Source: Winogradskyella sp. J14-2
GTDB lineage: Bacteria; Bacteroidota; Bacteroidia; Flavobacteriales; Flavobacteriaceae
Length of the DNA stretch: 64,000 nucleotides
NCBI RefSeq assembly: GCF_001971725.1
Contig: NZ_CP019388.1
Location: forward strand, 3,118,501 to 3,182,500
Direction of reading: 5' to 3'
Part shown: in pieces, positions 1 through 64,000 of the stretch
Layout: every line of letters starts with the position of its first letter
Position numbering within the stretch: the stretch's first letter is position 1
Position numbers and translations under genes: made by a program
Notes under the pieces: model-generated
Databases searched by the model: none
What the model was told of the DNA's origin: nothing
Seen by the model: only the letters and a program-made list of their open reading frames with translations

Positions 1-83
1 TTTTTGGATGGAATAATACCAATAATCCAGCAACGGATAGTATAACAATTAACAATGCTTATTTATTAGTACGTTCGCAGTAA
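1..83 (+). CDS. 3' end of an unidentified protein (truncated by window edge)
   Basis: A frame open from the left edge ends in TAA at 81-83 and encodes 26 residues finishing INNAYLLVRSQ. The stop lies one base from the stop of the converging ABC exporter gene, which suits a true gene end. The composition (Asn/Thr-rich, alternating hydrophobics) resembles the last strands of a secreted beta-sandwich protein, but this is too short to identify. It could be a chance open frame. Confidence 0.45.
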   Translation, partial: FGWNNTNNPATDSITINNAYLLVRSQ

Positions 84-84
84 C

Positions 85-1911
85 TTAATCAAAACTCTGC
101 ATTTCTACAAGTTTTTTGTAAACTCCATTTTTTGCAATTAATTCAGAGTGCGTACCTTGTTCAGCAATTTCACCTTTTTGCATCACCACAATTAAGTCTG
201 CATTTTGAATAGTAGATAGTCTATGTGCAATAACAATAGATGTTCTGTTTTTCATCATATTCTCTAATGCATCTTGAACTAAGCGCTCACTTTCTGTATC
301 TAAGGCTGAAGTTGCTTCATCTAAAATCATGATAGGGGGATTTTTCAGCACAGCTCTAGCAATACTCAAACGTTGTTTTTGTCCACCAGAGAGTTTGTTA
401 CCAGAGTCTCCAATATTGGTATGTATACCTTGAGGTAATTCTTTTACAAACTCCCAGGCATTAGCAACTTTTAAAGCATCGATAATTTCATTGTCGGTAG
501 CATCTTCTTTACCTAATAACACATTGTTTTTAATGGTGTCATTAAACAATATTGAATCTTGAGTAACAAGTCCCATTAAGTTACGTAGTGAATGTTTTGT
601 GAGGTCTTTTATATTTTCTCCGTCAATAGAGATACTTCCTTCGTTAACATCGTAAAATCGTGTTACAAGATTAGCAATGGTACTTTTTCCACTACCAGAC
701 TGGCCAACTAAAGCCACACTTTTTCCTTTTGGTACATTAAGATTAAAGTTTTTAAGCACATAATCTTCTTCGTACTTAAATGAAATCTTTTCTATATTAA
801 GTTGAGATGTGAAATCTAATTTCACTTTTGCGTCTGGCTTATCTTTAAGAGGCGATTCTGTATTAAGAATTTCTAATACACGATCTGCTGCTGCATTACC
901 TGCTTTAACTTTATAGCTAGCTTTACTAATAGCTTTTGCCGGTGTAAGAATTTGCCAAGCTAAACCTATATAGCCAATAAAGGCACCACCTGATAACGTT
1001 TTGTCTACAAGCACCATGCTGCCTCCATACCAGAGTAAAACAGCTATGGTTATAATACCTAAAACTTCACTTGTTGGAGATGCTAGATTTTGACGATTCA
1101 TCAAAGTATTAGAAAAACTATAAAAACGGTTGGTGGATTTTTGAAACTCGTCATTAAATCTTTTTTCTGCATTAAACCCCTTTATAACCTTAAGACCACT
1201 CAAGGTTTCTTCTAAAGCGGAAAGAAAAATACCTTGCTCTGTCTGAACTCTGTTAGACTTTTTCTTTAAACTTTTACCTATTCTTGAGATTATAAAACCA
1301 GAAACAGGAATAAATAAAAAAACAAAAATTGTAAGTTTTACCGATATCATAAACATTGCAATAATTGCAAATAAGATGGTTAAAGGCTCCTTTACAATGA
1401 GTTCTAAAATAGCTAACAATGAGTTTTTTACTTCATTTACATCACCTGAAATTCGGGCTATAATATCACCTTTCTTTTTTTCAGAATAATAAGATATTGG
1501 TAGATGGGTAACTTTATTATAGATTTCATTTCTAAGATCTTTTAGTACTCCGTTGCGTAAAAACGTGATAAAGTATAATCCCAAATAATTAAAAAGGTTC
1601 TTTAATAAAAAAAGACTTATTATTAGAATAATCATATACAACAGTGAACGTTGCGCTCCATATTGCTCAGATGTTGTTGTAATTAAATAGTTAATTGAGT
1701 CTTCAGCATAAGACTTAATATTTTTTATGCCTTGGTATATTGGTTTTTCTATTACCTTTTTACCTTCACCAAATAACACGTTAATCATAGGCATTAAAGA
1801 TATCATTGCCAAGGTGCTAAAAAGTGCGTAAAAGATATTAGAGATTATATTTAAAATGCCGTAACGTTTGTACGGAATAATAAATCGAGATAGTTTTTTT
1901 ATGTAATCCAT
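85..1911 (-). CDS. MsbA-like ABC exporter, fused permease and ATPase
   Basis: A 608-residue ABC exporter half-transporter with six transmembrane helices in roughly the first 320 residues and a C-terminal nucleotide-binding domain. Walker A GQSGSGKST starts at residue 403, the LSGGQ signature at 507, Walker B MILDEATSALD at 528-538 and the switch histidine IAHRLST near 563. Length and order match the MsbA/lipid-flippase family, so the likely substrate is a lipid or lipid-linked glycan; a drug exporter is the alternative. It starts 3 bases after the phosphohexomutase stop, so the two are almost certainly co-transcribed. The envelope-glycan neighbours (family 2 glycosyltransferase, sugar mutase) favour a cell-envelope role. 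Confidence 0.9.
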   Translation of the reverse strand: MDYIKKLSRFIIPYKRYGILNIISNIFYALFSTLAMISLMPMINVLFGEGKKVIEKPIYQGIKNIKSYAEDSINYLITTTSEQYGAQRSLLYMIILIISLFLLKNLFNYLGLYFITFLRNGVLKDLRNEIYNKVTHLPISYYSEKKKGDIIARISGDVNEVKNSLLAILELIVKEPLTILFAIIAMFMISVKLTIFVFLFIPVSGFIISRIGKSLKKKSNRVQTEQGIFLSALEETLSGLKVIKGFNAEKRFNDEFQKSTNRFYSFSNTLMNRQNLASPTSEVLGIITIAVLLWYGGSMVLVDKTLSGGAFIGYIGLAWQILTPAKAISKASYKVKAGNAAADRVLEILNTESPLKDKPDAKVKLDFTSQLNIEKISFKYEEDYVLKNFNLNVPKGKSVALVGQSGSGKSTIANLVTRFYDVNEGSISIDGENIKDLTKHSLRNLMGLVTQDSILFNDTIKNNVLLGKEDATDNEIIDALKVANAWEFVKELPQGIHTNIGDSGNKLSGGQKQRLSIARAVLKNPPIMILDEATSALDTESERLVQDALENMMKNRTSIVIAHRLSTIQNADLIVVMQKGEIAEQGTHSELIAKNGVYKKLVEMQSFD

Positions 1912-1914
1912 GTA

Positions 1915-3642
1915 CTATAAATTCATATCCTTAAGGATAGCATCAATCTTGTTTTCCAATAACTGCTCCGTTGCTGCAAAAGCAGACACATTGTCAAGAT
2001 CTGTATTAACACTGATATAGAATTTAATTTTTGGTTCTGTACCACTTGGTCTAAGCGCAATCTTACTGCCTTCTTCTGTGTAATAGATTAATACATTGGA
2101 TTTTGGCACATCTATGATTGTTTCCTCTAAAGTTTGAAGATTTTTAGAAATTGAAGTTTGATAATCTTCAATAAGCACCACTTTTTCTCCATTAATTTCT
2201 TCTAAAGGGTTATTTCTGGCATCAATCATCATTTGTTTAATTTCAGCAGCACCTTCAATACCTTTTTTAGTAAGCGATACTAAACGTTCCTTAAAGAAAC
2301 CATGTTCTACATATAGATCTATCAGTTTTTCATATAAAGTTTTGCATTCAGCTTTAGCCTGTGCAGCTATTTCGCACGCCAAAAGAGTAGAGGTTACAGC
2401 GTCTTTATCTCTCACAAAATCACCAACCATAAAACCAAAGCTTTCTTCACCACCACCAATAAATTCTAGTTGAGGAAAGTCTTTTATCATTTTGGCAATC
2501 CATTTAAAACCAGTTAAGCCAATTTTGCACTCTACATTGTAAGCGTCTGCTAAAACAGACATCATTGGTGTAGATACAATGGTAGAACCTACAAACTGTT
2601 TACCATTAATTTTTCCTTGGTTTTTCCATTGTTTTAAAAGGAAATCGGTCATTAAAATCATGGTTTGGTTTCCGTTAAGAATCACTAATTCGTTTTCTAG
2701 GTTTCTAACGACAACGCCTAATCTGTCACAATCTGGATCTGTGCCAATAACAATATCACCATCTACTTTTTTAGCTAATTCCATTGCCATTTTTAGAGCT
2801 TCTGGCTCTTCTGGATTTGGAGACACTACTGTTGGGAAATCTCCGTTAGGATCTTTTTGTTCTTCAACAATATTGACGTTGGTATAACCAGCACGTTTTA
2901 AAGTTTCTGGTATTGCCATAATTGAGGTGCCATGAAGTGATGTAAAAACGATGTTTAAATTTTCTTTAGCTTCAGCTGATATATTAAAACTTCCATTTTT
3001 TATAGAAGCATCAATAAATGCATCATCAACATCTTTTCCTATAAATTGAATTAAATCTGAATTGGCTTCAAATTTAATTTCAGAATAATCTAGTTTATTT
3101 ATTTCAGTAATGATTTCATTATCCTGTGGTGGCACTAATTGACCTCCATCTTGCCAATATACCTTATAGCCATTGTATTCTGGTGGATTATGAGACGCAG
3201 TTAATACAATACCACAATGACATCCTAAATGCTTAAGCGCAAAAGAAAGCTCTGGAGTTGGTCTCAAATCTTCAAATAAATATACTTTTATACCATTGGC
3301 AGAAAACACATCAGCAACCACTTTACCAAACGCTTTACTGTTATGTCTACAATCGTAAGCTATAGCAACTTTTACTTGTTCACCAGAAAAAACTTTCTTT
3401 AAATAATTACTTAAGCCTTGGGTGTTTTTTCCTAATGTATATTTATTAATACGGTTAGTGCCAAGACCCATTATACCTCGCATTCCACCTGTACCAAACT
3501 CTAAATTTTTATAAAAACTTTCTTCTAACCCTTTAGGGTCAGAAGCAATCATATTTTTAATTTGGTTCTGAGTTTCTTCGTCAAAAGTTGGTGTTAACCA
3601 AGTGTTTACGCGTTCTAGTATTTCTGGTTTAATATAAATCAT
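1915..3642 (-). CDS. Phosphohexomutase (phosphoglucomutase / phosphomannomutase family)
   Basis: A 575-residue alpha-D-phosphohexomutase interconverting sugar 6- and 1-phosphates in the cytoplasm. The phosphoserine loop TASHNP is at 148-153 (S150), the metal loop DPDCDR at 302-307, the sugar-binding loop GGGEES at 396-401 and the phosphate-binding RPSGTEPK close to the C-terminus, so the enzyme looks complete. Glucose versus mannose specificity cannot be read with certainty. It precedes the MsbA-like gene by 3 bases, consistent with supplying sugar-1-phosphates for envelope glycans. Confidence 0.93.
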
Positions 3643-3662
3643 GGGTAAAAATAATTGTTATA

Positions 3663-3670
3663 CAAATGTA
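3663..3670 (-). promoter_or_regulatory. Probable -7 promoter element of the phosphohexomutase gene
   Basis: On the minus strand this reads TACATTTG, matching the Bacteroidota -7 consensus TAnnTTTG, about 20 bases before the start codon. No clear TTG is seen at the -33 position, so the promoter call rests on one element. Confidence 0.4.
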
Positions 3671-3715
3671 AAAAAACTTGTGTAAGCTTAATTTAAAAAG
3701 GTAATCAAAAAGCTG

Positions 3716-4669
3716 TTATTCAGAAACATTTAAGGCTTCCTTGATGTAATAGCGTTGTTGTTGACGCTTAGATCGTAAAATAAGTTCGCCTAAAAACCCT
3801 GCAATAAATAATTGCGAGCCTATGATCATTGTTGACAGGGCAATGTAAAATTGTGGGCGCTCTGTTATAAGTCTGCCAGTAGGGTTAAAAAACAATTTAT
3901 CTAAACCCAAATAGAAAGCAAACGCAAAACCAATGATAAACATAATTACTCCAAGTGCACCAAAGAGGTGCATAGGACGTTTACCAAAGCGTGAAACAAA
4001 CCAAATAGTAATAAGATCTAAAAATCCATTAATAAAACGATTCATGCCAAATTTGGTGTGCCCATATTTTCTGGCTTGGTGTTTTACAACTTTCTCTCCA
4101 ATATTGGTGAAACCAGCATTTTTAGCCAATACAGGAATGTAGCGATGCATCTCGCCATAAACATCAATATGTTTTACAACAGTATTAGTGTAAGCTTTAA
4201 GTCCGCAGTTAAAATCGTGAAGTTTTACGCCAGATGTTCTTCTTGCAGCCCAATTAAAAAGCTTAGAGGGTAGGTTTTTTGTAATTACGGAATCGAAACG
4301 TTTCTTTTTCCAGCCAGAAACAAGGTCAAAACCTTTATGGGTTATCATGTCGTATAACTCAGGAATTTCATCAGGATTATCTTGTAGATCAGCATCCATA
4401 GTGATTACAACATCTCCTTTGGCAGCATTAAAACCAGCATGTAAGGCTTGAGATTTTCCAAAGTTTTTTAAAAAACGGATACCTTTTACATTGGTATTGG
4501 CTTCGGCAAGTTGTGAAATCACTCTCCAAGAATCATCAGTACTACCATCATCTATAAATAGAATTTCATAAGAAAACGAATTGGATTGCATCACAGATAC
4601 AATCCAATCGTGTAGTTCTTTTAAAGATTCGTGTTCATTGAGTAGTGGTATAACTACTGATATATTCAT
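3716..4669 (-). CDS. Family 2 glycosyltransferase, membrane-anchored (DPM1/ArnC-like)
   Basis: A 317-residue GT-A glycosyltransferase with an N-terminal catalytic domain (IPLLNE at 7-12, DDGS at 40-43, DAD metal motif at 92-94 followed by LQDNPDEIPEL). Two hydrophobic helices lie at about 234-256 and 273-297. This architecture is that of polyprenyl-phosphate sugar transferases, which load a sugar from a nucleotide donor onto undecaprenyl phosphate at the inner membrane. The exact sugar is not deducible. It lies 73 bases upstream of the sugar mutase and MsbA-like exporter on the same strand, a plausible envelope-glycan group. Confidence 0.9.
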   Translation of the reverse strand: MNISVVIPLLNEHESLKELHDWIVSVMQSNSFSYEILFIDDGSTDDSWRVISQLAEANTNVKGIRFLKNFGKSQALHAGFNAAKGDVVITMDADLQDNPDEIPELYDMITHKGFDLVSGWKKKRFDSVITKNLPSKLFNWAARRTSGVKLHDFNCGLKAYTNTVVKHIDVYGEMHRYIPVLAKNAGFTNIGEKVVKHQARKYGHTKFGMNRFINGFLDLITIWFVSRFGKRPMHLFGALGVIMFIIGFAFAFYLGLDKLFFNPTGRLITERPQFYIALSTMIIGSQLFIAGFLGELILRSKRQQQRYYIKEALNVSE

Positions 4670-4721
4670 ATTTTGATAGGTCTAATTGTAGACTTCAAAA
4701 ATAAGTAAATTATTTAAGGCA

Positions 4722-5237
4722 TTAGTTATCGTTTTTCATTATTAGGCCAGCAATTAAAGAATAAATTAAACCGAAAATTGCACTAAAAGCTATCCATATT
4801 GAAAACCCAAAAATAGGATTTTGAAATTTCTCAATCCATTCTATACTCTGCTCTACTTGTTGCTCAGTCATGTTTGGATTTTCAAGCATTTTTTCTTTCG
4901 CAACCTCTAAAGCTTGCTGGGAAAACTCAGGGTCAATGACATAATTAAATAATAATCCATAAACTACAAACACAAGTGCACTAATAACTGCAATTGCCAA
5001 ACCTACCTTAAGAGCGTCTCCTAAGCTCAGTAAATTAGCGTTAGCTTTTTTATACTGACTAATGGCATAAAAGATGATTACAGGGAAAACAATGTAGTAA
5101 ATAATATTAGGCCATTGGGCACCTTCTAATGCAAGTCCGGTAACATAAGTAACTACAGCAATGGTGACCATTACTAACCCCAGAATGAGCCCATAGTTAG
5201 TTGCAAATTTACCTGTTGTTGGTTTTTCATTTTCCAT
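4722..5237 (-). CDS. DUF4199 family membrane protein
   Basis: A 171-residue inner-membrane protein with about four hydrophobic segments: near 15-33, 40-60, 75-97 and 145-166. A charged amphipathic stretch (about 105-140, rich in Glu, Gln and Asn) separates the last two. The layout and the opening with a short polar head match DUF4199, a family found mainly in Bacteroidota with no assigned function. It precedes the family 2 glycosyltransferase by 52 bases; the two families are frequent neighbours as far as I recall, but the functional link is inference. Confidence 0.82.
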   Translation of the reverse strand: MENEKPTTGKFATNYGLILGLVMVTIAVVTYVTGLALEGAQWPNIIYYIVFPVIIFYAISQYKKANANLLSLGDALKVGLAIAVISALVFVVYGLLFNYVIDPEFSQQALEVAKEKMLENPNMTEQQVEQSIEWIEKFQNPIFGFSIWIAFSAIFGLIYSLIAGLIMKNDN

Positions 5238-5330
5238 AATTGTTGAGATGTTTAGTGGTTAATTGATTAGTTAGTACTCAAAGATACTAAATTGTTACAC
5301 TAAAAGGTGAAATAAAAAATCTTAAAAAGA

Positions 5331-5360
5331 TTGTAGAATTACAAAATTTGCTTAAATTTG
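5331..5360 (+). promoter_or_regulatory. Promoter of rpmE2
   Basis: TTG at 5331-5333, a 19-base spacer and TAAATTTG at 5353-5360 form a near-perfect Bacteroidota promoter. Transcription would begin about 5365, leaving a leader of roughly 35 bases before the ATG at 5399. Confidence 0.8.
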
Positions 5361-5398
5361 CACCTCGAAAAAATCGAAATTATTTAAAGCATTTAGTG

Positions 5399-5650
5399 AT
5401 GAAAGCAGGAATACATCCAAAAAATTACAGAGTAGTAGCATTTAAAGATATGTCTAACGACGAGGTGTTTTTAACTAAATCTACTGCAGATACAAATGAA
5501 ACTATTGAGGTTGATGGTGTTGAATATCCATTAGTAAAATTGGAAATTTCTAGAACTTCTCATCCTTATTATACTGGTAAGTCTAAATTGGTAGATACAG
5601 CTGGTCGTATTGATAAATTCAAAAATAAGTACGCTAAGTTTAAGAAATAA
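5399..5650 (+). CDS. rpmE2: 50S ribosomal protein L31 type B
   Basis: This 83-residue protein begins [19 protein letters not shown], the N-terminus of type B (zinc-independent) L31. The zinc-binding CxxC pair of type A L31 is absent; there are no cysteines at all. An open frame runs 17 codons further upstream to 5348, but that extension lies over the promoter, so the ATG at 5399 is chosen. It is transcribed alone: the promoter is immediately upstream and a strong terminator follows. Confidence 0.95.
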
Positions 5651-5672
5651 GCCTAGCAGTCTAGATAATTTA

Positions 5673-5704
5673 AAAAAGCCTTTCTTTTGTAGAAAGGCTT
5701 TTTC
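5673..5704 (+). terminator. Rho-independent terminator after rpmE2
   Basis: A 13-bp inverted repeat (AAAAAGCCTTTCT at 5673-5685, loop TTTGT, complement at 5691-5703) ends in a T run, starting 22 bases after the rpmE2 stop. Confidence 0.85.
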
Positions 5705-5729
5705 TATTTTTACATAAATACAAATAAAA

Positions 5730-6905
5730 ATGAATTATATACTTTTTGACGGACCGTACAGAGATAACCTCTTGCCTTTTACATTTACTAGACCAGTTGC
5801 TGATATAAGAGTAGGTATATTAACGATTCGTCAAAAGTGGGAATCTTTTTTAGAATACACCACTACAACAGTAACAGAAGATTACCTGTCTCATAAATTT
5901 CCGATGGTAGAAATGGAAGAAAACATAATGATAAATGCTTCATTTTTACCTAATGCAGAGGTTGTAGAAGTAATTAAAAATTTAGGTAGCAACCAAGCGG
6001 TGTTTAAAGGAGAAGATGTCATTGCTTTTTTTGCTAATGAAGGCGAGGAGGTGAGTGATTTTTCAAATTTTGAAGCCATTGAATTTGATGGTGACATTTT
6101 AAAAATTGAGCATACTTGGGATATTTTTTCCAAAAATGGTGATGCCATAGAAGAAGACTTTAATCTAATAACAAATGGTAGAAAATCACAACCTATTCCT
6201 GCTACAGTAAAGACACTTAATCCTGAAAATATTTTTATTGAAAAAGGAGCAAAATTAAATTTTGTAACGCTAAATGCAAGTTCTGGTCCCATCTACATAG
6301 GCAGAGATGCTGAGATTATGGAAGGTACTGTTGTTAGAGGACCTTTGGCACTATGCAACAATGCCACGCTAAAATTAGCAACCAAAATTTACGGGCCAAC
6401 TACGGTTGGGCCATATAGTAAGGTAGGAGGTGAAGTAAACAATTCGGTAATTTTTGGTTTTTCTAACAAAGGACACGATGGTTTTTTAGGAAATTCGGTA
6501 TTAGGAGAATGGTGTAACATAGGAGCAGATTCTAACAATAGCAACCTTAAAAACAACTATGCAGAAGTAAGACTCTGGAATTACCAAACAGGTGGTTTTG
6601 CTAAAACAGATTTGCAATTTTGTGGTCTTATGATGGGAGACCATAGTAAATGCGGAATTAACACAATGTTTAATACAGGAACAGTTGTTGGCGTTAGTGC
6701 CAATATCTTTGGAAGTGGTTTTCCGCGTAACTTTGTGCCTAGCTTTTCTTGGGGAGGCAGTAAAGGTTTTGTAACCTATAAAACAAGTAAAGCTTTTGAA
6801 GTTGCAGAAGTTGTTATGGGAAGGAGAAATGAAGAATTTACAAGTAAGGATAAGGCCATTTTAGAACACGTTTTTGAACAAACAAAACAGTATAGAAGAG
6901 AATAA
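5730..6905 (+). CDS. GlmU-family sugar nucleotidyltransferase / left-handed beta-helix acyltransferase
   Basis: A 391-residue protein of the Bacteroidota-type GlmU family. It opens with a degenerate nucleotidyltransferase-like region (FDGPYRDNLLPFTFTRP, VADIRVGI), followed from about residue 170 by hexapeptide repeats of a left-handed beta-helix (IYIGRDAEIMEGTVVRGP, NATLKLATKIYGPTTVGP). The classical GlmU pyrophosphorylase signature (LAAGxGTRM) is absent, so UTP-dependent activity should not be assumed. The likely role is in cell-envelope sugar metabolism in the cytoplasm. It lies 15 bases upstream of the PD40 gene on the same strand. Confidence 0.85.
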   Translation: MNYILFDGPYRDNLLPFTFTRPVADIRVGILTIRQKWESFLEYTTTTVTEDYLSHKFPMVEMEENIMINASFLPNAEVVEVIKNLGSNQAVFKGEDVIAFFANEGEEVSDFSNFEAIEFDGDILKIEHTWDIFSKNGDAIEEDFNLITNGRKSQPIPATVKTLNPENIFIEKGAKLNFVTLNASSGPIYIGRDAEIMEGTVVRGPLALCNNATLKLATKIYGPTTVGPYSKVGGEVNNSVIFGFSNKGHDGFLGNSVLGEWCNIGADSNNSNLKNNYAEVRLWNYQTGGFAKTDLQFCGLMMGDHSKCGINTMFNTGTVVGVSANIFGSGFPRNFVPSFSWGGSKGFVTYKTSKAFEVAEVVMGRRNEEFTSKDKAILEHVFEQTKQYRRE

Positions 6906-6920
6906 CAATAGTTTATACAA

Positions 6921-7829
6921 ATGAAAACCAAATTTACCCTACTAATTACTCTATTGAGTTTTACTCTCGTATTTTCGCAAAGTGAAGATATTGAGGTGAA
7001 AAAACTGAAAATCAACACAGATTTAGACCATTTTGCGGCTCGTGTAGTTGGCGATAAAGTATTTTTTAGTCATAACCTTACTACAAAACGAGGTAAGCCT
7101 ATTAAAGATAAGTACGATGGTTTTATTTACATTATGTATGAAGCACCATTAAGTGACGATGGTGAAATTGAAAATGAAAAACCAATTGTTAAAACAGAAT
7201 TGGGACGTTTTAATATGTCTTCTGCAACATTTTCAAAAGATGGTAAATACATGTACTTTACTACCAATCAAATTGATAAAGGTACTAACAAACTAAAAGG
7301 TGTAGAAACATATAATTTACAAATTCAGCGTGCAGAATATGAAGAGGGTAAAGGTTGGACAAATTTTGAAACTCTACCATTTTGTGATCCAGATTATAAC
7401 TATGCGCATCCGGCTTTGAGTCCAGATGACAATACACTTTATTTTATTGCTGACGTCAAGGGCAATAAAGGAAAATCAGATTTGTACAAAGTTTCAGTTT
7501 CTAATCACCAAACGTATGGTGACGTGACAAGTATGGGAGAAACCATTAACTCTTCGCGCACAGAAATCTTTCCTTTTATTAGTGCAGATAACAAGTTATA
7601 TTTTACTTCCGATAGGAGGGGAGGAAATGGAGGCCTAGACATTTATGTTTATGATTTAGATTCAGAAGATGCTGAGCAAGAACCAAAACCTTTAGAAGCA
7701 CCTATAAATAGTAGGGGTGACGATTTTTCATTTTTCTTAAATGATGACTTAACTACTGGTTATATCTCTTCTAGAAGATCTAGGGGTGAAGGTGGTGACG
7801 ATCTTTATTATTTTTCAGGTTATAAATAA
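6921..7829 (+). CDS. PD40 / TolB-like beta-propeller protein, exported
   Basis: A 302-residue protein with a cleavable signal peptide (hydrophobic 5-19, ending VFSQ). PD40-type propeller blades follow, recognisable as SSATFSKDGKYMYFTT, HPALSPDDNTLYFIAD and IFPFISADNKLYFTSDR. Such propellers in Bacteroidota are periplasmic or outer-membrane associated, often in OmpA-linked envelope proteins, but this one has no OmpA domain. No catalytic residues can be assigned; a scaffold or binding role is inference. It is probably co-transcribed with the GlmU-family gene 15 bases upstream. Confidence 0.82.
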   Translation: MKTKFTLLITLLSFTLVFSQSEDIEVKKLKINTDLDHFAARVVGDKVFFSHNLTTKRGKPIKDKYDGFIYIMYEAPLSDDGEIENEKPIVKTELGRFNMSSATFSKDGKYMYFTTNQIDKGTNKLKGVETYNLQIQRAEYEEGKGWTNFETLPFCDPDYNYAHPALSPDDNTLYFIADVKGNKGKSDLYKVSVSNHQTYGDVTSMGETINSSRTEIFPFISADNKLYFTSDRRGGNGGLDIYVYDLDSEDAEQEPKPLEAPINSRGDDFSFFLNDDLTTGYISSRRSRGEGGDDLYYFSGYK

Positions 7830-7961
7830 TCAAAGTAATAGCATACAAACCTTAATTTCAAAATCAAATTAATTTATTATAATTGTCTGGTAATCAAAGT
7901 GCTTTATAGGCTGTGTAAAGGTTACTAAATTACATTTAGTATGCTATAATACCTCAAGATT

Positions 7962-8669
7962 ATGCAAAAATTTTTATCTTTTAAGCTCATCAATTATTTA
8001 ACCTTAATCATCGTAGTGATATTGGTTAATGTAGTTTTAAAATATGGTGGTGTTTCTGTTTATTACCGATATGTTGTAAAATCATTAGTTCCAATACTTA
8101 TATTGCATTACTTCTTTAAATCTATTCAGAATTATAAGAGAGAAAAAGCTACACTAATAGTACTTGGGATACTATTATTTTTTATTGGTGACTTATTTTT
8201 TCTAGATCGCTATTCTACCTTAAGTTTTAATGTGGCTATAGTACTATTGGTTTTTGCCAAAATTTGTTTTATCGTTTGTTTTTTAAATTATGAAGATTTC
8301 AAGTTTAAGCGTTTATTGCCTTTTTTAATTTTCTGTAGTGCATATATGCTTTTTATATTAACAGCTATAATTAATAGTATAAAGGATATATATTTTGTAC
8401 AGGTTTTAATATACTTGTTTTTTACGCTCTTATTTGGTCTATTTACCTATCTAAGGTATAGAGCAGTAAATAGACTTAGTTTTATTTTGGTTTTAGTGGG
8501 TTTTTTGTTGATGTTAGTTACAGATGGGCTAACAGCATTAAATATGTTTTCGCCGAGCTTTAAGTATACGTTATTAAGTAGTAGTATAATTGCCTTGGCA
8601 TTTAATCTATCTCAGTTTTTTATAGTAGTTGGATTATTAAAAGAATATCCTCAAAAATCTATGGAATAA
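7962..8669 (+). CDS. YhhN-like (lysoplasmalogenase family) multipass membrane protein
   Basis: A 235-residue, strongly hydrophobic protein with seven to eight predicted membrane helices. Features in family order are RYVVKSLVPILIL near 36-48, LLFFIGDLFFLD around 71-82, GFLLMLVTDGLTALNMF near 184-200 and SQFFIVVGLLKE at the end. These correspond to the acidic-residue-bearing helices of YhhN/TMEM86 proteins, which cleave the vinyl-ether bond of lysoplasmalogens in characterised members. Sequence similarity is loose, so activity is unproven. It converges on the solute-binding lipoprotein gene. Confidence 0.6.
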   Translation: MQKFLSFKLINYLTLIIVVILVNVVLKYGGVSVYYRYVVKSLVPILILHYFFKSIQNYKREKATLIVLGILLFFIGDLFFLDRYSTLSFNVAIVLLVFAKICFIVCFLNYEDFKFKRLLPFLIFCSAYMLFILTAIINSIKDIYFVQVLIYLFFTLLFGLFTYLRYRAVNRLSFILVLVGFLLMLVTDGLTALNMFSPSFKYTLLSSSIIALAFNLSQFFIVVGLLKEYPQKSME

Positions 8670-8686
8670 AAAAATATGTGCTGTAA

Positions 8687-10318
8687 CTATTGTTTTTTAA
8701 CATTTTTTAATTCTAACAAATTAGTGGCATTAATGCCAAGACCTTTAACTTTTTTTCTTGTAAACCGAACGACTTCGTCATAAAACATTGGGACAACGGG
8801 AGCAGTGCTCATTACCAAAGAATCCATTTTAGTGTAAAGGTTAGCTCTAATTTTTGGATCAGTTTCTAGATAAGCCGCTTCATATATTTGGTCAAATGCA
8901 TCACTTTTAAAATGTGTGTAATTTGGGCCATTTGGCGCAAAGTTTTTGCTGTAATAAAGCGATAAGTAATTTTCAGCATCTGGATAATCAGCAATCCAGC
9001 TTGCTCTAAAGAAATCGAGTTGGCCATTAGCTTTAGCATCTTTTAAACTCGAAGCAGGAATCACATCAACATTTACTTTAACACCAATTTTTTGTATCTC
9101 TCGCTGAATATATTCACAAAAACTTAAGTAGTTGCTTGTTGTGGTTAAAGTTACCTCAGGATTAGAAATTCCAGTTTCAGATTTAAACTCTAGTACCAAT
9201 TGTTTTGCTTTTTCTGGTTGATATGTAAAACCAATAGCAGCATCAAATCCAGGCAAACCTTTAGGAATAAAACCACCTGTTGCAGGTATTCCAATCCCGT
9301 TTCGTAGGTAAGTAATCATTTTATTTCTATCAAAACCAAGATTAATTGCTTGTCTTAATTTTTTAGATTGTATTTCTTCACCCTTAGTTTCCATAAAAAA
9401 TGCCAAATACTCTGTATTGAGGTATGGTCCTCTAATCATATTTACATCATTAGCATAGCGTGGTCTAAGTTTACCATCGGCCGTTAAAATTTCATCTTTA
9501 TAAGAAGCATCTAATCCAGAAACAAAATCAATATTGCCTTGTGCAAACTGCAAAAATTCGCTTTGCTTGTCTGGTAAAAATGTAACAGCTACAGCTTCTA
9601 GATATGGAAGTTGTTGTCCTTTTTCATCAGTTTCAAAATAACTGTCATTACGTCTAAAAACGAGTTTGATGTTTTCTTCCCAGCGTTTAAATTTAAAAGG
9701 GCCAGTACCAATAGGATTGGATCTAAAATCACTGCCATAATATTCAACAATTTCTTTTGGCACAACTGAGCAATATTTCATAGTGAGCAAGCCTAAAAAA
9801 GCAGGAAATGGTTGTTTTAACCTTATTTGAAATGTAGAATCGTTTAGCGCAGCGTAGCTTTCTACTTTTTTGAGTACCCAACTTCCTGGTGAGACTAGTT
9901 TTTCGTCTTTTAGTCTGTTGAAACTGTATTCAAAATCTGAAGCATTAACCGTTCTTGTAGAATCTTGTTTGCTAGGTGAGGTCGAAGAACCAAATAAATA
10001 ATGCTTGTGAAAATACACATCATTTCTTAGTAAAAATGTGTAAGTTTTAGCACTGTCTGTAACCACCCACTTTTTAGCAATACAAGGGGCTATATTGAGC
10101 TGGTTGTCCATCTGTACAAGCCCATTAAAAAGCTGGTGTGTGGCCCAAATATCTGCTAAATCTTTAGAGAATGCTGGGTCTAATGAGCTAATATTTTTAT
10201 GCTCATTATACCTAAAAACTAAGTGGTCTTTATCTGCATCCTTTTTTGAAGAGCAAGAAAAGAAAGTGACACTCAGAATTAAGAGTTTAAAAAATAGGGA
10301 TTTTGCGTGTTTTTGCAT
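8687..10318 (-). CDS. Family 5 extracellular solute-binding lipoprotein (oligopeptide/nickel type)
   Basis: A 543-residue ABC-type binding protein. A lipobox (TFFSC, Cys22) follows a hydrophobic leader, then the OppA/DppA fold: LDPAFSKDLADIWATHQLFNGL near the start, YTFLLRNDVYFH, SNPIGTGPFKFKRWEENIKLVFRRND and the late ADYPDAENYLSLYYS. Ligands for this family are usually peptides. No permease or ATPase gene is adjacent, so it either works with a transporter elsewhere or is an orphan. It is divergent from mtaB, with the mtaB promoter abutting its own start codon. Confidence 0.9.
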   Translation of the reverse strand: MQKHAKSLFFKLLILSVTFFSCSSKKDADKDHLVFRYNEHKNISSLDPAFSKDLADIWATHQLFNGLVQMDNQLNIAPCIAKKWVVTDSAKTYTFLLRNDVYFHKHYLFGSSTSPSKQDSTRTVNASDFEYSFNRLKDEKLVSPGSWVLKKVESYAALNDSTFQIRLKQPFPAFLGLLTMKYCSVVPKEIVEYYGSDFRSNPIGTGPFKFKRWEENIKLVFRRNDSYFETDEKGQQLPYLEAVAVTFLPDKQSEFLQFAQGNIDFVSGLDASYKDEILTADGKLRPRYANDVNMIRGPYLNTEYLAFFMETKGEEIQSKKLRQAINLGFDRNKMITYLRNGIGIPATGGFIPKGLPGFDAAIGFTYQPEKAKQLVLEFKSETGISNPEVTLTTTSNYLSFCEYIQREIQKIGVKVNVDVIPASSLKDAKANGQLDFFRASWIADYPDAENYLSLYYSKNFAPNGPNYTHFKSDAFDQIYEAAYLETDPKIRANLYTKMDSLVMSTAPVVPMFYDEVVRFTRKKVKGLGINATNLLELKNVKKQ

Positions 10319-10342
10319 CTCAATTAATATGTTGTAACTTTG
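10311..10342 (+). promoter_or_regulatory. Promoter of mtaB, overlapping the divergent gene start
   Basis: TTTTG at 10311-10315, a 19-base spacer and TAACTTTG at 10335-10342 fit the Bacteroidota consensus. The spacer begins inside the start codon (10316-10318) of the divergent solute-binding protein gene, so that coding sequence and this promoter share bases. Confidence 0.75.
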
Positions 10343-10364
10343 CCCACTTGGTAAAAATACAAGA

Positions 10365-11714
10365 ATGAACCCAACAAAAAAAGTCGCATTTTACACTTTA
10401 GGTTGTAAGCTTAATTTTTCTGAAACTTCAACAATAGCAAGACGTTTTAAAGATGAAGGTTTTAATCGTGTAGACTTTAATGAAAAGGCAGATATCTATG
10501 TAATTAATACGTGTTCGGTAACGGAGAATGCAGACAAACGTTTTAAGACGATAGTAAAGCAAGCGCAAAAAGTAAATCCAGATGCTTTTGTAGCTGCTAT
10601 TGGTTGCTACGCACAGTTAAAGCCAGAAGAGTTGGCAGACGTAAATGGTGTGGATTTAGTTTTGGGTGCAACGGAAAAGTTCAATGTTACCTATTACATC
10701 AATGAACTTCTAAATAATCCAGAGCGTGGTCGAAGGGTTGGCGAAGTACACAGTTGTGAGATAGAAGAAGCAGACTTTTATGTTGGCAGTTACTCAATAG
10801 GAGATAGAACCAGAGCGTTTCTAAAAGTTCAAGATGGTTGCGATTATAAATGTACATACTGTACTATTCCGCTAGCTAGAGGTATTTCGCGAAGTGACAC
10901 CATGGAAAATGTCCTTAAAAATGCGAGAGAGATTTCTGAACAAAACATAAAGGAAATAGTTTTAACAGGAGTAAATATTGGTGATTACGGAAAAGGAGAA
11001 TTTGGAAATAAAAAGCATAAACACACCTTTCTAGACTTAGTAACAGCGTTAGATAAGGTAGAAGGTATAGAGCGCTTAAGGATATCTTCTATAGAACCTA
11101 ACTTATTAAAAAACGAGACCATAGAATTGGTCTCGAAATCTAGGGCATTTGTACCGCATTTTCATGTTCCTCTACAAAGCGGAAGCAATGACATTCTTAA
11201 AAGGATGAAACGTCGCTACATGCGAGAACTTTATGTAGATCGCGTTTTAAAAATAAAAGAAGTTATGCCACACGCCTGTATTGGTGTAGACGTTATTGTT
11301 GGGTTTCCTGGAGAAACAGACGATCATTTTTTAGAAACCTACAACTTTTTAAATGAGTTAGACATATCTTATCTACATGTATTTACTTACTCTGAGCGCG
11401 ACAATACCGAAGCTGCAAAAATGGACGGTATTGTGCCCAAAAATATAAGGTCTAAGCGTAGTAAAATGCTTAGAGGTCTTTCTGCTAAAAAACGTAGAGC
11501 ATTTTACGAAAATCAGTTAGGAACCACAAGAACTGTTTTATTTGAAAGTGAAAACAAAGAAGGTTATATACACGGGTTTACGGAGAACTATGTAAAAGTT
11601 AAAGCTCCTTGGAATCCAAGACTTGTTAATACGCTGCATGAGGTTGCACTAACCAAAATTGATGAAGACGGATTGGTAAGGTTCGATTTTGTATCTCAGT
11701 TACAATTAAATTGA
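10365..11714 (+). CDS. mtaB: tRNA (N6-L-threonylcarbamoyladenosine(37)-C2)-methylthiotransferase
   Basis: A 449-residue radical-SAM methylthiotransferase that converts t6A37 to ms2t6A37 in ANN-decoding tRNAs. The N-terminal cluster ligands are C14, C50 and C81 (TLGCKLNFSE, NTCSVTENAD, AIGCYAQ); the radical-SAM triad is C159, C163, C166 in GCDYKCTYCTIP. A TRAM-like RNA-binding segment ends the protein. The early motif TLGCKLNFSET separates MtaB from MiaB and RimO. It has its own promoter and is followed by a small lipoprotein gene 50 bases later. Confidence 0.94.
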   Translation: MNPTKKVAFYTLGCKLNFSETSTIARRFKDEGFNRVDFNEKADIYVINTCSVTENADKRFKTIVKQAQKVNPDAFVAAIGCYAQLKPEELADVNGVDLVLGATEKFNVTYYINELLNNPERGRRVGEVHSCEIEEADFYVGSYSIGDRTRAFLKVQDGCDYKCTYCTIPLARGISRSDTMENVLKNAREISEQNIKEIVLTGVNIGDYGKGEFGNKKHKHTFLDLVTALDKVEGIERLRISSIEPNLLKNETIELVSKSRAFVPHFHVPLQSGSNDILKRMKRRYMRELYVDRVLKIKEVMPHACIGVDVIVGFPGETDDHFLETYNFLNELDISYLHVFTYSERDNTEAAKMDGIVPKNIRSKRSKMLRGLSAKKRRAFYENQLGTTRTVLFESENKEGYIHGFTENYVKVKAPWNPRLVNTLHEVALTKIDEDGLVRFDFVSQLQLN

Positions 11715-11764
11715 ACCTAATAAATTAGTATATTTGTTTATAACTATTTTATAAACAAACGATT

Positions 11765-12208
11765 ATGAATAAAGTTCTTTACTTCTTTTTTAAAATATCC
11801 TTGGTGGCCGTGTTAGTTTGTTGTAGCAAAAGCGACCCAATTCCTGAACGATTAGAAGTAACAATAAACAACGAGGAATTAATCTTCAATTCAATCATTG
11901 TAGATCGCCAGGCTACAACAAATTATAGACACTTTACAGCCATTATAAATAGCAATACAAACAAGATTATAAGCTTTCAGGTAATGTCTATTGAAGATAG
12001 TGCTAGTTTACAGAATTTTAGCTACACTACCAGAGGCAAAATATATAAAGTACAGCAGGATAGCGATTATTTTAACGCAACAATTAATGTTAATACTAAT
12101 GCACGTTTCGCAATGTCCTTTTCTGGTGTGCTATCTACTTTTAATGCCCAAACAAATACCTATGACGCAATACAACTCGATAATGGTAAAATGGATGTGG
12201 AATATTAG
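11765..12208 (+). CDS. Small predicted lipoprotein, function unknown
   Basis: A 147-residue protein with a lipoprotein leader: hydrophobic 6-18 and a lipobox around AVLVCCSKSD at residues 15-24, so anchoring at Cys19 or Cys20 is expected. The rest is a compact beta-rich, Asn/Thr-rich domain (TINNEELIFNSIIVD, AIINSNTNKIISFQVMS) typical of small secreted Bacteroidota proteins. I do not recognise a family. It lies 50 bases downstream of mtaB, but dependence on that transcript is unknown. Confidence 0.75.
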   Translation: MNKVLYFFFKISLVAVLVCCSKSDPIPERLEVTINNEELIFNSIIVDRQATTNYRHFTAIINSNTNKIISFQVMSIEDSASLQNFSYTTRGKIYKVQQDSDYFNATINVNTNARFAMSFSGVLSTFNAQTNTYDAIQLDNGKMDVEY

Positions 12209-12262
12209 GAAATAAAAAAAGCCAAAGTGACACACCTTGACTTTTCATAAATATATTTTGTA

Positions 12263-12559
12263 TTAGATACGAATACCAACAGGGAGCATACGTTTATATT
12301 TTCTGTTGCTTCTTACAAATTTTGCAATTTCAGGACTTGTAGGCACTACACTGATATTTCTTTCCTTAATATCATTAAAGACCATTGCCAAAAACTCTTT
12401 TTCAAATTCATTAGACTTGATGGATGAGGGAATTATCATTTTTGTTAAGAATATTTTGCGTTCTTGCAAAGAATATTCAATAACAGCCATATCATCATCA
12501 ACCTTTAGTTCGTATTGTCGCAGAAAATCATTGTCGATTAATTCAGCAGTTTCAGTCAT
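12263..12559 (-). CDS. Small GNAT-like N-acetyltransferase (YjdJ type)
   Basis: A 98-residue protein resembling the minimal Gcn5-related family: a beta-hairpin (MAVIEYSLQERKIFLTKMII), a central helix after SNEFEKEFLAMVFNDIKER and the late VVPTSPEIAKFVRSNRKYKRM, corresponding to the C-terminal part of GNAT domains. The full acetyl-CoA-binding R/Q-x-x-G-x-A motif is not evident, so catalysis is uncertain. It is a single gene between a convergent lipoprotein gene and a divergent hydrolase gene. Confidence 0.75.
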   Translation of the reverse strand: MTETAELIDNDFLRQYELKVDDDMAVIEYSLQERKIFLTKMIIPSSIKSNEFEKEFLAMVFNDIKERNISVVPTSPEIAKFVRSNRKYKRMLPVGIRI

Positions 12560-12622
12560 AATTTCCTTGTTTTAAGTTAGCGGTTGGCAAGTAGATACTA
12601 TATTTTATATAGTTTTGCTGTG

Positions 12623-12630
12623 CAAAGGTA
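12623..12630 (-). promoter_or_regulatory. Probable -7 element for the GNAT-like gene
   Basis: Reads TACCTTTG on the minus strand (TAnnTTTG), 63 bases before the start codon. No good -33 element was found at the expected spacing. Confidence 0.4.
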
Positions 12631-12738
12631 CAAAAAATCGACGTAAATTTTAAGTTAATGTTGTTAAAACGTTAAATAATAAGTTATTAAAGTTTTAAGC
12701 GTCAACATAAAATTAGATTTGTAAAGTAAAAATTATCT

Positions 12739-13407
12739 ATGATCTCAAATATTACACATGTCTACCTAATGCCAGGAATGGCCGCTAATCCCTCAATTTT
12801 TGAGTATATAAAACTGCCAGAAGACCGTTACAAAATTCATTGGTTAGAATGGCAAATACCAGAAAAGGAGGAGACCTTGCAACAATATGCAAAGCGTATG
12901 TGTAAGTTTGTAAAGCACGATAATGCGGTATTACTTGGTGTTTCTTTTGGCGGTATGCTGGTACAAGAAATGAGTAAATTCTTAAAACTTAAGAAGCTTT
13001 TTGTGGTGTCTAGTGTTAAGTCTCACCATGAGCTTCCTAAACGCTTAAAGTTATTAAGATACACCAAAGCCTATAAGATTCTGCCAACACAACTGGTAGG
13101 CAATATAGAGCTTTTAGCAAAGTATGCATTAGGTGAAACTATTAAAAAACGTGTAGATTTATATAAAAAATACCTCTCTGTAGATGATACTGTTTATTTA
13201 GATTGGGCAATAAAACAGGTAGTGTGTTGGGAACAAGAAGCGCCAAATCCGCAAGCCATATATATTCATGGAGATAAAGATCTTGTTTTTCCGCATTCGT
13301 GTACAGGAAATTGTATTATAATTAAAGGCGGTACACACATAATGATTATAAATAAACACAAATGGTTTAATGAAAATTTACCAAAACTTATAGAGTCTGG
13401 TATTTGA
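12739..13407 (+). CDS. Alpha/beta hydrolase
   Basis: A 222-residue alpha/beta-hydrolase. The nucleophile elbow GVSFGGM places the serine at residue 69; HGDKDLVFP carries a likely acid and GGTHIMIINK the likely catalytic histidine. There is no signal peptide, so it is cytoplasmic. The substrate is unknown. Homologues usually annotated only as alpha/beta hydrolases are common in flavobacteria. Its TGA stop overlaps an upstream TTG of the transglycosylase frame, and the three genes from here to the cardiolipin synthase are likely one transcript. Confidence 0.85.
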   Translation: MISNITHVYLMPGMAANPSIFEYIKLPEDRYKIHWLEWQIPEKEETLQQYAKRMCKFVKHDNAVLLGVSFGGMLVQEMSKFLKLKKLFVVSSVKSHHELPKRLKLLRYTKAYKILPTQLVGNIELLAKYALGETIKKRVDLYKKYLSVDDTVYLDWAIKQVVCWEQEAPNPQAIYIHGDKDLVFPHSCTGNCIIIKGGTHIMIINKHKWFNENLPKLIESGI

Positions 13408-13448
13408 AAGATTTCACTAGATTACTTACATTTATAAAAAATAATAAC

Positions 13449-14387
13449 ATGAAGATTTTAAAAAATATATTGGCCTTAGTAGGGCTTTTTTGCGTGTCAG
13501 GATTATTTATTTTTTCTGTTCAAAAAGCACCTTCAGATAAAACTATCGGAAAAGAAGATCCGTTGGTTAACGATTATAACGTTTATGCCTTAGAAATGCC
13601 AGAGGGTTTAAATTTTGCAGGCGAAAAAGTTCCGGTAGAAAATCCGGATATTTATGAGCGCATGGATAGAGAACTTTTAGTTAATACCTATTGGCAGTCT
13701 AATGGACTGCTTTTATTTAAACGTGCTCAGAAATATTTTCCAATTATAGAACCAATCTTAGAAAAAAATGGCGTGCCAGACGATTTTAAATATTTAGCTG
13801 TAATAGAAAGCGGATTAATACCAACAGCTGTATCACCAGCAAAAGCGTCTGGTGTTTGGCAAATAATGGAGGCTACAGGAAGAGAAAATGGGTTAGAAGT
13901 TAACTCTAACGTTGACGAGCGTTATAACCTAGAAATGGCTACAGAAGTAGCTTGTAAATATTTAAAAAAGGCAAAAGAACAACTTGGCACATGGACATTG
14001 GCTGCAGCAGCATACAATGCTGGTAATGCTGGTATATCGAGACGCCTAAAGGAGCAAGGCGTAAGTAACTATTATGATTTATTGCTTGGCGAAGAAACAG
14101 GGCGTTATATGTTTAGAATTGTAGCCTTAAAAGAAATTTTAAACAATCCATCTAAATACGGATTTAACTTCAATAAAAGCGATTTGTATAAGCACATACC
14201 AACTTACAAAGTAAAAGTGGATACCGCAGTTACCGATTTTTCTAAATTCGCTAAACAATTTGGTATTAATTATAAGATATTAAAAATTCATAATCCTTGG
14301 TTAAGAGAAGGACATCTCAACAACAGATCACGCAAATTGTATAATATAGAAATTCCTGAAGAAGGTTATTATAATGTACTTCCTTAA
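13449..14387 (+). CDS. Membrane-anchored lytic transglycosylase (SLT / MltD-like)
   Basis: A 312-residue murein hydrolase cutting the MurNAc-GlcNAc bond to give 1,6-anhydro ends in the periplasm. A hydrophobic N-terminal anchor is at about 5-23. The SLT domain carries the catalytic Glu120 in LAVIESGLIPTAVSPAKASG, then GVWQIMEATGR and AAAYNAGNAGISRRL. A C-terminal LysM-like segment follows (about 255-310). An upstream TTG at 13404 would add 15 residues and spoil the signal anchor, so the ATG at 13449 is preferred. Confidence 0.9.
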   Translation: MKILKNILALVGLFCVSGLFIFSVQKAPSDKTIGKEDPLVNDYNVYALEMPEGLNFAGEKVPVENPDIYERMDRELLVNTYWQSNGLLLFKRAQKYFPIIEPILEKNGVPDDFKYLAVIESGLIPTAVSPAKASGVWQIMEATGRENGLEVNSNVDERYNLEMATEVACKYLKKAKEQLGTWTLAAAAYNAGNAGISRRLKEQGVSNYYDLLLGEETGRYMFRIVALKEILNNPSKYGFNFNKSDLYKHIPTYKVKVDTAVTDFSKFAKQFGINYKILKIHNPWLREGHLNNRSRKLYNIEIPEEGYYNVLP

Positions 14388-14390
14388 TTC

Positions 14391-15839
14391 TTGGAATACG
14401 TTAAGGAACATATCTGGCAAATTCTTATAGCGCTCAATTACGTTCTAGCTATATCAGCTGTATTCACGGTTCTATTAAAAAAAATAAACCCAACAAAAAC
14501 ATTAAGTTACATTATTGTTTTGTTAGTTTTTCCTTTTGTCGGCTTAATTGTTTACTATTTATTTGGGCAAGAATACCGTAAGACTAAAATTTTTAGTAGA
14601 AAAAACGTTTTAAACCAATCGGTTGTTAAACAAATTCAAGAAGAGCTAGAGCTAGATACAAAAACCATAGAAAATGTAGACGATTTATTAGAAGAAAAGT
14701 CAAAACTCATTAGACTTCTATATAATAATGAAAAGTCAAAACTCACCGTAAATAATGACATAAAACTCATTAAAAACGGTGACAAAAAAATGCAGTTATT
14801 ATTAGAGGATATAAAAGATGCTAAGCACCATATTCATATTGAATATTTTATAATTAAAGACGACACCATAGGTACTAAATTCTTAGACCTCTTATGCAGT
14901 AAAGCCAACGAAGGTGTAATTATAAAAATAGTAATAGATGATGTAGGCAGTGCAATATCCTCTAAAATGAAACGTAAATTAAAAGATAGTGGTGTAGAGC
15001 TTTACAAGTTTATGCCAGTGCTATTTTCTAAATTTACAGGAAAAATGAATTATCGCGATCACAGAAAAATTGCCATAATCGACGGAAAGATAGGATACAT
15101 TGGTGGTATTAATATTTCTGATAACTACATCAATTCAAACAACACAAGGTATTGGCGCGATACACATATTAGAATAGTTGGAGAAGCAGTGAAGCAACTT
15201 CAAATAGTGTTTCTAACCACCTTAGATTTTGTGAGTGATGGAGAACTAAAGATTTCAAAAGATTATTTTCCCGCACACAAATGCAAAGAAAATGTGGCAC
15301 TACAAATTGCAGCTAGTGGTCCAGATACAGATTGGTCTAATATTATGGAATCTATTTTTGTTGCTGTAACCAATGCCGAAAAATATATACATATTACAAC
15401 ACCCTATTTTATTCCAAATGACGAAATCGTCACTGCCTTACAAGTAGCCGCTAGAAGTAATATTGAAGTAAAACTTATTGTACCCAAAAAATCAGACTCT
15501 TGGATTGCAGAATATGCTACCAATTCGTATCTAGAAAAATTACTCGAAGCAGGTGTAAAAGTATACCAGTATACCAAAGGATTTGTACATGCCAAAACCA
15601 TTGTTATAGATGATGTTTTTAGCACTGTTGGTACAGCAAATATGGATTACAGAAGTTTTAATATAAACTTTGAGGTTAACGCACTAATCTACAACAAACC
15701 GCTTGCTCAGCAACTTAATACTATTTTTAGTGCCGATTTAGAGAACGCAACCGAAATAGATTTAAATGTTTGGCAAAAAAGATCTAAGCGAACCAAGCTC
15801 ATTGAAGCTTTAGCGCGCTTAGCAGCACCATTATTATAA
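14391..15839 (+). CDS. cls: Cardiolipin synthase (phospholipase D superfamily)
   Basis: A 482-residue enzyme joining two phosphatidylglycerol molecules into cardiolipin and glycerol. Two N-terminal membrane helices (about 9-29 and 38-58) precede two HKD motifs: H224/K226/D231 in HRKIAIID and H400/K402/D407 in HAKTIVID. Both are intact. The start is a TTG three bases after the transglycosylase stop; no ATG exists before the catalytic domain, so TTG initiation and translational coupling are likely. Confidence 0.93.
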   Translation: MEYVKEHIWQILIALNYVLAISAVFTVLLKKINPTKTLSYIIVLLVFPFVGLIVYYLFGQEYRKTKIFSRKNVLNQSVVKQIQEELELDTKTIENVDDLLEEKSKLIRLLYNNEKSKLTVNNDIKLIKNGDKKMQLLLEDIKDAKHHIHIEYFIIKDDTIGTKFLDLLCSKANEGVIIKIVIDDVGSAISSKMKRKLKDSGVELYKFMPVLFSKFTGKMNYRDHRKIAIIDGKIGYIGGINISDNYINSNNTRYWRDTHIRIVGEAVKQLQIVFLTTLDFVSDGELKISKDYFPAHKCKENVALQIAASGPDTDWSNIMESIFVAVTNAEKYIHITTPYFIPNDEIVTALQVAARSNIEVKLIVPKKSDSWIAEYATNSYLEKLLEAGVKVYQYTKGFVHAKTIVIDDVFSTVGTANMDYRSFNINFEVNALIYNKPLAQQLNTIFSADLENATEIDLNVWQKRSKRTKLIEALARLAAPLL

Positions 15840-15841
15840 AA

Positions 15842-16420
15842 TTATCGTCTACTTCTTCTGTTTTGTCTAGCAGAAGTTGGCTGTCCGTAATGTTGTCTCG
15901 GTATAGATGCTTTCTTCATTTGTTGCTTCATCATCTTTATTTGGTCGGCGAGCATATTGCGCTTGTCAAGTTTTTCGGCTTCAGATAATAATTTTTGTGC
16001 TTCTTGTTTTCTGCGCTTAGAAAACGCAATGCCAGCTAAATTTAGTTTTGCCATTGCTAAGTCATGATCCATCGATAAGCCAAGGCTTATGGCTTTTTTA
16101 AAGAATTTTTCGGCATCGTTCATGTTGGTTTGAGAAACCATTATGCCATTGAGGTAGTTTAAATACCCTTGTTGCTTTTTTACCAATGCGGCTTCAGGAT
16201 TCTTAATCTTATCTAACCATCTTTTAGCACCAGCAAAGTCTTGCTTGCGCAGTTTAAAAAAGGCTAAAAGAATCATTTCATTTTTAAAGTATAGAAAAAT
16301 GAATATGGTAGAGAGTAATAAATACATTATGCCATTGCCTATGTAACCTTCAGTGAATTGATATATGGCATACCCAATAATTAATGCAGCTATTACTAAT
16401 TTTATATTTTTATTAAACAT
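15842..16420 (-). CDS. TPR-containing small membrane protein, flavobacterial
   Basis: A 192-residue protein with two membrane helices at the N-terminus (about 5-22 and 28-46), followed by helical hairpins of TPR type (AGAKRWLDKIKNPEAALVK, NDAEKFFKKAISLGLSMDH, AMAKLNLAGIAFSKRRKQEA) and a basic Arg/Gln-rich tail ending RQNRRSRR. Homologues occur next to housekeeping genes in Flavobacteriaceae; the role is unknown. It converges on cls, with the stops 2 bases apart. Confidence 0.78.
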   Translation of the reverse strand: MFNKNIKLVIAALIIGYAIYQFTEGYIGNGIMYLLLSTIFIFLYFKNEMILLAFFKLRKQDFAGAKRWLDKIKNPEAALVKKQQGYLNYLNGIMVSQTNMNDAEKFFKKAISLGLSMDHDLAMAKLNLAGIAFSKRRKQEAQKLLSEAEKLDKRNMLADQIKMMKQQMKKASIPRQHYGQPTSARQNRRSRR

Positions 16421-16446
16421 TTTTTTGGTTTAAATATTGAAGTGTG

Positions 16447-16454
16447 CAAAGGTA
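16447..16454 (-). promoter_or_regulatory. Probable -7 element for the TPR membrane protein gene
   Basis: Reads TACCTTTG on the minus strand, 26 bases before the start codon. The -33 partner is not clear. Confidence 0.4.
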
Positions 16455-16488
16455 ATAAAAACAAATAATTTTTTTTTGAAAATAGTAC

Positions 16489-16518
16489 TTGCTAAAGCAA
16501 AAACTTGTTGTATATTTG
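16489..16518 (+). promoter_or_regulatory. Promoter of rpmH
   Basis: TTG at 16489-16491, exactly 19 bases, then TATATTTG at 16511-16518. The leader to the ATG at 16588 would be about 65 bases. Confidence 0.8.
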
Positions 16519-16587
16519 CACCCGGTTTTTAAAAGAACCTCTATCGACGATTAAATAAAGAATTCAGGATTTTAAAAATATAAGACA

Positions 16588-16749
16588 ATGCCAAAAAGAA
16601 CGTTTCAACCGTCAAAAAGAAAGAGAAGAAACAAGCACGGTTTCAGAGAAAGAATGGCTTCTGTTAACGGAAGAAAAGTTTTAGCAAGTAGAAGAGCTAA
16701 AGGAAGAAAGAAATTGTCTGTATCTTCAGAATTAAGACATAAAAAATAA
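16588..16749 (+). CDS. rpmH: 50S ribosomal protein L34
   Basis: A 53-residue, very basic protein starting [20 protein letters not shown] and ending SSELRHKK, the unmistakable L34 sequence (conserved MKRT-QPS and RMAS--GR). It has its own promoter and a strong terminator, so it is a single-gene unit between the TPR protein and carB. A longer open frame on the opposite strand (16605-16796) is a shadow of it and of the terminator. Confidence 0.97.
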
Positions 16750-16772
16750 TGATTAACAATTGTTAATATTTT

Positions 16773-16805
16773 AAAGGTGTTACTTAGGTGTAACACCTTT
16801 TTTTA
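16773..16805 (+). terminator. Rho-independent terminator after rpmH
   Basis: AAAGGTGTTAC at 16773-16783 pairs with GTAACACCTTT at 16790-16800, followed by further T residues, 24 bases after the rpmH stop. Confidence 0.87.
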
Positions 16806-16820
16806 TACCTAATCGATATT

Positions 16821-16828
16821 TATTTTTG
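16821..16828 (+). promoter_or_regulatory. Probable -7 element of carB
   Basis: TATTTTTG lies 19 bases before the carB ATG and just after the rpmH terminator. The -33 region falls in the terminator T tract, where no TTG is seen, so confidence is moderate. Confidence 0.45.
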
Positions 16829-16847
16829 CAAACCAAAAGATAATCTC

Positions 16848-19700
16848 ATGCCAAAAAACAAAAACATTAAATCTATTCTATTAATTGGTTCTGGTCCAAT
16901 TATTATCGGTCAAGCTTGTGAGTTTGATTACTCGGGTTCTCAAGCTTTACGTTCGCTAAGAGAAGACGGAATAGAAACAATTCTTATTAACTCTAACCCA
17001 GCAACGATTATGACGGATCCTGCCATGGCAGATCATGTTTACCTGTTGCCGCTTACTACCAAATCGATAATAAAGATTTTAAAAGAGCACCCTCAAATTG
17101 ATGCAGTTCTACCAACAATGGGAGGACAAACAGCATTAAACCTTTGTATAGAAGCCGATGAAAAAGGCATCTGGGAAGATTTTGATGTAGAAATTATTGG
17201 TGTAAACATCGACGCTATTAACATTACTGAAGATAGAGAGAAATTTAGAGAATTAATGCTGAAAATTGGTGTTGGTATGGCACCACAGGCAACAGCAACA
17301 TCGTTCTTAAAAGGCAAAGAAATAGCTCAAGAATTTGGTTTTCCTTTATGTATTAGAGCTTCTTTTACTTTGGGTGGCGCTGGCGCATCAATCGTATACG
17401 ACGAAAAAGAATTTGATGAATCCCTTACAAGAGGTTTAGAAATTTCGCCAATCCACGAGGTTATGATTGATAAAGCTATGATGGGATGGAAAGAGTACGA
17501 GTTAGAGCTACTTAGAGACAAAAATGATAACGTTGTTATAATCTGTACTATTGAGAATATGGACCCAATGGGTATCCATACTGGTGACTCTATAACGGTA
17601 GCACCAGCAATGACATTGTCAGATAAAACCTTCCAGAAAATGCGCGATATGGCAATTCATATGATGCGTAGTATTGGAGATTTTGCAGGTGGTTGTAACG
17701 TTCAGTTTGCAGTTAGTCCAGATGAAGAAGAAGAAATTATTGCAATTGAAATTAATCCACGTGTATCGCGCTCTTCAGCATTAGCAAGTAAAGCAACAGG
17801 TTACCCAATTGCAAAGATTGCAGCAAAGTTAGCTTTAGGTTATACATTAGATGAGTTAAGTAATCAGATTACAAAATCTACATCTGCTTTATTTGAACCA
17901 ACTTTAGACTACGTTATCGTAAAAATACCACGTTGGAATTTTGATAAATTTGAAGGATCAGACAGAACTTTAGGTCTTCAAATGAAAGCGGTAGGTGAGG
18001 TAATGGGCATTGGACGTTCTTTCCAAGAAGCATTGCATAAAGCTACGCAATCATTAGAGATAAAACGTAATGGTTTAGGTGCAGATGGTAAAGGTTATAA
18101 GAACTACGATCAAATTATAGATAAGCTTACCAATGCAAGTTGGGATCGTGTATTTGTGTTGTATGATGCTATACAAATGGGAATTCCATTAAGTCGTATT
18201 CACGAAATCACCAAAATAGACATGTGGTTCTTAAAGCAATACGAAGAACTGTATCATTTAGAGAAAGAAATCTCAACTTATACAATTGATAATATTGATA
18301 GAGAGCTATTACTAGAAGCTAAGCAGAAAGGGTATGGAGATCGCCAGATTGCACATATGCTTAAGTGTCTAGAAAGTGAAGTTTACAACAAACGTAGAGA
18401 ACTTAAAATAAACCGTGTTTACAAACTTGTAGATACGTGTGCGGCTGAGTTTAAGGCACAAACACCATATTACTATTCTACATTTGAGAGTGAAGTAGAG
18501 ACTGCAGACGGACAAGTTTCTGTAGCTAACGAAAGTGTTGTTACAGATAAGAAAAAAATTATCGTTCTTGGCTCTGGTCCAAACCGTATAGGGCAGGGAA
18601 TAGAGTTTGATTATTGTTGTGTGCATGGTGTTTTAGCAGCATCAGAATGTGGTTATGAAACCATTATGATTAACTGCAACCCAGAAACGGTTTCTACAGA
18701 TTTTGATATTGCAGACAAATTATATTTTGAACCTGTATTCTGGGAGCATATTTACGATATAATTCAACATGAAAAACCTGAAGGTGTCATAGTTCAACTT
18801 GGTGGACAAACTGCTTTAAAGCTTGCTGAAAAGTTAGAGCGATATGGTGTAAAGATTATGGGAACAAGTTTCCAGTCTTTAGATTTAGCAGAAGATAGAG
18901 GGAGTTTTTCAACCTTATTAAAAGAAAATAATATTCCTTATCCAAAATTTGATGTGGCTACAAACGCAGAAGAAGCACTTAAAGTAGCAGAAGAATTGAA
19001 TTTTCCAATTCTTGTAAGACCGTCTTACGTTCTTGGTGGACAAGGCATGAAAATAGTTATTAATAAACAAGAACTTGAAGAGCACGTTATAGATCTTTTA
19101 AAGTCTATACCAGGAAACAAGTTGCTTTTAGACCACTATTTAGATGGTGCGATTGAAGCCGAAGCTGATGCGATTTGTGATGGTGAAAATGTTTACATCA
19201 TTGGTATAATGGAGCACATTGAGCCTTGTGGTATTCACTCTGGCGATAGTAATGCAACATTACCACCATTCAACCTAGGTGAGTTTGTAATGCAGCAAAT
19301 AAAAGATCACACTAAAAAAATTGCGTTAGCGCTTAACACTGTTGGTTTAATCAATATTCAGTTTGCAATTAAAGATGATACAGTTTACATTATAGAGGCT
19401 AACCCAAGAGCGTCGCGTACAGTACCATTTATTGCAAAAGCATATAAAGAACCTTACGTTAACTATGCAACTAAAGTTATGTTGGGTAAAAACAAAGTAA
19501 CAGATTTTGAGTTTAACCCACAATTAGAGGGTTATGCGATAAAACAACCGGTTTTCTCATTTAATAAATTCCCTAATGTCAATAAAAAATTAGGGCCAGA
19601 AATGAAGAGTACAGGAGAGAGCATATTGTTTATAGAAAGTCTAAAAGAAGACGAGTTTTATGATCTCTATTCAAGACGAAAAATGTATTTGAGTAGGTAA
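16848..19700 (+). CDS. carB: Carbamoyl-phosphate synthase large subunit, short form
   Basis: A 950-residue synthetase making carbamoyl phosphate from bicarbonate, ammonia and 2 ATP for pyrimidine and arginine synthesis. Two homologous ATP-grasp halves are seen, beginning SILLIGSGPIIIGQACEFD (about 10-28) and IIVLGSGPNRIGQGIEFD (about 569-586). Each carries its metal/ATP motifs (AIEINPRVSRSSALASKATG, IIEANPRASRTVPFIAKAY). The protein stops shortly after KLGPEMKSTGE, so the C-terminal MGS-like allosteric domain of the roughly 1070-residue enterobacterial enzyme is missing. There is no carA next to it. Confidence 0.95.
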   Translation: MPKNKNIKSILLIGSGPIIIGQACEFDYSGSQALRSLREDGIETILINSNPATIMTDPAMADHVYLLPLTTKSIIKILKEHPQIDAVLPTMGGQTALNLCIEADEKGIWEDFDVEIIGVNIDAINITEDREKFRELMLKIGVGMAPQATATSFLKGKEIAQEFGFPLCIRASFTLGGAGASIVYDEKEFDESLTRGLEISPIHEVMIDKAMMGWKEYELELLRDKNDNVVIICTIENMDPMGIHTGDSITVAPAMTLSDKTFQKMRDMAIHMMRSIGDFAGGCNVQFAVSPDEEEEIIAIEINPRVSRSSALASKATGYPIAKIAAKLALGYTLDELSNQITKSTSALFEPTLDYVIVKIPRWNFDKFEGSDRTLGLQMKAVGEVMGIGRSFQEALHKATQSLEIKRNGLGADGKGYKNYDQIIDKLTNASWDRVFVLYDAIQMGIPLSRIHEITKIDMWFLKQYEELYHLEKEISTYTIDNIDRELLLEAKQKGYGDRQIAHMLKCLESEVYNKRRELKINRVYKLVDTCAAEFKAQTPYYYSTFESEVETADGQVSVANESVVTDKKKIIVLGSGPNRIGQGIEFDYCCVHGVLAASECGYETIMINCNPETVSTDFDIADKLYFEPVFWEHIYDIIQHEKPEGVIVQLGGQTALKLAEKLERYGVKIMGTSFQSLDLAEDRGSFSTLLKENNIPYPKFDVATNAEEALKVAEELNFPILVRPSYVLGGQGMKIVINKQELEEHVIDLLKSIPGNKLLLDHYLDGAIEAEADAICDGENVYIIGIMEHIEPCGIHSGDSNATLPPFNLGEFVMQQIKDHTKKIALALNTVGLINIQFAIKDDTVYIIEANPRASRTVPFIAKAYKEPYVNYATKVMLGKNKVTDFEFNPQLEGYAIKQPVFSFNKFPNVNKKLGPEMKSTGESILFIESLKEDEFYDLYSRRKMYLSR

Positions 19701-19772
19701 AAGTTTAGTTTTTTTGATAAATGGCTAAAATGTTATGATATAAATTGTTAACTTAGCATAAAAATTTTATCT

Positions 19773-20645
19773 ATGAAAAGAACTTTACTACTATTTTCTT
19801 TTTGTTTAATATTTAGCAGTGTTTTTTCTCAAGTTGCAATTAATCAGGTTGATGATTTTGAAGATGGAACCACTCAAGGATGGTTTGAAAGTGGAAGCCC
19901 TAGCGATACTAACGAAAACATTGCAAGCGATGGTCCTGATGGTACTGATGATAATTATTTAAGAGATTTTACCTCTGGTGTTGGGGCAGGAAGTGGCTCT
20001 AGAATGGTAATTAGAAATACTACCAGCTGGATAGGAAATTTCACCAGCGAAGGGATCCTATCTATTACAATGGATGTTCGTGCTTTAACAAATGATGTTA
20101 CAGTAAGAGTGTCAGTTACTGGTCCTGGTGGAAAATTTTCTTCATCAACAGGTGTAGTAATTGCAGCGGGTTCAGAATGGACGGAAGTTACAATTCCTAT
20201 TTCACCCTCGGATATGGTTTCTGTTGCCGATGGTTTTGATGGTGGTAGTCCTGGTACAGATATTAATGCAACGCTAGCAAATGTTACCGAGTTTAGAATT
20301 TTGAGTAATCCAAACCCTGCGTGGCGAGGTCAAGTAATAACTGCAGAAATGCATTTGGATAATATTACTGCAACAGGTTCTTTAAGTATAGAGGATTTAA
20401 ATAAACAAGATATTGAATTTTCTATATCTCCAAATCCAGCCAAAAATAAACTGAATGTTGTAATGCCAGTTGGTAGTGAAGAAATGATTCTTGAGGTTTT
20501 CGATGTTTTGGGTAAACGTGTTTACAAAGGTGCTATAACCCAACTAACATCTTCAGTGAATGTAACAAGCTGGAAAAGTGGAGTATATCTAGTAAGAGTT
20601 TCTAACGATACATCTACGCTAGTAAAACGCTTTGTGAAACAGTAA
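19773..20645 (+). CDS. T9SS-secreted protein with carbohydrate-binding-like domain
   Basis: A 290-residue secreted protein: signal peptide 1-19 (ending VFSQ), a jelly-roll domain of about 190 residues opening with VDDFEDGTTQGWFESGSPS and containing a paired WTEV strand and HLDNITATG, and a C-terminal T9SS type A sorting domain. The latter reads SISPNPAKNKLNVVMP, VFDVLGKRVYKG, WKSGVYLVRVS and ends VKRFVKQ. The first domain resembles lamin/CBM-like sandwich modules. It should cross the outer membrane by T9SS; the ligand is unknown. Confidence 0.85.
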   Translation: MKRTLLLFSFCLIFSSVFSQVAINQVDDFEDGTTQGWFESGSPSDTNENIASDGPDGTDDNYLRDFTSGVGAGSGSRMVIRNTTSWIGNFTSEGILSITMDVRALTNDVTVRVSVTGPGGKFSSSTGVVIAAGSEWTEVTIPISPSDMVSVADGFDGGSPGTDINATLANVTEFRILSNPNPAWRGQVITAEMHLDNITATGSLSIEDLNKQDIEFSISPNPAKNKLNVVMPVGSEEMILEVFDVLGKRVYKGAITQLTSSVNVTSWKSGVYLVRVSNDTSTLVKRFVKQ

Positions 20646-20673
20646 ATTTATAATACAAAGACTTACAGTAAAG

Positions 20674-20704
20674 AGCAATCTAAATGTTTAGATTGCTTTT
20701 TTTT
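20674..20704. terminator. Terminator between the T9SS gene and the thioesterase gene
   Basis: AGCAATCTAAA (20674-20684) and TTTAGATTGCT (20687-20697) form a hairpin followed by a T tract. It lies 28 bases after the plus-strand stop and could also serve the converging minus-strand thioesterase gene, although the A tract on the other side is weaker. Confidence 0.8.
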
Positions 20705-20708
20705 ATTA

Positions 20709-21254
20709 TTAGTTTCTAGAAAGTTCTATTTTTACTCTGTAGCCTTCAAGCTGCTTAATATAATCTTTTAGTGAAAAGCTGGTAGAATCAAACTCTTCTT
20801 GTCTTTGTCTTTTTGTTTCAATACGTTTTATGGCTTTTAAAAAACGTTTTATTTCGGTTTCGTCATTTATAATAATTCCTGGAACTTCCTTTGATTGTCC
20901 ATTATCATCTCTCGCAACCAAGGTAAAATAAGACGAGTTACAGTGTTTTATTTTTCCTGTTTGGATATTTTCAGATTCTACTCTTATACCAATTACCATA
21001 GATGTTCTGCCTACATAATTTACCGAAGCTTTCATGGTTACTAGTTCACCAACTTCTATCGGATTTATAAAATCTACAGTATCTACCGAAGCTGTAACAC
21101 AATAAGCACCAGAGTGTTTTGAGGCGCACGCAAAAGCAATTTGGTCCATGAGATTTAATATATAGCCTCCATGAATTTTTCCACTAAAATTAGAATGTGA
21201 AGGTAACATTAATTGCGAAATCTGTATTCTTGAGGCATCTACTGTTTTATACAT
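20709..21254 (-). CDS. Acyl-CoA thioesterase (hotdog fold)
   Basis: A 181-residue hotdog-fold thioesterase of the cytosolic acyl-CoA hydrolase group, hydrolysing acyl-CoA to free fatty acid and CoA. The family core is present: LPSHSNFSGKIHGGYILNLMD near 17-37 (with the conserved Asn and catalytic Asp), then VTASVDTVDFINPIEVGELV. The coding start overlaps the end of the DUF3307 gene by 8 bases, so translation is probably coupled to the satD-DUF3307 operon. A functional link with those two genes is not obvious. Confidence 0.92.
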   Translation of the reverse strand: MYKTVDASRIQISQLMLPSHSNFSGKIHGGYILNLMDQIAFACASKHSGAYCVTASVDTVDFINPIEVGELVTMKASVNYVGRTSMVIGIRVESENIQTGKIKHCNSSYFTLVARDDNGQSKEVPGIIINDETEIKRFLKAIKRIETKRQRQEEFDSTSFSLKDYIKQLEGYRVKIELSRN

Positions 21255-21963
21255 AAGATTTAAGGTTTAAAAATAATAAACTTACTATTATGGCAATTCC
21301 AAAACTAAGCAGTGTACCTATTAAAATATACTCTGTTAGCTTTCGTTCTTTAGTTGAGGTTAAATCACCAAATCTAAATACGGATTTGGCAGTGATAAGA
21401 AAGCCTACAGCTTCCCAATGACCAACTATGATAAAGATAAATACTAAAAGTCGTTCTAATACACCAATATACTTACCAGCATCTTTTAAAGATTCATTAT
21501 CCTCAGTATATTTTGAAATATCCCATTTTGTAAAAATGGTTTTCATAATAATCGATGTTGGTTGTGTTAGAAATACGATACAAATCAATAAGAATAGCGC
21601 TGATGTATCTATATATAGCGATAATGTAATGTCCTTGTGGTGCATTACTATGGTTAAAACAAATATGGCGACCATATGTAGAACTTGATCTACAAAAAAA
21701 TAGAATTTTTTTGTTTTTTTCTTTTGCAGAAGAAGCTTAAGGGCGTCAATGATGAGGTGTGAAGCACCAATCAGTAGAATCAAAAACCAATGAGAAAAGT
21801 CCCAGACCAAAAGAAACATCAAAGCTATATGAATTGCAATATGAATGTATAGCCACTTAGACTTTAGTTTCTTTTTTTCTTTATCCTTTACCCATTTTTG
21901 CGGTTGAAGAAAAAAATCACCTAAAATATGGGCAAGAATAAGTTTTAAGATTATTAGATTCAT
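21247..21963 (-). CDS. DUF3307 multipass membrane protein
   Basis: A 238-residue protein with the DUF3307 hallmark at the N-terminus (LILAHILGDFFLQPQKWVKDK, with H and D in the first helix). Roughly six membrane helices follow (about 42-60, 63-80, 90-110, 118-137, 172-195, 212-232). The family has no assigned function. Its start codon overlaps the satD stop in an ATGA arrangement and its end overlaps the thioesterase start, so the three are translated as a unit. The recurrent pairing with SatD proteins suggests it is the membrane partner or effector of SatD; that is inference. Confidence 0.88.
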   Translation of the reverse strand: MNLIILKLILAHILGDFFLQPQKWVKDKEKKKLKSKWLYIHIAIHIALMFLLVWDFSHWFLILLIGASHLIIDALKLLLQKKKTKKFYFFVDQVLHMVAIFVLTIVMHHKDITLSLYIDTSALFLLICIVFLTQPTSIIMKTIFTKWDISKYTEDNESLKDAGKYIGVLERLLVFIFIIVGHWEAVGFLITAKSVFRFGDLTSTKERKLTEYILIGTLLSFGIAIIVSLLFLNLKSYV

Positions 21964-22571
21964 GGCTGATCTATTTTTTGTCTATACAGTTTATCTAATT
22001 CTAATATTTCATCTAAATAAGCTCTTTTTTGACGCTTGCTTACTGCATCTTGGCTAATACCAATAAGTTTTGCCAATTCTGCTTGTATCATAGTAGGGTT
22101 TTCTATGCTAAGTTTTACAATTTCAGCCGAATTCGTAGTCCAGTTATCCATTGCAATCAATGCAAGTTTAAAATATAAGTTCAACTCTTCATTAAGTACA
22201 AAATCTCTGGTCTTAACCTTTAGATTTACCTTTTCTTTTTTTAGGGTTTCAAAAGTTTCTCCAGAATGTACAAATGCCTCACCATTAGATTCACTTACGG
22301 TGTTGCCTTCGTGATCTTTCGTTCCGATACCGATAGACATTCTTACATCTAAACCTTTGATAGTTTTAATGCAGGATTTTATATATACAGCATTTATAAA
22401 ACTATCATAAATATCTCTGCATTCATATTGAAAGCTGTCTCCACGATAAATTTCATAGTAGGATTTATTAGATGATAGTGTATTAAGAGCATATTTCAAT
22501 TGCTCCATCCAAATATTTTGATCCTTAAGATTTCTGGATTTGATGATGTCTCCAGTTATAACACTAGTCAT
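21960..22571 (-). CDS. SatD family protein with C-terminal helix-turn-helix
   Basis: A 203-residue protein. The N-terminal part has ITGDIIKSRN (5-14), YRGDSFQ (42-48), VRMSIGIG (76-83) and GEAF plus HSG (97-104); this D, GD, R-SIGIG pattern recalls the palm domain of class III nucleotide cyclases, a structural guess only. Residues about 158-185 (MIQAELAKLIGISQDAVSKR) form a helix-turn-helix, so it probably binds DNA. The start at 22571 is chosen over an ATG 48 bases upstream because the promoter lies between them. SatD was named from an acid-tolerance locus in Streptococcus; biochemical function is unknown. Confidence 0.85.
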   Translation of the reverse strand: MTSVITGDIIKSRNLKDQNIWMEQLKYALNTLSSNKSYYEIYRGDSFQYECRDIYDSFINAVYIKSCIKTIKGLDVRMSIGIGTKDHEGNTVSESNGEAFVHSGETFETLKKEKVNLKVKTRDFVLNEELNLYFKLALIAMDNWTTNSAEIVKLSIENPTMIQAELAKLIGISQDAVSKRQKRAYLDEILELDKLYRQKIDQP

Positions 22572-22588
22572 AGTATCATTATTTACTT

Positions 22589-22620
22589 CAAATATATGCC
22601 TTAAAAATGGAATAAACAAA
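22589..22620 (-). promoter_or_regulatory. Promoter of the satD operon
   Basis: On the minus strand TTTG (22620-22617), 20 bases and TATATTTG (22596-22589) match the Bacteroidota promoter. Transcription would start near 22584, about 13 bases before the satD ATG. The spacer contains one of the three direct repeats described separately. Confidence 0.75.
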
Positions 22621-22670
22621 AATATTCCCTTAAAAAGGAATATTTTTAATTATGCTTTTAAAAAGGAATA
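22601..22670 (-). promoter_or_regulatory. Operator array of direct and inverted repeats upstream of satD
   Basis: Three copies of TTAAAAA(T)GGAATA occur at 22601-22614, 22630-22642 and 22658-22670, spaced 28-29 bases. The middle copy is half of an 11-bp inverted repeat, AAAAATATTCC (22618-22628) and GGAATATTTTT (22637-22647). The promoter-proximal copy sits between the -33 and -7 elements, and the distal copy touches the rmuC stop. This is a layout expected for a repressor or activator binding site; the SatD helix-turn-helix is the obvious candidate. The inverted repeat could instead be a weak rmuC terminator. Confidence 0.65.
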
Positions 22671-22671
22671 C

Positions 22672-24060
22672 TTAAATATCATCTTCTGAAGCTCTTTTAA
22701 TAATACTTTCAGGAAGCGCTTTTTTGGCTTTGGCACCCATTTTCTTAATTTTTTCTACTCTAGAGATAAGGTTGCCTTTACCTTCAACCAATTTGTTCAT
22801 CGCAGCAGAGTAATCGCTTTTGGCTGCATCAATCTTTTTACCAACACCAGTTAAGTCAGACACTAAACCTTCAAACTTATCATACAATGCACCTGCTTGC
22901 TTGGCAATTTCTATAGCATTTTGCTGTTGCTTTTCGTTGTTCCACATGGTGTCAATGGTGCGCAATGTAGCTAAGAGGGTAGAAGGGGTAACGATAACAA
23001 TATTTTGTTCAAAAGCTTTGTTGTAGAGTGTGTTGTCTTCATTAATAGCAACTGCAAAAGCAGGTTCTATTGGGATAAACATCAACACAAAATCAGGCGA
23101 CTCAATATCATATAAATCCTGATAGTTTTTAGACGATAACTGATCTACATGTTTTTTAATTGAATTTACATGTGCTTTTAAATAGAGCGCACGTTCGTCA
23201 TCTTCGGCATTAACCAAACGTTCATAATCGGTTAGCGATACTTTAGAGTCTATAATCATTTTTTTGTTATCCGGAAGATGCAAAACCACATCTGGCATAA
23301 CACGAGTGCCATCTTCGCGCTGAAAGTTTTGTTGTACAAAATATTCACGGTCTTTTTCTAAACCAGACTTTTCTAGAACACGTTCTAATACCAGTTCGCC
23401 CCAGTTTCCTTGAGTTTTACTATCTCCTTTTAAAGCTTTGGTTAGGTTGGTTGCTTCTTTTGCCATTTGTTGATTAAGATCTTTAAGACCCAACAATTGC
23501 TCTTTTAAAGCAGAGTGCATACTTATGCTTTCCTTTTGAGAATCCTCGACTTTCTTTTCAAAGGTTTTTATCTTTTCTTCAAGTGGATTGAGAATGTTTT
23601 TAATGTTTTCTTTATTCTGAATAGTGAATTTCTCTGACTTTTCATCTAGAATTTTAGAGGCCATCAATTCAAAATCTTTTCTAAGCTGCTCTTGTTGTTT
23701 GGCAAGTTCTTCGTCTCGTTTTAAGTTCTGTTCCTGAAGATTCTCATACTCTGTATTTTTTCGAGATAATTCAGAATTTAATAATTCTTTTTCTCTTCTT
23801 ATTTCTTCTCGTTCCGTTTCAATTTTAGAAATGTTAGCTTTTAAATCTTGTATTTGTTGATTAAAAAGAATATTCTGCTTTTGGTGTTCTGCCTCTGAGT
23901 ATTGCTTTATGTCTTCTAACTGTTTGTTAAGATTGGCGTTACGTTCTTCTAAAGCGCTGGTGCTACTTTTACTCTTTAGTTGAGAGAACTTTAAGCCAAG
24001 AAAAGCACCAATTGCAGCAGAAACAATGATGGCGATAAATAAAATGAGTGTGTCGTTCAT
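22672..24060 (-). CDS. rmuC: DNA recombination protein RmuC
   Basis: A 462-residue RmuC: one N-terminal membrane helix (about 4-22), a long coiled coil (about 35-190, rich in Glu, Lys, Gln) and the conserved RmuC nuclease-like domain. The domain is recognised from KGDSKTQGNWGELVLERVLEKSGL, RVMPDVVLHLPDNKKMIIDSK, DFVLMFIPIEPAFAVA and VIVTPSTLLATLRTI. RmuC limits inversions at short inverted repeats in E. coli. It lies upstream of satD, which has its own promoter. Confidence 0.94.
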   Translation of the reverse strand: MNDTLILFIAIIVSAAIGAFLGLKFSQLKSKSSTSALEERNANLNKQLEDIKQYSEAEHQKQNILFNQQIQDLKANISKIETEREEIRREKELLNSELSRKNTEYENLQEQNLKRDEELAKQQEQLRKDFELMASKILDEKSEKFTIQNKENIKNILNPLEEKIKTFEKKVEDSQKESISMHSALKEQLLGLKDLNQQMAKEATNLTKALKGDSKTQGNWGELVLERVLEKSGLEKDREYFVQQNFQREDGTRVMPDVVLHLPDNKKMIIDSKVSLTDYERLVNAEDDERALYLKAHVNSIKKHVDQLSSKNYQDLYDIESPDFVLMFIPIEPAFAVAINEDNTLYNKAFEQNIVIVTPSTLLATLRTIDTMWNNEKQQQNAIEIAKQAGALYDKFEGLVSDLTGVGKKIDAAKSDYSAAMNKLVEGKGNLISRVEKIKKMGAKAKKALPESIIKRASEDDI

Positions 24061-24080
24061 ATTTGTAAAAGAGAATTTAT

Positions 24081-24088
24081 CAAAGATA
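24081..24088 (-). promoter_or_regulatory. Probable -7 element of rmuC
   Basis: Reads TATCTTTG on the minus strand, 20 bases before the rmuC start codon. No TTG is found at the expected upstream distance. Confidence 0.4.
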
Positions 24089-24134
24089 CATTTTTAGTAT
24101 GAAGTAAGTAGTATGAAGCTCAAAGATGAAAAGA

Positions 24135-24929
24135 CTATTTCTTCACTCTAAAACTTCCAGAAGTATTATCAAAAGAAATTAAATCATCAGGAAAAAGGGA
24201 TTCAAAAATACCTTTTGAAATTAAGTTACATGGCTGATCATAAACAACATTTTCTTTTCGCATGACGATCATGGTGTCACAAAGTTGAATGGCTAAGTCA
24301 ATTTCGTGAGATGAAAATAAAATGGTTTTACCTGTTTCTTTAGTTAATTTTTGAAGCAATTTTAAAATATAGGCTTTGTGATACATGTCTAAATGTGTAG
24401 TGGGTTCATCCAAAACAATGATATCTGTGTCTTGCGCTAAGGCACGTGCAATCATTACTTTTTGTAGTTGTCCATCACTTAGTTCGTAGCATTTTTTGTT
24501 TCTAAGTTCTATAATATTAACCAGCTTAAAGGCGTTTTCAACGATCTCAACATCTTTTGAGGTTAAACTGCCTATCCAATTGGTGTAAGGATGTCTTCCC
24601 AATGCGATGAGTTCGTATACAGAGAGATTTTTTGAAGTTAATGCTTCGGTTAAAACAATACTTAGTTGTTTAGCTAGGTCTAAAGAGGATATCGATTTTA
24701 AATCTGTATCATTTAAAAGTACTGTTCCAGATAGTGCAGGTTGAACTTTAATGAGCGTTCTTAAAAGTGTAGATTTACCAATACCGTTTGCACCAACCAA
24801 ACCGATAAGTTGTTTGTTTTCTAATTCAAAATTGATATTTTCCGAAATGACCGTTTCTCCCTTTTTGGTCTTATAACCAATAGAGAGGTTTTTGGCTTTT
24901 AGGATGGTATGTCGTTTTTCTTTTTTCAT
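24135..24929 (-). CDS. ABC importer ATPase, probable cobalamin (BtuD-like)
   Basis: A 264-residue FecE/BtuD-type ATPase. Walker A GANGIGKST is at 46-54, the signature LSDGQ at 150-154 and Walker B IVLDEP at 171-176, followed by THLD and the switch histidine in FSSHEID. This subclass energises type II importers for B12, haem or ferric siderophores. The co-directional permease and binding protein lie directly upstream and the whole set is divergent from a B12 riboswitch-controlled receptor, which favours cobalamin. A palindromic repeat lies in the 49-base gap before it. Confidence 0.92.
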   Translation of the reverse strand: MKKEKRHTILKAKNLSIGYKTKKGETVISENINFELENKQLIGLVGANGIGKSTLLRTLIKVQPALSGTVLLNDTDLKSISSLDLAKQLSIVLTEALTSKNLSVYELIALGRHPYTNWIGSLTSKDVEIVENAFKLVNIIELRNKKCYELSDGQLQKVMIARALAQDTDIIVLDEPTTHLDMYHKAYILKLLQKLTKETGKTILFSSHEIDLAIQLCDTMIVMRKENVVYDQPCNLISKGIFESLFPDDLISFDNTSGSFRVKK

Positions 24930-24937
24930 TTTATAAG

Positions 24938-24967
24938 GACCTGCTAGGTTTTAAAACCTGCAAGGTC
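24938..24967. repeat. Short palindromic interspersed repeat inside the importer operon
   Basis: An imperfect inverted repeat, arms GACCTGCTAGGTTTT and AAAACCTGCAAGGTC, occupies the gap between the permease and ATPase genes. Its form matches short palindromic repeats common in flavobacterial intergenic DNA. In the transcript it would fold into a hairpin and could tune relative expression of the two genes. Confidence 0.65.
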
Positions 24968-24978
24968 TACTAACTTTT

Positions 24979-26007
24979 CTAAAACATCATTTTTCGTTGT
25001 CTAACCAATAACCAAATCACAACAGGTGCACCAACCAAAGCGGTTATGGCATTAATAGGTAAGGTGTAATCACTACCTGGAACTTGCGCTATACTATCGC
25101 AAATAAGCATAGTAATTGCACCAAACAAAAATACCGCTGGTAAAAGAATTTTGTGATTAGAGGTTTTAAAAATTTGACGTGTTAAATGCGGAATGGCCAA
25201 ACCAATAAATGCAATTGGACCTGCAAATGCCGTAATGGTTCCTGCAATTAAACTTGTAGCTAGTATAATTATAAACCGACTTTGTTTTAAATTAATACCT
25301 AAACTTTTGGCATAATTTTCACCAAGTAATAAGCTGTTCAATGACTTTATCGAAATCATACTCAAAATTATCCCAACAAGATATATGAAGAAGAAAATGC
25401 TGAGTTCCTTCCAAGATAGATTACTTAAGCTACCAAAACCCCAAAACACGTATTGTTGTAATTGCTCTGCAGAACTAAAATACGATAACACACTTACCAC
25501 TGCAGCAGTAATGCTTCCAAACATTAAGCCTATAATAAGTATGGCCATGGTGTCTCTAACTTTATGCGATACAGCTAAAACCGCTAATAATACCAGAAAA
25601 CTACCAAGACTGGCAGCAATGACAATACTCCATTTTGAAATTAAGGCCGTCGCAAAGAAACCACCAAATAAACCAGAGCCTAAAATGATTAAAGCAACAC
25701 CTAAGCTAGCACCAGACGTAATACCTAAAACAAAAGGCCCAGCTAAAGGATTTCTAAATAAGGTTTGCATTAACAATCCTGAAACTCCAAGTCCAGAGCC
25801 AACTAAAATTGATGTTATGGCTTTAGGTAGCCTGTAATTGGTAATTATAACGTCCCATGTTGTGTTATCGATATTGCCAAATAGGCTACCAATTATACTT
25901 CTTAAAGGAATATTTACAGAACCTAAACTAATATTAATAAAAAAGCAGGTAATAAGTATTACTACTAGCAATGCATACAGAAATTGATATGTTTGGGATT
26001 TATGCAA
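24979..26007 (-). CDS. FecCD-family ABC permease, probable cobalamin (BtuC-like)
   Basis: A 342-residue inner-membrane permease with about nine to ten helices. Family features are LPKAITSILVGSGLGVSGLLMQ (about 59-80), NPLAGPFVLGITSGASLG, the coupling region LGINLKQSRF and GPIAFIGLAIPHLTRQ near 265-280. It forms the channel of a type II importer. Its start directly follows the stop of the binding-protein gene, with no gap, implying co-translation. Confidence 0.93.
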   Translation of the reverse strand: MHKSQTYQFLYALLVVILITCFFINISLGSVNIPLRSIIGSLFGNIDNTTWDVIITNYRLPKAITSILVGSGLGVSGLLMQTLFRNPLAGPFVLGITSGASLGVALIILGSGLFGGFFATALISKWSIVIAASLGSFLVLLAVLAVSHKVRDTMAILIIGLMFGSITAAVVSVLSYFSSAEQLQQYVFWGFGSLSNLSWKELSIFFFIYLVGIILSMISIKSLNSLLLGENYAKSLGINLKQSRFIIILATSLIAGTITAFAGPIAFIGLAIPHLTRQIFKTSNHKILLPAVFLFGAITMLICDSIAQVPGSDYTLPINAITALVGAPVVIWLLVRQRKMMF

Positions 26008-27165
26008 TTAGTTAAGAGGTTTAAAAAAATATGGAGTGTAATTCTGTAAGAGATCTGGATGGCATATTTTTATAAGATCTTTTAAGACCAAATCTGGCCT
26101 AGCTGTTCCTAATTCATAGTATAAAACGCCACCCGTAGCACCAGAAGTGTTAACAAACGAATAAATTGACTTATTCTTAAATGCATCAAAGTTGGTGTAT
26201 AACTCACTGGCTTCTTCAAGTTGTTTATAGCTAGAATAGTAGGATGGACTTAACCAAATATCTGCATGTTGGGCTTTTTCTAAAACAACTTCAAAACTTA
26301 GGGCTAAACTTCCGTTTCCAGAGGTGTCACTCCATAAATAATTAACATTAGCATCTTTTAAAAATTGTGCTTCTGGACTAGAACCATTTGGTAAATACCA
26401 CACGTCTTTATGCATTGCACCACTCAAAATTGTTGGTTGTTCTTTTGCATTAGCAGCTATTTTTTTAGCCTCTAAATACTCACTTTCAATAGTATTAAAA
26501 ATAGAATCTGCTTTTTTCTCTTTATTGAACAACACTCCAAAAAACTTTATCCATTCCGCTTTAGCTAGTGCTGAATACTCTACCCAATCACCATTATAAA
26601 TTACCGGAATACCAGATTTTTTAATCGTTTCAAAAGTTTTGTTGACACCATCTACGCCAAATCCAATAACAACGTTTGGGTTTAGTTCTAACAACACTTC
26701 TGTATTAATACCTTCGTTTTTACCAAGTTCTCTAACTAGTCCATCGTCAATACGTTTTCTTGTTTTTTCAGAAGAAATGTAATCTGTGCCTGGAAACCCT
26801 ACCAATGTTTGTTCTACATCTAGTAATTCTAATGCTGGTATGTGAGTTGTTGAAGTTACAACCAGTTTTGTAATGTTATCCGTAATTACACCATCATAAG
26901 CATCGCTTGGAAACGTCATTACTGCGAGCTGTTCTTTAGAAGCAATAAGATATTTATATGTTTTTTTTGCTTCTGGCCATGGACTATTAATCGTTAAGAT
27001 TTTGTGGGTAGAATAATCTTCAACAGCAAACCCTTTAGCATATTTTAATATTAAACTGCTTTGATCTTTGCTTGGCAAATCAGGAAACGTTCTTAACGAT
27101 TCCTTTTCTTCCTTACAATTAAATAGGAATGTGAATAATAGAATAAAAACAAGTGACTTTCTCAT
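26008..27165 (-). CDS. Periplasmic substrate-binding lipoprotein, probable cobalamin (BtuF-like)
   Basis: A 385-residue cluster A-III binding protein anchored by a lipobox (FLFNC, Cys17). Recognisable parts are KLVVTSTTHIPALELLDVEQTLVG, a helical bridge between two lobes, NTEVLLELNPNVVIGFGVDG and GIPVIYNGDWVEYSALAKAEWIKFFG, typical of BtuF/FhuD-type proteins. The neighbouring riboswitch-controlled receptor supports vitamin B12; an iron chelate cannot be excluded. First gene of a three-gene importer operon. No riboswitch is seen upstream of it on its own strand. Confidence 0.88.
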   Translation of the reverse strand: MRKSLVFILLFTFLFNCKEEKESLRTFPDLPSKDQSSLILKYAKGFAVEDYSTHKILTINSPWPEAKKTYKYLIASKEQLAVMTFPSDAYDGVITDNITKLVVTSTTHIPALELLDVEQTLVGFPGTDYISSEKTRKRIDDGLVRELGKNEGINTEVLLELNPNVVIGFGVDGVNKTFETIKKSGIPVIYNGDWVEYSALAKAEWIKFFGVLFNKEKKADSIFNTIESEYLEAKKIAANAKEQPTILSGAMHKDVWYLPNGSSPEAQFLKDANVNYLWSDTSGNGSLALSFEVVLEKAQHADIWLSPSYYSSYKQLEEASELYTNFDAFKNKSIYSFVNTSGATGGVLYYELGTARPDLVLKDLIKICHPDLLQNYTPYFFKPLN

Positions 27166-27312
27166 CTATTTAAAATTAGTCAATAGTTTATGATTTAATT
27201 TTTTTTAGGAGCAATGAACCTAGTTTTCCAAATGCCCATTATGGGCTTTTATATGTAACTATTGTAACTCATTAATATGTTTGTTAATTGTAGTTTTGTT
27301 AAAACTTCAATA

Positions 27313-27426
27313 ATGAGAGACGATTCAAATTTAACCATATATATTATTGCAGGAATTATAATTGCACATTTTTTAGTGGGTTTTATCTATCTCATTTACA
27401 AAATGAATAAGAAAAACCACAAATAA
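27313..27426 (+). CDS. Small single-pass membrane protein, 37 residues
   Basis: An ATG at 27313 opens a 37-residue frame ending TAA at 27424-27426. It has a short acidic head (MRDDSN), one hydrophobic helix (about 7-29) and a basic tail (KMNKKNHK), obeying the positive-inside rule with the tail in the cytoplasm. It lies in the gap between the importer operon and the B12 riboswitch. No family is recognised, and it could be a chance frame, but its amphipathic layout is that of a genuine small membrane protein. Confidence 0.45.
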   Translation: MRDDSNLTIYIIAGIIIAHFLVGFIYLIYKMNKKNHK

Positions 27427-27464
27427 ACCTTTCATTTTTTAAGATTACATTACTTTTACGCCGA

Positions 27465-27702
27465 AATCTGGTTTTATTCAATTTTTTTGAATGAATTAAA
27501 AGGGAATTTGGTGAAAATCCAAAACTGTTCCCGCAACTGTAAGTTTATGCCGAACTGTTGTTTCGGCACCTCAAAATAGAGGTTATTATTTACTTCAATA
27601 CCACTGAGAGATTGCCACAGTTGACTGAAAAAAAGTCAACTTCGCAATGACATTCTTGGGAAGGTGAAATAATAAAGATAAGTCAGGAGACCTGCCAATT
27701 TC
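27465..27702 (+). ncRNA. Cobalamin (AdoCbl-type) riboswitch
   Basis: Conserved blocks appear in order: AGGGAAT then GGTGAAAATCC and CCCGCAACTGTAA (about 27501-27542), CCACTG at 27601-27606, GGGAAGGTG at 27658-27666 and the B12 box GATAAGTCAGGAGACCTGCC ending at 27696. TTATTATTT at 27583-27591 pairs with AAATAATAA at 27667-27675, enclosing the CCACTG/GGGAAGG arm. The arm carries a 44-base segment that matches the genome's interspersed repeat. The ATG of the TonB receptor is 118 bases after the B12 box, giving room for an expression platform. High cobalamin should lower receptor expression. Confidence 0.94.
27609..27652 (+). repeat. Interspersed palindromic repeat unit inside the riboswitch
   Basis: The segment begins AGATTGCCAC and ends CGCAATGACA, the same ends as one half-unit of the repeat at 36438-36466 and the inverse of TGTCATTGC...GTGGCAATCT at 38572-38598. 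Its centre is a hairpin, AGTTGACT (27619-27626 approximately) with AGTCAACT (about 27634-27641). Confidence 0.7.
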
Positions 27703-27814
27703 AACAAAGAAGTCAAACTTTCGGGATAAAAGTTTACTCGGTAATTGAGATCTAGGTCTTTTTATATCCTTACTCAGTATCGCTGTATGTTCTCTCGAGC
27801 AATTAATGTATTAA

Positions 27815-29746
27815 ATGAACAAAACAAAATTGTTTTGTAGCATACTTGGTTTAGGTATGCTCACAATTGGATCTGCACAAATTAAACAGGATTCAGTTAA
27901 AGTAGAAAAACTAGATGAAGTTGTATTATCAGATTCTCGCTTTGCGCTAAAACGAGAAAATTCTGGTAAGGTTATTACAAAAATCACCTCTAAAACATTA
28001 GAGAAATTACAAGGGCAATCGGTAGCCGAAATCATTGGAAGAACCGCTGGAGTAGAAATTAATGGTGTACGCAGTAATGCAGGGCAAAATCTCAGTTATT
28101 TGGTACGAGGAGGTAGAAATCGTCAAGTTTTAATTATGATTGATGGAGTACAAGTTACCGATCCGTCGCAAATTGCAAACGATTACGATCTACGCTTTCT
28201 CAATGCAGATCAAGTAGAGTCTATCGAAATTTTAAAAGGTGCCTCGAGCACGCTTTATGGTACTGGTGCTGCAACAGCAGTAATTAACATTAAGCTAAAA
28301 GAAGCTTCTAAAAAAGCATTTAGCCTTAATTTAAGAAGTACGCTTGGTACTAATCAATCTGCAGATGAAGATGCCTATGCCTTAGAAGACTTTAGAAATA
28401 GTGTTACTGTAAATGGAAGTTTAGGAAAGTTTAATTATTTGGCAAGTTTTGGTCATCAATTTACCGATGGACTTTCTGCCATTGCCAACGGAAATGAGTC
28501 AGATGCTTTTAATAGCAATAACGGTAATTTAAAACTTGGTTACAGGTTTAGTGATAGCTTTAGATTAAATACCTATGCGAGCTATGATAATTATAAAGCA
28601 GATTTTGATGACAGTTTTGGAATGATGGATGCTGAGAACGTATCAATATCTAAACAATACAGAATAGGCGTATCACCAGAATTTAAATACAATAATGGAA
28701 GCATTACTGTTAACGCAGCTTATAATGATGTTGAACGTGATATTGAATCGAGTTTTCCATCAATGTTCAATGCTCAAAGTGTTATTGTCGATGCCTTTAA
28801 CCGTTATAATTTTAGCGATAAATTTTACACTGTTTTAGGTCTTAATTATCAAGACAATCAAATGGAAAGTTTTTCAATTCCATTTGGTGAAACTGAGTTT
28901 AGCCAGGCAATTGACCCAGAAACTGCACAATTTACAATTACAGATCCGTATGCCAATGTGGTTTATGTTTCGGATTTTGGATTAAACGTCAATGCTGGTT
29001 TAAGGCTAAATAACCATAGCGAATACGGGAGTCATTTGGTATATAGTTTAAATCCATCATATAAGTTCGATGTTGATTTTGGTTACATAAAGGGTTTGGC
29101 GAGTTATAGTACCGCTTTTATTACACCATCTCTGTTTCAGCTATTTGAGCCAAGCTTTGGAAATGCAGACCTAGAACCAGAAGAAAACCAAACTATTGAA
29201 GTGGGAGCGGAAGTATCTGTAAAAGGCAAGGCAACATTTAGCTTGGTTTACTTTAACAGAAACGAAGAAAACTTTATTGATTTTGTAGATACAGGAGATT
29301 TTGTTTTTCAGTACCGAAATATTGAAAAATCATTTACGGCAAGTGGTGTTGAGTTTGTTGCACAGGTAAAACTGTCCAAGGATATAGACATTAACTTAAA
29401 TGCAACATATACGACTTTAGATGAGGATTTAAGCCTAAGAATACCTGAGATTAAAATTAATACAAGGTTAGACTACAGCTTGTCAGAACAAATACAAACG
29501 AGTTTATCTTATCAGTATAACGATCAACGTGAAGACGTTTTTTTTAATAATACAACGTTTGAAAACGAAGTTGTTACCTTACAATCTTACGGTTTGTTAG
29601 ATTTTAATGTAAACTATATAATCTTACAAGATAAACTGTCGCTCTTTGCAAATGTTACAAATATCTTTAATGAAGACTATCAAGAATTATTTGGTTTTAG
29701 TACTAGAGGTAGAGGAGTTAACCTTGGCTTTAATTTAAAACTATAG
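27815..29746 (+). CDS. btuB: TonB-dependent outer-membrane receptor, probable cobalamin (BtuB-like)
   Basis: A 643-residue TonB-dependent receptor. The signal peptide covers about 1-22 (ending GSAQ). A plug domain of about 40-155 (VITKITSKTLEKLQGQSVAEII, LVRGGRNRQVLIMIDGVQV, VESIEILKGASSTLYGTGA) precedes a 22-strand barrel ending GVNLGFNLKL. Length matches short BtuB-type receptors without a carboxypeptidase-like domain. Control by the cobalamin riboswitch upstream and the divergent importer define a B12 uptake locus. A strong terminator follows. Confidence 0.93.
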   Translation: MNKTKLFCSILGLGMLTIGSAQIKQDSVKVEKLDEVVLSDSRFALKRENSGKVITKITSKTLEKLQGQSVAEIIGRTAGVEINGVRSNAGQNLSYLVRGGRNRQVLIMIDGVQVTDPSQIANDYDLRFLNADQVESIEILKGASSTLYGTGAATAVINIKLKEASKKAFSLNLRSTLGTNQSADEDAYALEDFRNSVTVNGSLGKFNYLASFGHQFTDGLSAIANGNESDAFNSNNGNLKLGYRFSDSFRLNTYASYDNYKADFDDSFGMMDAENVSISKQYRIGVSPEFKYNNGSITVNAAYNDVERDIESSFPSMFNAQSVIVDAFNRYNFSDKFYTVLGLNYQDNQMESFSIPFGETEFSQAIDPETAQFTITDPYANVVYVSDFGLNVNAGLRLNNHSEYGSHLVYSLNPSYKFDVDFGYIKGLASYSTAFITPSLFQLFEPSFGNADLEPEENQTIEVGAEVSVKGKATFSLVYFNRNEENFIDFVDTGDFVFQYRNIEKSFTASGVEFVAQVKLSKDIDINLNATYTTLDEDLSLRIPEIKINTRLDYSLSEQIQTSLSYQYNDQREDVFFNNTTFENEVVTLQSYGLLDFNVNYIILQDKLSLFANVTNIFNEDYQELFGFSTRGRGVNLGFNLKL

Positions 29747-29751
29747 AGAAT

Positions 29752-29780
29752 AAAAAAGCCGCTTACAGAGCGGCTTTTTT
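29752..29780. terminator. Bidirectional terminator between btuB and the S41 peptidase
   Basis: GCCGCT at 29758-29763 pairs with AGCGGC at 29769-29774, with an A tract on the left and a T tract on the right, so it works for both converging genes. Confidence 0.87.
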
Positions 29781-29782
29781 AC

Positions 29783-31237
29783 TTAATCTTCAAACATTAA
29801 ACTTTCAATGGGCGAAAACTGAATTTGTTTAATTAACGGTCTAAATTCTGGCTCTATTGGTGTTATAGCTGGTCTTCCTCCTGTCGTGATTTCTACAATG
29901 GCAACCGCTAAAAGTGGGTCTGACGAGGTCCCGAGAGTTCCTAAGTCTCCAGGTGTTTCAACATAAAGAATATCTGGTGTTAAACCTATTGCTGGGACCA
30001 AGACCTCATTAACGTTTGTTGAGTTAGCAGTAAGAGGAATCAATGCGTAATTATGCCCTGCATTTACATTCTGGTTGCCAAAATTTTGAGAGTCAAACAC
30101 TAATCGGTTAGATTGTGTTTTGCCAGCTGTGTTGTCCCCAATATGTACTACCTCAATATATGGCCTAAGACTATTAATTATCAACTCGCTGGCAGAAGCA
30201 GAGCTGGCAGAGGTTAAAACATATACTTTATTGAGGTTGAGACTGTTAATGCCTGCGCCATTTGAAAGTGAATTTGTGAATTCGTAATCTCTATTCTGAT
30301 TTGCCTGATTATCGTTATAAAATAATTTTGAAAATATTTGGCCATTAAACTGACCGGTAATCATGCTTGCCAAGTGCACAGCGGTTTGTATGCTACCACC
30401 ACTATTGTATCTTAAATCTAAGATCAGCTCCTCAGCACCTTCTGCTTGAAACTGCGCAAATGCAGCGTTTAATTGACTATCAAAAGTACTCGTAAACCCA
30501 TTATACATTAAATAGGCAACATTGATATCAGAAAAATTTAAAACTTCTGCAATATGCACAGGATTTTCAGTATAATTTTCTTTAGATAACGTTACACTGT
30601 CGTTATTTAACTCAATAGTGTCATCATCAACCTCTGGTGTACCATTACTATTATAATTCGCAAAATTCAGGGTATAAGAATTCTGACTTAATAATTCAAT
30701 TCTGTTATCAACCGTTAAGTTAATTCCATCTACAGCTCTAAAAATTTGTCCGCGCACAAGTCCCAAATTATCAGCTACGCTATTATTTAAAACTAAAGTA
30801 ATAGCTCCAAATAATTGTGTTTGGCTTCCTGGAATAAAAAACAGTCTAAATTCTAATCCGTTTGTTAATATAGTGCCTTGCTGAGCGTTTAATACATCAA
30901 GGTAATTTGGCACAATAACACTAAACGGATCCAAGGGATCAAATCTTAGTGTAGTAAATAAGTCCTCAGGAGTATTAAAACCATCGAGATATTCTTGGTA
31001 TTCTTCAGTTTTATCATAGCGATTATCTATACCATTTATTCCAAACCTGTCATTAGATAAATCAGGAATATTATCATTGTAGAGATAATAAGCGTTCATG
31101 GCTTTCCAAACAAAATCTTTAATGTCCGTGTTTGCAACAACATTATCGTCTTGGTCTTCAAAACAGCTTGTTATAACCAAGCACAATGCAACGGTTAGAA
31201 TAAATGATTTGGCAATTTTCTTTCTTATGGTTTTCAT
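29783..31237 (-). CDS. S41 family peptidase, lipoprotein
   Basis: A 484-residue C-terminal-processing-type serine peptidase anchored by a lipobox (VITSC, Cys25). A PDZ-like segment occupies roughly 120-200. The protease core has LILDLRYNSGGSIQTA and the catalytic region LTSASSASASEL at 341-352; Ser348 and Lys373 (in AGKT) lie 25 residues apart, as in Ctp Ser-Lys dyads. It would act in the periplasm or on the outer membrane, substrate unknown. It is divergent from the ECF sigma operon, with 187 bases between starts. Confidence 0.9.
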   Translation of the reverse strand: MKTIRKKIAKSFILTVALCLVITSCFEDQDDNVVANTDIKDFVWKAMNAYYLYNDNIPDLSNDRFGINGIDNRYDKTEEYQEYLDGFNTPEDLFTTLRFDPLDPFSVIVPNYLDVLNAQQGTILTNGLEFRLFFIPGSQTQLFGAITLVLNNSVADNLGLVRGQIFRAVDGINLTVDNRIELLSQNSYTLNFANYNSNGTPEVDDDTIELNNDSVTLSKENYTENPVHIAEVLNFSDINVAYLMYNGFTSTFDSQLNAAFAQFQAEGAEELILDLRYNSGGSIQTAVHLASMITGQFNGQIFSKLFYNDNQANQNRDYEFTNSLSNGAGINSLNLNKVYVLTSASSASASELIINSLRPYIEVVHIGDNTAGKTQSNRLVFDSQNFGNQNVNAGHNYALIPLTANSTNVNEVLVPAIGLTPDILYVETPGDLGTLGTSSDPLLAVAIVEITTGGRPAITPIEPEFRPLIKQIQFSPIESLMFED

Positions 31238-31424
31238 AGTGTCTTTTTCTTAATGATAGCAATGCTTTACATTATGTCTGTAAAACTCTAAATTTACTTA
31301 CATTATTATAAATAAAAAAACTTTGTAACAAATTGTAATGTATGTCGTCGTAATGTTGAAGGTTTATAAAAACACCTTTTTTATCCTAAGTATACCTTAG
31401 GTAACCACCAATCAAAAAAAAGTA

Positions 31425-31934
31425 ATGAAGCAGGCAGATTTTGTAAGCTTAGTAATGCCATTTAAGGATAAAGTATTTCGTTTAGCCAAGCGTTTATTGG
31501 TGTCGCGAGAAGAAGCAGAAGATGCTACACAAGAAATACTGCTGAAATTATGGAAAAATAAAGAGAAGATAGAAAACTATAATAATGTTGAAGCTTTCTC
31601 TATGACAATGACAAAGAATTTTTGTTTGGACAGACTAAAATCTAAGCAAGCACAGAATTTAAAAATTGTTCACAGTAATTATACAGATAACAATGCGTCA
31701 TTGCAAAAACAAGTTGAAGCTAAAGATAGTGTCAACTGGGTGTCTCGTATAATGGAAGATTTGCCCGAACAACAAAAAATAATCGTACAACTAAGAGATG
31801 TTGAGCAGTATGATTATGCAGAGATAGCTAAAATGTTAGATATGAATGAGACCGCAGTGCGTGTCAATCTATCGAGAGCAAGAAAAACAATAAGAGAAAA
31901 ATTAACTAATACACATCAACATGGTATTAAATAA
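31425..31934 (+). CDS. RNA polymerase ECF sigma factor
   Basis: A 169-residue sigma-70 family ECF factor. Region 2 is at about 10-75 (KVFRLAKRLLVSREEAEDATQ and EAFSMTMTKNFCLDRLKSK), region 4 at about 112-162 (LPEQQKIIVQLRDVEQYDY, IAKMLDMNETAVRVNLSRAR). It starts an operon with a membrane protein and two DUF4252 proteins; its stop lies beyond the next start (14-base overlap). It probably controls its own operon and an envelope response, but no target promoter can be deduced. Confidence 0.94.
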   Translation: MKQADFVSLVMPFKDKVFRLAKRLLVSREEAEDATQEILLKLWKNKEKIENYNNVEAFSMTMTKNFCLDRLKSKQAQNLKIVHSNYTDNNASLQKQVEAKDSVNWVSRIMEDLPEQQKIIVQLRDVEQYDYAEIAKMLDMNETAVRVNLSRARKTIREKLTNTHQHGIK

Positions 31935-32415
31935 TATAGAAAAACTAATAGAAAAGTATAATAATGCAGAAACAACTTTAGCAGAAGAAGCTACGCTAAG
32001 AGATTACTTTGCAAGTGATAATGTTGCACCGCATTTAGAACATTATATACCTATGTTTGCATACTTTTCACAAACGCAGCAAGAGCAGTATACCAAAGAC
32101 GTTCCATTAAAACCTAAGAGAACAAAATTGTATCAATGGATTTCTGTCGCAGCAGTTACAGTTCTTATGCTTGGTCTTATTGTTCCACCTATTCTTGGTC
32201 CTTCAGAAGAAGAGATAAAACAAAAGGAATTAGCCATGGAAACCTACAATAAGACCATGGAAGCTTTAAGTTTAGTTTCCATAGGAATGAATGAGGGCAA
32301 AGAGCAACTTAATTCATTAACACTAATTTCAGACAATCTCAATCAAGGATTAGAAGAAGCGAGTAGGCTAACAAAGTTTTCAAAAGCCACAAACAGAATA
32401 TTTAAAAACAAGTAA
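31921..32415 (+). CDS. Single-pass membrane protein, candidate anti-sigma partner
   Basis: A 164-residue protein with an N-terminal cytoplasmic domain (about 1-78: NIEKLIEKYNNAETTLAEEATLRDYF, HYIPMFAYFSQTQQEQY), one membrane helix (about 82-102, ISVAAVTVLMLGLIVPPILG) and a C-terminal extracytoplasmic helical part. The position directly after an ECF gene with translational overlap, plus the topology, is typical of anti-sigma factors. It lacks the zinc anti-sigma H-x3-C-x2-C motif, so the role is inference. Flavobacterial homologues carry no functional name that I can recall. Confidence 0.8.
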   Translation: MVLNNIEKLIEKYNNAETTLAEEATLRDYFASDNVAPHLEHYIPMFAYFSQTQQEQYTKDVPLKPKRTKLYQWISVAAVTVLMLGLIVPPILGPSEEEIKQKELAMETYNKTMEALSLVSIGMNEGKEQLNSLTLISDNLNQGLEEASRLTKFSKATNRIFKNK

Positions 32416-32434
32416 AACACACAAACTAAGAATT

Positions 32435-33010
32435 ATGAAGAAATTAATTGTAATAATCGCACTTATTTTAGCACCAATGTTATCTGGAGCACAAAGTATT
32501 TTTGATAAATATGAAGATATGAAAGACGTGACGTCTATCGTAGTTACTCAAAAAGCTTTCAGAATGTTAGCTACTATAGATCTAGATGTAGATGATCCTG
32601 AAGCAAAGGAATTCATGGAAATGGTAAAAAAGATTACAGGTCTTAAAGTATTTACAACTGGAGACCAAAAAATATCAGCTGATATAAAAAATACTGTTGA
32701 TAAATATCTAAAATCTTCAGATCTCGAAGAGTTGATGAGAATCAAAGATGGAGAGCAAACAGTTAATTTTTATGTTAAGGAAGGTAAAGATGAAAATCAT
32801 GTTAAAGAGTTACTAATGTTCGTTTCAGGACTAAAAGAACTTACAGAAGGACAAGACATAGAAATAAACGGTAAAAAACGTGAGATAGAAACTGTTCTTT
32901 TAACTTTAACTGGTGATATAGATTTGAGACAGATTTCAAAATTATCTAGCCAAATGGATATTCCAGGTGGTGATCAGTTAAAAAAGGCAGGCGAAAAAGG
33001 TAAAGAGTAA
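32435..33010 (+). CDS. DUF4252 family exported protein
   Basis: A 191-residue protein with a signal peptide (hydrophobic 3-19, ending SGAQ). A DUF4252 domain follows: IFDKYEDMKDVTSIVVTQKAF, then a helical/strand core with ITGLKVFTT and VKELLMFVSGLKE. It lies third in the ECF sigma operon, 20 bases after the preceding gene. The last residues are Lys/Gly-rich and lack an anchor. Function unknown; the close association with the sigma factor suggests an envelope sensor or stress protein. Confidence 0.85.
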   Translation: MKKLIVIIALILAPMLSGAQSIFDKYEDMKDVTSIVVTQKAFRMLATIDLDVDDPEAKEFMEMVKKITGLKVFTTGDQKISADIKNTVDKYLKSSDLEELMRIKDGEQTVNFYVKEGKDENHVKELLMFVSGLKELTEGQDIEINGKKREIETVLLTLTGDIDLRQISKLSSQMDIPGGDQLKKAGEKGKE

Positions 33011-33016
33011 TATATT

Positions 33017-33562
33017 ATGATACAATCAATCAAAAAATTAATAGTAATGTTGTTTTTGGTTGTGGCTTACACAAGCTGCAACCAAGAGCCAACGTTGCAA
33101 ACCTATTTTGTAGATAGTGAACCCAAAACAGGTTTCTTTTCTGTAGATGCGCCAGTTAGTTTGCTAAATTTAGAAGAAGTTAAACTTACTAAAGAACAAA
33201 AGGAGGCTTATGAGTCTATAGATAAGCTCAATGTTTTAGCTTATAGAATAGATGCCACAAATATAGAGGAGTACGAGTTAGAACTAGCAAAAGTTAAAAC
33301 CATTCTAAAAAATCCAAAATACGAAGAGTTAATGAGAGGTGGTAACAGTACAGACGGTCGTTTTATGGTAAAGTTTATAGGTGAGGTAGACCATGTTGAC
33401 GAACTAATTCTATTTGGAAACGCAAAAGACAAAGGCTTTATGGTAGCAAGAGTACTTGGTGATGATATGAATGCTGGCAAATTAATGTCCCTTCAATCGG
33501 TCTTAAAGGATATGGATTTTGAAAACGCAAATCTTAAAGGTATAACAGACTTTTTTAAATAA
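33017..33562 (+). CDS. DUF4252 family lipoprotein
   Basis: A 181-residue paralogue of the preceding protein with a lipobox (AYTSC, about Cys21) instead of a free signal peptide. The domain (LQTYFVDSEPKTGFFSVDAPV, YELELAKVKTILKNPKYEELM, GEVDHVDELILFGNAK) aligns in order with the upstream one but is clearly diverged. Gap of 6 bases, so co-transcribed. A tandem of soluble and lipid-anchored DUF4252 proteins behind one ECF factor is common in flavobacteria, as I recall. Confidence 0.85.
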   Translation: MIQSIKKLIVMLFLVVAYTSCNQEPTLQTYFVDSEPKTGFFSVDAPVSLLNLEEVKLTKEQKEAYESIDKLNVLAYRIDATNIEEYELELAKVKTILKNPKYEELMRGGNSTDGRFMVKFIGEVDHVDELILFGNAKDKGFMVARVLGDDMNAGKLMSLQSVLKDMDFENANLKGITDFFK

Positions 33563-33582
33563 ACTGACAGATATTTAAAATG

Positions 33583-33810
33583 TTAATGAGAATCGTCCTG
33601 GAGTTTGTCTTCAGGACTATTTTTTTTGGCATCATTTTTTAGAGCGTGCCAAAAAGCAATAATTAATAATCCACCAAAAAGCGAAAATAATAAGGCTTTA
33701 ATAATAAAATATTCCAGCACCTCAAACATTCCGGCAGTAAAAAAACCAATTGTAATTATGGCAATGATTATTAGTGCTATAGAATTTTTGTTTATCGGAA
33801 AAAGTCTCAT
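33583..33810 (-). CDS. Small two-helix membrane protein
   Basis: A 75-residue protein with two hydrophobic helices (about 9-31 and 34-54) and a hydrophilic, Asp/Lys-rich tail (LKNDAKKNSPEDKLQDDSH). Its start codon directly follows the purB stop (TAAATG), so it is translated from the purB transcript. No family is recognised. The location in an operon and the clear topology support a real gene. Confidence 0.72.
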   Translation of the reverse strand: MRLFPINKNSIALIIIAIITIGFFTAGMFEVLEYFIIKALLFSLFGGLLIIAFWHALKNDAKKNSPEDKLQDDSH

Positions 33811-35154
33811 TTATATACCAGTGTAGTTGCTTGGTGTTATTGTTTTTAATTCAGATTTAATAGCATCTGAAACCTCTAAAGTATCAATAAATTCAGAAAT
33901 TGATTTTTTATTAATTGCTTCATTGGTTCTTGTTAGCCCTTTTAAAGCTTCATATGGGTTTGGGTAACCCTCACGACGCAGTATCGTTTGAATAGCTTCA
34001 GCAACAACTGCCCAATTGTTTTCTAAGTCTTGTTCAAATTTAGAGGCATTTAGAAGTAATTTGCCCAGTCCTTTCAAAGTCGATTTAAAACCAATTATAG
34101 TATGGCCAAAAGGTACACCAGCATTTCTTAAAACCGTACTGTCTGTTAGATCACGCTGCATTCTAGATATCGGTAGCTTCGCCGCAAGATGTTCAAAAAT
34201 GGCATTGGCAATGCCCAAGTTACCCTCACTGTTTTCAAAATCAATCGGGTTTACTTTATGTGGCATCGCAGAGCTACCAACTTCTCCTTTTTTAATCTTT
34301 TGTTTAAAATAATCCATGGATACATATGTCCAGATATCTCTATCTAAATCTATGATAATGGTATTAATACGTTTTAAGGCATCAAACAACGCAGCCATAT
34401 GGTCATAATGCTCAATTTGGGTTGTTGGGAACGAGTGTTGTAAACCTAACTTTTCTTGTACAAATTCGGTTCCAAAAGCTTTCCAGTCTACGTTAGGATA
34501 AGCAACCTTGTGTGCATTAAAATTGCCAGTTGCTCCTCCAAATTTGGCTGCACTAGGTACGTCATTTAATAGGTTAAACTGTTCTTTTAATCTAACTGCA
34601 AAAACATCAATCTCTTTCCCTAAGCGTGTTGGTGAAGCAGGTTGACCATGTGTTCTTGCCAGCATTGGCACAGCTTTCCATTCTTCGGCTAAGTCTTCAA
34701 TTTTTTTGAGTAAGCTTAAGTACTCAGGAACATAAACATCGTTCATTGCTTCCTTAATACTAAGTGGAATTGCAGTATTATTAATATCTTGGGACGTTAA
34801 CCCAAAGTGAATAAATTCTTTATGCTCAGATAAGCCAAGAGCATCAAACTTTTCCTTTATAAAATACTCAACTGCTTTTACATCGTGGTTAGTTACTTTT
34901 TCAATCTCTTTTATGGCAGCAGCATCAACTGGTGTAAAGTTTTTATAGATGGCTCTTAAATTTTCAAAAGTACTAGATGAAACAGATTTTAGTTGTGGTA
35001 AAGGCAATTCGCATAGTGCAATAAAGTATTCAATTTCTACAAAAACACGATATTTTATTAAAGCTTCTTCAGAAAAATAATTGCCTAAAGCCTCTACTTT
35101 AGATCTGTATCTGCCATCTATTGGTGAAATTGCGCTAAGTGCTGTAAGTGCCAT
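33811..35154 (-). CDS. purB: Adenylosuccinate lyase
   Basis: A 447-residue enzyme splitting SAICAR and adenylosuccinate in purine synthesis. The family core is intact: LSAISPIDGRYRSK (5-18), VTNHDVKAVEYF, HFGLTSQDINNTA, ARTHGQPASPTRLGKE and the signature GSSAMPHKVNPIDFENSEGN (the mobile loop with the catalytic serine). Length and sequence are like E. coli PurB. A two-helix membrane protein gene follows directly and a HEAT-like gene lies upstream. Confidence 0.96.
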   Translation of the reverse strand: MALTALSAISPIDGRYRSKVEALGNYFSEEALIKYRVFVEIEYFIALCELPLPQLKSVSSSTFENLRAIYKNFTPVDAAAIKEIEKVTNHDVKAVEYFIKEKFDALGLSEHKEFIHFGLTSQDINNTAIPLSIKEAMNDVYVPEYLSLLKKIEDLAEEWKAVPMLARTHGQPASPTRLGKEIDVFAVRLKEQFNLLNDVPSAAKFGGATGNFNAHKVAYPNVDWKAFGTEFVQEKLGLQHSFPTTQIEHYDHMAALFDALKRINTIIIDLDRDIWTYVSMDYFKQKIKKGEVGSSAMPHKVNPIDFENSEGNLGIANAIFEHLAAKLPISRMQRDLTDSTVLRNAGVPFGHTIIGFKSTLKGLGKLLLNASKFEQDLENNWAVVAEAIQTILRREGYPNPYEALKGLTRTNEAINKKSISEFIDTLEVSDAIKSELKTITPSNYTGI

Positions 35155-35178
35155 TTAAGTTGGTTTTTTAAGAAGCAT

Positions 35179-35186
35179 CAAAGATA
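35179..35186 (-). promoter_or_regulatory. Probable -7 element of purB
   Basis: Reads TATCTTTG on the minus strand, 24 bases before the purB start codon; the -33 partner is not clear. Confidence 0.4.
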
Positions 35187-35271
35187 GTGAAGTAAGTTGA
35201 AAAGTGTAGAGTAAGTAGTGTAAAGTTTGAAAGAAATAGAACCAAAATACTTCACACTTTTTCCTTATTAC

Positions 35272-35835
35272 TTATTTATTGATTTTTTTCAGGATATGCC
35301 TTGCTCTGGCTTTAAAACCCGAGCTTTGCATCTGAAAATCGCGTTCTAGAATAATTGTCAATTCTTGGTGAATCCAATCATATTCGGTACCCAGTAAATA
35401 AAGCGAATTCATAGAATAGGCTTTAGGTGCAATTTTTTCGTCATTAATCATCCAATCAAAACAAGCTTCAATAATTTTTTCTTTGTGAGATTCGCTTAAA
35501 TGATGTTTTATCTTTGTGTCATGTTTTCCGTAGTAAGCAGTTATTAGATATTCACAGATTTTAGCCATTGGTCGTACTGCAGAATCTAGGTGTATTTTAG
35601 AAATGTTTTTTGTAAAGATGTCTAAATAAGGAATGATAGCTTCAAGATTTTCACCACACATAAATTCAAACACCCATGCTGCTCTACACGAAATTTTATC
35701 ATCTACATCAAACAAAATTTCTATAAGTGGTTGCACCAATTCGGGCTGGTTTAAAACTAGTTTAGCAAAATGTAATCGCTTTTCGCGAGAGTGATTAACG
35801 TAATTTAATTCCTTATAAAGTTGTGCTTTTGTCAA
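35272..35835 (-). CDS. HEAT-like helical repeat protein, function unknown
   Basis: A 187-residue, all-helical protein with repeat-like hairpins (LNQPELVQPLIEILFDVDDKIS, CRAAWVFEFMCGENLEAIIPYL) as in HEAT/armadillo proteins, and a basic C-terminus. It carries no lyase motif, although homologues next to purB may be labelled adenylosuccinate lyase in databases by neighbourhood. No catalytic residue can be proposed; a protein-binding adaptor is the most that can be inferred. It lies 117 bases upstream of purB on the same strand. Confidence 0.72.
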   Translation of the reverse strand: MTKAQLYKELNYVNHSREKRLHFAKLVLNQPELVQPLIEILFDVDDKISCRAAWVFEFMCGENLEAIIPYLDIFTKNISKIHLDSAVRPMAKICEYLITAYYGKHDTKIKHHLSESHKEKIIEACFDWMINDEKIAPKAYSMNSLYLLGTEYDWIHQELTIILERDFQMQSSGFKARARHILKKINK

Positions 35836-35877
35836 AACGTTTCTTATTTTTAACGCTTCTAAATTAGTAAAAAAACC

Positions 35878-36357
35878 ATGATACGAAAATCGCTTAAAAG
35901 AATAGGTCTTGTTTTGTTAGTTGTATTGGTGATTGCTCAGTTTTTTGGACCAGAAAAAAATGAAGGAGATATCGTTTCGGTTGATGCCTTTATTGCAGAT
36001 ACAAATCCACCTGAAGATGTCCATACCATTCTAGAGAATGCGTGTTTCGATTGCCATAGCGACCATACAAACTATCCTTGGTATAATGCTATTACGCCAG
36101 TAAATTATTGGTTGGCAGATCATGTAAAAGACGGCAAAAAGCACTTTAACGTATCTAAATGGACCGACTATTCAGACAAGAAAAAAGATCACAAACTCGA
36201 AGAGTTGGCCGAGGAGGTAGAAGAAGGACACATGCCATTACCAAGCTATACCTGGACGCATAGCGATGCGAAACTTAGCAAAGAACAAATTGAAGCCATA
36301 GAAGAGTGGGTGAAAATGGCAAGAATTAAGTATGCATTTTTAAAAGATCCGCAATAG
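35878..36357 (+). CDS. Haem-binding domain protein (cytochrome c-like), membrane-anchored
   Basis: A 159-residue protein with an N-terminal hydrophobic anchor (about 8-22) and one covalent haem-binding motif CFDCH (about 58-62) within ACFDCHSDHTNYPWYNAITPV. HMPLPSYTWTH supplies a candidate methionine or histidine ligand, and the end has the IEEWVKMAR helix typical of c-type cytochromes. It should sit on the periplasmic face of the inner membrane. A redox partner is not visible nearby. Confidence 0.87.
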   Translation: MIRKSLKRIGLVLLVVLVIAQFFGPEKNEGDIVSVDAFIADTNPPEDVHTILENACFDCHSDHTNYPWYNAITPVNYWLADHVKDGKKHFNVSKWTDYSDKKKDHKLEELAEEVEEGHMPLPSYTWTHSDAKLSKEQIEAIEEWVKMARIKYAFLKDPQ

Positions 36358-36380
36358 AAGAGAATATATAAAAGCTAGAC

Positions 36381-36466
36381 TGTCATTGTGAGGACGAAGG
36401 ACGTGACAATCTCTTTATTTTTAATTATTACTTCAACAGATTGCCACGCTTATGCTCGCAATGACA
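36381..36466. repeat. Interspersed palindromic repeat, two-unit form
   Basis: Outer arms TGTCATTG (36381) and CAATGACA (36459-36466), inner arms GTGACAATCT and AGATTGCCAC (about 36403-36412 and 36438-36447), separated by an AT-rich centre. It lies in the gap between the haem-binding protein and glycosyltransferase genes. The same element recurs at 38571-38665 and, as a half unit, in the B12 riboswitch. Confidence 0.75.
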
Positions 36467-36485
36467 CATTATCTTTGAACATTTA

Positions 36486-37751
36486 ATGAAAAATAAATTA
36501 CTAATCATTGGCTTTGTTTGGCCAGAGCCCAAAAGTTCTGCCGCTGGTAGTAGAATGCTGCAACTCATAGAGCAATTTCTTAATCAGGATTTTGAAATTA
36601 CTTTTGCCTCTGCTGCCAAAACTTCTGATAATACTTACGATTTATCTCTACTCGATGTAAGAACACAAAGCATACTATTGAATGATGCATCTTTTGATGA
36701 CTTTATTAGCCAACTGCAACCAGATGTTGTGCTTTTTGATCGGTTTATGGTAGAAGAGCAATATGGCTGGCGTGTGGCTGAACAATGCCCAAATGCTTTG
36801 CGTGTTTTGGATACTGAAGATTTTCATGGCTTACGAAAGGCTAGGGAACACGCTTTAAAAGAAGGTGTTGAGGTTACGGTTGAGCATTTGCAAAACGATA
36901 CCACAAAACGCGAAATAGCTAGTATTTATCGTTGCGATTTAAGCTTAATAATCTCTGAAGCTGAAATAGACATTTTAACCCAACAGTTTAAGATTGATGA
37001 ACGTTTACTCCATTATCTGCCATTTTTGTTAGAACCAATAGAAGAAGAAAGGATAAACAATTTACCAACTTTTGAAGAACGCCAACATTTTATTACCATT
37101 GGTAATTTTTTGCATCCACCAAATTATGATGCAGTGTTGTATCTAAAACAATCCATTTGGCCATTAATAAGACCGCAATTGCCAAATGCTGAGTTGCATA
37201 TTTATGGTGCTTACGAATCGCAAAAAGTAACGCAACTACATAAAGAAAAAGATGGTTTTTTAATAAAAGGGTTTGCAGAGTGTGTAAGCGATGTAATGCA
37301 GCAAGCAAAGGTATGTTTAGCTCCATTGCGTTTTGGTGCAGGACTAAAAGGAAAACTCATAGATGCCATGCAAAATGGTACGCCTTCTGTTATGTCTAGC
37401 ATTGCAGCTGAAGGTATGTTTGATAATAGGTGTAAAGATGAGTGTCACACTGAGCGCAGTCGCAGTGTAAATGGATTCATTACAGATGATCCAGAAGCTT
37501 TTGCACAAAAAGCAGTAGAGCTATATACCAAAGCAGAAGTTTGGAAAGACAAACAACAAAACGGTTTTAAGGTTTTGAATCATCGTTTTGATAAATCTAA
37601 CTTTAAGGATGAGATTGCACAAAAAATAGAAGAGTTAAGAACAGATTTAAAAACCCATCGTCAAAAAAATTTTATTGGTAACATCCTACAACACCAAACT
37701 TTGCAAAGTACCAAGTATTTGAGTAAGTGGATTGCCGAGAAGAATAGATGA
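36486..37751 (+). CDS. Glycosyltransferase, GT4-like, GT-B fold
   Basis: A 421-residue protein with the GT-B layout: an N-terminal half opening LLIIGFVWPEPKSSAAGSRM and, in the second half, FITIGNFLHPPNYDAVLYL, LPNAELHIYGAYES and CLAPLRFGAGLKGKLIDAM, which is the nucleotide-sugar binding loop with EGMFD behind it. No signal peptide. Residues about 319-328 (ECHTERSRSV) are a translated intergenic repeat, detailed in the findings. The sugar and acceptor are unknown. It is a single gene with repeats on both sides. Confidence 0.85.
   Translation: MKNKLLIIGFVWPEPKSSAAGSRMLQLIEQFLNQDFEITFASAAKTSDNTYDLSLLDVRTQSILLNDASFDDFISQLQPDVVLFDRFMVEEQYGWRVAEQCPNALRVLDTEDFHGLRKAREHALKEGVEVTVEHLQNDTTKREIASIYRCDLSLIISEAEIDILTQQFKIDERLLHYLPFLLEPIEEERINNLPTFEERQHFITIGNFLHPPNYDAVLYLKQSIWPLIRPQLPNAELHIYGAYESQKVTQLHKEKDGFLIKGFAECVSDVMQQAKVCLAPLRFGAGLKGKLIDAMQNGTPSVMSSIAAEGMFDNRCKDECHTERSRSVNGFITDDPEAFAQKAVELYTKAEVWKDKQQNGFKVLNHRFDKSNFKDEIAQKIEELRTDLKTHRQKNFIGNILQHQTLQSTKYLSKWIAEKNR
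37447..37468. repeat. Palindromic repeat inserted in the glycosyltransferase coding sequence
   Basis: The 22 bases from ACACTGAGCG to CAGTGT form an imperfect palindrome; a closely related copy, CACACTGAGCGCTGTCGAAG, lies in the hisS leader at 54833-54852. In this gene the copy is in frame and encodes HTERSRSV. Confidence 0.75.
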
Positions 37752-37754
37752 GGT

Positions 37755-37834
37755 TTCGTTATCGCTTGGGATATGAATCCGTTTCAATCGTTTATATCCA
37801 CCGATTCTGACGTAAGTTCAGCACAAGTAACGAA
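37755..37834. repeat. Imperfect inverted repeat downstream of the glycosyltransferase gene
   Basis: TTCGTTATCGCTTG (37755-37768) is complementary, with a small gap, to CAAGTAACGAA (37824-37834), and GGATAT...ATATCC lies within. It occupies most of the 123-base gap between two converging genes and could fold into a long hairpin. Confidence 0.5.
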
Positions 37835-37874
37835 GTTTGCCTAAAAAAATGACAATATCAAGTTTAAAAGCTTC

Positions 37875-38549
37875 TTACAAAACCTCAAGAATATCCTTCA
37901 TGCCTTTAGTTGCTGGTTTTGCAATCACCTTAATATTCTGATTGCGAACCACAGCCGGTTTTGGGTCTATGTAATATATTTCAGTATCTGGTTGTACATA
38001 ATGCATTAAACTTGCTGCAGGATATACTTGCATGCTCGTTCCAATAATAACTAGAATATCTGCCGCATAACAAATTTTTATGGCCGTATCCATCATAGGC
38101 ACGTCTTCACCAAACCAAACAATATGAGGACGCAGTTGATAACCTTTCTCGCAGGTATCTCCTATGTTGATGTCTTCTGTCCAAACTCTAATATCTTTTG
38201 GATTGCCAGTACTTCGTATTTTCTTGAGTTCTCCATGTAGATGTACTACGTCGGTACTGCCAGCACGCTCATGCAAATCATCAACGTTTTGGGTGATGAT
38301 GGTGACTTTGTAGTTTTTTTCAAGTGCAGCCAAGTCTCTATGTGCCTGATTGGGCTCAACGGTTTTAAGCTGTCGTCGTCTTTGGTTGTAAAAGTCTAAA
38401 ACGAGTTCAGGGTTTCGTCTAAAACCTTCTGGTGAAGCTACTTTCATTACATCGTGCCCTTCCCAAAGTCCGTCATGGTCTCTAAAGGTTTTAACACCAC
38501 TTTCAGCACTCATACCAGCACCTGATAATACAACAATGTGTTTTTTCAT
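37875..38549 (-). CDS. cobB: Sirtuin, NAD-dependent protein deacylase
   Basis: A 224-residue Sir2 enzyme removing lysine acyl groups with NAD. NAD motifs GAGMSAESG (10-18), TFRD (21-24) and TQNVDDLHERAG (86-97) and the catalytic His105 (HLHGEL) are intact. FYNQRRR (53-59) supplies Tyr54 and Arg57 in the positions used by class III sirtuins for succinyl/malonyl-lysine. The four zinc-binding cysteines are missing; only two cysteines are present in all. Transcribed alone, it diverges from trmH across a palindromic repeat. Confidence 0.9.
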   Translation of the reverse strand: MKKHIVVLSGAGMSAESGVKTFRDHDGLWEGHDVMKVASPEGFRRNPELVLDFYNQRRRQLKTVEPNQAHRDLAALEKNYKVTIITQNVDDLHERAGSTDVVHLHGELKKIRSTGNPKDIRVWTEDINIGDTCEKGYQLRPHIVWFGEDVPMMDTAIKICYAADILVIIGTSMQVYPAASLMHYVQPDTEIYYIDPKPAVVRNQNIKVIAKPATKGMKDILEVL

Positions 38550-38570
38550 AGATTAAAAATATAAAATATA

Positions 38571-38665
38571 CTGTCATTGCAAGTGTGGCGTGGCAATCTT
38601 TTACATTGAAATTCAATTATTTTAAAATTGCCACGTCATTCGTTCTACATTCCTTACAATGACAG
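38571..38665. repeat. Interspersed palindromic repeat, two-unit form
   Basis: Outer arms CTGTCATTG (38571-38579) and CAATGACAG (38657-38665); inner TGGCAATCT (38591-38599) faces ATTGCCACG (about 38627-38635). It fills the gap between the divergent sirtuin and trmH genes, so both promoters must lie in or beside it. Confidence 0.75.
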
Positions 38666-38674
38666 TAATTTTTT

Positions 38675-38682
38675 TAATTTTG
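38675..38682 (+). promoter_or_regulatory. Probable -7 element of trmH, immediately before the ATG
   Basis: TAATTTTG ends 4 bases before the trmH ATG at 38687, so transcription from it would give a leaderless or nearly leaderless mRNA. The -33 position falls in the end of the palindromic repeat and has no clear TTG. Confidence 0.4.
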
Positions 38683-38686
38683 AGTC

Positions 38687-39346
38687 ATGTCAGATTTAAA
38701 ACTATTAGAACATCTAGAATCCTATCTCACAGAAAATAGAAGAGAACGATTTAAAAGCGTGTTAGCTCAGCGCACCAAACATTTTACCGTGGCTACAGAA
38801 GATGTGTATCAGCTACACAATACAAGTGCTGTAATACGCTCTTGCGATGTGTTTGGTATACAAGAAGTAAATATTGTAGAAGAGGTAAATTCTAAACGAA
38901 TTGACAGGGAAATTGCCATGGGAGCGCAGAAATGGGTAGATTTAAATCGTTATCATACCACAAAATCTTGCATTGAAGATTTAAGGGCTAAAGGTTATCA
39001 GATTGTGGCTACAAGTCCGCATGCAGAAGATTGCGACCTTATTGATTTTGATATCACAAAACCATCTTGTTTTTTCTTTGGCAGAGAAACCGAAGGACTA
39101 TCTGAGCGTGTTTTGGAAGAAGCGGATTGCTTTTTAAAAATTCCTATGGTAGGTTTTACCGAAAGTTTAAATATCTCAGTATCTGCAGCAATTATATTGC
39201 AGTACGTAACGTCTAAGTTACGTAAGTCTAAAATTAATTGGCAACTGTCTGAAGACGACTATTTAGAAAAGCGTTTTGATTGGATTAAGAAAACACTAAA
39301 AGACTATGATGCTATTGTAGAACGCTACATGGCAGCAAATGATTAA
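38687..39346 (+). CDS. trmH: tRNA (guanosine(18)-2'-O)-methyltransferase, SPOUT family
   Basis: A 219-residue TrmH-type SpoU methyltransferase acting on G18 in the D-loop of tRNA. Motif 1 is HNTSAVIRSCDVFGIQEV (about 44-61), motif 2 CFFFGRETEGLSERVLE (about 126-142) and motif 3 IPMVGFTESLNISVSAAI (about 149-166), all with their conserved residues. There is no N-terminal L30e-like substrate-binding domain, which argues for TrmH rather than RlmB. Confidence 0.92.
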   Translation: MSDLKLLEHLESYLTENRRERFKSVLAQRTKHFTVATEDVYQLHNTSAVIRSCDVFGIQEVNIVEEVNSKRIDREIAMGAQKWVDLNRYHTTKSCIEDLRAKGYQIVATSPHAEDCDLIDFDITKPSCFFFGRETEGLSERVLEEADCFLKIPMVGFTESLNISVSAAIILQYVTSKLRKSKINWQLSEDDYLEKRFDWIKKTLKDYDAIVERYMAAND

Positions 39347-39351
39347 GGTAA

Positions 39352-40158
39352 CTAAGCCTTATCTTTCTTTTTGTTTTTGCGTTCTTTGCTTCGTTGAATC
39401 ACTTTGTATTCTTCGTAGCACTCACTAATTGCATCTAAAATTTGCAAGTCATTTGCAGTATTTATAAAGTCTTTAGAATAGTTACATTGGTTAACGATCT
39501 CATCTAAGTCGTATTTGGTAACTCGTAACAATACCATAAGCATCTCTCTATCAAACCGTTTAGCTAGCTGATTTCTAATTTCATCATCTTCCTTAATCTT
39601 CTTAAGCTTATGCATTTCGTTTGGCTTTTTGCCAAACATGTTGTACAGAAAATCGGCAGGATTAAAAATAGCACCCAAAACCTTTGTTGCAATATTTGGT
39701 TTTCCGCCTTCATAGGCTTTACCATATAAACCAGAGATACGGTATTGGTTATTATTTCTAATAGGTACCTGCTTTATGTCTACCTCTAGGTAACCTGTAA
39801 GTTCTAGGGATTTTACGGTAACTTCTTCTAGCGCTAAGGCCAACTCGGTCATTATAATCTCGGTATTACCAAACTTTAACCAATCGTTTGTAACTCTTAC
39901 TTTTATAGATTTGTAGCCCAAATAAGAAAGATGTAATGTATCGTTAACTTTGGCTTTAATTTCAAATTTGCCATCATCATCTGTTGCTGTACCAACAACT
40001 TGGTTTATGTTTACAATATTAACCTCGCTTAAAGCTTCTTGCGTTGTAGAACTTTTAATGGTTCCTTTTACTGTTTCTGGAGTTTTTGTGGCAGTACTGT
40101 CTTGACTATAGCTGTAAACTGTAGTAAAGCACAAAAGTATAGAGAGTAGGTATCGCAT
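39352..40158 (-). CDS. Exported protein with carboxypeptidase-like regulatory domain
   Basis: A 268-residue protein with a signal peptide (about 1-18, ending SYSQ). A carboxypeptidase D-like regulatory beta-sandwich follows (about 30-110: VKGTIKSSTTQEALSEVNIV, GTATDDDGKFEIKA, HLSYLGYKSIKVRV) and then a helical, charged C-terminal part ending KERKNKKKDKA. This domain usually precedes a TonB receptor plug; here it stands alone with a unique tail. It is presumably periplasmic. Function unknown. Confidence 0.82.
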   Translation of the reverse strand: MRYLLSILLCFTTVYSYSQDSTATKTPETVKGTIKSSTTQEALSEVNIVNINQVVGTATDDDGKFEIKAKVNDTLHLSYLGYKSIKVRVTNDWLKFGNTEIIMTELALALEEVTVKSLELTGYLEVDIKQVPIRNNNQYRISGLYGKAYEGGKPNIATKVLGAIFNPADFLYNMFGKKPNEMHKLKKIKEDDEIRNQLAKRFDREMLMVLLRVTKYDLDEIVNQCNYSKDFINTANDLQILDAISECYEEYKVIQRSKERKNKKKDKA

Positions 40159-40249
40159 AGTGTAAAATACTTTGTAAAGGTAATAAACAAAACGGATTTT
40201 ATACTTTTACCTAAAAGATTTGACTAAATATTAACAACATTAATGCCAT

Positions 40250-40273
40250 AAAAAAGCCTCTAAATAGAGGCTT
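40250..40273 (-). terminator. Terminator after the DEAD-box helicase gene
   Basis: AAGCCTCT (40254-40261) and AGAGGCTT (40266-40273) form a hairpin followed on the minus strand by a T tract, just after the helicase stop. Confidence 0.8.
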
Positions 40274-40278
40274 ATAAT

Positions 40279-42072
40279 TTATTTTCTTCGAGATCTGCGC
40301 GGTCTGTCAGACGCAGAACGTCTCCCTTTTTTAGATGATTTTTCAGAACGTCTTCCATCTTGTCTTCCAGAATCATTACTGCGTCTAGAGCGTCTATCAC
40401 CACGAGGTTTGTCATTACCTTTTCGTTTTCCGCCACGATTTCTGTCGCGTCTTCCGCCACCACTGCGTCCTTTATTTTCGCTAACCTCTACATTAACAAA
40501 GCGACCATTATACTTAAAGTCTGTAAAAAATGCTAAGACTTTCTCTTCGTTTTCTTTTTCGGTATTGAAAAATGAAAAACTATCCTTTACATCAACTTTA
40601 AAGACATCGTCTTTACCAAGCTCTAAAACTTCTTTTAAGAAATCCTTTAAAGACATCCAGTCGTAACCATCCTTACGACCAACATTAATAAAGTAACGCG
40701 TGTCTGTTCCAGATGCTCTTCCGCCATCATCACTACTACGACCAGATTCTGAAACTGAAAGGTCTTTAGAGTTTTTATAGTAGTTAAAGAAACGTGTAAA
40801 CTCAACCGAAAAGAACTTTTTAATCAATTCATCTTTTTCAGTGTCTTCAAACAGTTCGTTAATGCTATCTAAGTATTTATCAATCTCGTGATTAACTTCT
40901 GTGTTATGAATTTTATTGGCCAAGTTCATTAATTGCACCTCGCAGATTTCCATACCAGATGGGATATCTTTCTTTTCAAACTGTCTTTTAATAATGCGCT
41001 CAATACTTTTAATTTTTCGTATTTCGCTTTTAGCAACTATAACCATAGAAACACCAGTTTTACCAGCTCTACCAGTACGGCCAGAACGGTGTGTGTAAGT
41101 TTCTATTTCGTCTGGTAATTGGTAATTGATAACGTGAGTTATATCATCTACATCAATACCACGTGCAGCAACGTCCGTTGCCACCAGCATTTGAATTTGC
41201 TTGTTTCTAAAAGACTTCATGACTAAGTCACGTTGATTTTGGCTTAAATCTCCATGTAATGCACCAGCACTGTAACCGTCTTCAATAAGCTTTTCGGCAA
41301 TTTTTTGTGTATCGCGTTTTGTTCTACAGAAAATTACCGAGAAAATATCAGGATTAGCATCTGCCAAACGCTTTAACGCCAAATAACGATCACGACCATT
41401 AACCAAGTAATACTCATGGGAAACATTACTTGTACTTTCGTTTTTGTTACCCACGGTAATTTCAATTGGGTCGGACATAAACTTTTTTGCAATTGCAGCC
41501 ACTTCTTTTGGCATTGTTGCTGAAAATAGCCACGTACTTTTATCCATTGGTGTGTGTGACAAGATATCTGTAATATCGTCATAAAAGCCCATGTTTAGCA
41601 TCTCGTCGGCTTCATCTAAAACACTGTATTGTATTTTAGAAATATCTACCAAATTGCGGCTAATCATATCTTTCATACGACCCGGAGTAGCAACAACAAT
41701 TTGTGCACCTTTTTTAATTTGCTTGGCTTGGTCTGTTACGCTTGCACCACCATAAATGGCAACAACGTTTAGGCCTTTACAGTATTTACCATACAATTTT
41801 AACTCGTTGGTGATTTGTAAACACAATTCTCTGGTAGGTGAGAGGATAAGCCCTTGCGTGGTTCTGCTATTGATATCAATTTTTTGAAGCATCGGAAAAC
41901 CAAATGCTGCGGTTTTTCCTGTGCCAGTTTGTGCAAGCGCTACTAGGTCGCGCTCTTCTGCTAATAATACTGGAATTGCTTTTTGTTGGATTTCACTTGG
42001 TGTTTCAAATCCTAAATCTGAAATACCATTAAGAAGGTCTTCATTAAGACCAAGGTTTTGGAATGTACTCAT
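40279..42072 (-). CDS. DEAD-box ATP-dependent RNA helicase with RRM-like and basic tail
   Basis: A 597-residue RNA helicase. Motif I AQTGTGKT is at 47-54, Ia PTREL at 79-83, II DEAD at 153-156, III SAT at 184-186, and VI HRSGRTGRAG near 330-339. A DbpA-type RNA-binding domain follows (about 455-545: GRKDGYDWMSLKDFLKEVL, GRFVNVEVSENKG), then a strongly basic Arg/Gly/Ser-rich tail. The layout is that of DeaD/CsdA-type helicases, active in ribosome assembly and cold adaptation. A 277-base gap upstream suggests a long leader. Confidence 0.94.
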   Translation of the reverse strand: MSTFQNLGLNEDLLNGISDLGFETPSEIQQKAIPVLLAEERDLVALAQTGTGKTAAFGFPMLQKIDINSRTTQGLILSPTRELCLQITNELKLYGKYCKGLNVVAIYGGASVTDQAKQIKKGAQIVVATPGRMKDMISRNLVDISKIQYSVLDEADEMLNMGFYDDITDILSHTPMDKSTWLFSATMPKEVAAIAKKFMSDPIEITVGNKNESTSNVSHEYYLVNGRDRYLALKRLADANPDIFSVIFCRTKRDTQKIAEKLIEDGYSAGALHGDLSQNQRDLVMKSFRNKQIQMLVATDVAARGIDVDDITHVINYQLPDEIETYTHRSGRTGRAGKTGVSMVIVAKSEIRKIKSIERIIKRQFEKKDIPSGMEICEVQLMNLANKIHNTEVNHEIDKYLDSINELFEDTEKDELIKKFFSVEFTRFFNYYKNSKDLSVSESGRSSDDGGRASGTDTRYFINVGRKDGYDWMSLKDFLKEVLELGKDDVFKVDVKDSFSFFNTEKENEEKVLAFFTDFKYNGRFVNVEVSENKGRSGGGRRDRNRGGKRKGNDKPRGDRRSRRSNDSGRQDGRRSEKSSKKGRRSASDRPRRSRRK

Positions 42073-42207
42073 TCTTGTTTTTAATGTATGCGATAAATTA
42101 ATGTAGTGTTACATTAGAAGCGTATCGACATACTTAAACCAAAACTTCTCGTAACACACCTCACTCTGAGGTTTTCGCGCTTTTTTAAATCTCCGCGAAT
42201 TTTGGCG

Positions 42208-42215
42208 CAAAGATA
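42208..42215 (-). promoter_or_regulatory. Probable -7 element of the helicase gene, giving a long leader
   Basis: Reads TATCTTTG on the minus strand, 136 bases before the start codon. The -33 partner is weak. The leader would carry CCTCA-CTC-TGAGG (42159-42171), a small hairpin. Long leaders are common on cold-shock helicase mRNAs; here this is inference. Confidence 0.4.
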
Positions 42216-42349
42216 GTCTTTTATTTGAATTGGTAAGGTTTTGATGCATTTATTAAAAATTAGGTAGTGCTCGTTTTTTAACCAATGTAATAATTGGTAT
42301 AATAAAAAGTTTTATGCACAACAACTCATTTTTATAAATTAAAGCCAGC

Positions 42350-42925
42350 TTATAATTGATTTAGATGATTTATCAACTTTTGTACCGCTCTGCCACGGTG
42401 TCCGATTTTGTTTTTTTCTTCTAAAGAAATTTCGGCAAAAGTTTGGGTATAGCCTTCAGCTTTAAAAATAGGATCGTAGCCAAAGCCTTTATCGCCTTGT
42501 TTTTCTGTTGTAATTTCACCTCTGCAGATGCCAGTAAAAGTTTCTATTTTACCGTTGAGATGCAATGCAATTACGGTTTTAAATTGCGCTTTACGAGAGG
42601 TCGCATTTTTAAGATTAGTAAGTAGTTTGTTTATATTATCTTCTGCGCTGCGCTGCGGACCTGCGTAATATGCTGTGTCTACGCCAGGCTCACCGTGTAA
42701 TGCATCTACCTCTAAACCTGTATCATCTGCAAAACAATCGTAACCATAGTTGTCCTTTACATAACTGGCTTTTTGTTGTGCATTACCTTCAATTGTGCCA
42801 GTAGTTTCTGGAATCTCTTCATGGCAACCAATGTCTTTTAAACTCAGTAGTTGAATATGCGGTGGTACAAGCGATTGTACTTCTTTAATTTTGTTTTTAT
42901 TGTTGGTAGCGAATACAATTTGCAT
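42350..42925 (-). CDS. rdgB: Non-canonical purine NTP pyrophosphatase (RdgB/HAM1)
   Basis: A 191-residue house-cleaning enzyme hydrolysing ITP, dITP and XTP to monophosphates. Family motifs are FATNNKNKIKEV (4-15), FADDTGLEVDAL (about 66-77), GEPGVDTAYYAGPQRS, the GFGYDPIF loop near 151-158 and GHRGRAVQKL at 175-184. Complete and of typical length. No obvious operon partner. Confidence 0.95.
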   Translation of the reverse strand: MQIVFATNNKNKIKEVQSLVPPHIQLLSLKDIGCHEEIPETTGTIEGNAQQKASYVKDNYGYDCFADDTGLEVDALHGEPGVDTAYYAGPQRSAEDNINKLLTNLKNATSRKAQFKTVIALHLNGKIETFTGICRGEITTEKQGDKGFGYDPIFKAEGYTQTFAEISLEEKNKIGHRGRAVQKLINHLNQL

Positions 42926-43082
42926 CTCTATTTTTTTGTTAAAAATAGATTATTAAAATGACTTCGAAAAGCTAGAGAGATTTTAATATAATTTAGCTTT
43001 AGTTTATGACAATTATCAGTTATACCTCCTGTAAATTGTCGTATATTAGATAAAGGAATTATTAATTAAAACAAGTAATATT

Positions 43083-43382
43083 ATGACGGTAAATTTTCAA
43101 TATGTAAACACAGATGTAAGTGAAACATTATCAGCGTTTACAACAGAAAAGTTAGAAAAATTAGCAGATAAATTTGAGTTTTTAATTTCAGCTCAGGTTT
43201 ATATTAAGCATGATGACAAAGACCACGAAGCTGGTAAAATTTGTAATGTAGAATTAAGTCTTCCTGGTCCACGTATTTTTGCAACCTCAAATGAGGCCTC
43301 TTACGAAATGGCAGTTAATGAAACTATAAGCGATTTAACACGTCAATTAAAAAAGAGAAAAGAAATATTTAAAACACACTAA
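43083..43382 (+). CDS. hpf: Ribosome hibernation-promoting factor, short HPF/RaiA type
   Basis: A 99-residue protein of the short HPF/YfiA class that binds the 30S decoding region in slow growth. It shows beta-alpha-beta-beta-beta-alpha order: VNFQYVNTDVSETLSAFTTEKLEKLADKF split over the first strand and helix, and ISDLTRQLKKRKEIFKTH, the basic helix that contacts 16S rRNA. No long-form dimerisation domain. The gap upstream (42926-43082) holds an inverted repeat, GACAATT (43008-43014) and AATTGTC (43034-43040), just before a weak TATATTAG. Confidence 0.88.
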   Translation: MTVNFQYVNTDVSETLSAFTTEKLEKLADKFEFLISAQVYIKHDDKDHEAGKICNVELSLPGPRIFATSNEASYEMAVNETISDLTRQLKKRKEIFKTH

Positions 43383-43435
43383 ATTAAAATAAAACGTTTA
43401 GACGTTTAATTATAACAGAGGGTTTACTCGGTTGG

Positions 43436-43909
43436 TTATCTATGATGATAAGGTTCGTTCTTTAAAATTGTAAACCCTCTGTATAATTGTTCTATAAAAA
43501 ATAAGCGAACCATTTGATGCGAAAATGTCATTTTAGACAATCCTATTTTTCCGTTGGCTCTTTCGTAAACTTCTTGAGAAAATCCATAAGGACCTCCAAT
43601 AACAAAAATTAAAGTTTTTATTCCAGAGTTCATGTGCTTTTGTAGGTAGTTAGAAAATGCTACAGAATCCATTTGTTTTCCATTTTCATCTAATAAAATC
43701 AGAATATCAGAGTTTTGTGTCTTGGAAAGAATTAATTCGCCTTCCTTTTCTTTTTGCTGTTCTTCAGAAAGATGCTTCACTTTTTTAAGATCCGGAATTA
43801 TCTCAAATTCAAATTTAATATAATGGCTCAGTCGTTTTTTGTAGTCTTCAATTAGAGTCTGAAGATTTTTATTATCCGTTTTGCCTATGGCGATGAGTTT
43901 TATTTGCAT
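43436..43909 (-). CDS. rlmH: 23S rRNA (pseudouridine(1915)-N3)-methyltransferase
   Basis: A 157-residue SPOUT methyltransferase acting on the 70S ribosome. It starts MQIKLIAIGKTDNK and has the SAM-binding knot LIFVIGGPYGFSQEV (about 98-112), followed by KMTFSHQMVRLFFIEQLYR and the terminal ILKNEPYHHR, which is the invariant end of the family. It follows the uncharacterised secreted protein gene by 11 bases. Confidence 0.96.
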   Translation of the reverse strand: MQIKLIAIGKTDNKNLQTLIEDYKKRLSHYIKFEFEIIPDLKKVKHLSEEQQKEKEGELILSKTQNSDILILLDENGKQMDSVAFSNYLQKHMNSGIKTLIFVIGGPYGFSQEVYERANGKIGLSKMTFSHQMVRLFFIEQLYRGFTILKNEPYHHR

Positions 43910-43920
43910 TTTATCTTTAA

Positions 43921-44811
43921 CTAATAACCAATACTATAGCATTCAATATTTATTGGATAACTATTCTCATGTCTTTCAAAAGCATCTCTAATTTTTTCCT
44001 TATCATTAGAAGCAGGTATTTTAAACGAACTTGACCTTGATGAGCGTCTATTTGCACCTTTTCGAAGAATAGGTAAGTCAGTTAAGTTTTTATTGTAGTC
44101 TGCAATTAAATCTGTCCAATCTTCTTGTTTAATCATTTTAATGATTTTTTTATCACTCGATTCTCCATATCTATAGTAATTGCCGTCAGGTCTTAAAATA
44201 ATCATTCCAGAAAACCCATTGAAGAATAAATCATTAATTAATGAATTAATTTTATTTAATTTCAAATTCTTATATGTATAGGCGGTTTTTGAGCGCATTC
44301 TATATAGGTATAAATGTTTGGCATCATACTTTAAACTGCGATCATGACACTTTTGAATAGATTCGTCAAACTTTTTTTTCCTTTTTAAATATCTTTTTTT
44401 TGAGATTCTGATTTCCAAAGTATCACCATTTCTCATTTTATGAATATAGTGAGGCTTGCGACGTTTCTTAAATTCTAAGTAGCTTAATAAACTATCTCGA
44501 AAATGTATAATTAATGTTTCATTACTTTTGAGTCTAATCCCATAATCATTTATAATTTCTTTCGTTAGACTATCTCGGTTAGATTTACTTATGTGGCCAA
44601 ACTTTTCAGTATTTCTTAGAATATGAACTTCAAACGAGTCAATTAACATGACTTTTTCGTGAAATAAATAAGATTTTTTCTTTTTATGGAATTCATCCGA
44701 ACCTATTTTTTCTAAGTCATCATTTAAATAAATATTAACTTTATCTTTGTTTTGAGTGTAGCTATTCAAAGCTAGCATCAAAGTGAGAAATAAAGACAGA
44801 AAATACTTCAT
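43921..44811 (-). CDS. Uncharacterised exported protein
   Basis: A 296-residue protein. The start at 44811 gives a normal signal peptide (MKYFLSLFLTLMLALNSYTQ) and avoids overlap with nadC; a longer frame begins 27 codons upstream inside nadC. The mature part is very basic and rich in Lys/Arg/Ser/Tyr (KKRYLKRKKKFDESIQKCHD, KGANRRSSRSSSFKIP) with no recognised domain. It is upstream of rlmH with an 11-base gap and diverges from nadC with only 25 bases between starts. Confidence 0.72.
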   Translation of the reverse strand: MKYFLSLFLTLMLALNSYTQNKDKVNIYLNDDLEKIGSDEFHKKKKSYLFHEKVMLIDSFEVHILRNTEKFGHISKSNRDSLTKEIINDYGIRLKSNETLIIHFRDSLLSYLEFKKRRKPHYIHKMRNGDTLEIRISKKRYLKRKKKFDESIQKCHDRSLKYDAKHLYLYRMRSKTAYTYKNLKLNKINSLINDLFFNGFSGMIILRPDGNYYRYGESSDKKIIKMIKQEDWTDLIADYNKNLTDLPILRKGANRRSSRSSSFKIPASNDKEKIRDAFERHENSYPINIECYSIGY

Positions 44812-44836
44812 AGATTCAGATTTAATCCTAAATGTA

Positions 44837-45694
44837 ATGATTTCAAAAGAACAATTCCAAACCGAAATAGATTTAATTATAGCCAATGCCATTAGAGAAG
44901 ATGTAGGAGATGGCGATCATAGCTCTTTGGCATGCATACCAGCTTCAGCTACTGGGAAAGCTAAACTTTTAGTAAAAGACAACGGTATTATTGCTGGTAT
45001 TGAATTTGCTAAAAAAGTGTTTACTTACGTGGATAAAGACATGAAAATTGAAACACTTATCGAAGATGGAAGTAAAGTGAAGCATGGCGATATTGCGTTT
45101 TATGTAGAAGGATTTTCGCAGTCTATTCTTAAGGCTGAGCGTTTGGTGCTTAATGCTATGCAACGTATGAGTGCTATTGCAACTAAAACCAGAAAGTTTG
45201 TGGATTTGTTAGAAGGTACAGGAACTAAAATTTTAGATACTCGAAAAACGACTCCAGGAATTAGAGCGTTAGAGAAATGGGCTGTAAAAATTGGAGGTGG
45301 AGAAAACCACAGATTTGCGTTATATGATATGATTATGTTAAAAGACAATCATATCGATTTTGCAGGTGGAGTAACAAAAGCTATTAACTTAACCAAGCAA
45401 TACTTAAAAGATGCCAATAGAGATTTAAAAATTATTGTTGAAGCACGCGACCTAGAAGAAATTAAAGAGATATTAGATTGTGGTGGTGTATATCGTATTC
45501 TTATCGATAATTTTAATTATGAAGACACCAGAAAAGCTGTTGCGCTTATTGGTGACCAGTGCCTTACAGAATCTTCTGGAGGTATTAATGAAAAAACAGT
45601 TAGGCAGTATGCTGAGTGTGGTGTAGATTATATTTCATCAGGTGCATTGACACACTCTGTTTATAATATGGATTTAAGTTTAAAAGCTGTCTAG
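44837..45694 (+). CDS. nadC: Carboxylating nicotinate-nucleotide diphosphorylase
   Basis: A 285-residue quinolinate phosphoribosyltransferase forming nicotinate mononucleotide in NAD synthesis. Key blocks are REDVGDGDHSS (about 19-29), LNAMQRMSAIATKTR, LDTRKTTPGIRALEKWAVKI (about 132-151), GGGENHRF and DMIMLKDNHI, with ESSGGI near the end. An open frame extends 18 codons further upstream into the neighbouring gene; the ATG at 44837 gives the usual family length. Confidence 0.95.
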   Translation: MISKEQFQTEIDLIIANAIREDVGDGDHSSLACIPASATGKAKLLVKDNGIIAGIEFAKKVFTYVDKDMKIETLIEDGSKVKHGDIAFYVEGFSQSILKAERLVLNAMQRMSAIATKTRKFVDLLEGTGTKILDTRKTTPGIRALEKWAVKIGGGENHRFALYDMIMLKDNHIDFAGGVTKAINLTKQYLKDANRDLKIIVEARDLEEIKEILDCGGVYRILIDNFNYEDTRKAVALIGDQCLTESSGGINEKTVRQYAECGVDYISSGALTHSVYNMDLSLKAV

Positions 45695-45750
45695 AAAAAC
45701 GAAAAGTCTAACAATCTAACCGTCTAAGTAGTCTAAATCTCTAAAGCTGA

Positions 45751-46692
45751 ATGACAAAACCTATCGAAGATAAACTAGATAAAATTCCTGTAATTAATAT
45801 AGTGGTTCGCTTTTTTAAGCAAATCCGATTACCAGGTTTTGAGGGTTTATCTATCTACGACTTACTAGAACTCTATGTAATGGGTATTGTAAAGGGTGCA
45901 TTAACAACAAGAGCCAGTGCCATTGCTTTTAGCTTTTTTACTGCAATATTTCCGTTTTTACTGTTTGTGATAATTTTAATGCCTTACATACCTATAGATG
46001 GTTTTCAAGTGGAGTTTGAGCGTTTTCTAAACGATTTTTTACCACCACAAACCTCAGAGTTTTTCTTTGCAAATATTTTTGAAAATATAAGTGGAGGCTC
46101 AGGAGCAGGCTTGTTGTCTTCGGTTTTTTTATTATCTATGTTATTGATGGCAAATGGCGTAAATGCTGTGTTTTCTGGTTTTGAAAACTCATACCACGAG
46201 CAGTTAACGCGAAATGTATTTCAACAATACATGTACGCGCTTGGTGTAGCACTTATTTTGGCAGTTTTAGTGCTTTTAACTGTAGCTTTCTTTGGGTATA
46301 CAGAGATCTATATAATAACACCACTAAATGATGCTCTAGAAACCGAAAAAGCAACAGCAGAGCAGTGGATTGCTGTTGTGAAGTATCTTTTTTTTATACT
46401 CATGGTCTATCTAGCCACAGCGACCTTATATTACTTTGGTACTAAGGAAGGAAGACATACTAGATTTTTTTCTATAGGTGCATTACTAACTACGTTACTT
46501 ATTATTCTCACCTCGTATCTCTTTGGTATTTATATTGATAATTTTTCACAATACAATAAATTGTATGGATCCATTGGCGCGCTTTTAATCTTGTTGTTAT
46601 ACTTATGGCTAAATGCTAATATTTTGCTTTTAGGTTATGAGTTAAATGCATCTTTAAGACGTTTAAGAAAAATAAATACTTATGAGAAATAA
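45751..46692 (+). CDS. YihY / BrkB family inner-membrane protein
   Basis: A 313-residue membrane protein of the YihY/virulence factor BrkB family. The family core is seen: ASAIAFSFFTAIFPFLLFV (about 51-69), MLLMANGVNAVFSGFENSY, FFSIGALLTTLLIILTSYLFG and YGSIGALLILLLYLWLNANILLLGYELN, with about six membrane helices. Some members were once called ribonuclease BN in error; the function is unresolved. The last 11 bases overlap the DUF2147 gene. Confidence 0.9.
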   Translation: MTKPIEDKLDKIPVINIVVRFFKQIRLPGFEGLSIYDLLELYVMGIVKGALTTRASAIAFSFFTAIFPFLLFVIILMPYIPIDGFQVEFERFLNDFLPPQTSEFFFANIFENISGGSGAGLLSSVFLLSMLLMANGVNAVFSGFENSYHEQLTRNVFQQYMYALGVALILAVLVLLTVAFFGYTEIYIITPLNDALETEKATAEQWIAVVKYLFFILMVYLATATLYYFGTKEGRHTRFFSIGALLTTLLIILTSYLFGIYIDNFSQYNKLYGSIGALLILLLYLWLNANILLLGYELNASLRRLRKINTYEK

Positions 46693-47104
46693 CTTATTAC
46701 TTTTAATATTAATCCTGGCTAATCTGCAATTAAATGCACAAGATATTTTGGGAAAGTGGAAAACAATTGATGATGAAACTGGTGAGCCTAAATCTGTTGT
46801 TGAAATTTATGAGAAAGAAGGTAAGATTTATGGGAAAATAGTAGACATTCTTACTAAAAATAGAGATGCGATTTGTAAAAAATGCGATGGTGAAAACAAA
46901 AATCAACCGATTTTGGGACTAGAAATTATAAACGGTCTTGAAAAAGATGACGCTATTTATGAAGGTGGTACAATTCTAAATCCTGAAAACGGAAAAGTGT
47001 ACAAATGTAGATTAAAGTTAGAAGAAGACACGGATACTTTACAAGTAAGAGGCTACATTGCATTTCTTTATAAAACGCAGTATTGGAAACGGGTTATAGA
47101 GTAA
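46682..47104 (+). CDS. DUF2147 family exported protein
   Basis: A 140-residue protein with a signal peptide (about 1-19, ending LNAQ) and a DUF2147 domain: DILGKWKTIDDETGEPKSVV, GKIYGKIVDILTK, CKKCDGENKNQPILGLEII, GGTILNPENGKVYKC and LQVRGYIAFLYKTQYWKRV. The domain is a lipocalin-like beta-barrel in its best-known members; the ligand is unknown. Two cysteines as CxxC (about 61-64) could bind metal or form a disulfide. Overlaps the BrkB-family gene by 11 bases. Confidence 0.87.
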   Translation: MRNNLLLLILILANLQLNAQDILGKWKTIDDETGEPKSVVEIYEKEGKIYGKIVDILTKNRDAICKKCDGENKNQPILGLEIINGLEKDDAIYEGGTILNPENGKVYKCRLKLEEDTDTLQVRGYIAFLYKTQYWKRVIE

Positions 47105-47187
47105 GCAGTATTCAGCAAAACGTAATCATTAAGATTAAATAATCAATTGTATTTTTGTACAACACTTAAGACTAACTACTAGCCACT

Positions 47188-49641
47188 ATTTACTTCCTCG
47201 ACGTCATATTGCCAATTCCGCTTCAAAAAGCGTTTACCTATCATATTACCGAGGCTGAAGCTCAATTTATAAAGCAAGGTATGCGAGTCGCTGTACCCTT
47301 TGGTAAAAGCAAAATTTACACAGCTTTAGCTTATAAAGTTCATAATAATGCACCTGCGGCATATGAGGCAAAAACCATTCATCAAATTTTAGATGAAGCA
47401 CCTGTTGTAACTGAATTACAATTAAAACATTGGGAGTGGATTGCTAAATATTATATGTGCAGTCTTGGTGAGGTAATGCGAGCTGCAATGCCAAATGCTT
47501 TTATTATAGAAAGCGAAACTATTCTTGTTAAAAATGAAAGCGCTGAAATCTCAGAAGCTGATCTTAAAGATGATGAGTTTTTAATCTATGAAGCTTTGCA
47601 ATATCAATCTTCTTTAAAGATTGAAGATGTGGTTTCTATTTTAGATAAAAAACGAATTCTTCCAGTAGTAAATCGTTTAGTAGAAAAAGGCGTATTGCAA
47701 TTGCAAGAAGAACTTTATGAAAAATACAACCCAAAGTTGGTGCGTTATGTAAAGCTTCATAAAGCGTATAAATCTGAAGAAAAACTTAAAGAATTATTAG
47801 ATACACTTAATAAAAATGCAACAAAGCAACGTGAGGTTATTTTAACCTTGTTTACACTCGAAGCTTCAGAACAAAAACCAATAAAAGTTTCAGAATTAAG
47901 CGAGCGAAGTGGAGCATCATTAGCTATTATTAGAGCACTGATTGATAAGTCTATTTTAGAAGAATACTACATTCAAACCGATAGAGTGCAGTTTGAGGGT
48001 GAAGGTGATGAGCAAACCAAGCAATTGAGTGATGCTCAAACCGAAGCACTTGAGAGCATTAAAGTTGCTTTTGAGACCAAACCAGTAACACTTTTACATG
48101 GTGTAACATCATCTGGAAAAACTGAAATCTATGTAAAGCTTATAGAAGAGCAGCTAAATTTGGGTAATCAAGTATTATACTTATTGCCTGAAATAGCTTT
48201 AACAACGCAATTGGTGCAACGTCTTCAGGATTATTTTGGTGAAAAAGTTGCAGTTTTTCATAGTAGATATTCAGGTAATGAACGTGTTGAAGTGTGGCAT
48301 AATCTTAAAAACAATTTAGAAAAAGCACAGTTGGTTATTGGAGCACGTTCTGCTTTGTTATTACCGTTTTCTAATTTAGGATTGATTATTGTAGATGAAG
48401 AACACGAGCAATCGTACAAACAATTTGACCCAGCACCACGATATCATGCCAGAGATGCTGCTATAGTCTTAGCTAACCTACATAAGGCCAAAACACTTTT
48501 AGGCTCAGCAACACCAAGTTTAGAAAGTTATTTCAATGCTACACAAAATAAATATGGATTCGTAGAATTAAAAACGCGTTTTAACAATGTGCTTATGCCA
48601 GATATAGAGTTGGTAGATTTAGCAGATAAGTACAAACGCAAACGTATGAAAGGTCATTTTTCTGATCGTTTAATTGAAGAAATGGCCGAGACATTAGATG
48701 AAGGTTTTCAAATAATATTATTTCAGAATAGAAGAGGATTTTCGCCAATAGTAGAATGTACCACTTGTGGTAATTCACCACAATGTCCCAATTGCGATGT
48801 AAGTTTGACATACCATCAATACAGAGATCAGTTGCGTTGCCATTATTGCGGTTACCATACGGTTATGCCAAAAACCTGTCAAGCTTGTGGTAATGCTACG
48901 TTAGATACTAAAGGTTTTGGTACTGAGCAGATTGAAGAAGAAGTAAAAGTACTTTTTCCAGACAAGAAAGTGGCGCGAATGGACTTAGATACCACACGAG
49001 GAAAGCATGGTTTTGAAAAAATCATTTCTAAGTTTGAACAGCGTGAAATTGATATTTTAGTGGGTACTCAAATGCTAACCAAAGGCTTAGATTTTAGACA
49101 TGTAAAATTGGTTGGCATCATGAATGCTGATAATTTGCTGAACTTCCCAGATTTTAGAGCACACGAACGTAGCTATCAATTGATGACACAGGTAGCAGGT
49201 AGAGCAGGCCGGACCGATATAAGAGGAAAGGTGTTGATTCAGACTTATAATCCGCATCATAATATTTTACAGCAAGTGTCTACAAACGCTTATAAAGATA
49301 TGTTTGCAGAACAGATGAATGATCGTTACAATTTTAAATATCCACCAATCTATCGTTTAATTAAAATTACGTTAAGACATAAGGATTACAACAGAGTTAA
49401 TCTAGCAGCAGATTGGTATGCTAAGTCATTAAGGCAGGTGTTTAAAGCAAATGTTTTAGGACCAGAATTTCCACCAATTTCCAGAATACGGAATTTATTT
49501 AATAAAAACATCTTAATTAAAATTCCGCAAAATCAATCGCTTTCTAAAACCAAAGATGCTATTATGAAAATAGATAACAGTTTTAATGCTGTTAAGGATT
49601 TTAGGTCTGTGAGAGTAGTTATTAACGTAGATAATTATTAA
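47188..49641 (+). CDS. priA: Primosomal protein N', replication restart helicase
   Basis: PriA reloads the replisome at stalled forks. The 3'-DNA-binding domain begins with the family N-terminus YFLDVILPIPLQKAFTY, the helicase has HGVTSSGKTEIY (about 305-316) and DEEH (about 402-405), and a zinc-binding insert CTTCGNSPQCPNC...CHYCG...CQACGN follows (about 524-575). The conserved start residues lie upstream of the first TTG (47209); the only codon matching the usual Met is ATT at 47188, with an in-frame stop at 47173. Conservative annotation would start at 47209 and lose seven residues. Confidence 0.93.
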   Translation: MYFLDVILPIPLQKAFTYHITEAEAQFIKQGMRVAVPFGKSKIYTALAYKVHNNAPAAYEAKTIHQILDEAPVVTELQLKHWEWIAKYYMCSLGEVMRAAMPNAFIIESETILVKNESAEISEADLKDDEFLIYEALQYQSSLKIEDVVSILDKKRILPVVNRLVEKGVLQLQEELYEKYNPKLVRYVKLHKAYKSEEKLKELLDTLNKNATKQREVILTLFTLEASEQKPIKVSELSERSGASLAIIRALIDKSILEEYYIQTDRVQFEGEGDEQTKQLSDAQTEALESIKVAFETKPVTLLHGVTSSGKTEIYVKLIEEQLNLGNQVLYLLPEIALTTQLVQRLQDYFGEKVAVFHSRYSGNERVEVWHNLKNNLEKAQLVIGARSALLLPFSNLGLIIVDEEHEQSYKQFDPAPRYHARDAAIVLANLHKAKTLLGSATPSLESYFNATQNKYGFVELKTRFNNVLMPDIELVDLADKYKRKRMKGHFSDRLIEEMAETLDEGFQIILFQNRRGFSPIVECTTCGNSPQCPNCDVSLTYHQYRDQLRCHYCGYHTVMPKTCQACGNATLDTKGFGTEQIEEEVKVLFPDKKVARMDLDTTRGKHGFEKIISKFEQREIDILVGTQMLTKGLDFRHVKLVGIMNADNLLNFPDFRAHERSYQLMTQVAGRAGRTDIRGKVLIQTYNPHHNILQQVSTNAYKDMFAEQMNDRYNFKYPPIYRLIKITLRHKDYNRVNLAADWYAKSLRQVFKANVLGPEFPPISRIRNLFNKNILIKIPQNQSLSKTKDAIMKIDNSFNAVKDFRSVRVVINVDNY

Positions 49642-49670
49642 AACAAACCATAGAAAATTTTGGTGAAATT

Positions 49671-49789
49671 CCTCAGTTCGAGTGGATTTTTCGATTGAAA
49701 TGAGAAAAATTTGTATCGAGAATTAGAATTTTATCAATCAAAAAGTTCTCGATACAATTTTTCGTTCCTCAAAATCACTCGAACTGACG
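49671..49789. repeat. Long inverted repeat downstream of priA
   Basis: CAGTTCGAGTG (49674-49684) and CACTCGAACTG (49777-49787) are outer arms; inner arms TTGTATCGAGAA (49711-49722) and TTCTCGATACAA (49746-49757) are also complementary, around an AT-rich centre. The whole would make a stem of about 50 paired positions with small bulges. It is followed by the priA/LytTR terminator. Confidence 0.75.
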
Positions 49790-49813
49790 TCAAAATATAC
49801 AACCGTTTAAACA

Positions 49814-49845
49814 AAAAAATCCCAACATTACTGCTGGGATTTTTT
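49814..49845. terminator. Bidirectional terminator between priA and the LytTR regulator
   Basis: AAAAAATCCCA (49814-49824) and TGGGATTTTTT (49835-49845) form a stem with T tracts in both directions, between two converging genes. Confidence 0.83.
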
Positions 49846-49889
49846 ATTTCAATGTGTATTATTGAGATATTCTGAAAATGGTAGTCATT

Positions 49890-50585
49890 CTACATATTAT
49901 TCAAAGCATCTACTAATTGTGTTTTCTTATTTCGACTCAAAGGAATCTCATAAGCACCTACTTCAACATTTTTACTGTTAAAGCGATCAATTTTATCTAA
50001 ATTCACAATATAAGATTTGTGGATTCTCAAAAATTTTCCTTCTGGTAGCTCCTTTTCAAAAGCTTTCATTGTAGATAATACTACAAGGCTGTTTTCTTCT
50101 GTTACAACTTTTACATAATCGCCTAAAGCTTCAATCCATTTAATATCCTTAATATAAACTTTACGTTTTTTAAGGTTACTCTTCACAAAGATGTGCTCGC
50201 CATCAGTTTCGTTAAAGTCTAATTTTAACTTATGCTGCTCAATAGCTTTTTCTACGGCAGTGTTAAAACGTTCTTTTGTGATAGGTTTTTGAAGGTAATC
50301 GGTAGCATCGTAATTAAATGCTTTAAAAGCATATTCAGTTTTACCAGTAACAAAAATAATTTGGGGTTTGTTGTTGAGGACGTCTAGAAGTTCAAAACCA
50401 TTTAATACAGGCATCTCTATATCTAAGAAGATAAGATCTACTTTGTGTGTATTAAGACCGTTTTTCGTTTCCAACGCACTGCTATACTCTGCAATAAGAT
50501 TAAGAGAGGAATGATTCTCAATTAACTTTACTATAGAGAGGCGCTGAATCGCAGAATCATCAACAACTACACAGTTTAAAGTCAT
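49890..50585 (-). CDS. LytTR-type response regulator
   Basis: A 231-residue two-component regulator. The receiver domain (1-118) has the acidic pair D9/D10, phosphoacceptor Asp55 in LIFLDIEMP and the conserved VTGKTEYAFKAF and YLQKPI. The LytTR DNA-binding domain (about 135-230) has DIKWIEALGDYVKVVTEEN and FLRIHKSYIVNLDKID. No histidine kinase is adjacent. It is divergent from the rpsF operon; the role is unknown. Confidence 0.93.
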   Translation of the reverse strand: MTLNCVVVDDSAIQRLSIVKLIENHSSLNLIAEYSSALETKNGLNTHKVDLIFLDIEMPVLNGFELLDVLNNKPQIIFVTGKTEYAFKAFNYDATDYLQKPITKERFNTAVEKAIEQHKLKLDFNETDGEHIFVKSNLKKRKVYIKDIKWIEALGDYVKVVTEENSLVVLSTMKAFEKELPEGKFLRIHKSYIVNLDKIDRFNSKNVEVGAYEIPLSRNKKTQLVDALNNM

Positions 50586-50722
50586 AACATTAATATTTTA
50601 TTAGGTTAAGATATCGACAATAGTACGATAATTTCGGTTAAAAAACAAATTTTACCGACAAACTGTAAAATTTAACATAATCTTAAGCGCAAAAACCGTT
50701 CAAAACTTTCAAATAAAAAATA

Positions 50723-50753
50723 TTGCCAAAATTAGAAATATTCCGTATTTTTG
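50723..50753 (+). promoter_or_regulatory. Promoter of the rpsF-rpsR-rplI operon
   Basis: TTG at 50723-50725, 20 bases and TATTTTTG at 50746-50753, then a leader of about 25 bases to the rpsF ATG at 50784. Confidence 0.75.
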
Positions 50754-50783
50754 CAGCCGTTTTAACAATAAATAAAATTTATT

Positions 50784-51122
50784 ATGAATCATTATGAAAC
50801 TGTTTTCATCTTGAATCCCGTTTTATCTGAAGACCAGATAAAGGAGACAGTTAAGAAATATGAGGATTTTCTCGTTTCTAAAGGAGCAAAGATGATAGCC
50901 AAAGAAGATTGGGGCTTAAAAAAATTAGCATATCCAATCCAAAACAAAAAAAGTGGTTTTTATCACTTATTTGAGTACCAAGTAGCTGGGGAAGCTATTG
51001 AGCCTTTAGAGTTAGAGTTTAGACGTGATGAGCGTTTTATGCGTTATTTAACTGTAAAATTAGACAAGCATGCCATTGCTTGGGCTGAGAAAAGAAGAGA
51101 AAGAAACAAACAAAAAGCTTAA
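50784..51122 (+). CDS. rpsF: 30S ribosomal protein S6
   Basis: A 112-residue S6 starting [21 protein letters not shown], with the [22 protein letters not shown] strand pair broken over about 46-67 and the conserved [16 protein letters not shown]. First gene of rpsF-rpsR-rplI; the gap to rpsR is 2 bases. Unlike the proteobacterial operon there is no priB or ssb between the genes. Confidence 0.96.
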
Positions 51123-51124
51123 TT

Positions 51125-51421
51125 ATGTCATCAATAGAACAACAAGCAAAAGGAAAAAAAGATGGTGAGATAAGATATCTTACACCATTAAATATAGAGA
51201 CACAAAAAACAAAGAAGTACTGTCGTTTTAAAAAGTCTGGTATTAAATACATCGATTATAAAGATCCAGATTTCTTATTAAGCTTTGTTAACGAGCAAGG
51301 TAAATTGTTACCAAGGCGTTTAACAGGAACTTCTTTAAAATACCAAAGAAAAGTATCGGTGGCAGTAAAAAGAGCTAGACACTTAGCTTTAATGCCATAT
51401 GTTGCTGATTTATTAAAATAA
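51125..51421 (+). CDS. rpsR: 30S ribosomal protein S18
   Basis: A 98-residue S18, slightly longer at the N-terminus than the E. coli protein (75), as is usual in this phylum. The core is [41 protein letters not shown] and [12 protein letters not shown]. Binds S6 in the platform of the 30S subunit. Confidence 0.96.
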
Positions 51422-51433
51422 AATATCATAACA

Positions 51434-51895
51434 ATGGAACTTATATTAAAACAAGACGTTGAAAATTTAGGATTTAAAGACGATATTGTAACAGTAAAGA
51501 ACGGTTATGGTAGAAATTTTTTAATTCCTCAAGGACATGCTGTGATGGCAACCCCTTCTGCTAAAAAAGTATTAGCAGAGACTTTAAAGCAACGTGCCTT
51601 TAAAGAAAAATCTATTATTGCAGAAGCCGAAAAAACAGCAGAAGCTCTAAAAGGACTAGAGATTAAAATTACGGCTAAGGCTGGTACAGGTGCTACTGCT
51701 GGAGATAAATTATTCGGTTCTATAACAAATATGGATTTAGCTGAAGCATTGAGAAACGAAGGTCACGATGTTGACAAGAAATATATTTCTATCAACGGAG
51801 GTAACATTAAGCGTTTAGGACAATACGAAGCGGTTATTCGTTTACATAGAGAGGTAACAGTTGACTTCTCTTTTGAAGTTATTGCTGAGGCTTAA
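51434..51895 (+). CDS. rplI: 50S ribosomal protein L9
   Basis: A 153-residue L9: the N-terminal domain MELILKQDVENLGFKDDIVT then VKNGYGRNFLIPQGHAV, a central helix rich in Ala/Glu/Lys and a C-terminal domain with GDKLFGSITNMDLAEAL. Last gene of the operon; a terminator follows. Confidence 0.96.
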   Translation: MELILKQDVENLGFKDDIVTVKNGYGRNFLIPQGHAVMATPSAKKVLAETLKQRAFKEKSIIAEAEKTAEALKGLEIKITAKAGTGATAGDKLFGSITNMDLAEALRNEGHDVDKKYISINGGNIKRLGQYEAVIRLHREVTVDFSFEVIAEA

Positions 51896-51919
51896 TAATT
51901 CTCAAATTAAAATAAATCA

Positions 51920-51949
51920 AAGCCGTTTAGTTTTCTAAGCGGTTTTTTT
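51920..51949 (+). terminator. Terminator of the rpsF-rpsR-rplI operon
   Basis: AGCCGTTTAG (51921-51930) pairs with CTAAGCGGTT (51935-51944), with two G-U pairs, followed by a T tract, 25 bases after the rplI stop. Confidence 0.78.
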
Positions 51950-51963
51950 ATTCATTCATATTC

Positions 51964-52836
51964 ATGAAAAGACACTTACTTTTAATTCTCGTCATAGGAT
52001 TTATAGCTTGTAAGAATTCTAAACCTGAAGAAGGGCAATTAGAACAAGTACAAAAATCGAAACTCATTGAGCTTTTTAAGACCTCAAGAACCGATTATCC
52101 AAATATAAGTGTGCATCGTGGCGGAAAAGGTATAAAAGGTTATCCTGAAAATTGCCTCGAAACCCTAAAATTTGTCAATGATAGCATAAAAGCCATCTTT
52201 GAAGTAGATGTGGCTCAAACAAAGGATAAGAAGTTAATTTTAATGCACGATAATTCCATTGACAGAACCACTAACGGAACAGGATTAGTCAAAAATCTAA
52301 CCTATAACCAAATAAAGAATTTTAATTTAATAGATGATTTTGGTTATAAAACGGAATATAGGGTTCCTCTTTTTTCTGAAGTACTTAAGTGGTGTAAGAA
52401 CAATAATGTAATTTTGACTATTGATATAAAACGCGGTGTTAGCCAAGAGCACGTCATTAAAGCGATTGAAGTAGCTAATGCAAAAGATGTCAGTATTATA
52501 ATAACTTACGACGTTGTACAAGCAAAATCAGCTTATAAGTTGGATCCAGGCTTGTTGCTCTCAGTTTCAGCAAGAAATCATGAAGAGTTTGATCGATTAT
52601 TAGAATCTGAAATTCCAACAGAAAATATGCTAGCCTTTACAGGAACAAGATTATCAAATAAGAGTTTATACAAAAGTTTACATGATAAAGACATTGTTTG
52701 TATTTTAGGAACATTGGGCAACTTGGACAAACAAGCAGAAGCAAGAGGCGATGAATTATATCTACGATGGAAAAATCTAGGAGTTGATATTTTAGCAACG
52801 GATAGACCTTTTGAAGCATTTAGAGCAATAAATTAA
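51964..52836 (+). CDS. Glycerophosphodiester phosphodiesterase family lipoprotein
   Basis: A 290-residue GDPD-type phosphodiesterase with a lipobox (IACKNS, Cys16). The TIM-barrel catalytic core reads ISVHRGGKGIKGYPENCLET (the His-Arg pair and ExN), FEVDVAQTKDKKLILMHDNSI (metal-binding Glu/Asp and catalytic His) and DRTTNGTG. Characterised members hydrolyse glycerophosphodiesters to glycerol-3-phosphate and an alcohol. The surface location suggests scavenging of lipid head groups. Single gene after the rplI terminator. Confidence 0.9.
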   Translation: MKRHLLLILVIGFIACKNSKPEEGQLEQVQKSKLIELFKTSRTDYPNISVHRGGKGIKGYPENCLETLKFVNDSIKAIFEVDVAQTKDKKLILMHDNSIDRTTNGTGLVKNLTYNQIKNFNLIDDFGYKTEYRVPLFSEVLKWCKNNNVILTIDIKRGVSQEHVIKAIEVANAKDVSIIITYDVVQAKSAYKLDPGLLLSVSARNHEEFDRLLESEIPTENMLAFTGTRLSNKSLYKSLHDKDIVCILGTLGNLDKQAEARGDELYLRWKNLGVDILATDRPFEAFRAIN

Positions 52837-52873
52837 TTTTTAGATTCTTAAACAAGTTCAGAATGACAATAAG

Positions 52874-53356
52874 ATGAAATATACACGATTAACAAAAGAG
52901 CAGTTTGAAGAATTACACCAGGAATTTATTAATTTCTTGGCAACACAATCTATAACTGCTGATGAGTGGGAAGACATTAAGAAAAATAAGCCAGAAGCTG
53001 CAGAGCAGGAGTTAGATGTGTTTAGCGACCTAGTTTGGTATGGTGTGTTAAGCAAAGTAGAATACTTAGAGCATATTTCGCCAAATCAGATTCACCTTTT
53101 TAAGTGTAGAGAAAAGGATATGCACTTAATAGCGCTTAAATTAAAGGAAGATAAGACTGATTTAACTACAAAAGAAGGATTTCAGTGGTTAAGGGATAAC
53201 TTATTATCTGATGATATTGAATTTTTTAACGCAAAGAAGGATTACTCTGATGAAAAACATCAGGATATTTTTAAGCTAATTCAGCAAGGTGCTAATATTA
53301 CCAAGGGTGAGTTGTTTCAGTATTTCGAAAAGTTGATAAGAAGTAGTGAGAAGTAA
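52874..53356 (+). CDS. DUF6495 family protein
   Basis: A 160-residue cytoplasmic protein with no signal peptide or membrane segment. It opens YTRLTKEQFEELHQEFINFL and has QSITADEWEDIKKNKPEAAE, LVWYGVLSKVEYLEHISPN and IHLFKCREKDMHLIALKL. This matches DUF6495, a family that I know only from Bacteroidota and without assigned function. The high content of acidic and aromatic residues suggests a compact helical domain. It lies 38 bases after the phosphodiesterase gene. Confidence 0.8.
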   Translation: MKYTRLTKEQFEELHQEFINFLATQSITADEWEDIKKNKPEAAEQELDVFSDLVWYGVLSKVEYLEHISPNQIHLFKCREKDMHLIALKLKEDKTDLTTKEGFQWLRDNLLSDDIEFFNAKKDYSDEKHQDIFKLIQQGANITKGELFQYFEKLIRSSEK

Positions 53357-53386
53357 ATAGTAATAAGTGATAAGTCATTTTATTTT

Positions 53387-53439
53387 CACTAGACACTAGA
53401 CACTAGACACTAGACACTAGACACTAGACACTAGACACT
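53387..53439. repeat. Heptanucleotide tandem repeat (CACTAGA, 7 copies plus 4 bases)
   Basis: Seven perfect copies of CACTAGA and a partial CACT run from 53387 to 53439 and end 2 bases before the stop codon of the MacB-type permease gene on the other strand. The array is perfect, so it is recent or still unstable. Confidence 0.95.
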
Positions 53440-53441
53440 TA

Positions 53442-54683
53442 TTACTCATACCTAAGTGACTCAATAGGGTCTAGTTTTGCAGCTTTTGTCGCTGGATACA
53501 ATCCAGAAAATACAGCCACAATAAATGCAATAGTGGTTGCCCAAATCATAGCAGTCCAAGGTGTGGAAAATTCGAGCTCAAAACCTGCGGCAACTCCCCA
53601 ACCAATTAAGATGCCTAGTATTATCCCTAATATACCTCCAAGTTGACCAATAATTATCGTTTCCATAAAAAATTGAAATGCAATAGTGCTTCGTTTAGCA
53701 CCCAAGGCTTTACGCACACCAATTTCTCGGGTACGTTCACTAACAGAAACCAACATAATATTCATTAAGGCTATAGTAGAGCCAAAAATGGTAATAATAC
53801 TAATTACCCAAGCCGCTATGTATAAGGTGTTTGTGTTGTCTGCCACTCGGTTTATAAGATCTTCACTGCGTTCAATGCCAAAATTGTTCTCTTCAACAGG
53901 ACTTAATCCTCTAACGTTTCTAAAGGTAATAATCGCATCGTCTTGTGCGCCTTCCAGCATATCTGTTTTGTCCACTTTAACGCTAAGCGTATAATTGATA
54001 TTTGGGTTGGTAAAGATAGATCGCGCTTTTTGAATAGGCATAATCACTCTCAAATCTTGATTATTACCAAACGTTGAGCCTTTTTCCTTTAAAACACCAA
54101 TGACTTTAAATTTAGAACCTCTAACACTTATGGTTTTGTCAATCGGATTTTCATCAGGAAAAAGTGCTTTTTGCAAATCACTACCAATAACACAAACCGC
54201 ATTATTATTTTCTACGTCGGCAAAATTAAGTGAGCGACCATTTTCTATTTCTAGGCCAGAGTTTTCAATAAAATGTTCGTTAGAACCAATAACTGCAACT
54301 TCCGGATCTGTTTTTTCATTATCATATTTTACTTCAGATGTTGCAGAACCATAAAATGATACTGCAACTTTAGTATATGGGTAATCGTAATTATCAATAA
54401 AATCTTTTACGTTTCTGTAACTTATTACAGGGTTAACCTTTTGGCGCTCCCTACTACTTTGGCGTTGTGCTCTAAACTCGTAACGCTGAAAATTAAAGGT
54501 ATTGGCACCCATTGACGAAAAATTACTAGAAATGGTATTCTCTAAAGCTGATACACCACTTAGAATACCGACTAGTGCCATAATACCAATAGCAATGATT
54601 AAAACCGTTAAAATGGTACGAAGTAGCTGGCTTTTTATAGAACCAAAAGCAATTTTTACATTCTCTCTAGCTAATGAAAACAT
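53442..54683 (-). CDS. MacB/FtsX-type ABC transporter permease
   Basis: A 413-residue permease: an N-terminal membrane helix (about 20-42), a periplasmic MacB-like domain (about 45-280) and three C-terminal helices (about 289-312, 337-362, 375-396). The C-terminal region contains the FtsX-type ISERTREIGVRKALGAKRS-like motif (VSERTREIGVRKALGAKRST) and ends DPIESLRYE. Such proteins form mechanotransducing exporters with a separate ATPase, which is not adjacent here. Substrate unknown. Confidence 0.91.
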   Translation of the reverse strand: MFSLARENVKIAFGSIKSQLLRTILTVLIIAIGIMALVGILSGVSALENTISSNFSSMGANTFNFQRYEFRAQRQSSRERQKVNPVISYRNVKDFIDNYDYPYTKVAVSFYGSATSEVKYDNEKTDPEVAVIGSNEHFIENSGLEIENGRSLNFADVENNNAVCVIGSDLQKALFPDENPIDKTISVRGSKFKVIGVLKEKGSTFGNNQDLRVIMPIQKARSIFTNPNINYTLSVKVDKTDMLEGAQDDAIITFRNVRGLSPVEENNFGIERSEDLINRVADNTNTLYIAAWVISIITIFGSTIALMNIMLVSVSERTREIGVRKALGAKRSTIAFQFFMETIIIGQLGGILGIILGILIGWGVAAGFELEFSTPWTAMIWATTIAFIVAVFSGLYPATKAAKLDPIESLRYE

Positions 54684-54803
54684 AGTTGTGACTAAAGTTA
54701 GTTGGGTTGTTTAAAACCATAAGACGTCTCAAACACCATAAAGTTACTATAAATTTAAAATTACTTGGGTATGCCTCTAAAAATTATAATATTTTTGTGA
54801 ATT

Positions 54804-54828
54804 ATATGATTAACTTTTTTAATCATAT
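54804..54828 (+). promoter_or_regulatory. Hairpin in the hisS leader
   Basis: ATATGATTAA (54804-54813) and TTAATCATAT (54819-54828) form a perfect 10-bp stem with a 5-base loop. It begins 7 bases after a -7-like TATTTTTG (54790-54797) and is the first of three palindromic elements in the leader. Confidence 0.55.
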
Positions 54829-54830
54829 GG

Positions 54831-54854
54831 TTCACACTGAGCGCTGTCGAAGTA
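54831..54854. repeat. Interspersed repeat copy in the hisS leader
   Basis: TTCACACTGAGCGCTGTCGA followed by AGTA is a copy of the repeat found in frame in the glycosyltransferase gene at 37447-37468. Confidence 0.7.
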
Positions 54855-54884
54855 TTATAAAATAAAAGTTTCACTAAAAAGAGA

Positions 54885-54902
54885 TTCCTGCTTTTGCAGG
54901 AA
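54885..54902 (+). repeat. Palindromic repeat abutting the hisS start
   Basis: TTCCTGC, loop TTTT, GCAGGAA forms a hairpin ending 5 bases before the hisS ATG at 54908, over the ribosome-landing region. It resembles another short flavobacterial intergenic palindrome. Confidence 0.7.
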
Positions 54903-54907
54903 ATGTT

Positions 54908-56572
54908 ATGGCACAAAAACCAAGTATTCCTAAAGGTACCAGAGATTTTAACGCAATAGAGGTTGCAAAACGTTCTTATATAATGAATATTATAAAAGCG
55001 CAATTTGAGTTATATGGATTTCAACCGATTGAAACACCAAGTTTTGAAAACTCAGATACTTTAATGGGAAAATATGGTGATGAAGGAGACCGCTTGATTT
55101 TTAAAATTTTGAATAGTGGTGAGTTTTTAAAGAATATTAATGAAAAGTTTTATACAAATATCTTTCTTATTCAAAGTTTAATAAACAATGGATATAAAAA
55201 ATTAGAGGTTTATTTAGATTCGAGTGATAAACTTTTTAATTTATATGAAAATGATGAAGCAGGATTTTTAGAAGTTGTAAAGGAATATCAAATATTTCAT
55301 GATGAGGATTATGAGTTATTTGGATTTCGTAGTGATTATATATTATTAAAAACAGCCAAAGTTTTTTATGATTCTAATTTCGGAAAGAATATAAACTTAG
55401 CTAATGGTTATAGAGGATTGTTGGTTAAGGAGATTATTGATAGATATTTTAGAAAATCATCTAATACTATAGGTCCTCAAATCTCAGAAAAAGCCCTTCG
55501 TTACGATCTTACAGTGCCTTTTGCACGTTACGTGGTACAGCACCAAAATGAGATTGAGTTTCCGTTTAAACGCTACCAAATACAGCCTGTTTGGCGTGCA
55601 GATCGTCCGCAAAAAGGGCGTTTTAGAGAGTTTTACCAATGTGATGCAGATGTAGTGGGTTCAACCTCTTTATTTCAAGAGGTTGAGTTTGTGCAACTTT
55701 ATGATGCTGTTTTTACGGCTTTAGATTTAAAAGGTGTTACTATAAAAATAAACAATCGTAAGATTTTATCTGGTATTGCAGAAGTTATTGGAGCACAAGA
55801 CAAGTTAATAGATTTTACAGTTGCTTTAGATAAGCTAGATAAAATAGGAGAGGAGAAGGTAAAAGAAGAAATGCGTAGCAAAGGCATTTCAGAAGACGGT
55901 ATTTCTAAACTTCAACCTTTATTTTCTTTACAAGGTGAGTTTGGTACGCAAGTAGAAAGTCTAAAATCTATTTTAAACACCTCTGAAGTTGGAATAAAAG
56001 GTATTGAAGAATTAGAGTTTATTGATGCTTCAATTTCTAAATTAGGATTAAAAACAGCCAAACTTCAATTAGATGTTACCTTAGCAAGAGGACTTAATTA
56101 TTACACAGGTGCTATTTTTGAAGTGGCAGCACCAGAAGGCGTTAAAATGGGCTCTATTGGTGGCGGTGGTCGTTATGATGATTTAACGAGCATATTCGGT
56201 AAACCAGATACAAGTGGAGTAGGCATTAGCTTTGGACTGGATCGGATTTATTTGGTTTTAGAAGAATTGAATTTATTTCCAGAAACCATTGCAGATGCAA
56301 CCAAAGTACTATTTATTAACTTTGGTGACAAAGAAGCCATGGCTTGTTTACAGGCAGTTACTCAATTAAGAGAACATGGTGTTAAAGCAGAGTTGTATCC
56401 TGAAAGTGCAAAAATGAAAAAGCAAATGGCGCACGCTAATCGTCGTAATATACCTTATGTGGTTTTAGTAGGAGAGGAAGAATTAAACTCTGGTATGTAT
56501 ACCCTTAAAAACATGAAGTCAGGCGAGCAAAGCAAGTTAAAGTTTGAAGAACTATTAGCGTCGTTACAATAA
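54908..56572 (+). CDS. hisS: Histidyl-tRNA synthetase with a large insertion
   Basis: A 554-residue class II synthetase charging tRNA-His. Motif 1 area (GFQPIETPSFE), ALRYDLTVPFARYV (about 196-209), motif 2 RADRPQKGRFREFYQCDADV, the His-A signature LARGLNYYTGAIFEV, motif 3 GVGISFGLDRIYL and the C-terminal anticodon-binding domain (VLFINFGDKEAMACLQAV) are intact. About 115 residues lie between LNSGEFLK (69-76) and ISEKALRYDL, where the usual enzyme has roughly 20, accounting for the excess over a typical length of about 455-465. The segment is in frame and visibly AT-richer. Confidence 0.94.
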   Translation: MAQKPSIPKGTRDFNAIEVAKRSYIMNIIKAQFELYGFQPIETPSFENSDTLMGKYGDEGDRLIFKILNSGEFLKNINEKFYTNIFLIQSLINNGYKKLEVYLDSSDKLFNLYENDEAGFLEVVKEYQIFHDEDYELFGFRSDYILLKTAKVFYDSNFGKNINLANGYRGLLVKEIIDRYFRKSSNTIGPQISEKALRYDLTVPFARYVVQHQNEIEFPFKRYQIQPVWRADRPQKGRFREFYQCDADVVGSTSLFQEVEFVQLYDAVFTALDLKGVTIKINNRKILSGIAEVIGAQDKLIDFTVALDKLDKIGEEKVKEEMRSKGISEDGISKLQPLFSLQGEFGTQVESLKSILNTSEVGIKGIEELEFIDASISKLGLKTAKLQLDVTLARGLNYYTGAIFEVAAPEGVKMGSIGGGGRYDDLTSIFGKPDTSGVGISFGLDRIYLVLEELNLFPETIADATKVLFINFGDKEAMACLQAVTQLREHGVKAELYPESAKMKKQMAHANRRNIPYVVLVGEEELNSGMYTLKNMKSGEQSKLKFEELLASLQ

Positions 56573-56594
56573 AAAACACGAAACATATGAAATG

Positions 56595-56625
56595 AAAAAG
56601 CCCTGAATTATTCAGGGCTTTTTTT
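56595..56625. terminator. Bidirectional terminator between hisS and the giant T9SS gene
   Basis: AAAAAGCCCTGAA (56595-56607) and TTCAGGGCTTTTT (56611-56623) around a 3-base loop, with T tracts in both directions, serve the two converging genes. Confidence 0.88.
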
Positions 56626-56655
56626 GAGGTTAAGATTTAAGATTTGGGGCAAAAA

Positions 56656-59600
56656 TTACTTTACTAAAACCTTCTTAGTCGATACTGAACCGCTTACAGT
56701 ATATAACTTTATTACATAAGTTCCAGTACTTAAATTCTTAACTTCATATTCAGAGTAACCGCTCTCTGAAATGCTTTCAAATTTGTGGACAGATTGTCCG
56801 AGTATATTAAATAGTTCTATAGATTTTACATCTATCAGGTTAGGATTTATTAATACAATTTTCTCTTTGTTGTTAGCGTATAATACGTCTAAAGAATTGT
56901 TTTCTTCGTCATCTATACCCAATAATTGAGCTTCGGTTGCAAATGTAATTTCAAATCGATTTAAATATTCACCTTCGTTTAAGAATATTTCGTAATCACT
57001 CACTCTTAAATCGTGGAATAAATTTAGTGTCTTATCGTGTAGATAGATATTAACGTCGTTTGGTACATTTTCTAGAGCATTTATTGTAAATGTACTAATA
57101 CCATCAGCACTTGTCTTTATACCCAAAGGATATACTGTAGTAAGATTGGCATTATCGTTAGCTTGTATAATGAATTTTTCGTTACCAATTATCCAGAACA
57201 TATCATCTGTTTGATCTTCGTTTAAATGCGCATCGTAAGCCCAATCTACATCCTCAGTTGCATTCTCGTCAATAGTTAATAGAAGTTCTCTTTGAAGATG
57301 TATTGTATTGCTTGCTCTATAGCCAATTCTAAACTTCATTCTGTCATCTATATCTTGTTCATTATTTTGGTTGTTAGATGAATTCGTTGTTCTCATAAAT
57401 ACAGATGAAGCACTACCTTCTTTAACAAATGCACGTTGATCGTTCTCAAAGTTTATCGTTCCTGTACTGATACCAGACACAAAGAAACCTTGACTCACAG
57501 GTACATACCTTCCTGGTGTTTTTGTACCTACACCAACCTGAGCTACATCTGGATCTGGTGCTGGTGCTGGTACACCACCAGATAGATTATATACAGCATA
57601 ACCACCTTGGTATTCTTGTAAGATGTGAGATCCGCCGCCCCAATGTTCCCAAAACTGAAGTGCTCCGGTTGTATTAGGATTATCTAGGATAAACTCATCT
57701 GCATCTAATGCAGAAGCGTAAGGGTTACCGACTAAGTAGTCATTACCCATATTTATTGTTAAGCTAATATCTCCATTATTTGGTTTTCCTAAGAAGACAT
57801 AATTTTGATCATCTAAAATGCCGCCAGTATTTGGCCCTTTCATGGTAAATCCTTCACCTGCATATATTGTACCTGTGCGTCTTACATGTTGCCATGCAGA
57901 GTAATCATCGCTTGTAAGGTTAGCAAATTTCCAAATCCAGTAATCAGCAATTCTTATAGGGTTTGTTGCTGCGCCATTATACCCTGATCCTGAGAAGTTT
58001 ATAGGGTTTGTGCCATCAAACATTACATCCTGTACGGTGTAACTATAATTATTGGTTGCAGTATCTATTTCACCGACAGGTGCAGACCAATAATTATAAG
58101 TGTAAGTATCTGCAGTACCTTGTTGATCTTTTTCTAACTCTCCATTTACTGCAACGAGCAAGTCGCTATTATGCACCTGTATTAATTGAGACTCACCTTC
58201 TAAGTCAATTTTGCCAGTTAGGCTTAAGTAGTGTGACACTGTAAGGCCATTGCCCGCATTTGTGGCATTGTCACCATTTAGAGTAAGCTCATTAGCATCT
58301 ACATATAGTCCAAGGATAGTTCTGTTTTCGTTATTACTAGGTGGTAATGTACTGTTATCCATTGTAATATTATGAGATGTTCTTACAATATTCCAGTCAA
58401 TGGTTATGTTGCTATTTACTATAGATGCACTACCAGGTACGTATTGCACATTTCCGTTGGTCCACGTGGTGCTGGTATCCCAATTACCATTTTGAGTTGT
58501 TTGGTATGGTAAAGGAGCAGTTTGCCTGTCAACGGTATCTAAGTTTCTTAAGGCACCTTGATTACCATTGCCAGAGGCATCATCTGTGTTTGTGTAAGTA
58601 TATATAGACATAGGATAATATCCTGCTAAATCACTCCAAGGGATGGCATTTATATCATTCTTGGTTATAGAAGTTGGTAATATTCTACCCATTACTTGAC
58701 CAGCATTATCTTCAATTTCTTGATTCATTACAAATCTTAACTGATCTTCTGTTAATGCGGTGTTCCAAACACGAACTTCATCTATATTGCCCATAAAGTT
58801 TTGAACTATAGTACCTTTTCCAGCTGCTGCAATTAAAAATGAATTATTGGTGGCTACTGGTGCTGTTCTTGTGTCAAAGGTATCTAAAACACCATCAATG
58901 TACATGTAGACCGTTGTACCATCATAAATTACAGCTACATGGTGCCATTGGTCATCTGGTATAGACGTGTTGGTCGTTCTAGTTTGTGTAGACCCGTTAA
59001 TCCAACGTATCTGGACTCTGTTGTCGTCTAAAATTCTTAAGTCGTAACCTTCTGTAAACGACGTCGGTCTTTTAGATAAAATAGACTTTGTACCAGTATC
59101 AGCTGCGTCACGTTTTATCCAGGCAGAAATTGTAAAACCTGTTGGGTCTAAATCTAAATTATCGTCTATATCTATATAATCAACAGAACCATCAAAATAT
59201 ACCGAGCGTACAACCTCAACTTGTGGTGCATAACCAAATGTTATATATTTTGTACCGTCAAAATCATATTCCGTTTCTAAATTACCACTGCCATCAGAAG
59301 TCATTATTCTATAATCTGCAGTAGGATCAAAGACATTTGTATTAGAAATGAACATATAGAAATTACCAGGTGGTGAAATATTTCTTATAGCATCTTCTGG
59401 TATTCTTATTTTAACTGTTGGTATATCGCCACCGTTTTCTACAACTTTCCATATGCGTTGCATACCTGTAAAAGTTACATTTGTGGTCAGTGCAGGCGTA
59501 ATTCCAGCACTCATATTTACTGAGATGACAGATGCAGCTAAGTTTAAGTCAGCCCCATTGTTTCCCCACATAAGGTATTCTTTATCGTTTAATGCTGTTG

Positions 59601-62559
59601 CATTTAATGTTTTGTTATCGTAATTGGTATTATAAATATCAGTAAGTCCCATAGTTAAGATACCTCTTGTTCTTCCATCAACATCGGTTTCGTAATTAAT
59701 ACTGCGAGATTGTTTTTGGTCTAATGTAGAGGCGTCGTCTCTTCCGATCCCAGCTATATCATAGTTGTAGCCAGCATTAGCAGACTGATCCCATATTACT
59801 GTGCCATCACTATCCACGTAATCTGTAGAGACACCATTAACACCTTGCGTAATACCATATTTAACTGCTAGGTAGCTTTCTATTCTTGGTCGCTCTGCTA
59901 CATCATCAACTCTAGAGTTGTAACTAATAACCTCAGCAACTCTACCATTAAAACTACCAGCAAAGGCCTGACTTCTCCCAAGCCAAAAGCGTCTATTTGT
60001 TGAATTATTAAATTGAGGCACACCAACTTCAGTTATACCAATGTTGTTTCCATTCATATATAGCTCTTGCGATGTACCAGCACTTGTATTTCTTGCACTT
60101 AGTATTAAAACATTATTTGAGTCGTACACTGTTGTTCCGGTTTCAGCGATACCATAACCTCTTAAATTTGGGTCTGTTGGGCTAGGTGTTGGGTTGGTAC
60201 CATTTGCATAGGCGACCATTTCGTTTGTAAAACGTGCTGAGTAGTCACCAAATCCATAACCTGTAACATCTTCATCCCAAATATCAGTAATGGTATTTTG
60301 ACCGCAGAATAAATCCATTGGTGGGAATAGTGCGCTGCTTACGGTAACATCTGGCACTACCACGATATAAAGCTCTTGGGTATTAAAACCGCCTGTAGCG
60401 TGTAGAGCGTCTCTATCATTTTCTAAGTATGTAAAACTTTTAGGTGCTGTTGTGGGATCATTATTAAAGTGAACAACTGGATTAAAATTAATATTATCCG
60501 TTATGTTATTTTTATAGATAGGCTTCCCTATGCTTGTGTTGGCAGGATCTGCAACTTTTGCATTATGACCTTGACCATTATCTATCCATGCATTAACATC
60601 TGTGTTATCTGTTTGTACGGTAGAACCATCTATTTCATCTGCCTTTAACCAAAGCGTTAGTCCAGAATTAATGCCACCAGGAGCTAGTGTTGGTGTACAG
60701 TAAGATGTACCAGAAATGGCGATTTTATCTATGTAAATTGTATCTGTTGTGTCTGTTCCCTGATTTGTAAATCTAAATTCTGCAGTAGGCGCTATAGGAA
60801 ATGAAAAGTCTGTGTTCTTTAGGGTAGCTGTTCTGGCAAAAAAGTTATTATTAATAAAGTCACCATCTGTTCCAATAGTATTACCGTTAGAGTTAAATAA
60901 TGTTACGGTTTGCCACGTATCTAAAGCACTTTCCCTATATTCTAAAATAAAACTTTTGTTAAGTTCTACTCCCTCAGCATAAAAGAAAAACTCTACATCT
61001 ACTTTATCGTAACCATTAAGATTGATTCCAGATAAGCTCATTTGGCCTGTATTTCTTAGCCTTATAGAGTAGTTGTTTTGGTATGCTCTAGAACCATCAT
61101 TAATTCGATCTGCATCAGTTCCTAGCGTCCACCCATCGTTTCCAGCTTCGAAGTTTGCTGAATAGACAGGTGTTACACCACAAGGAGGAGGAATAAAACC
61201 TGTTCCCTGGATAGCAAACGTATAAGGGTTTTCATCAGAATCGTCGTTAGCTATAGATACTGTAGCTGTCCTTAATCCTAAAGCGCTAGGATCAAAGGTT
61301 ATCGAAAATATTGTATCACTACCAGCTGAAATACTGTTTGAAGGTACAAGACTTACCCAGAAGTCCGCAGCATGAGCACCACTAATAGCCACATAAGGTG
61401 ATGCGCCAGTAAGAATTAATGGGTCAACGCTACCTAAATTTTGAATGGTGAAAGTGTTTGTATTTGTGCCTCCAGATAATGTAATAAATCCAAAGTCAGT
61501 ATCATCTGTAATACTAGGTGTTGTATCTCCATCTACAATGGTAATACTGTTTCCAGTAATGTTTATTTCTGGGGCAGGTGAGCCTGCAACTATATTAACT
61601 GTATAATCTTCTACCTCGCCGTACCCAAAAACCTCACATTGAGAAGGGATAGCATTCCATTTCATAGATACTCTCATTCTTGTACTTCCGAGAGTTGCAC
61701 CACTAGGAATTGTGAAATTACTTGTAATTGGAGATGCTGTCGTTGGTGAATGTGAAAAAACTAATTCACCCGCGTCGTCAAAATCTAAATCTTGATTGTA
61801 GTCAATCCAAATAGCATAGCCTTCTGGGAAAGTTGTTCCTGTCCATGTTGGTGTTATTGTAAATGTATAATTAGCTGATAAATCCAGATCTGTAGAAATA
61901 CCAGTAAAATCAGAGTAACCTGTACTGGTTGTTCCAGCACCCGAAGTATTATCTATTGTATTAATTTGAAATCTACCTATATATTCGTCGGCAGTACTGT
62001 TTCCGTTTGAAGAACAATAACCTGGTGCCGTTACTTCAAAGTTGTCAAACATGTTCCACTCATTATTGTCATTAGCCGTTCCTGTAAATCTAAATTGTGA
62101 ATTAGAGGAGAAGGTATAACTACCAGTTGTAAGTGTAACCGTAAAACTATTTGATGCACCAGAACCATTATTATTAAAATCTCCGGGTTTAGTGAATGAT
62201 CTAACTAATACCCATGAAGTTCCATCATAGTATTCTAAGTCAAAACCCTCGCCACTATCTACATTGGCAGACTTGTGGCAAAAAGAAACATCTACAGTAG
62301 AATAGGGCGTTAAATCTATTGTGGGTGATGTCATATAGTTATTGCTGGTGTCATTATCTTTTGAGTAGATTGCGTTTGATCCAAAGCAATTCCAGCCAGA
62401 GCCAATAGTTCCTGCATCAGTTCCACCATCGGTCCATCCTTGTAATCCCGTTTCAAAGTCATAAAAGGCAACTGTAGTCTGCCCGAAAGAAAATGAAACT
62501 ATAAAAAACAGAAATAACGAGGAAATATACCTATTTAAGGTTTGCGTAATAGTTTTCAT
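56656..62559 (-). CDS. Giant multidomain T9SS-secreted protein (1967 residues)
   Basis: A signal peptide (about 1-26, ending SFGQ) precedes in order: a jelly-roll domain (about 30-180), a GEVED domain (about 190-330, ending FGYGEVEDYTVNIV), a choice-of-anchor D-like domain (about 335-455), a second jelly-roll (about 465-625), a concanavalin-like DUF region with GLTLWLKADEIDG (about 640-1130), a LamG domain (about 1165-1330, DDQWHHVAVIYDG) and several beta-rich modules. The C-terminus is a T9SS type A sorting domain (IELFNILGQSVHKFE, LSTGTYVIKLYTVSG, STKKVLVK). A secreted, cell-surface adhesion or glycan-binding role is likely. Own promoter upstream. Confidence 0.9.
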   Translation of the reverse strand: MKTITQTLNRYISSLFLFFIVSFSFGQTTVAFYDFETGLQGWTDGGTDAGTIGSGWNCFGSNAIYSKDNDTSNNYMTSPTIDLTPYSTVDVSFCHKSANVDSGEGFDLEYYDGTSWVLVRSFTKPGDFNNNGSGASNSFTVTLTTGSYTFSSNSQFRFTGTANDNNEWNMFDNFEVTAPGYCSSNGNSTADEYIGRFQINTIDNTSGAGTTSTGYSDFTGISTDLDLSANYTFTITPTWTGTTFPEGYAIWIDYNQDLDFDDAGELVFSHSPTTASPITSNFTIPSGATLGSTRMRVSMKWNAIPSQCEVFGYGEVEDYTVNIVAGSPAPEINITGNSITIVDGDTTPSITDDTDFGFITLSGGTNTNTFTIQNLGSVDPLILTGASPYVAISGAHAADFWVSLVPSNSISAGSDTIFSITFDPSALGLRTATVSIANDDSDENPYTFAIQGTGFIPPPCGVTPVYSANFEAGNDGWTLGTDADRINDGSRAYQNNYSIRLRNTGQMSLSGINLNGYDKVDVEFFFYAEGVELNKSFILEYRESALDTWQTVTLFNSNGNTIGTDGDFINNNFFARTATLKNTDFSFPIAPTAEFRFTNQGTDTTDTIYIDKIAISGTSYCTPTLAPGGINSGLTLWLKADEIDGSTVQTDNTDVNAWIDNGQGHNAKVADPANTSIGKPIYKNNITDNINFNPVVHFNNDPTTAPKSFTYLENDRDALHATGGFNTQELYIVVVPDVTVSSALFPPMDLFCGQNTITDIWDEDVTGYGFGDYSARFTNEMVAYANGTNPTPSPTDPNLRGYGIAETGTTVYDSNNVLILSARNTSAGTSQELYMNGNNIGITEVGVPQFNNSTNRRFWLGRSQAFAGSFNGRVAEVISYNSRVDDVAERPRIESYLAVKYGITQGVNGVSTDYVDSDGTVIWDQSANAGYNYDIAGIGRDDASTLDQKQSRSINYETDVDGRTRGILTMGLTDIYNTNYDNKTLNATALNDKEYLMWGNNGADLNLAASVISVNMSAGITPALTTNVTFTGMQRIWKVVENGGDIPTVKIRIPEDAIRNISPPGNFYMFISNTNVFDPTADYRIMTSDGSGNLETEYDFDGTKYITFGYAPQVEVVRSVYFDGSVDYIDIDDNLDLDPTGFTISAWIKRDAADTGTKSILSKRPTSFTEGYDLRILDDNRVQIRWINGSTQTRTTNTSIPDDQWHHVAVIYDGTTVYMYIDGVLDTFDTRTAPVATNNSFLIAAAGKGTIVQNFMGNIDEVRVWNTALTEDQLRFVMNQEIEDNAGQVMGRILPTSITKNDINAIPWSDLAGYYPMSIYTYTNTDDASGNGNQGALRNLDTVDRQTAPLPYQTTQNGNWDTSTTWTNGNVQYVPGSASIVNSNITIDWNIVRTSHNITMDNSTLPPSNNENRTILGLYVDANELTLNGDNATNAGNGLTVSHYLSLTGKIDLEGESQLIQVHNSDLLVAVNGELEKDQQGTADTYTYNYWSAPVGEIDTATNNYSYTVQDVMFDGTNPINFSGSGYNGAATNPIRIADYWIWKFANLTSDDYSAWQHVRRTGTIYAGEGFTMKGPNTGGILDDQNYVFLGKPNNGDISLTINMGNDYLVGNPYASALDADEFILDNPNTTGALQFWEHWGGGSHILQEYQGGYAVYNLSGGVPAPAPDPDVAQVGVGTKTPGRYVPVSQGFFVSGISTGTINFENDQRAFVKEGSASSVFMRTTNSSNNQNNEQDIDDRMKFRIGYRASNTIHLQRELLLTIDENATEDVDWAYDAHLNEDQTDDMFWIIGNEKFIIQANDNANLTTVYPLGIKTSADGISTFTINALENVPNDVNIYLHDKTLNLFHDLRVSDYEIFLNEGEYLNRFEITFATEAQLLGIDDEENNSLDVLYANNKEKIVLINPNLIDVKSIELFNILGQSVHKFESISESGYSEYEVKNLSTGTYVIKLYTVSGSVSTKKVLVK

Positions 62560-62596
62560 AAGCGGTTAAGTTTAGTTTGGGACTAAAATTATGCTT

Positions 62597-62628
62597 CAAA
62601 CATATAATATTATTCCATAAAAAGCAAA
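62597..62628 (-). promoter_or_regulatory. Promoter of the giant T9SS gene
   Basis: On the minus strand TTTG (62628-62625), 20 bases and TATGTTTG (62604-62597), then a leader of about 33 bases to the start codon. Confidence 0.7.
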
Positions 62629-62703
62629 AAAATTCGACGAAATGCACATTTACTAAAGAATTTATAGAGAATAATACCCGAAAACCAAAAGGTTAATTCT
62701 CTA

Positions 62704-62737
62704 AATAAAAAAGCCGAAGAGCATGCTCTTCGGCTTT
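62704..62737 (-). terminator. Terminator of the upstream T9SS gene
   Basis: AAAGCCGAAGAGCA and TGCTCTTCGGCTTT (62710-62737) form a perfect 14-bp palindrome, followed on the minus strand by a T tract, 20 bases after that gene's stop. Confidence 0.87.
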
Positions 62738-62756
62738 AGCTATAAATGAATTTAGA

Positions 62757-64000
62757 TTATTTTACAATTACTTTTTTTGTGATACTTAAAACCTGATCCG
62801 AAACTCTTACTAAGTATACGCCAGTGCTAAAGTCTGATGTATTTATTTTATTAATTGTGCTTCCAGCTTTAAATTCGCTATTGTGAACGTGCCTGCCTTG
62901 AATATCGTATACAACTACTTCTGTATCGTATTCTAATAGTCCTTTTACTACAATCTGTTCATTGTTATGTTCACTATATACTTGTAATATGTCTAAGTTA
63001 GAGTCGTTATTTGATAATGTTTGTACATCAAACCTTAAATAAAATCTTCCGGTATCAGAGATGCTAGATGATGGTGTAAAAGTATAATCTGACGTATTAA
63101 GTAGCGTAAAAGTGTTTAAAACAACATCCTCTAGGTATACATCTGTACTTATGCTTGTGTTATTAAAGCTTATGGTTACTTGTTGTCCTTCTGGGACGTT
63201 GACACCAAGAGGTATTACAGTTGTATCGTTGAGGTCATTGAAGTTTATGGCTTGTATAGCCATGTCTCTACCAGCATTATCACTTACCAAGTGCGAATAA
63301 ATTGCAAAATCTGAAGGTGCTCCGTCAAAATGACTTGCATCATAACCAACATCAATTCCCAGCGATGCGTTGTCTGTAATATAAAGATCTGTACTAAAAC
63401 TTTCAGCATCTGAGCTTAAAACAATTGTTCCAAACTCTGTTGGATTATTACTTCTTCCAGAAATAAAGTCATCAGAAGAACCCGATCTTCTCATTGATGG
63501 CAAGAAATTAACCGTACCACCACCATCTTTAGATGATACAAAGAAACCTTGTCCTGGTGCTATCAATGTATTTGGGTTTGCAAGCGCGTATGCTAAATTA
63601 AAAATCGTCCAATAACTGCCGTTGGAATTATCTGCATCATAACCATATACTGCAGCACTTTGAGTATCGAATTCTGATAAGTTATCGGTTAAAAAATCAT
63701 CTAAACTTATATACGATGGATAAGGGTTACCGATTAAATTCCAAATTTCAAAAGCAGAACCCGTTTTTTCAATAGGTATGCTGAGGTTTCCTGTAGTTAC
63801 AGATCCTGTGAAAGTAAATGTTCCGTTATCAGTTGATGCTGTTCTGTATCCTTTACCAGCTTGTAATGTACTTACTTCGGTTGAAGCATAGGTTAGATAA
63901 TCGCTCGTAGATTTATCAAAAGGCCCAAATAAATAGAGTGTTTCGCCAGTATTGGACAAAATATTGGCGTTATTAGCTCTGAAGTTAACAAAACTTTCGC
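62757..64000 (-). CDS. T9SS-secreted protein, C-terminal part (truncated by window edge)
   Basis: The reading frame is open to the right edge (upstream residues ESFVNFRANNANILSN), so the start is outside the window; an internal TTG at 63957-63959 is not the start. About 413 residues are visible. They carry beta-rich modules (IWNLIGNPYPSYISLDDFL, GQGFFVSSKDGG, GVNVPEGQQVTISF) like those near the C-terminus of the giant neighbour, and a T9SS type A sorting domain (VYDIQGRHVHNSEFK, FSTGVYLVRVSD, ending KKVIVK). A tandem paralogous pair is therefore likely. Confidence 0.88.
   Translation of the reverse strand, partial: ESFVNFRANNANILSNTGETLYLFGPFDKSTSDYLTYASTEVSTLQAGKGYRTASTDNGTFTFTGSVTTGNLSIPIEKTGSAFEIWNLIGNPYPSYISLDDFLTDNLSEFDTQSAAVYGYDADNSNGSYWTIFNLAYALANPNTLIAPGQGFFVSSKDGGGTVNFLPSMRRSGSSDDFISGRSNNPTEFGTIVLSSDAESFSTDLYITDNASLGIDVGYDASHFDGAPSDFAIYSHLVSDNAGRDMAIQAINFNDLNDTTVIPLGVNVPEGQQVTISFNNTSISTDVYLEDVVLNTFTLLNTSDYTFTPSSSISDTGRFYLRFDVQTLSNNDSNLDILQVYSEHNNEQIVVKGLLEYDTEVVVYDIQGRHVHNSEFKAGSTINKINTSDFSTGVYLVRVSDQVLSITKKVIVK

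Follow-up and report, generated by a model that had tools for sequence, protein, structure and literature searches.

The tip of a peripheral arm in the cobalamin (B12) riboswitch of the marine bacterium Winogradskyella sp. J14-2 was found to consist of a unit of a dispersed, REP-like palindromic repeat. On sequence comparison it is rather likely, taking these points jointly, that the unit arrived through an exchange of the whole peripheral domain with a repeat-bearing lineage, and that a small GIY-YIG nuclease is the probable agent of the repeats' spread. All positions without a contig name refer to the window, the whole analyzed stretch of 64,000 nucleotides. G000 denotes the genome of Winogradskyella sp. 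J14-2 itself, and the other G numbers denote genomes of its relatives.

The Cobalamin Riboswitch Upstream of btuB

The aptamer (27451–27713, + strand) matched the complete RF00174 model (positions 1–189) with 82.6 bits, compared to a gathering cut-off of 31.5 bits. It was the sole Rfam match in the window at the gathering threshold, and only one cobalamin riboswitch was detected in the whole 3.35 Mb genome (E ≤ 0.001). The gene that follows (27815–29746, + strand) was assigned as btuB, the TonB-dependent vitamin B12 receptor, its best model being TIGR01779 with an E value of 2e-61, below that model's curated cut-off.

The elements that define the family were present, namely the B12 box and complementary bases for the L5–L13 contact. 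Loop L5 (CCCG, 27530–27533, + strand) is intact in sequence and would act as the kissing-loop partner of a hairpin with a CGGG loop at 27715–27735 (+ strand; CGGG at 27722), which was kept in all ten aligned leaders. By analogy with known B12 riboswitches, this hairpin is the candidate for L13. The B12 box AGTCAGGAGACCTGCC (27681–27696, + strand) is intact both in the RF00174 match and in the sequence, and the closing stem TTATTATTT (27583)/AAATAATAA (27667) could likewise be read, as the preliminary description had stated for both elements. The arm-bearing riboswitch may therefore be expected, judging from these preserved parts, to remain responsive to B12. It resembles a standard RF00174 member in its complete model match, core, B12 box, loop–loop bases and position upstream of btuB, but differs in that the tip of its peripheral arm is a repeat unit and its peripheral domain a recombinant block.

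In four other B12 leaders of the genus (L044, L055, L056, and L058), long extra sequence was observed in the short L4 loop GGTGaaaatCC, a place which we take to be constrained in this riboswitch.

The Repeat Unit in the Peripheral Arm

The arm CCACTG...GGGAAGG (27601–27664, + strand) folds with −18.9 kcal/mol. Naming of the peripheral domain follows PMC11260477, in the part of that article available, and the arm probably corresponds to an extension of P6. As described previously, a 44-base block runs from AGATTGCCAC at 27609 to CGCAATGACA at 27652, flanked by CCACTG (27601) and GGGAAGGTG (27658). In the fold, ATTGC pairs with GCAAT, followed by an internal loop and then by the inner stem AGTTGACT/AGTCAACT, which forms the inner hairpin of the unit. 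The block (27609–27652, + strand) showed 0 mismatches in 18 positions to the repeat ends, and none of 300 shuffles was as good.

The ends GATTGCCAC..GCAATGACA occurred three times in the window, compared to 0.00 expected from 100 dinucleotide shuffles, at 27610–27652 (+), 36439–36466 (+), and 38572–38598 (−). This pattern scan bore out the observation that the same ends delimit intergenic half-units at about 36439–36466 and, inverted, at 38572–38598. In the whole genome, the pattern GATTGCCAC N0-30 CGCAATGAC was found 14 times, the riboswitch copy included, and the reversed control 0 times. Both frequencies are far above chance and, together with the complete agreement of the 18 core positions, they uphold the earlier proposal to regard the block as one unit of a palindromic intergenic repeat that has been amplified. 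Taken singly and allowing at most one mismatch, the end GATTGCCAC was unremarkable (12 in the window, 8.3 expected), and the end CGCAATGACA was found 11 times with 2.6 expected.

Both intergenic sites in the window are pairs of half-units on opposite strands. At the first, a half-unit at 36382–36411 (−, 2/18 mismatches) is partnered by an exact one at about 36439–36466 (+); at the second, a half-unit at about 38572–38598 (−, 1 mismatch) is partnered by one at 38626–38663 (+, 3 mismatches). The orthologous intergenic site of G036 (L192) also carries the repeat pair of 36382–36465, so this copy predates the split of the two genomes and has not been mobile recently.

Among 40 repeat loci that were read, eight (L162, L168, L171, L173, L177, L178, L183, and L185) contained units with an inner stem whose end lies 14–18 nt 5′ of an ORF start, and a translational effect of such units is possible. 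Several of these eight lie, by eye, in kynurenine-pathway gene clusters. Units within long ORFs, read through in frame, were seen in L199 (G000:C1:691274-691305) and in L193 (G036:C42). At G000:C1:144601-144935, a 151-bp segment is present three times head-to-tail, with an identical repeat unit in each.

In an Rfam scan of the 40 loci at the gathering threshold, the repeat copies overlapped no structured RNA except in the cobalamin riboswitch loci that were included. Three other matches (S15 leader, L19 leader, and Flavo-1) stand apart from the repeats. The possibility that copies of the inner-stem repeat form parts of other structured RNAs thus found no support in these loci.

Distribution of the Arm in Related Genomes

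Two patterns spanning arm lengths of 5–58 nt were applied to 68 genomes of the genus. A short arm (5–27 nt) was found in 54 of them and a long arm (28–58 nt) in nine, while five (G456, G001, G474, G477, and G478) matched neither pattern. Across the family, 20 of 397 genomes carried a long arm, that of Winogradskyella sp. J14-2 included.

A total of 28 different long arms (nine from the genus and 19 more from the family) were scored against the repeat ends in both orientations, 14 of them in a second run as well. Within the genus, the numbers of mismatches out of 18 were 0 for G000, 1 for G009, 2 for G475, and 4 for both G033 and G480, and the junction CTG|AGAGATTG was common to all five. Two further genus arms are weaker cases: that of G032 had 4/18 mismatches, with 0/300 and 3/300 shuffles as good in two runs, and that of G482 had 5/18, with 11/300 and 4/300. 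In other genera, 0, 1, 1, and 4 mismatches were counted for G423, G142, G147, and G181, respectively. The same CTG|AGAGATTG junction was present in G423, G142, and G181, which belong to three other genera; the junctions of the G147, G032, and G482 arms differ.

The remaining 17 of the 28 long arms, with 6–10 mismatches in 18 positions, were not accepted as repeats. They comprise two genus arms (G461 and G028, 8 mismatches each, no match to the repeat) and 15 from outside the genus (6–10 mismatches); the nearest were those of G406 (6 mismatches, 20/300 shuffles as good) and G194 (6 mismatches, 13/300).

All 11 recognized arm units share one orientation, and the reverse orientation fitted none of the 28 long arms (the best value, 5 mismatches, was obtained for G480, whose forward fit is 4). 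Their inner stems are of unrelated types (AGTTGAC, ATCAC, and AGCAAAAT), and similar inner stems were seen in intergenic copies, either from the same genome or from another of the genus. When the named genomes were scanned with the repeat pattern, 45 stretches were obtained, of which only L075, L086, and L092 are a riboswitch with a unit; L075 is the G009 contig, and L092 agrees with G423 over the region printed.

No exact intergenic copies were found in the arm-bearing genomes G480 and G181, which indicates that the arm can outlive the repeat. The preliminary description had asked whether relatives carry the block as an ancestral helix while lacking the intergenic repeat. Relatives do possess the arm as a common helix, and for G480 and G181 it stands without an exact intergenic copy. 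Since the arm is shared in this way, the arm of G000 was either inherited or imported rather than freshly inserted. Of the proposal that a repeat had inserted into the arm, the placement of a unit at the tip of the peripheral arm, with the core intact, thus stood, whereas a fresh landing in this lineage did not. Taken together, the arms are compatible with a single old insertion and with several, up to about four.

Mosaic Structure of the Peripheral Domain

In blastn comparisons with L019, L015, and L020, the leader broke at 27543 and 27680, delimiting a block at 27544–27679 (+ strand) that extends from just 3′ of CCCGCAACTGTAAG to just 5′ of the B12 box. Compared to G036, identity was 94.9% over the 1594 nt ending at 27543, the sequence was unalignable up to 27680, and identity was 80.8% thereafter; at two sites elsewhere, the identity between G036 and G000 is about 89%. 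The alignments with G026 (93.3% over 254 nt) and G023 (90.2% over 255 nt) break at the same two bases as that with G036.

The block is thus non-homologous to the corresponding segments of G036, G026, and G023, but about 87% identical to those of G480 and G475. Alignments of the peripheral domain gave 116/134 identities with G480, 117/135 with G475, and 110/132 with G009. Informative-site counts in six triplets yielded Fisher p values from 2e-15 to 7e-10 (4e-10 for G036/G480); in the G036/G480 triplet, the 3′ flank was mixed (13 to 8). These alignments are most simply read as the outcome of recombination within the conserved core, by which a repeat-bearing domain took the place of a short-arm one. 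We infer the direction of the swap from the short arm of the three relatives G036, G026, and G023.

A further repeat was observed in the same riboswitch of two relatives. In the leaders of G475 (L136) and G013 (L046), TGTCAC..TGAGCGCAGTCGAAGTG.. occupies the loop of another peripheral hairpin; the corresponding loop is short in G000, G480, G009, and G033. The sequence TGAGCGNAGTCGAAGTG is present in 22 copies in G000, 20 in G036, 3 in G475, and 1 in G013, the sole copy in G013 being that of the riboswitch. It thus appears that dispersed repeats have entered peripheral loops of this riboswitch on more than one occasion.

Relationship to Known Palindromic Repeats

Read from its tag, the half-unit has the form TGTC/CGTC-ATTGC..GCAAT-CT. 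Tags were read in 13 of the 14 exact half-units of the genome, 11 being TGTC and 2 CGTC; the riboswitch copy carries TGTC. According to the available part of PMC3733652, such tags, stems beginning with AT, and paired units characterize the superfamily of CGTC-tagged REPs, whose hosts include Bacteroidetes. The flavobacterial repeat shares with it the terminal TGTC/CGTC tag, the stem starting with AT, the paired inverted units, and the mostly intergenic location with some units in ORFs; the tag is unpaired, and the AT start holds for the riboswitch unit and the exact copies. The CGTC REPs in that part of PMC3733652, however, have an uninterrupted stem of 8–9 bp, a loop of 4–5 nt, and a tail that is mostly CCA. 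In contrast, the flavobacterial repeat has a 5-bp ATTGC stem, an internal loop, a variable inner stem, and the tail CT; unlike the CGTC REPs treated there, it has a unit in a riboswitch and an associated nuclease gene. Because it falls outside the published limits for stem, loop, and tail, it is called REP-like here and placed outside CGTC-1 to CGTC-4.

The repeat ends were also found in Anaerolineales, Azoarcus, Oscillospiraceae, and others, in 18 of 45 loci that had been preselected by a related pattern. A placement of palindromes within functional genes is also known from the Rickettsia palindromic elements, but these are inserted in protein genes, whereas the Winogradskyella unit lies in the arm of a regulatory RNA. 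PMC3733652 identifies RPE-4 and RPE-6 with CGTC REPs.

A literature search for cobalamin riboswitches with repeat insertions or palindromes returned none (the palindrome query was judged by title), and a search with the letters TCATTGCGAG gave, by title, no paper on repeats among the matches listed.

GIY-YIG Nuclease Genes Beside the Repeats in Flavobacteriaceae

A gene for a GIY-YIG nuclease (PF01541, 62.4 bits) was located at G000:C1:140083-140361 (L059 2584-2913), between the type I restriction genes hsdS and hsdR and within a cluster of 10 half-units. The intergenic copy that is, by eye, closest to the riboswitch unit (with TGTTGACTGCAAACGTCAATA inside) directly precedes it. No repeat halves were found in the loci of the other seven GIY-YIG matches of the genome.

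By protein similarity, 58 GIY-YIG loci were collected from the best-ranked listed matches (30 + 28). With about 1.5 kb on each side, repeat halves were present in 34 of the 36 loci scoring at least 100 bits and in 2 of the 22 paralog loci below 100 bits, the cut of 100 bits having been picked after seeing the data. In 24 of the 36, halves flanked the gene on both sides at no more than 300 nt. Repeat halves were lacking in L284 and in L238, which is a broken copy. In 46 riboswitch loci of about 2–3 kb, there was a single unit, that of the G009 riboswitch arm, and none elsewhere.

Among the matches listed, the nuclease of G000 is 82% identical to a protein of another genus, compared to at most 77% within its own genus, which suggests horizontal spread of the repeat-associated group. 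The Tyr, Gly, Arg, His, and Glu residues of the GIY-YIG domain have catalytic roles, and the consensus of both groups keeps these residues at the expected positions. A PDB sequence search with the nuclease returned nothing at E 0.001.

In RAYT systems, a Y1 HUH transposase is associated with GTAG-tagged REPs. The present arrangement is like a REPtron or RAYT (TnpA-REP, Y1 HUH) in that one small nuclease gene is bordered by palindromes dispersed in the genome, here its cognate repeats. It differs in that the bordered gene belongs to PF01541 and encodes a GIY-YIG endonuclease, not a Y1 tyrosine transposase, and in that the tag is CGTC, not GTAG. No paper joining GIY-YIG proteins to REPs was found in the literature searched, which was judged partly by title and did not extend to subscription journals and preprints.

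GIY-YIG Genes and REPs in Other Phyla

A tblastn search against plasmids gave 33 records, of which 17 were examined, and two IMG/VR contigs were added (L294 was counted, L293 left out). A strict REP unit was defined by the tag CGTC, TGTC, or CCTC, an AT-stem of at least 8 bp, and a loop of 3–8. Such units were present within 500 nt in 10 of the 18 distant GIY-YIG loci, all ten proteobacterial: Sinorhizobium meliloti, Sinorhizobium K101, Rhizobium (2), Shinella (3), Neorhizobium, Photobacterium, and Azospirillum lipoferum. By comparison, none of 195 windows of equal width contained one; these were taken from one 50-kb stretch in each of five replicons (S. meliloti, Neorhizobium, Photobacterium, Novosphingobium, and Azospirillum). 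The REP palindromes differ by clade, as exemplified by CGTCATCCTCGGGCTTGACCCGAGGATCCA and CCTCATTCCTGTGCTTGTCACAGGAATCCA.

In L303 (A. lipoferum 4B plasmid AZO_p3), sufB and sufC enclose the GIY-YIG gene, which has paired CGTC REPs on either side of it. A. lipoferum is named as CGTC-positive in the part of PMC3733652 available.

The strict unit was absent from the other 8 of the 18 loci (Spirosoma, Planktothrix, IMG/VR L294, Novosphingobium, and Sphingobium (4)). In Spirosoma, Planktothrix, and L294, tag-like or palindromic sequence was seen nearby, by eye only. Contig L293, outside the count, carries the flavobacterial form of the repeat on both sides. In the 45 loci of the pattern scan, no GIY-YIG genes were detected by tblastn at E 0.01.

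Discussion

The following course of events is proposed. A short arm would have taken up a repeat unit in its loop, either in a flavobacterial ancestor or donor or in a few independent events. Owing to its self-complementarity, the transcribed unit would fold so as to lengthen the arm, leaving the B12-binding core and the L5–L13 contact untouched, which may be why it was tolerated. Recombination between conserved segments of the core would later have given G000 the peripheral domain of a repeat-bearing lineage in place of a short-arm domain of about 136 nt. The small GIY-YIG nuclease encoded amid the repeats is probably what spreads them; the protein might nick or cut REP hairpins or cruciforms, and copies would spread via repair.

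That the repeat instead jumped into the riboswitch in the genome's own recent lineage is very improbable. The short arm of G036, despite 94.9% identity over 1594 nt of upstream DNA, would agree with such an event, but the whole peripheral domain rather than the block alone differs from G036. Moreover, the domain matches those of G480, G475, and G009, with the same unit and the same junction, and four other species of the genus share that junction. A single ancient insertion in a flavobacterial ancestor, followed by loss or shortening in most species and by drift of the inner stem, is possible, if on the unlikely side. The common orientation of all 11 recognized arms fits it better than several insertions, and it would account for the CTG|AGAGATTG junction in five genus genomes and in three other genera (G423, G142, and G181). 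It is harder to reconcile with three unrelated inner stems (AGTTGAC, ATCAC, and AGCAAAAT) resembling those of intergenic copies, and with the different junctions of G147, G032, and G482.

Two further alternatives concern the nature of the repeat and the means of its spread. Rather than mobile DNA, the hairpin could be a shared functional RNA motif, such as a site for a protein or an RNase. Conserved ends with varying inner stems, and the eight of 40 loci in which a unit ends 14–18 nt short of an ORF start, are in keeping with this, but repeats also occur between convergent ORFs (L166), inside ORFs (L193 and L199), around the nuclease gene, and, as the same type, in distant phyla, and a functional motif is thus quite improbable. 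It is rather improbable, too, that a REP-associated tyrosine (Y1) transposase of the Bacteroidetes subclass moves the repeats and the GIY-YIG gene is a passenger. Genes of that TnpA-REP subclass are flanked by atypical hairpins that are repeated elsewhere in the genome, according to the part of PMC6006769 available. Against this, GIY-YIG genes accompany REPs in more than one phylum, and the REP sequences concerned are not the same. Furthermore, according to PMC3733652, no tyrosine transposase gene was flanked by CGTC repeats in the species treated there, Gramella forsetii included, and in 2013 the CGTC REPs were described as lacking a dedicated transposase.

Under the preferred reading of an imported, repeat-bearing domain and repeats spread by a nuclease, this GIY-YIG subfamily becomes a candidate for the missing REP-spreading enzyme. 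A wider proposal, for which we consider the chances even, is that small GIY-YIG nucleases are the missing enzyme of CGTC-type REPs across phyla, forming a GIY-YIG REPtron with a cognate palindrome in each clade. As part of the same proposal, the repeats would insert into the loops of hairpins in regulatory RNAs, sites that tolerate a self-folding insert, and would have extended and, via recombination, reshuffled the peripheral domain of flavobacterial B12 riboswitches.

The riboswitch described here provides a case of dispersed palindromes building part of a regulatory RNA, with the short-arm relatives showing the repeat-free state. How CGTC REPs spread without a transposase, a question open since 2013, is now directly testable with a protein of about 95 residues.
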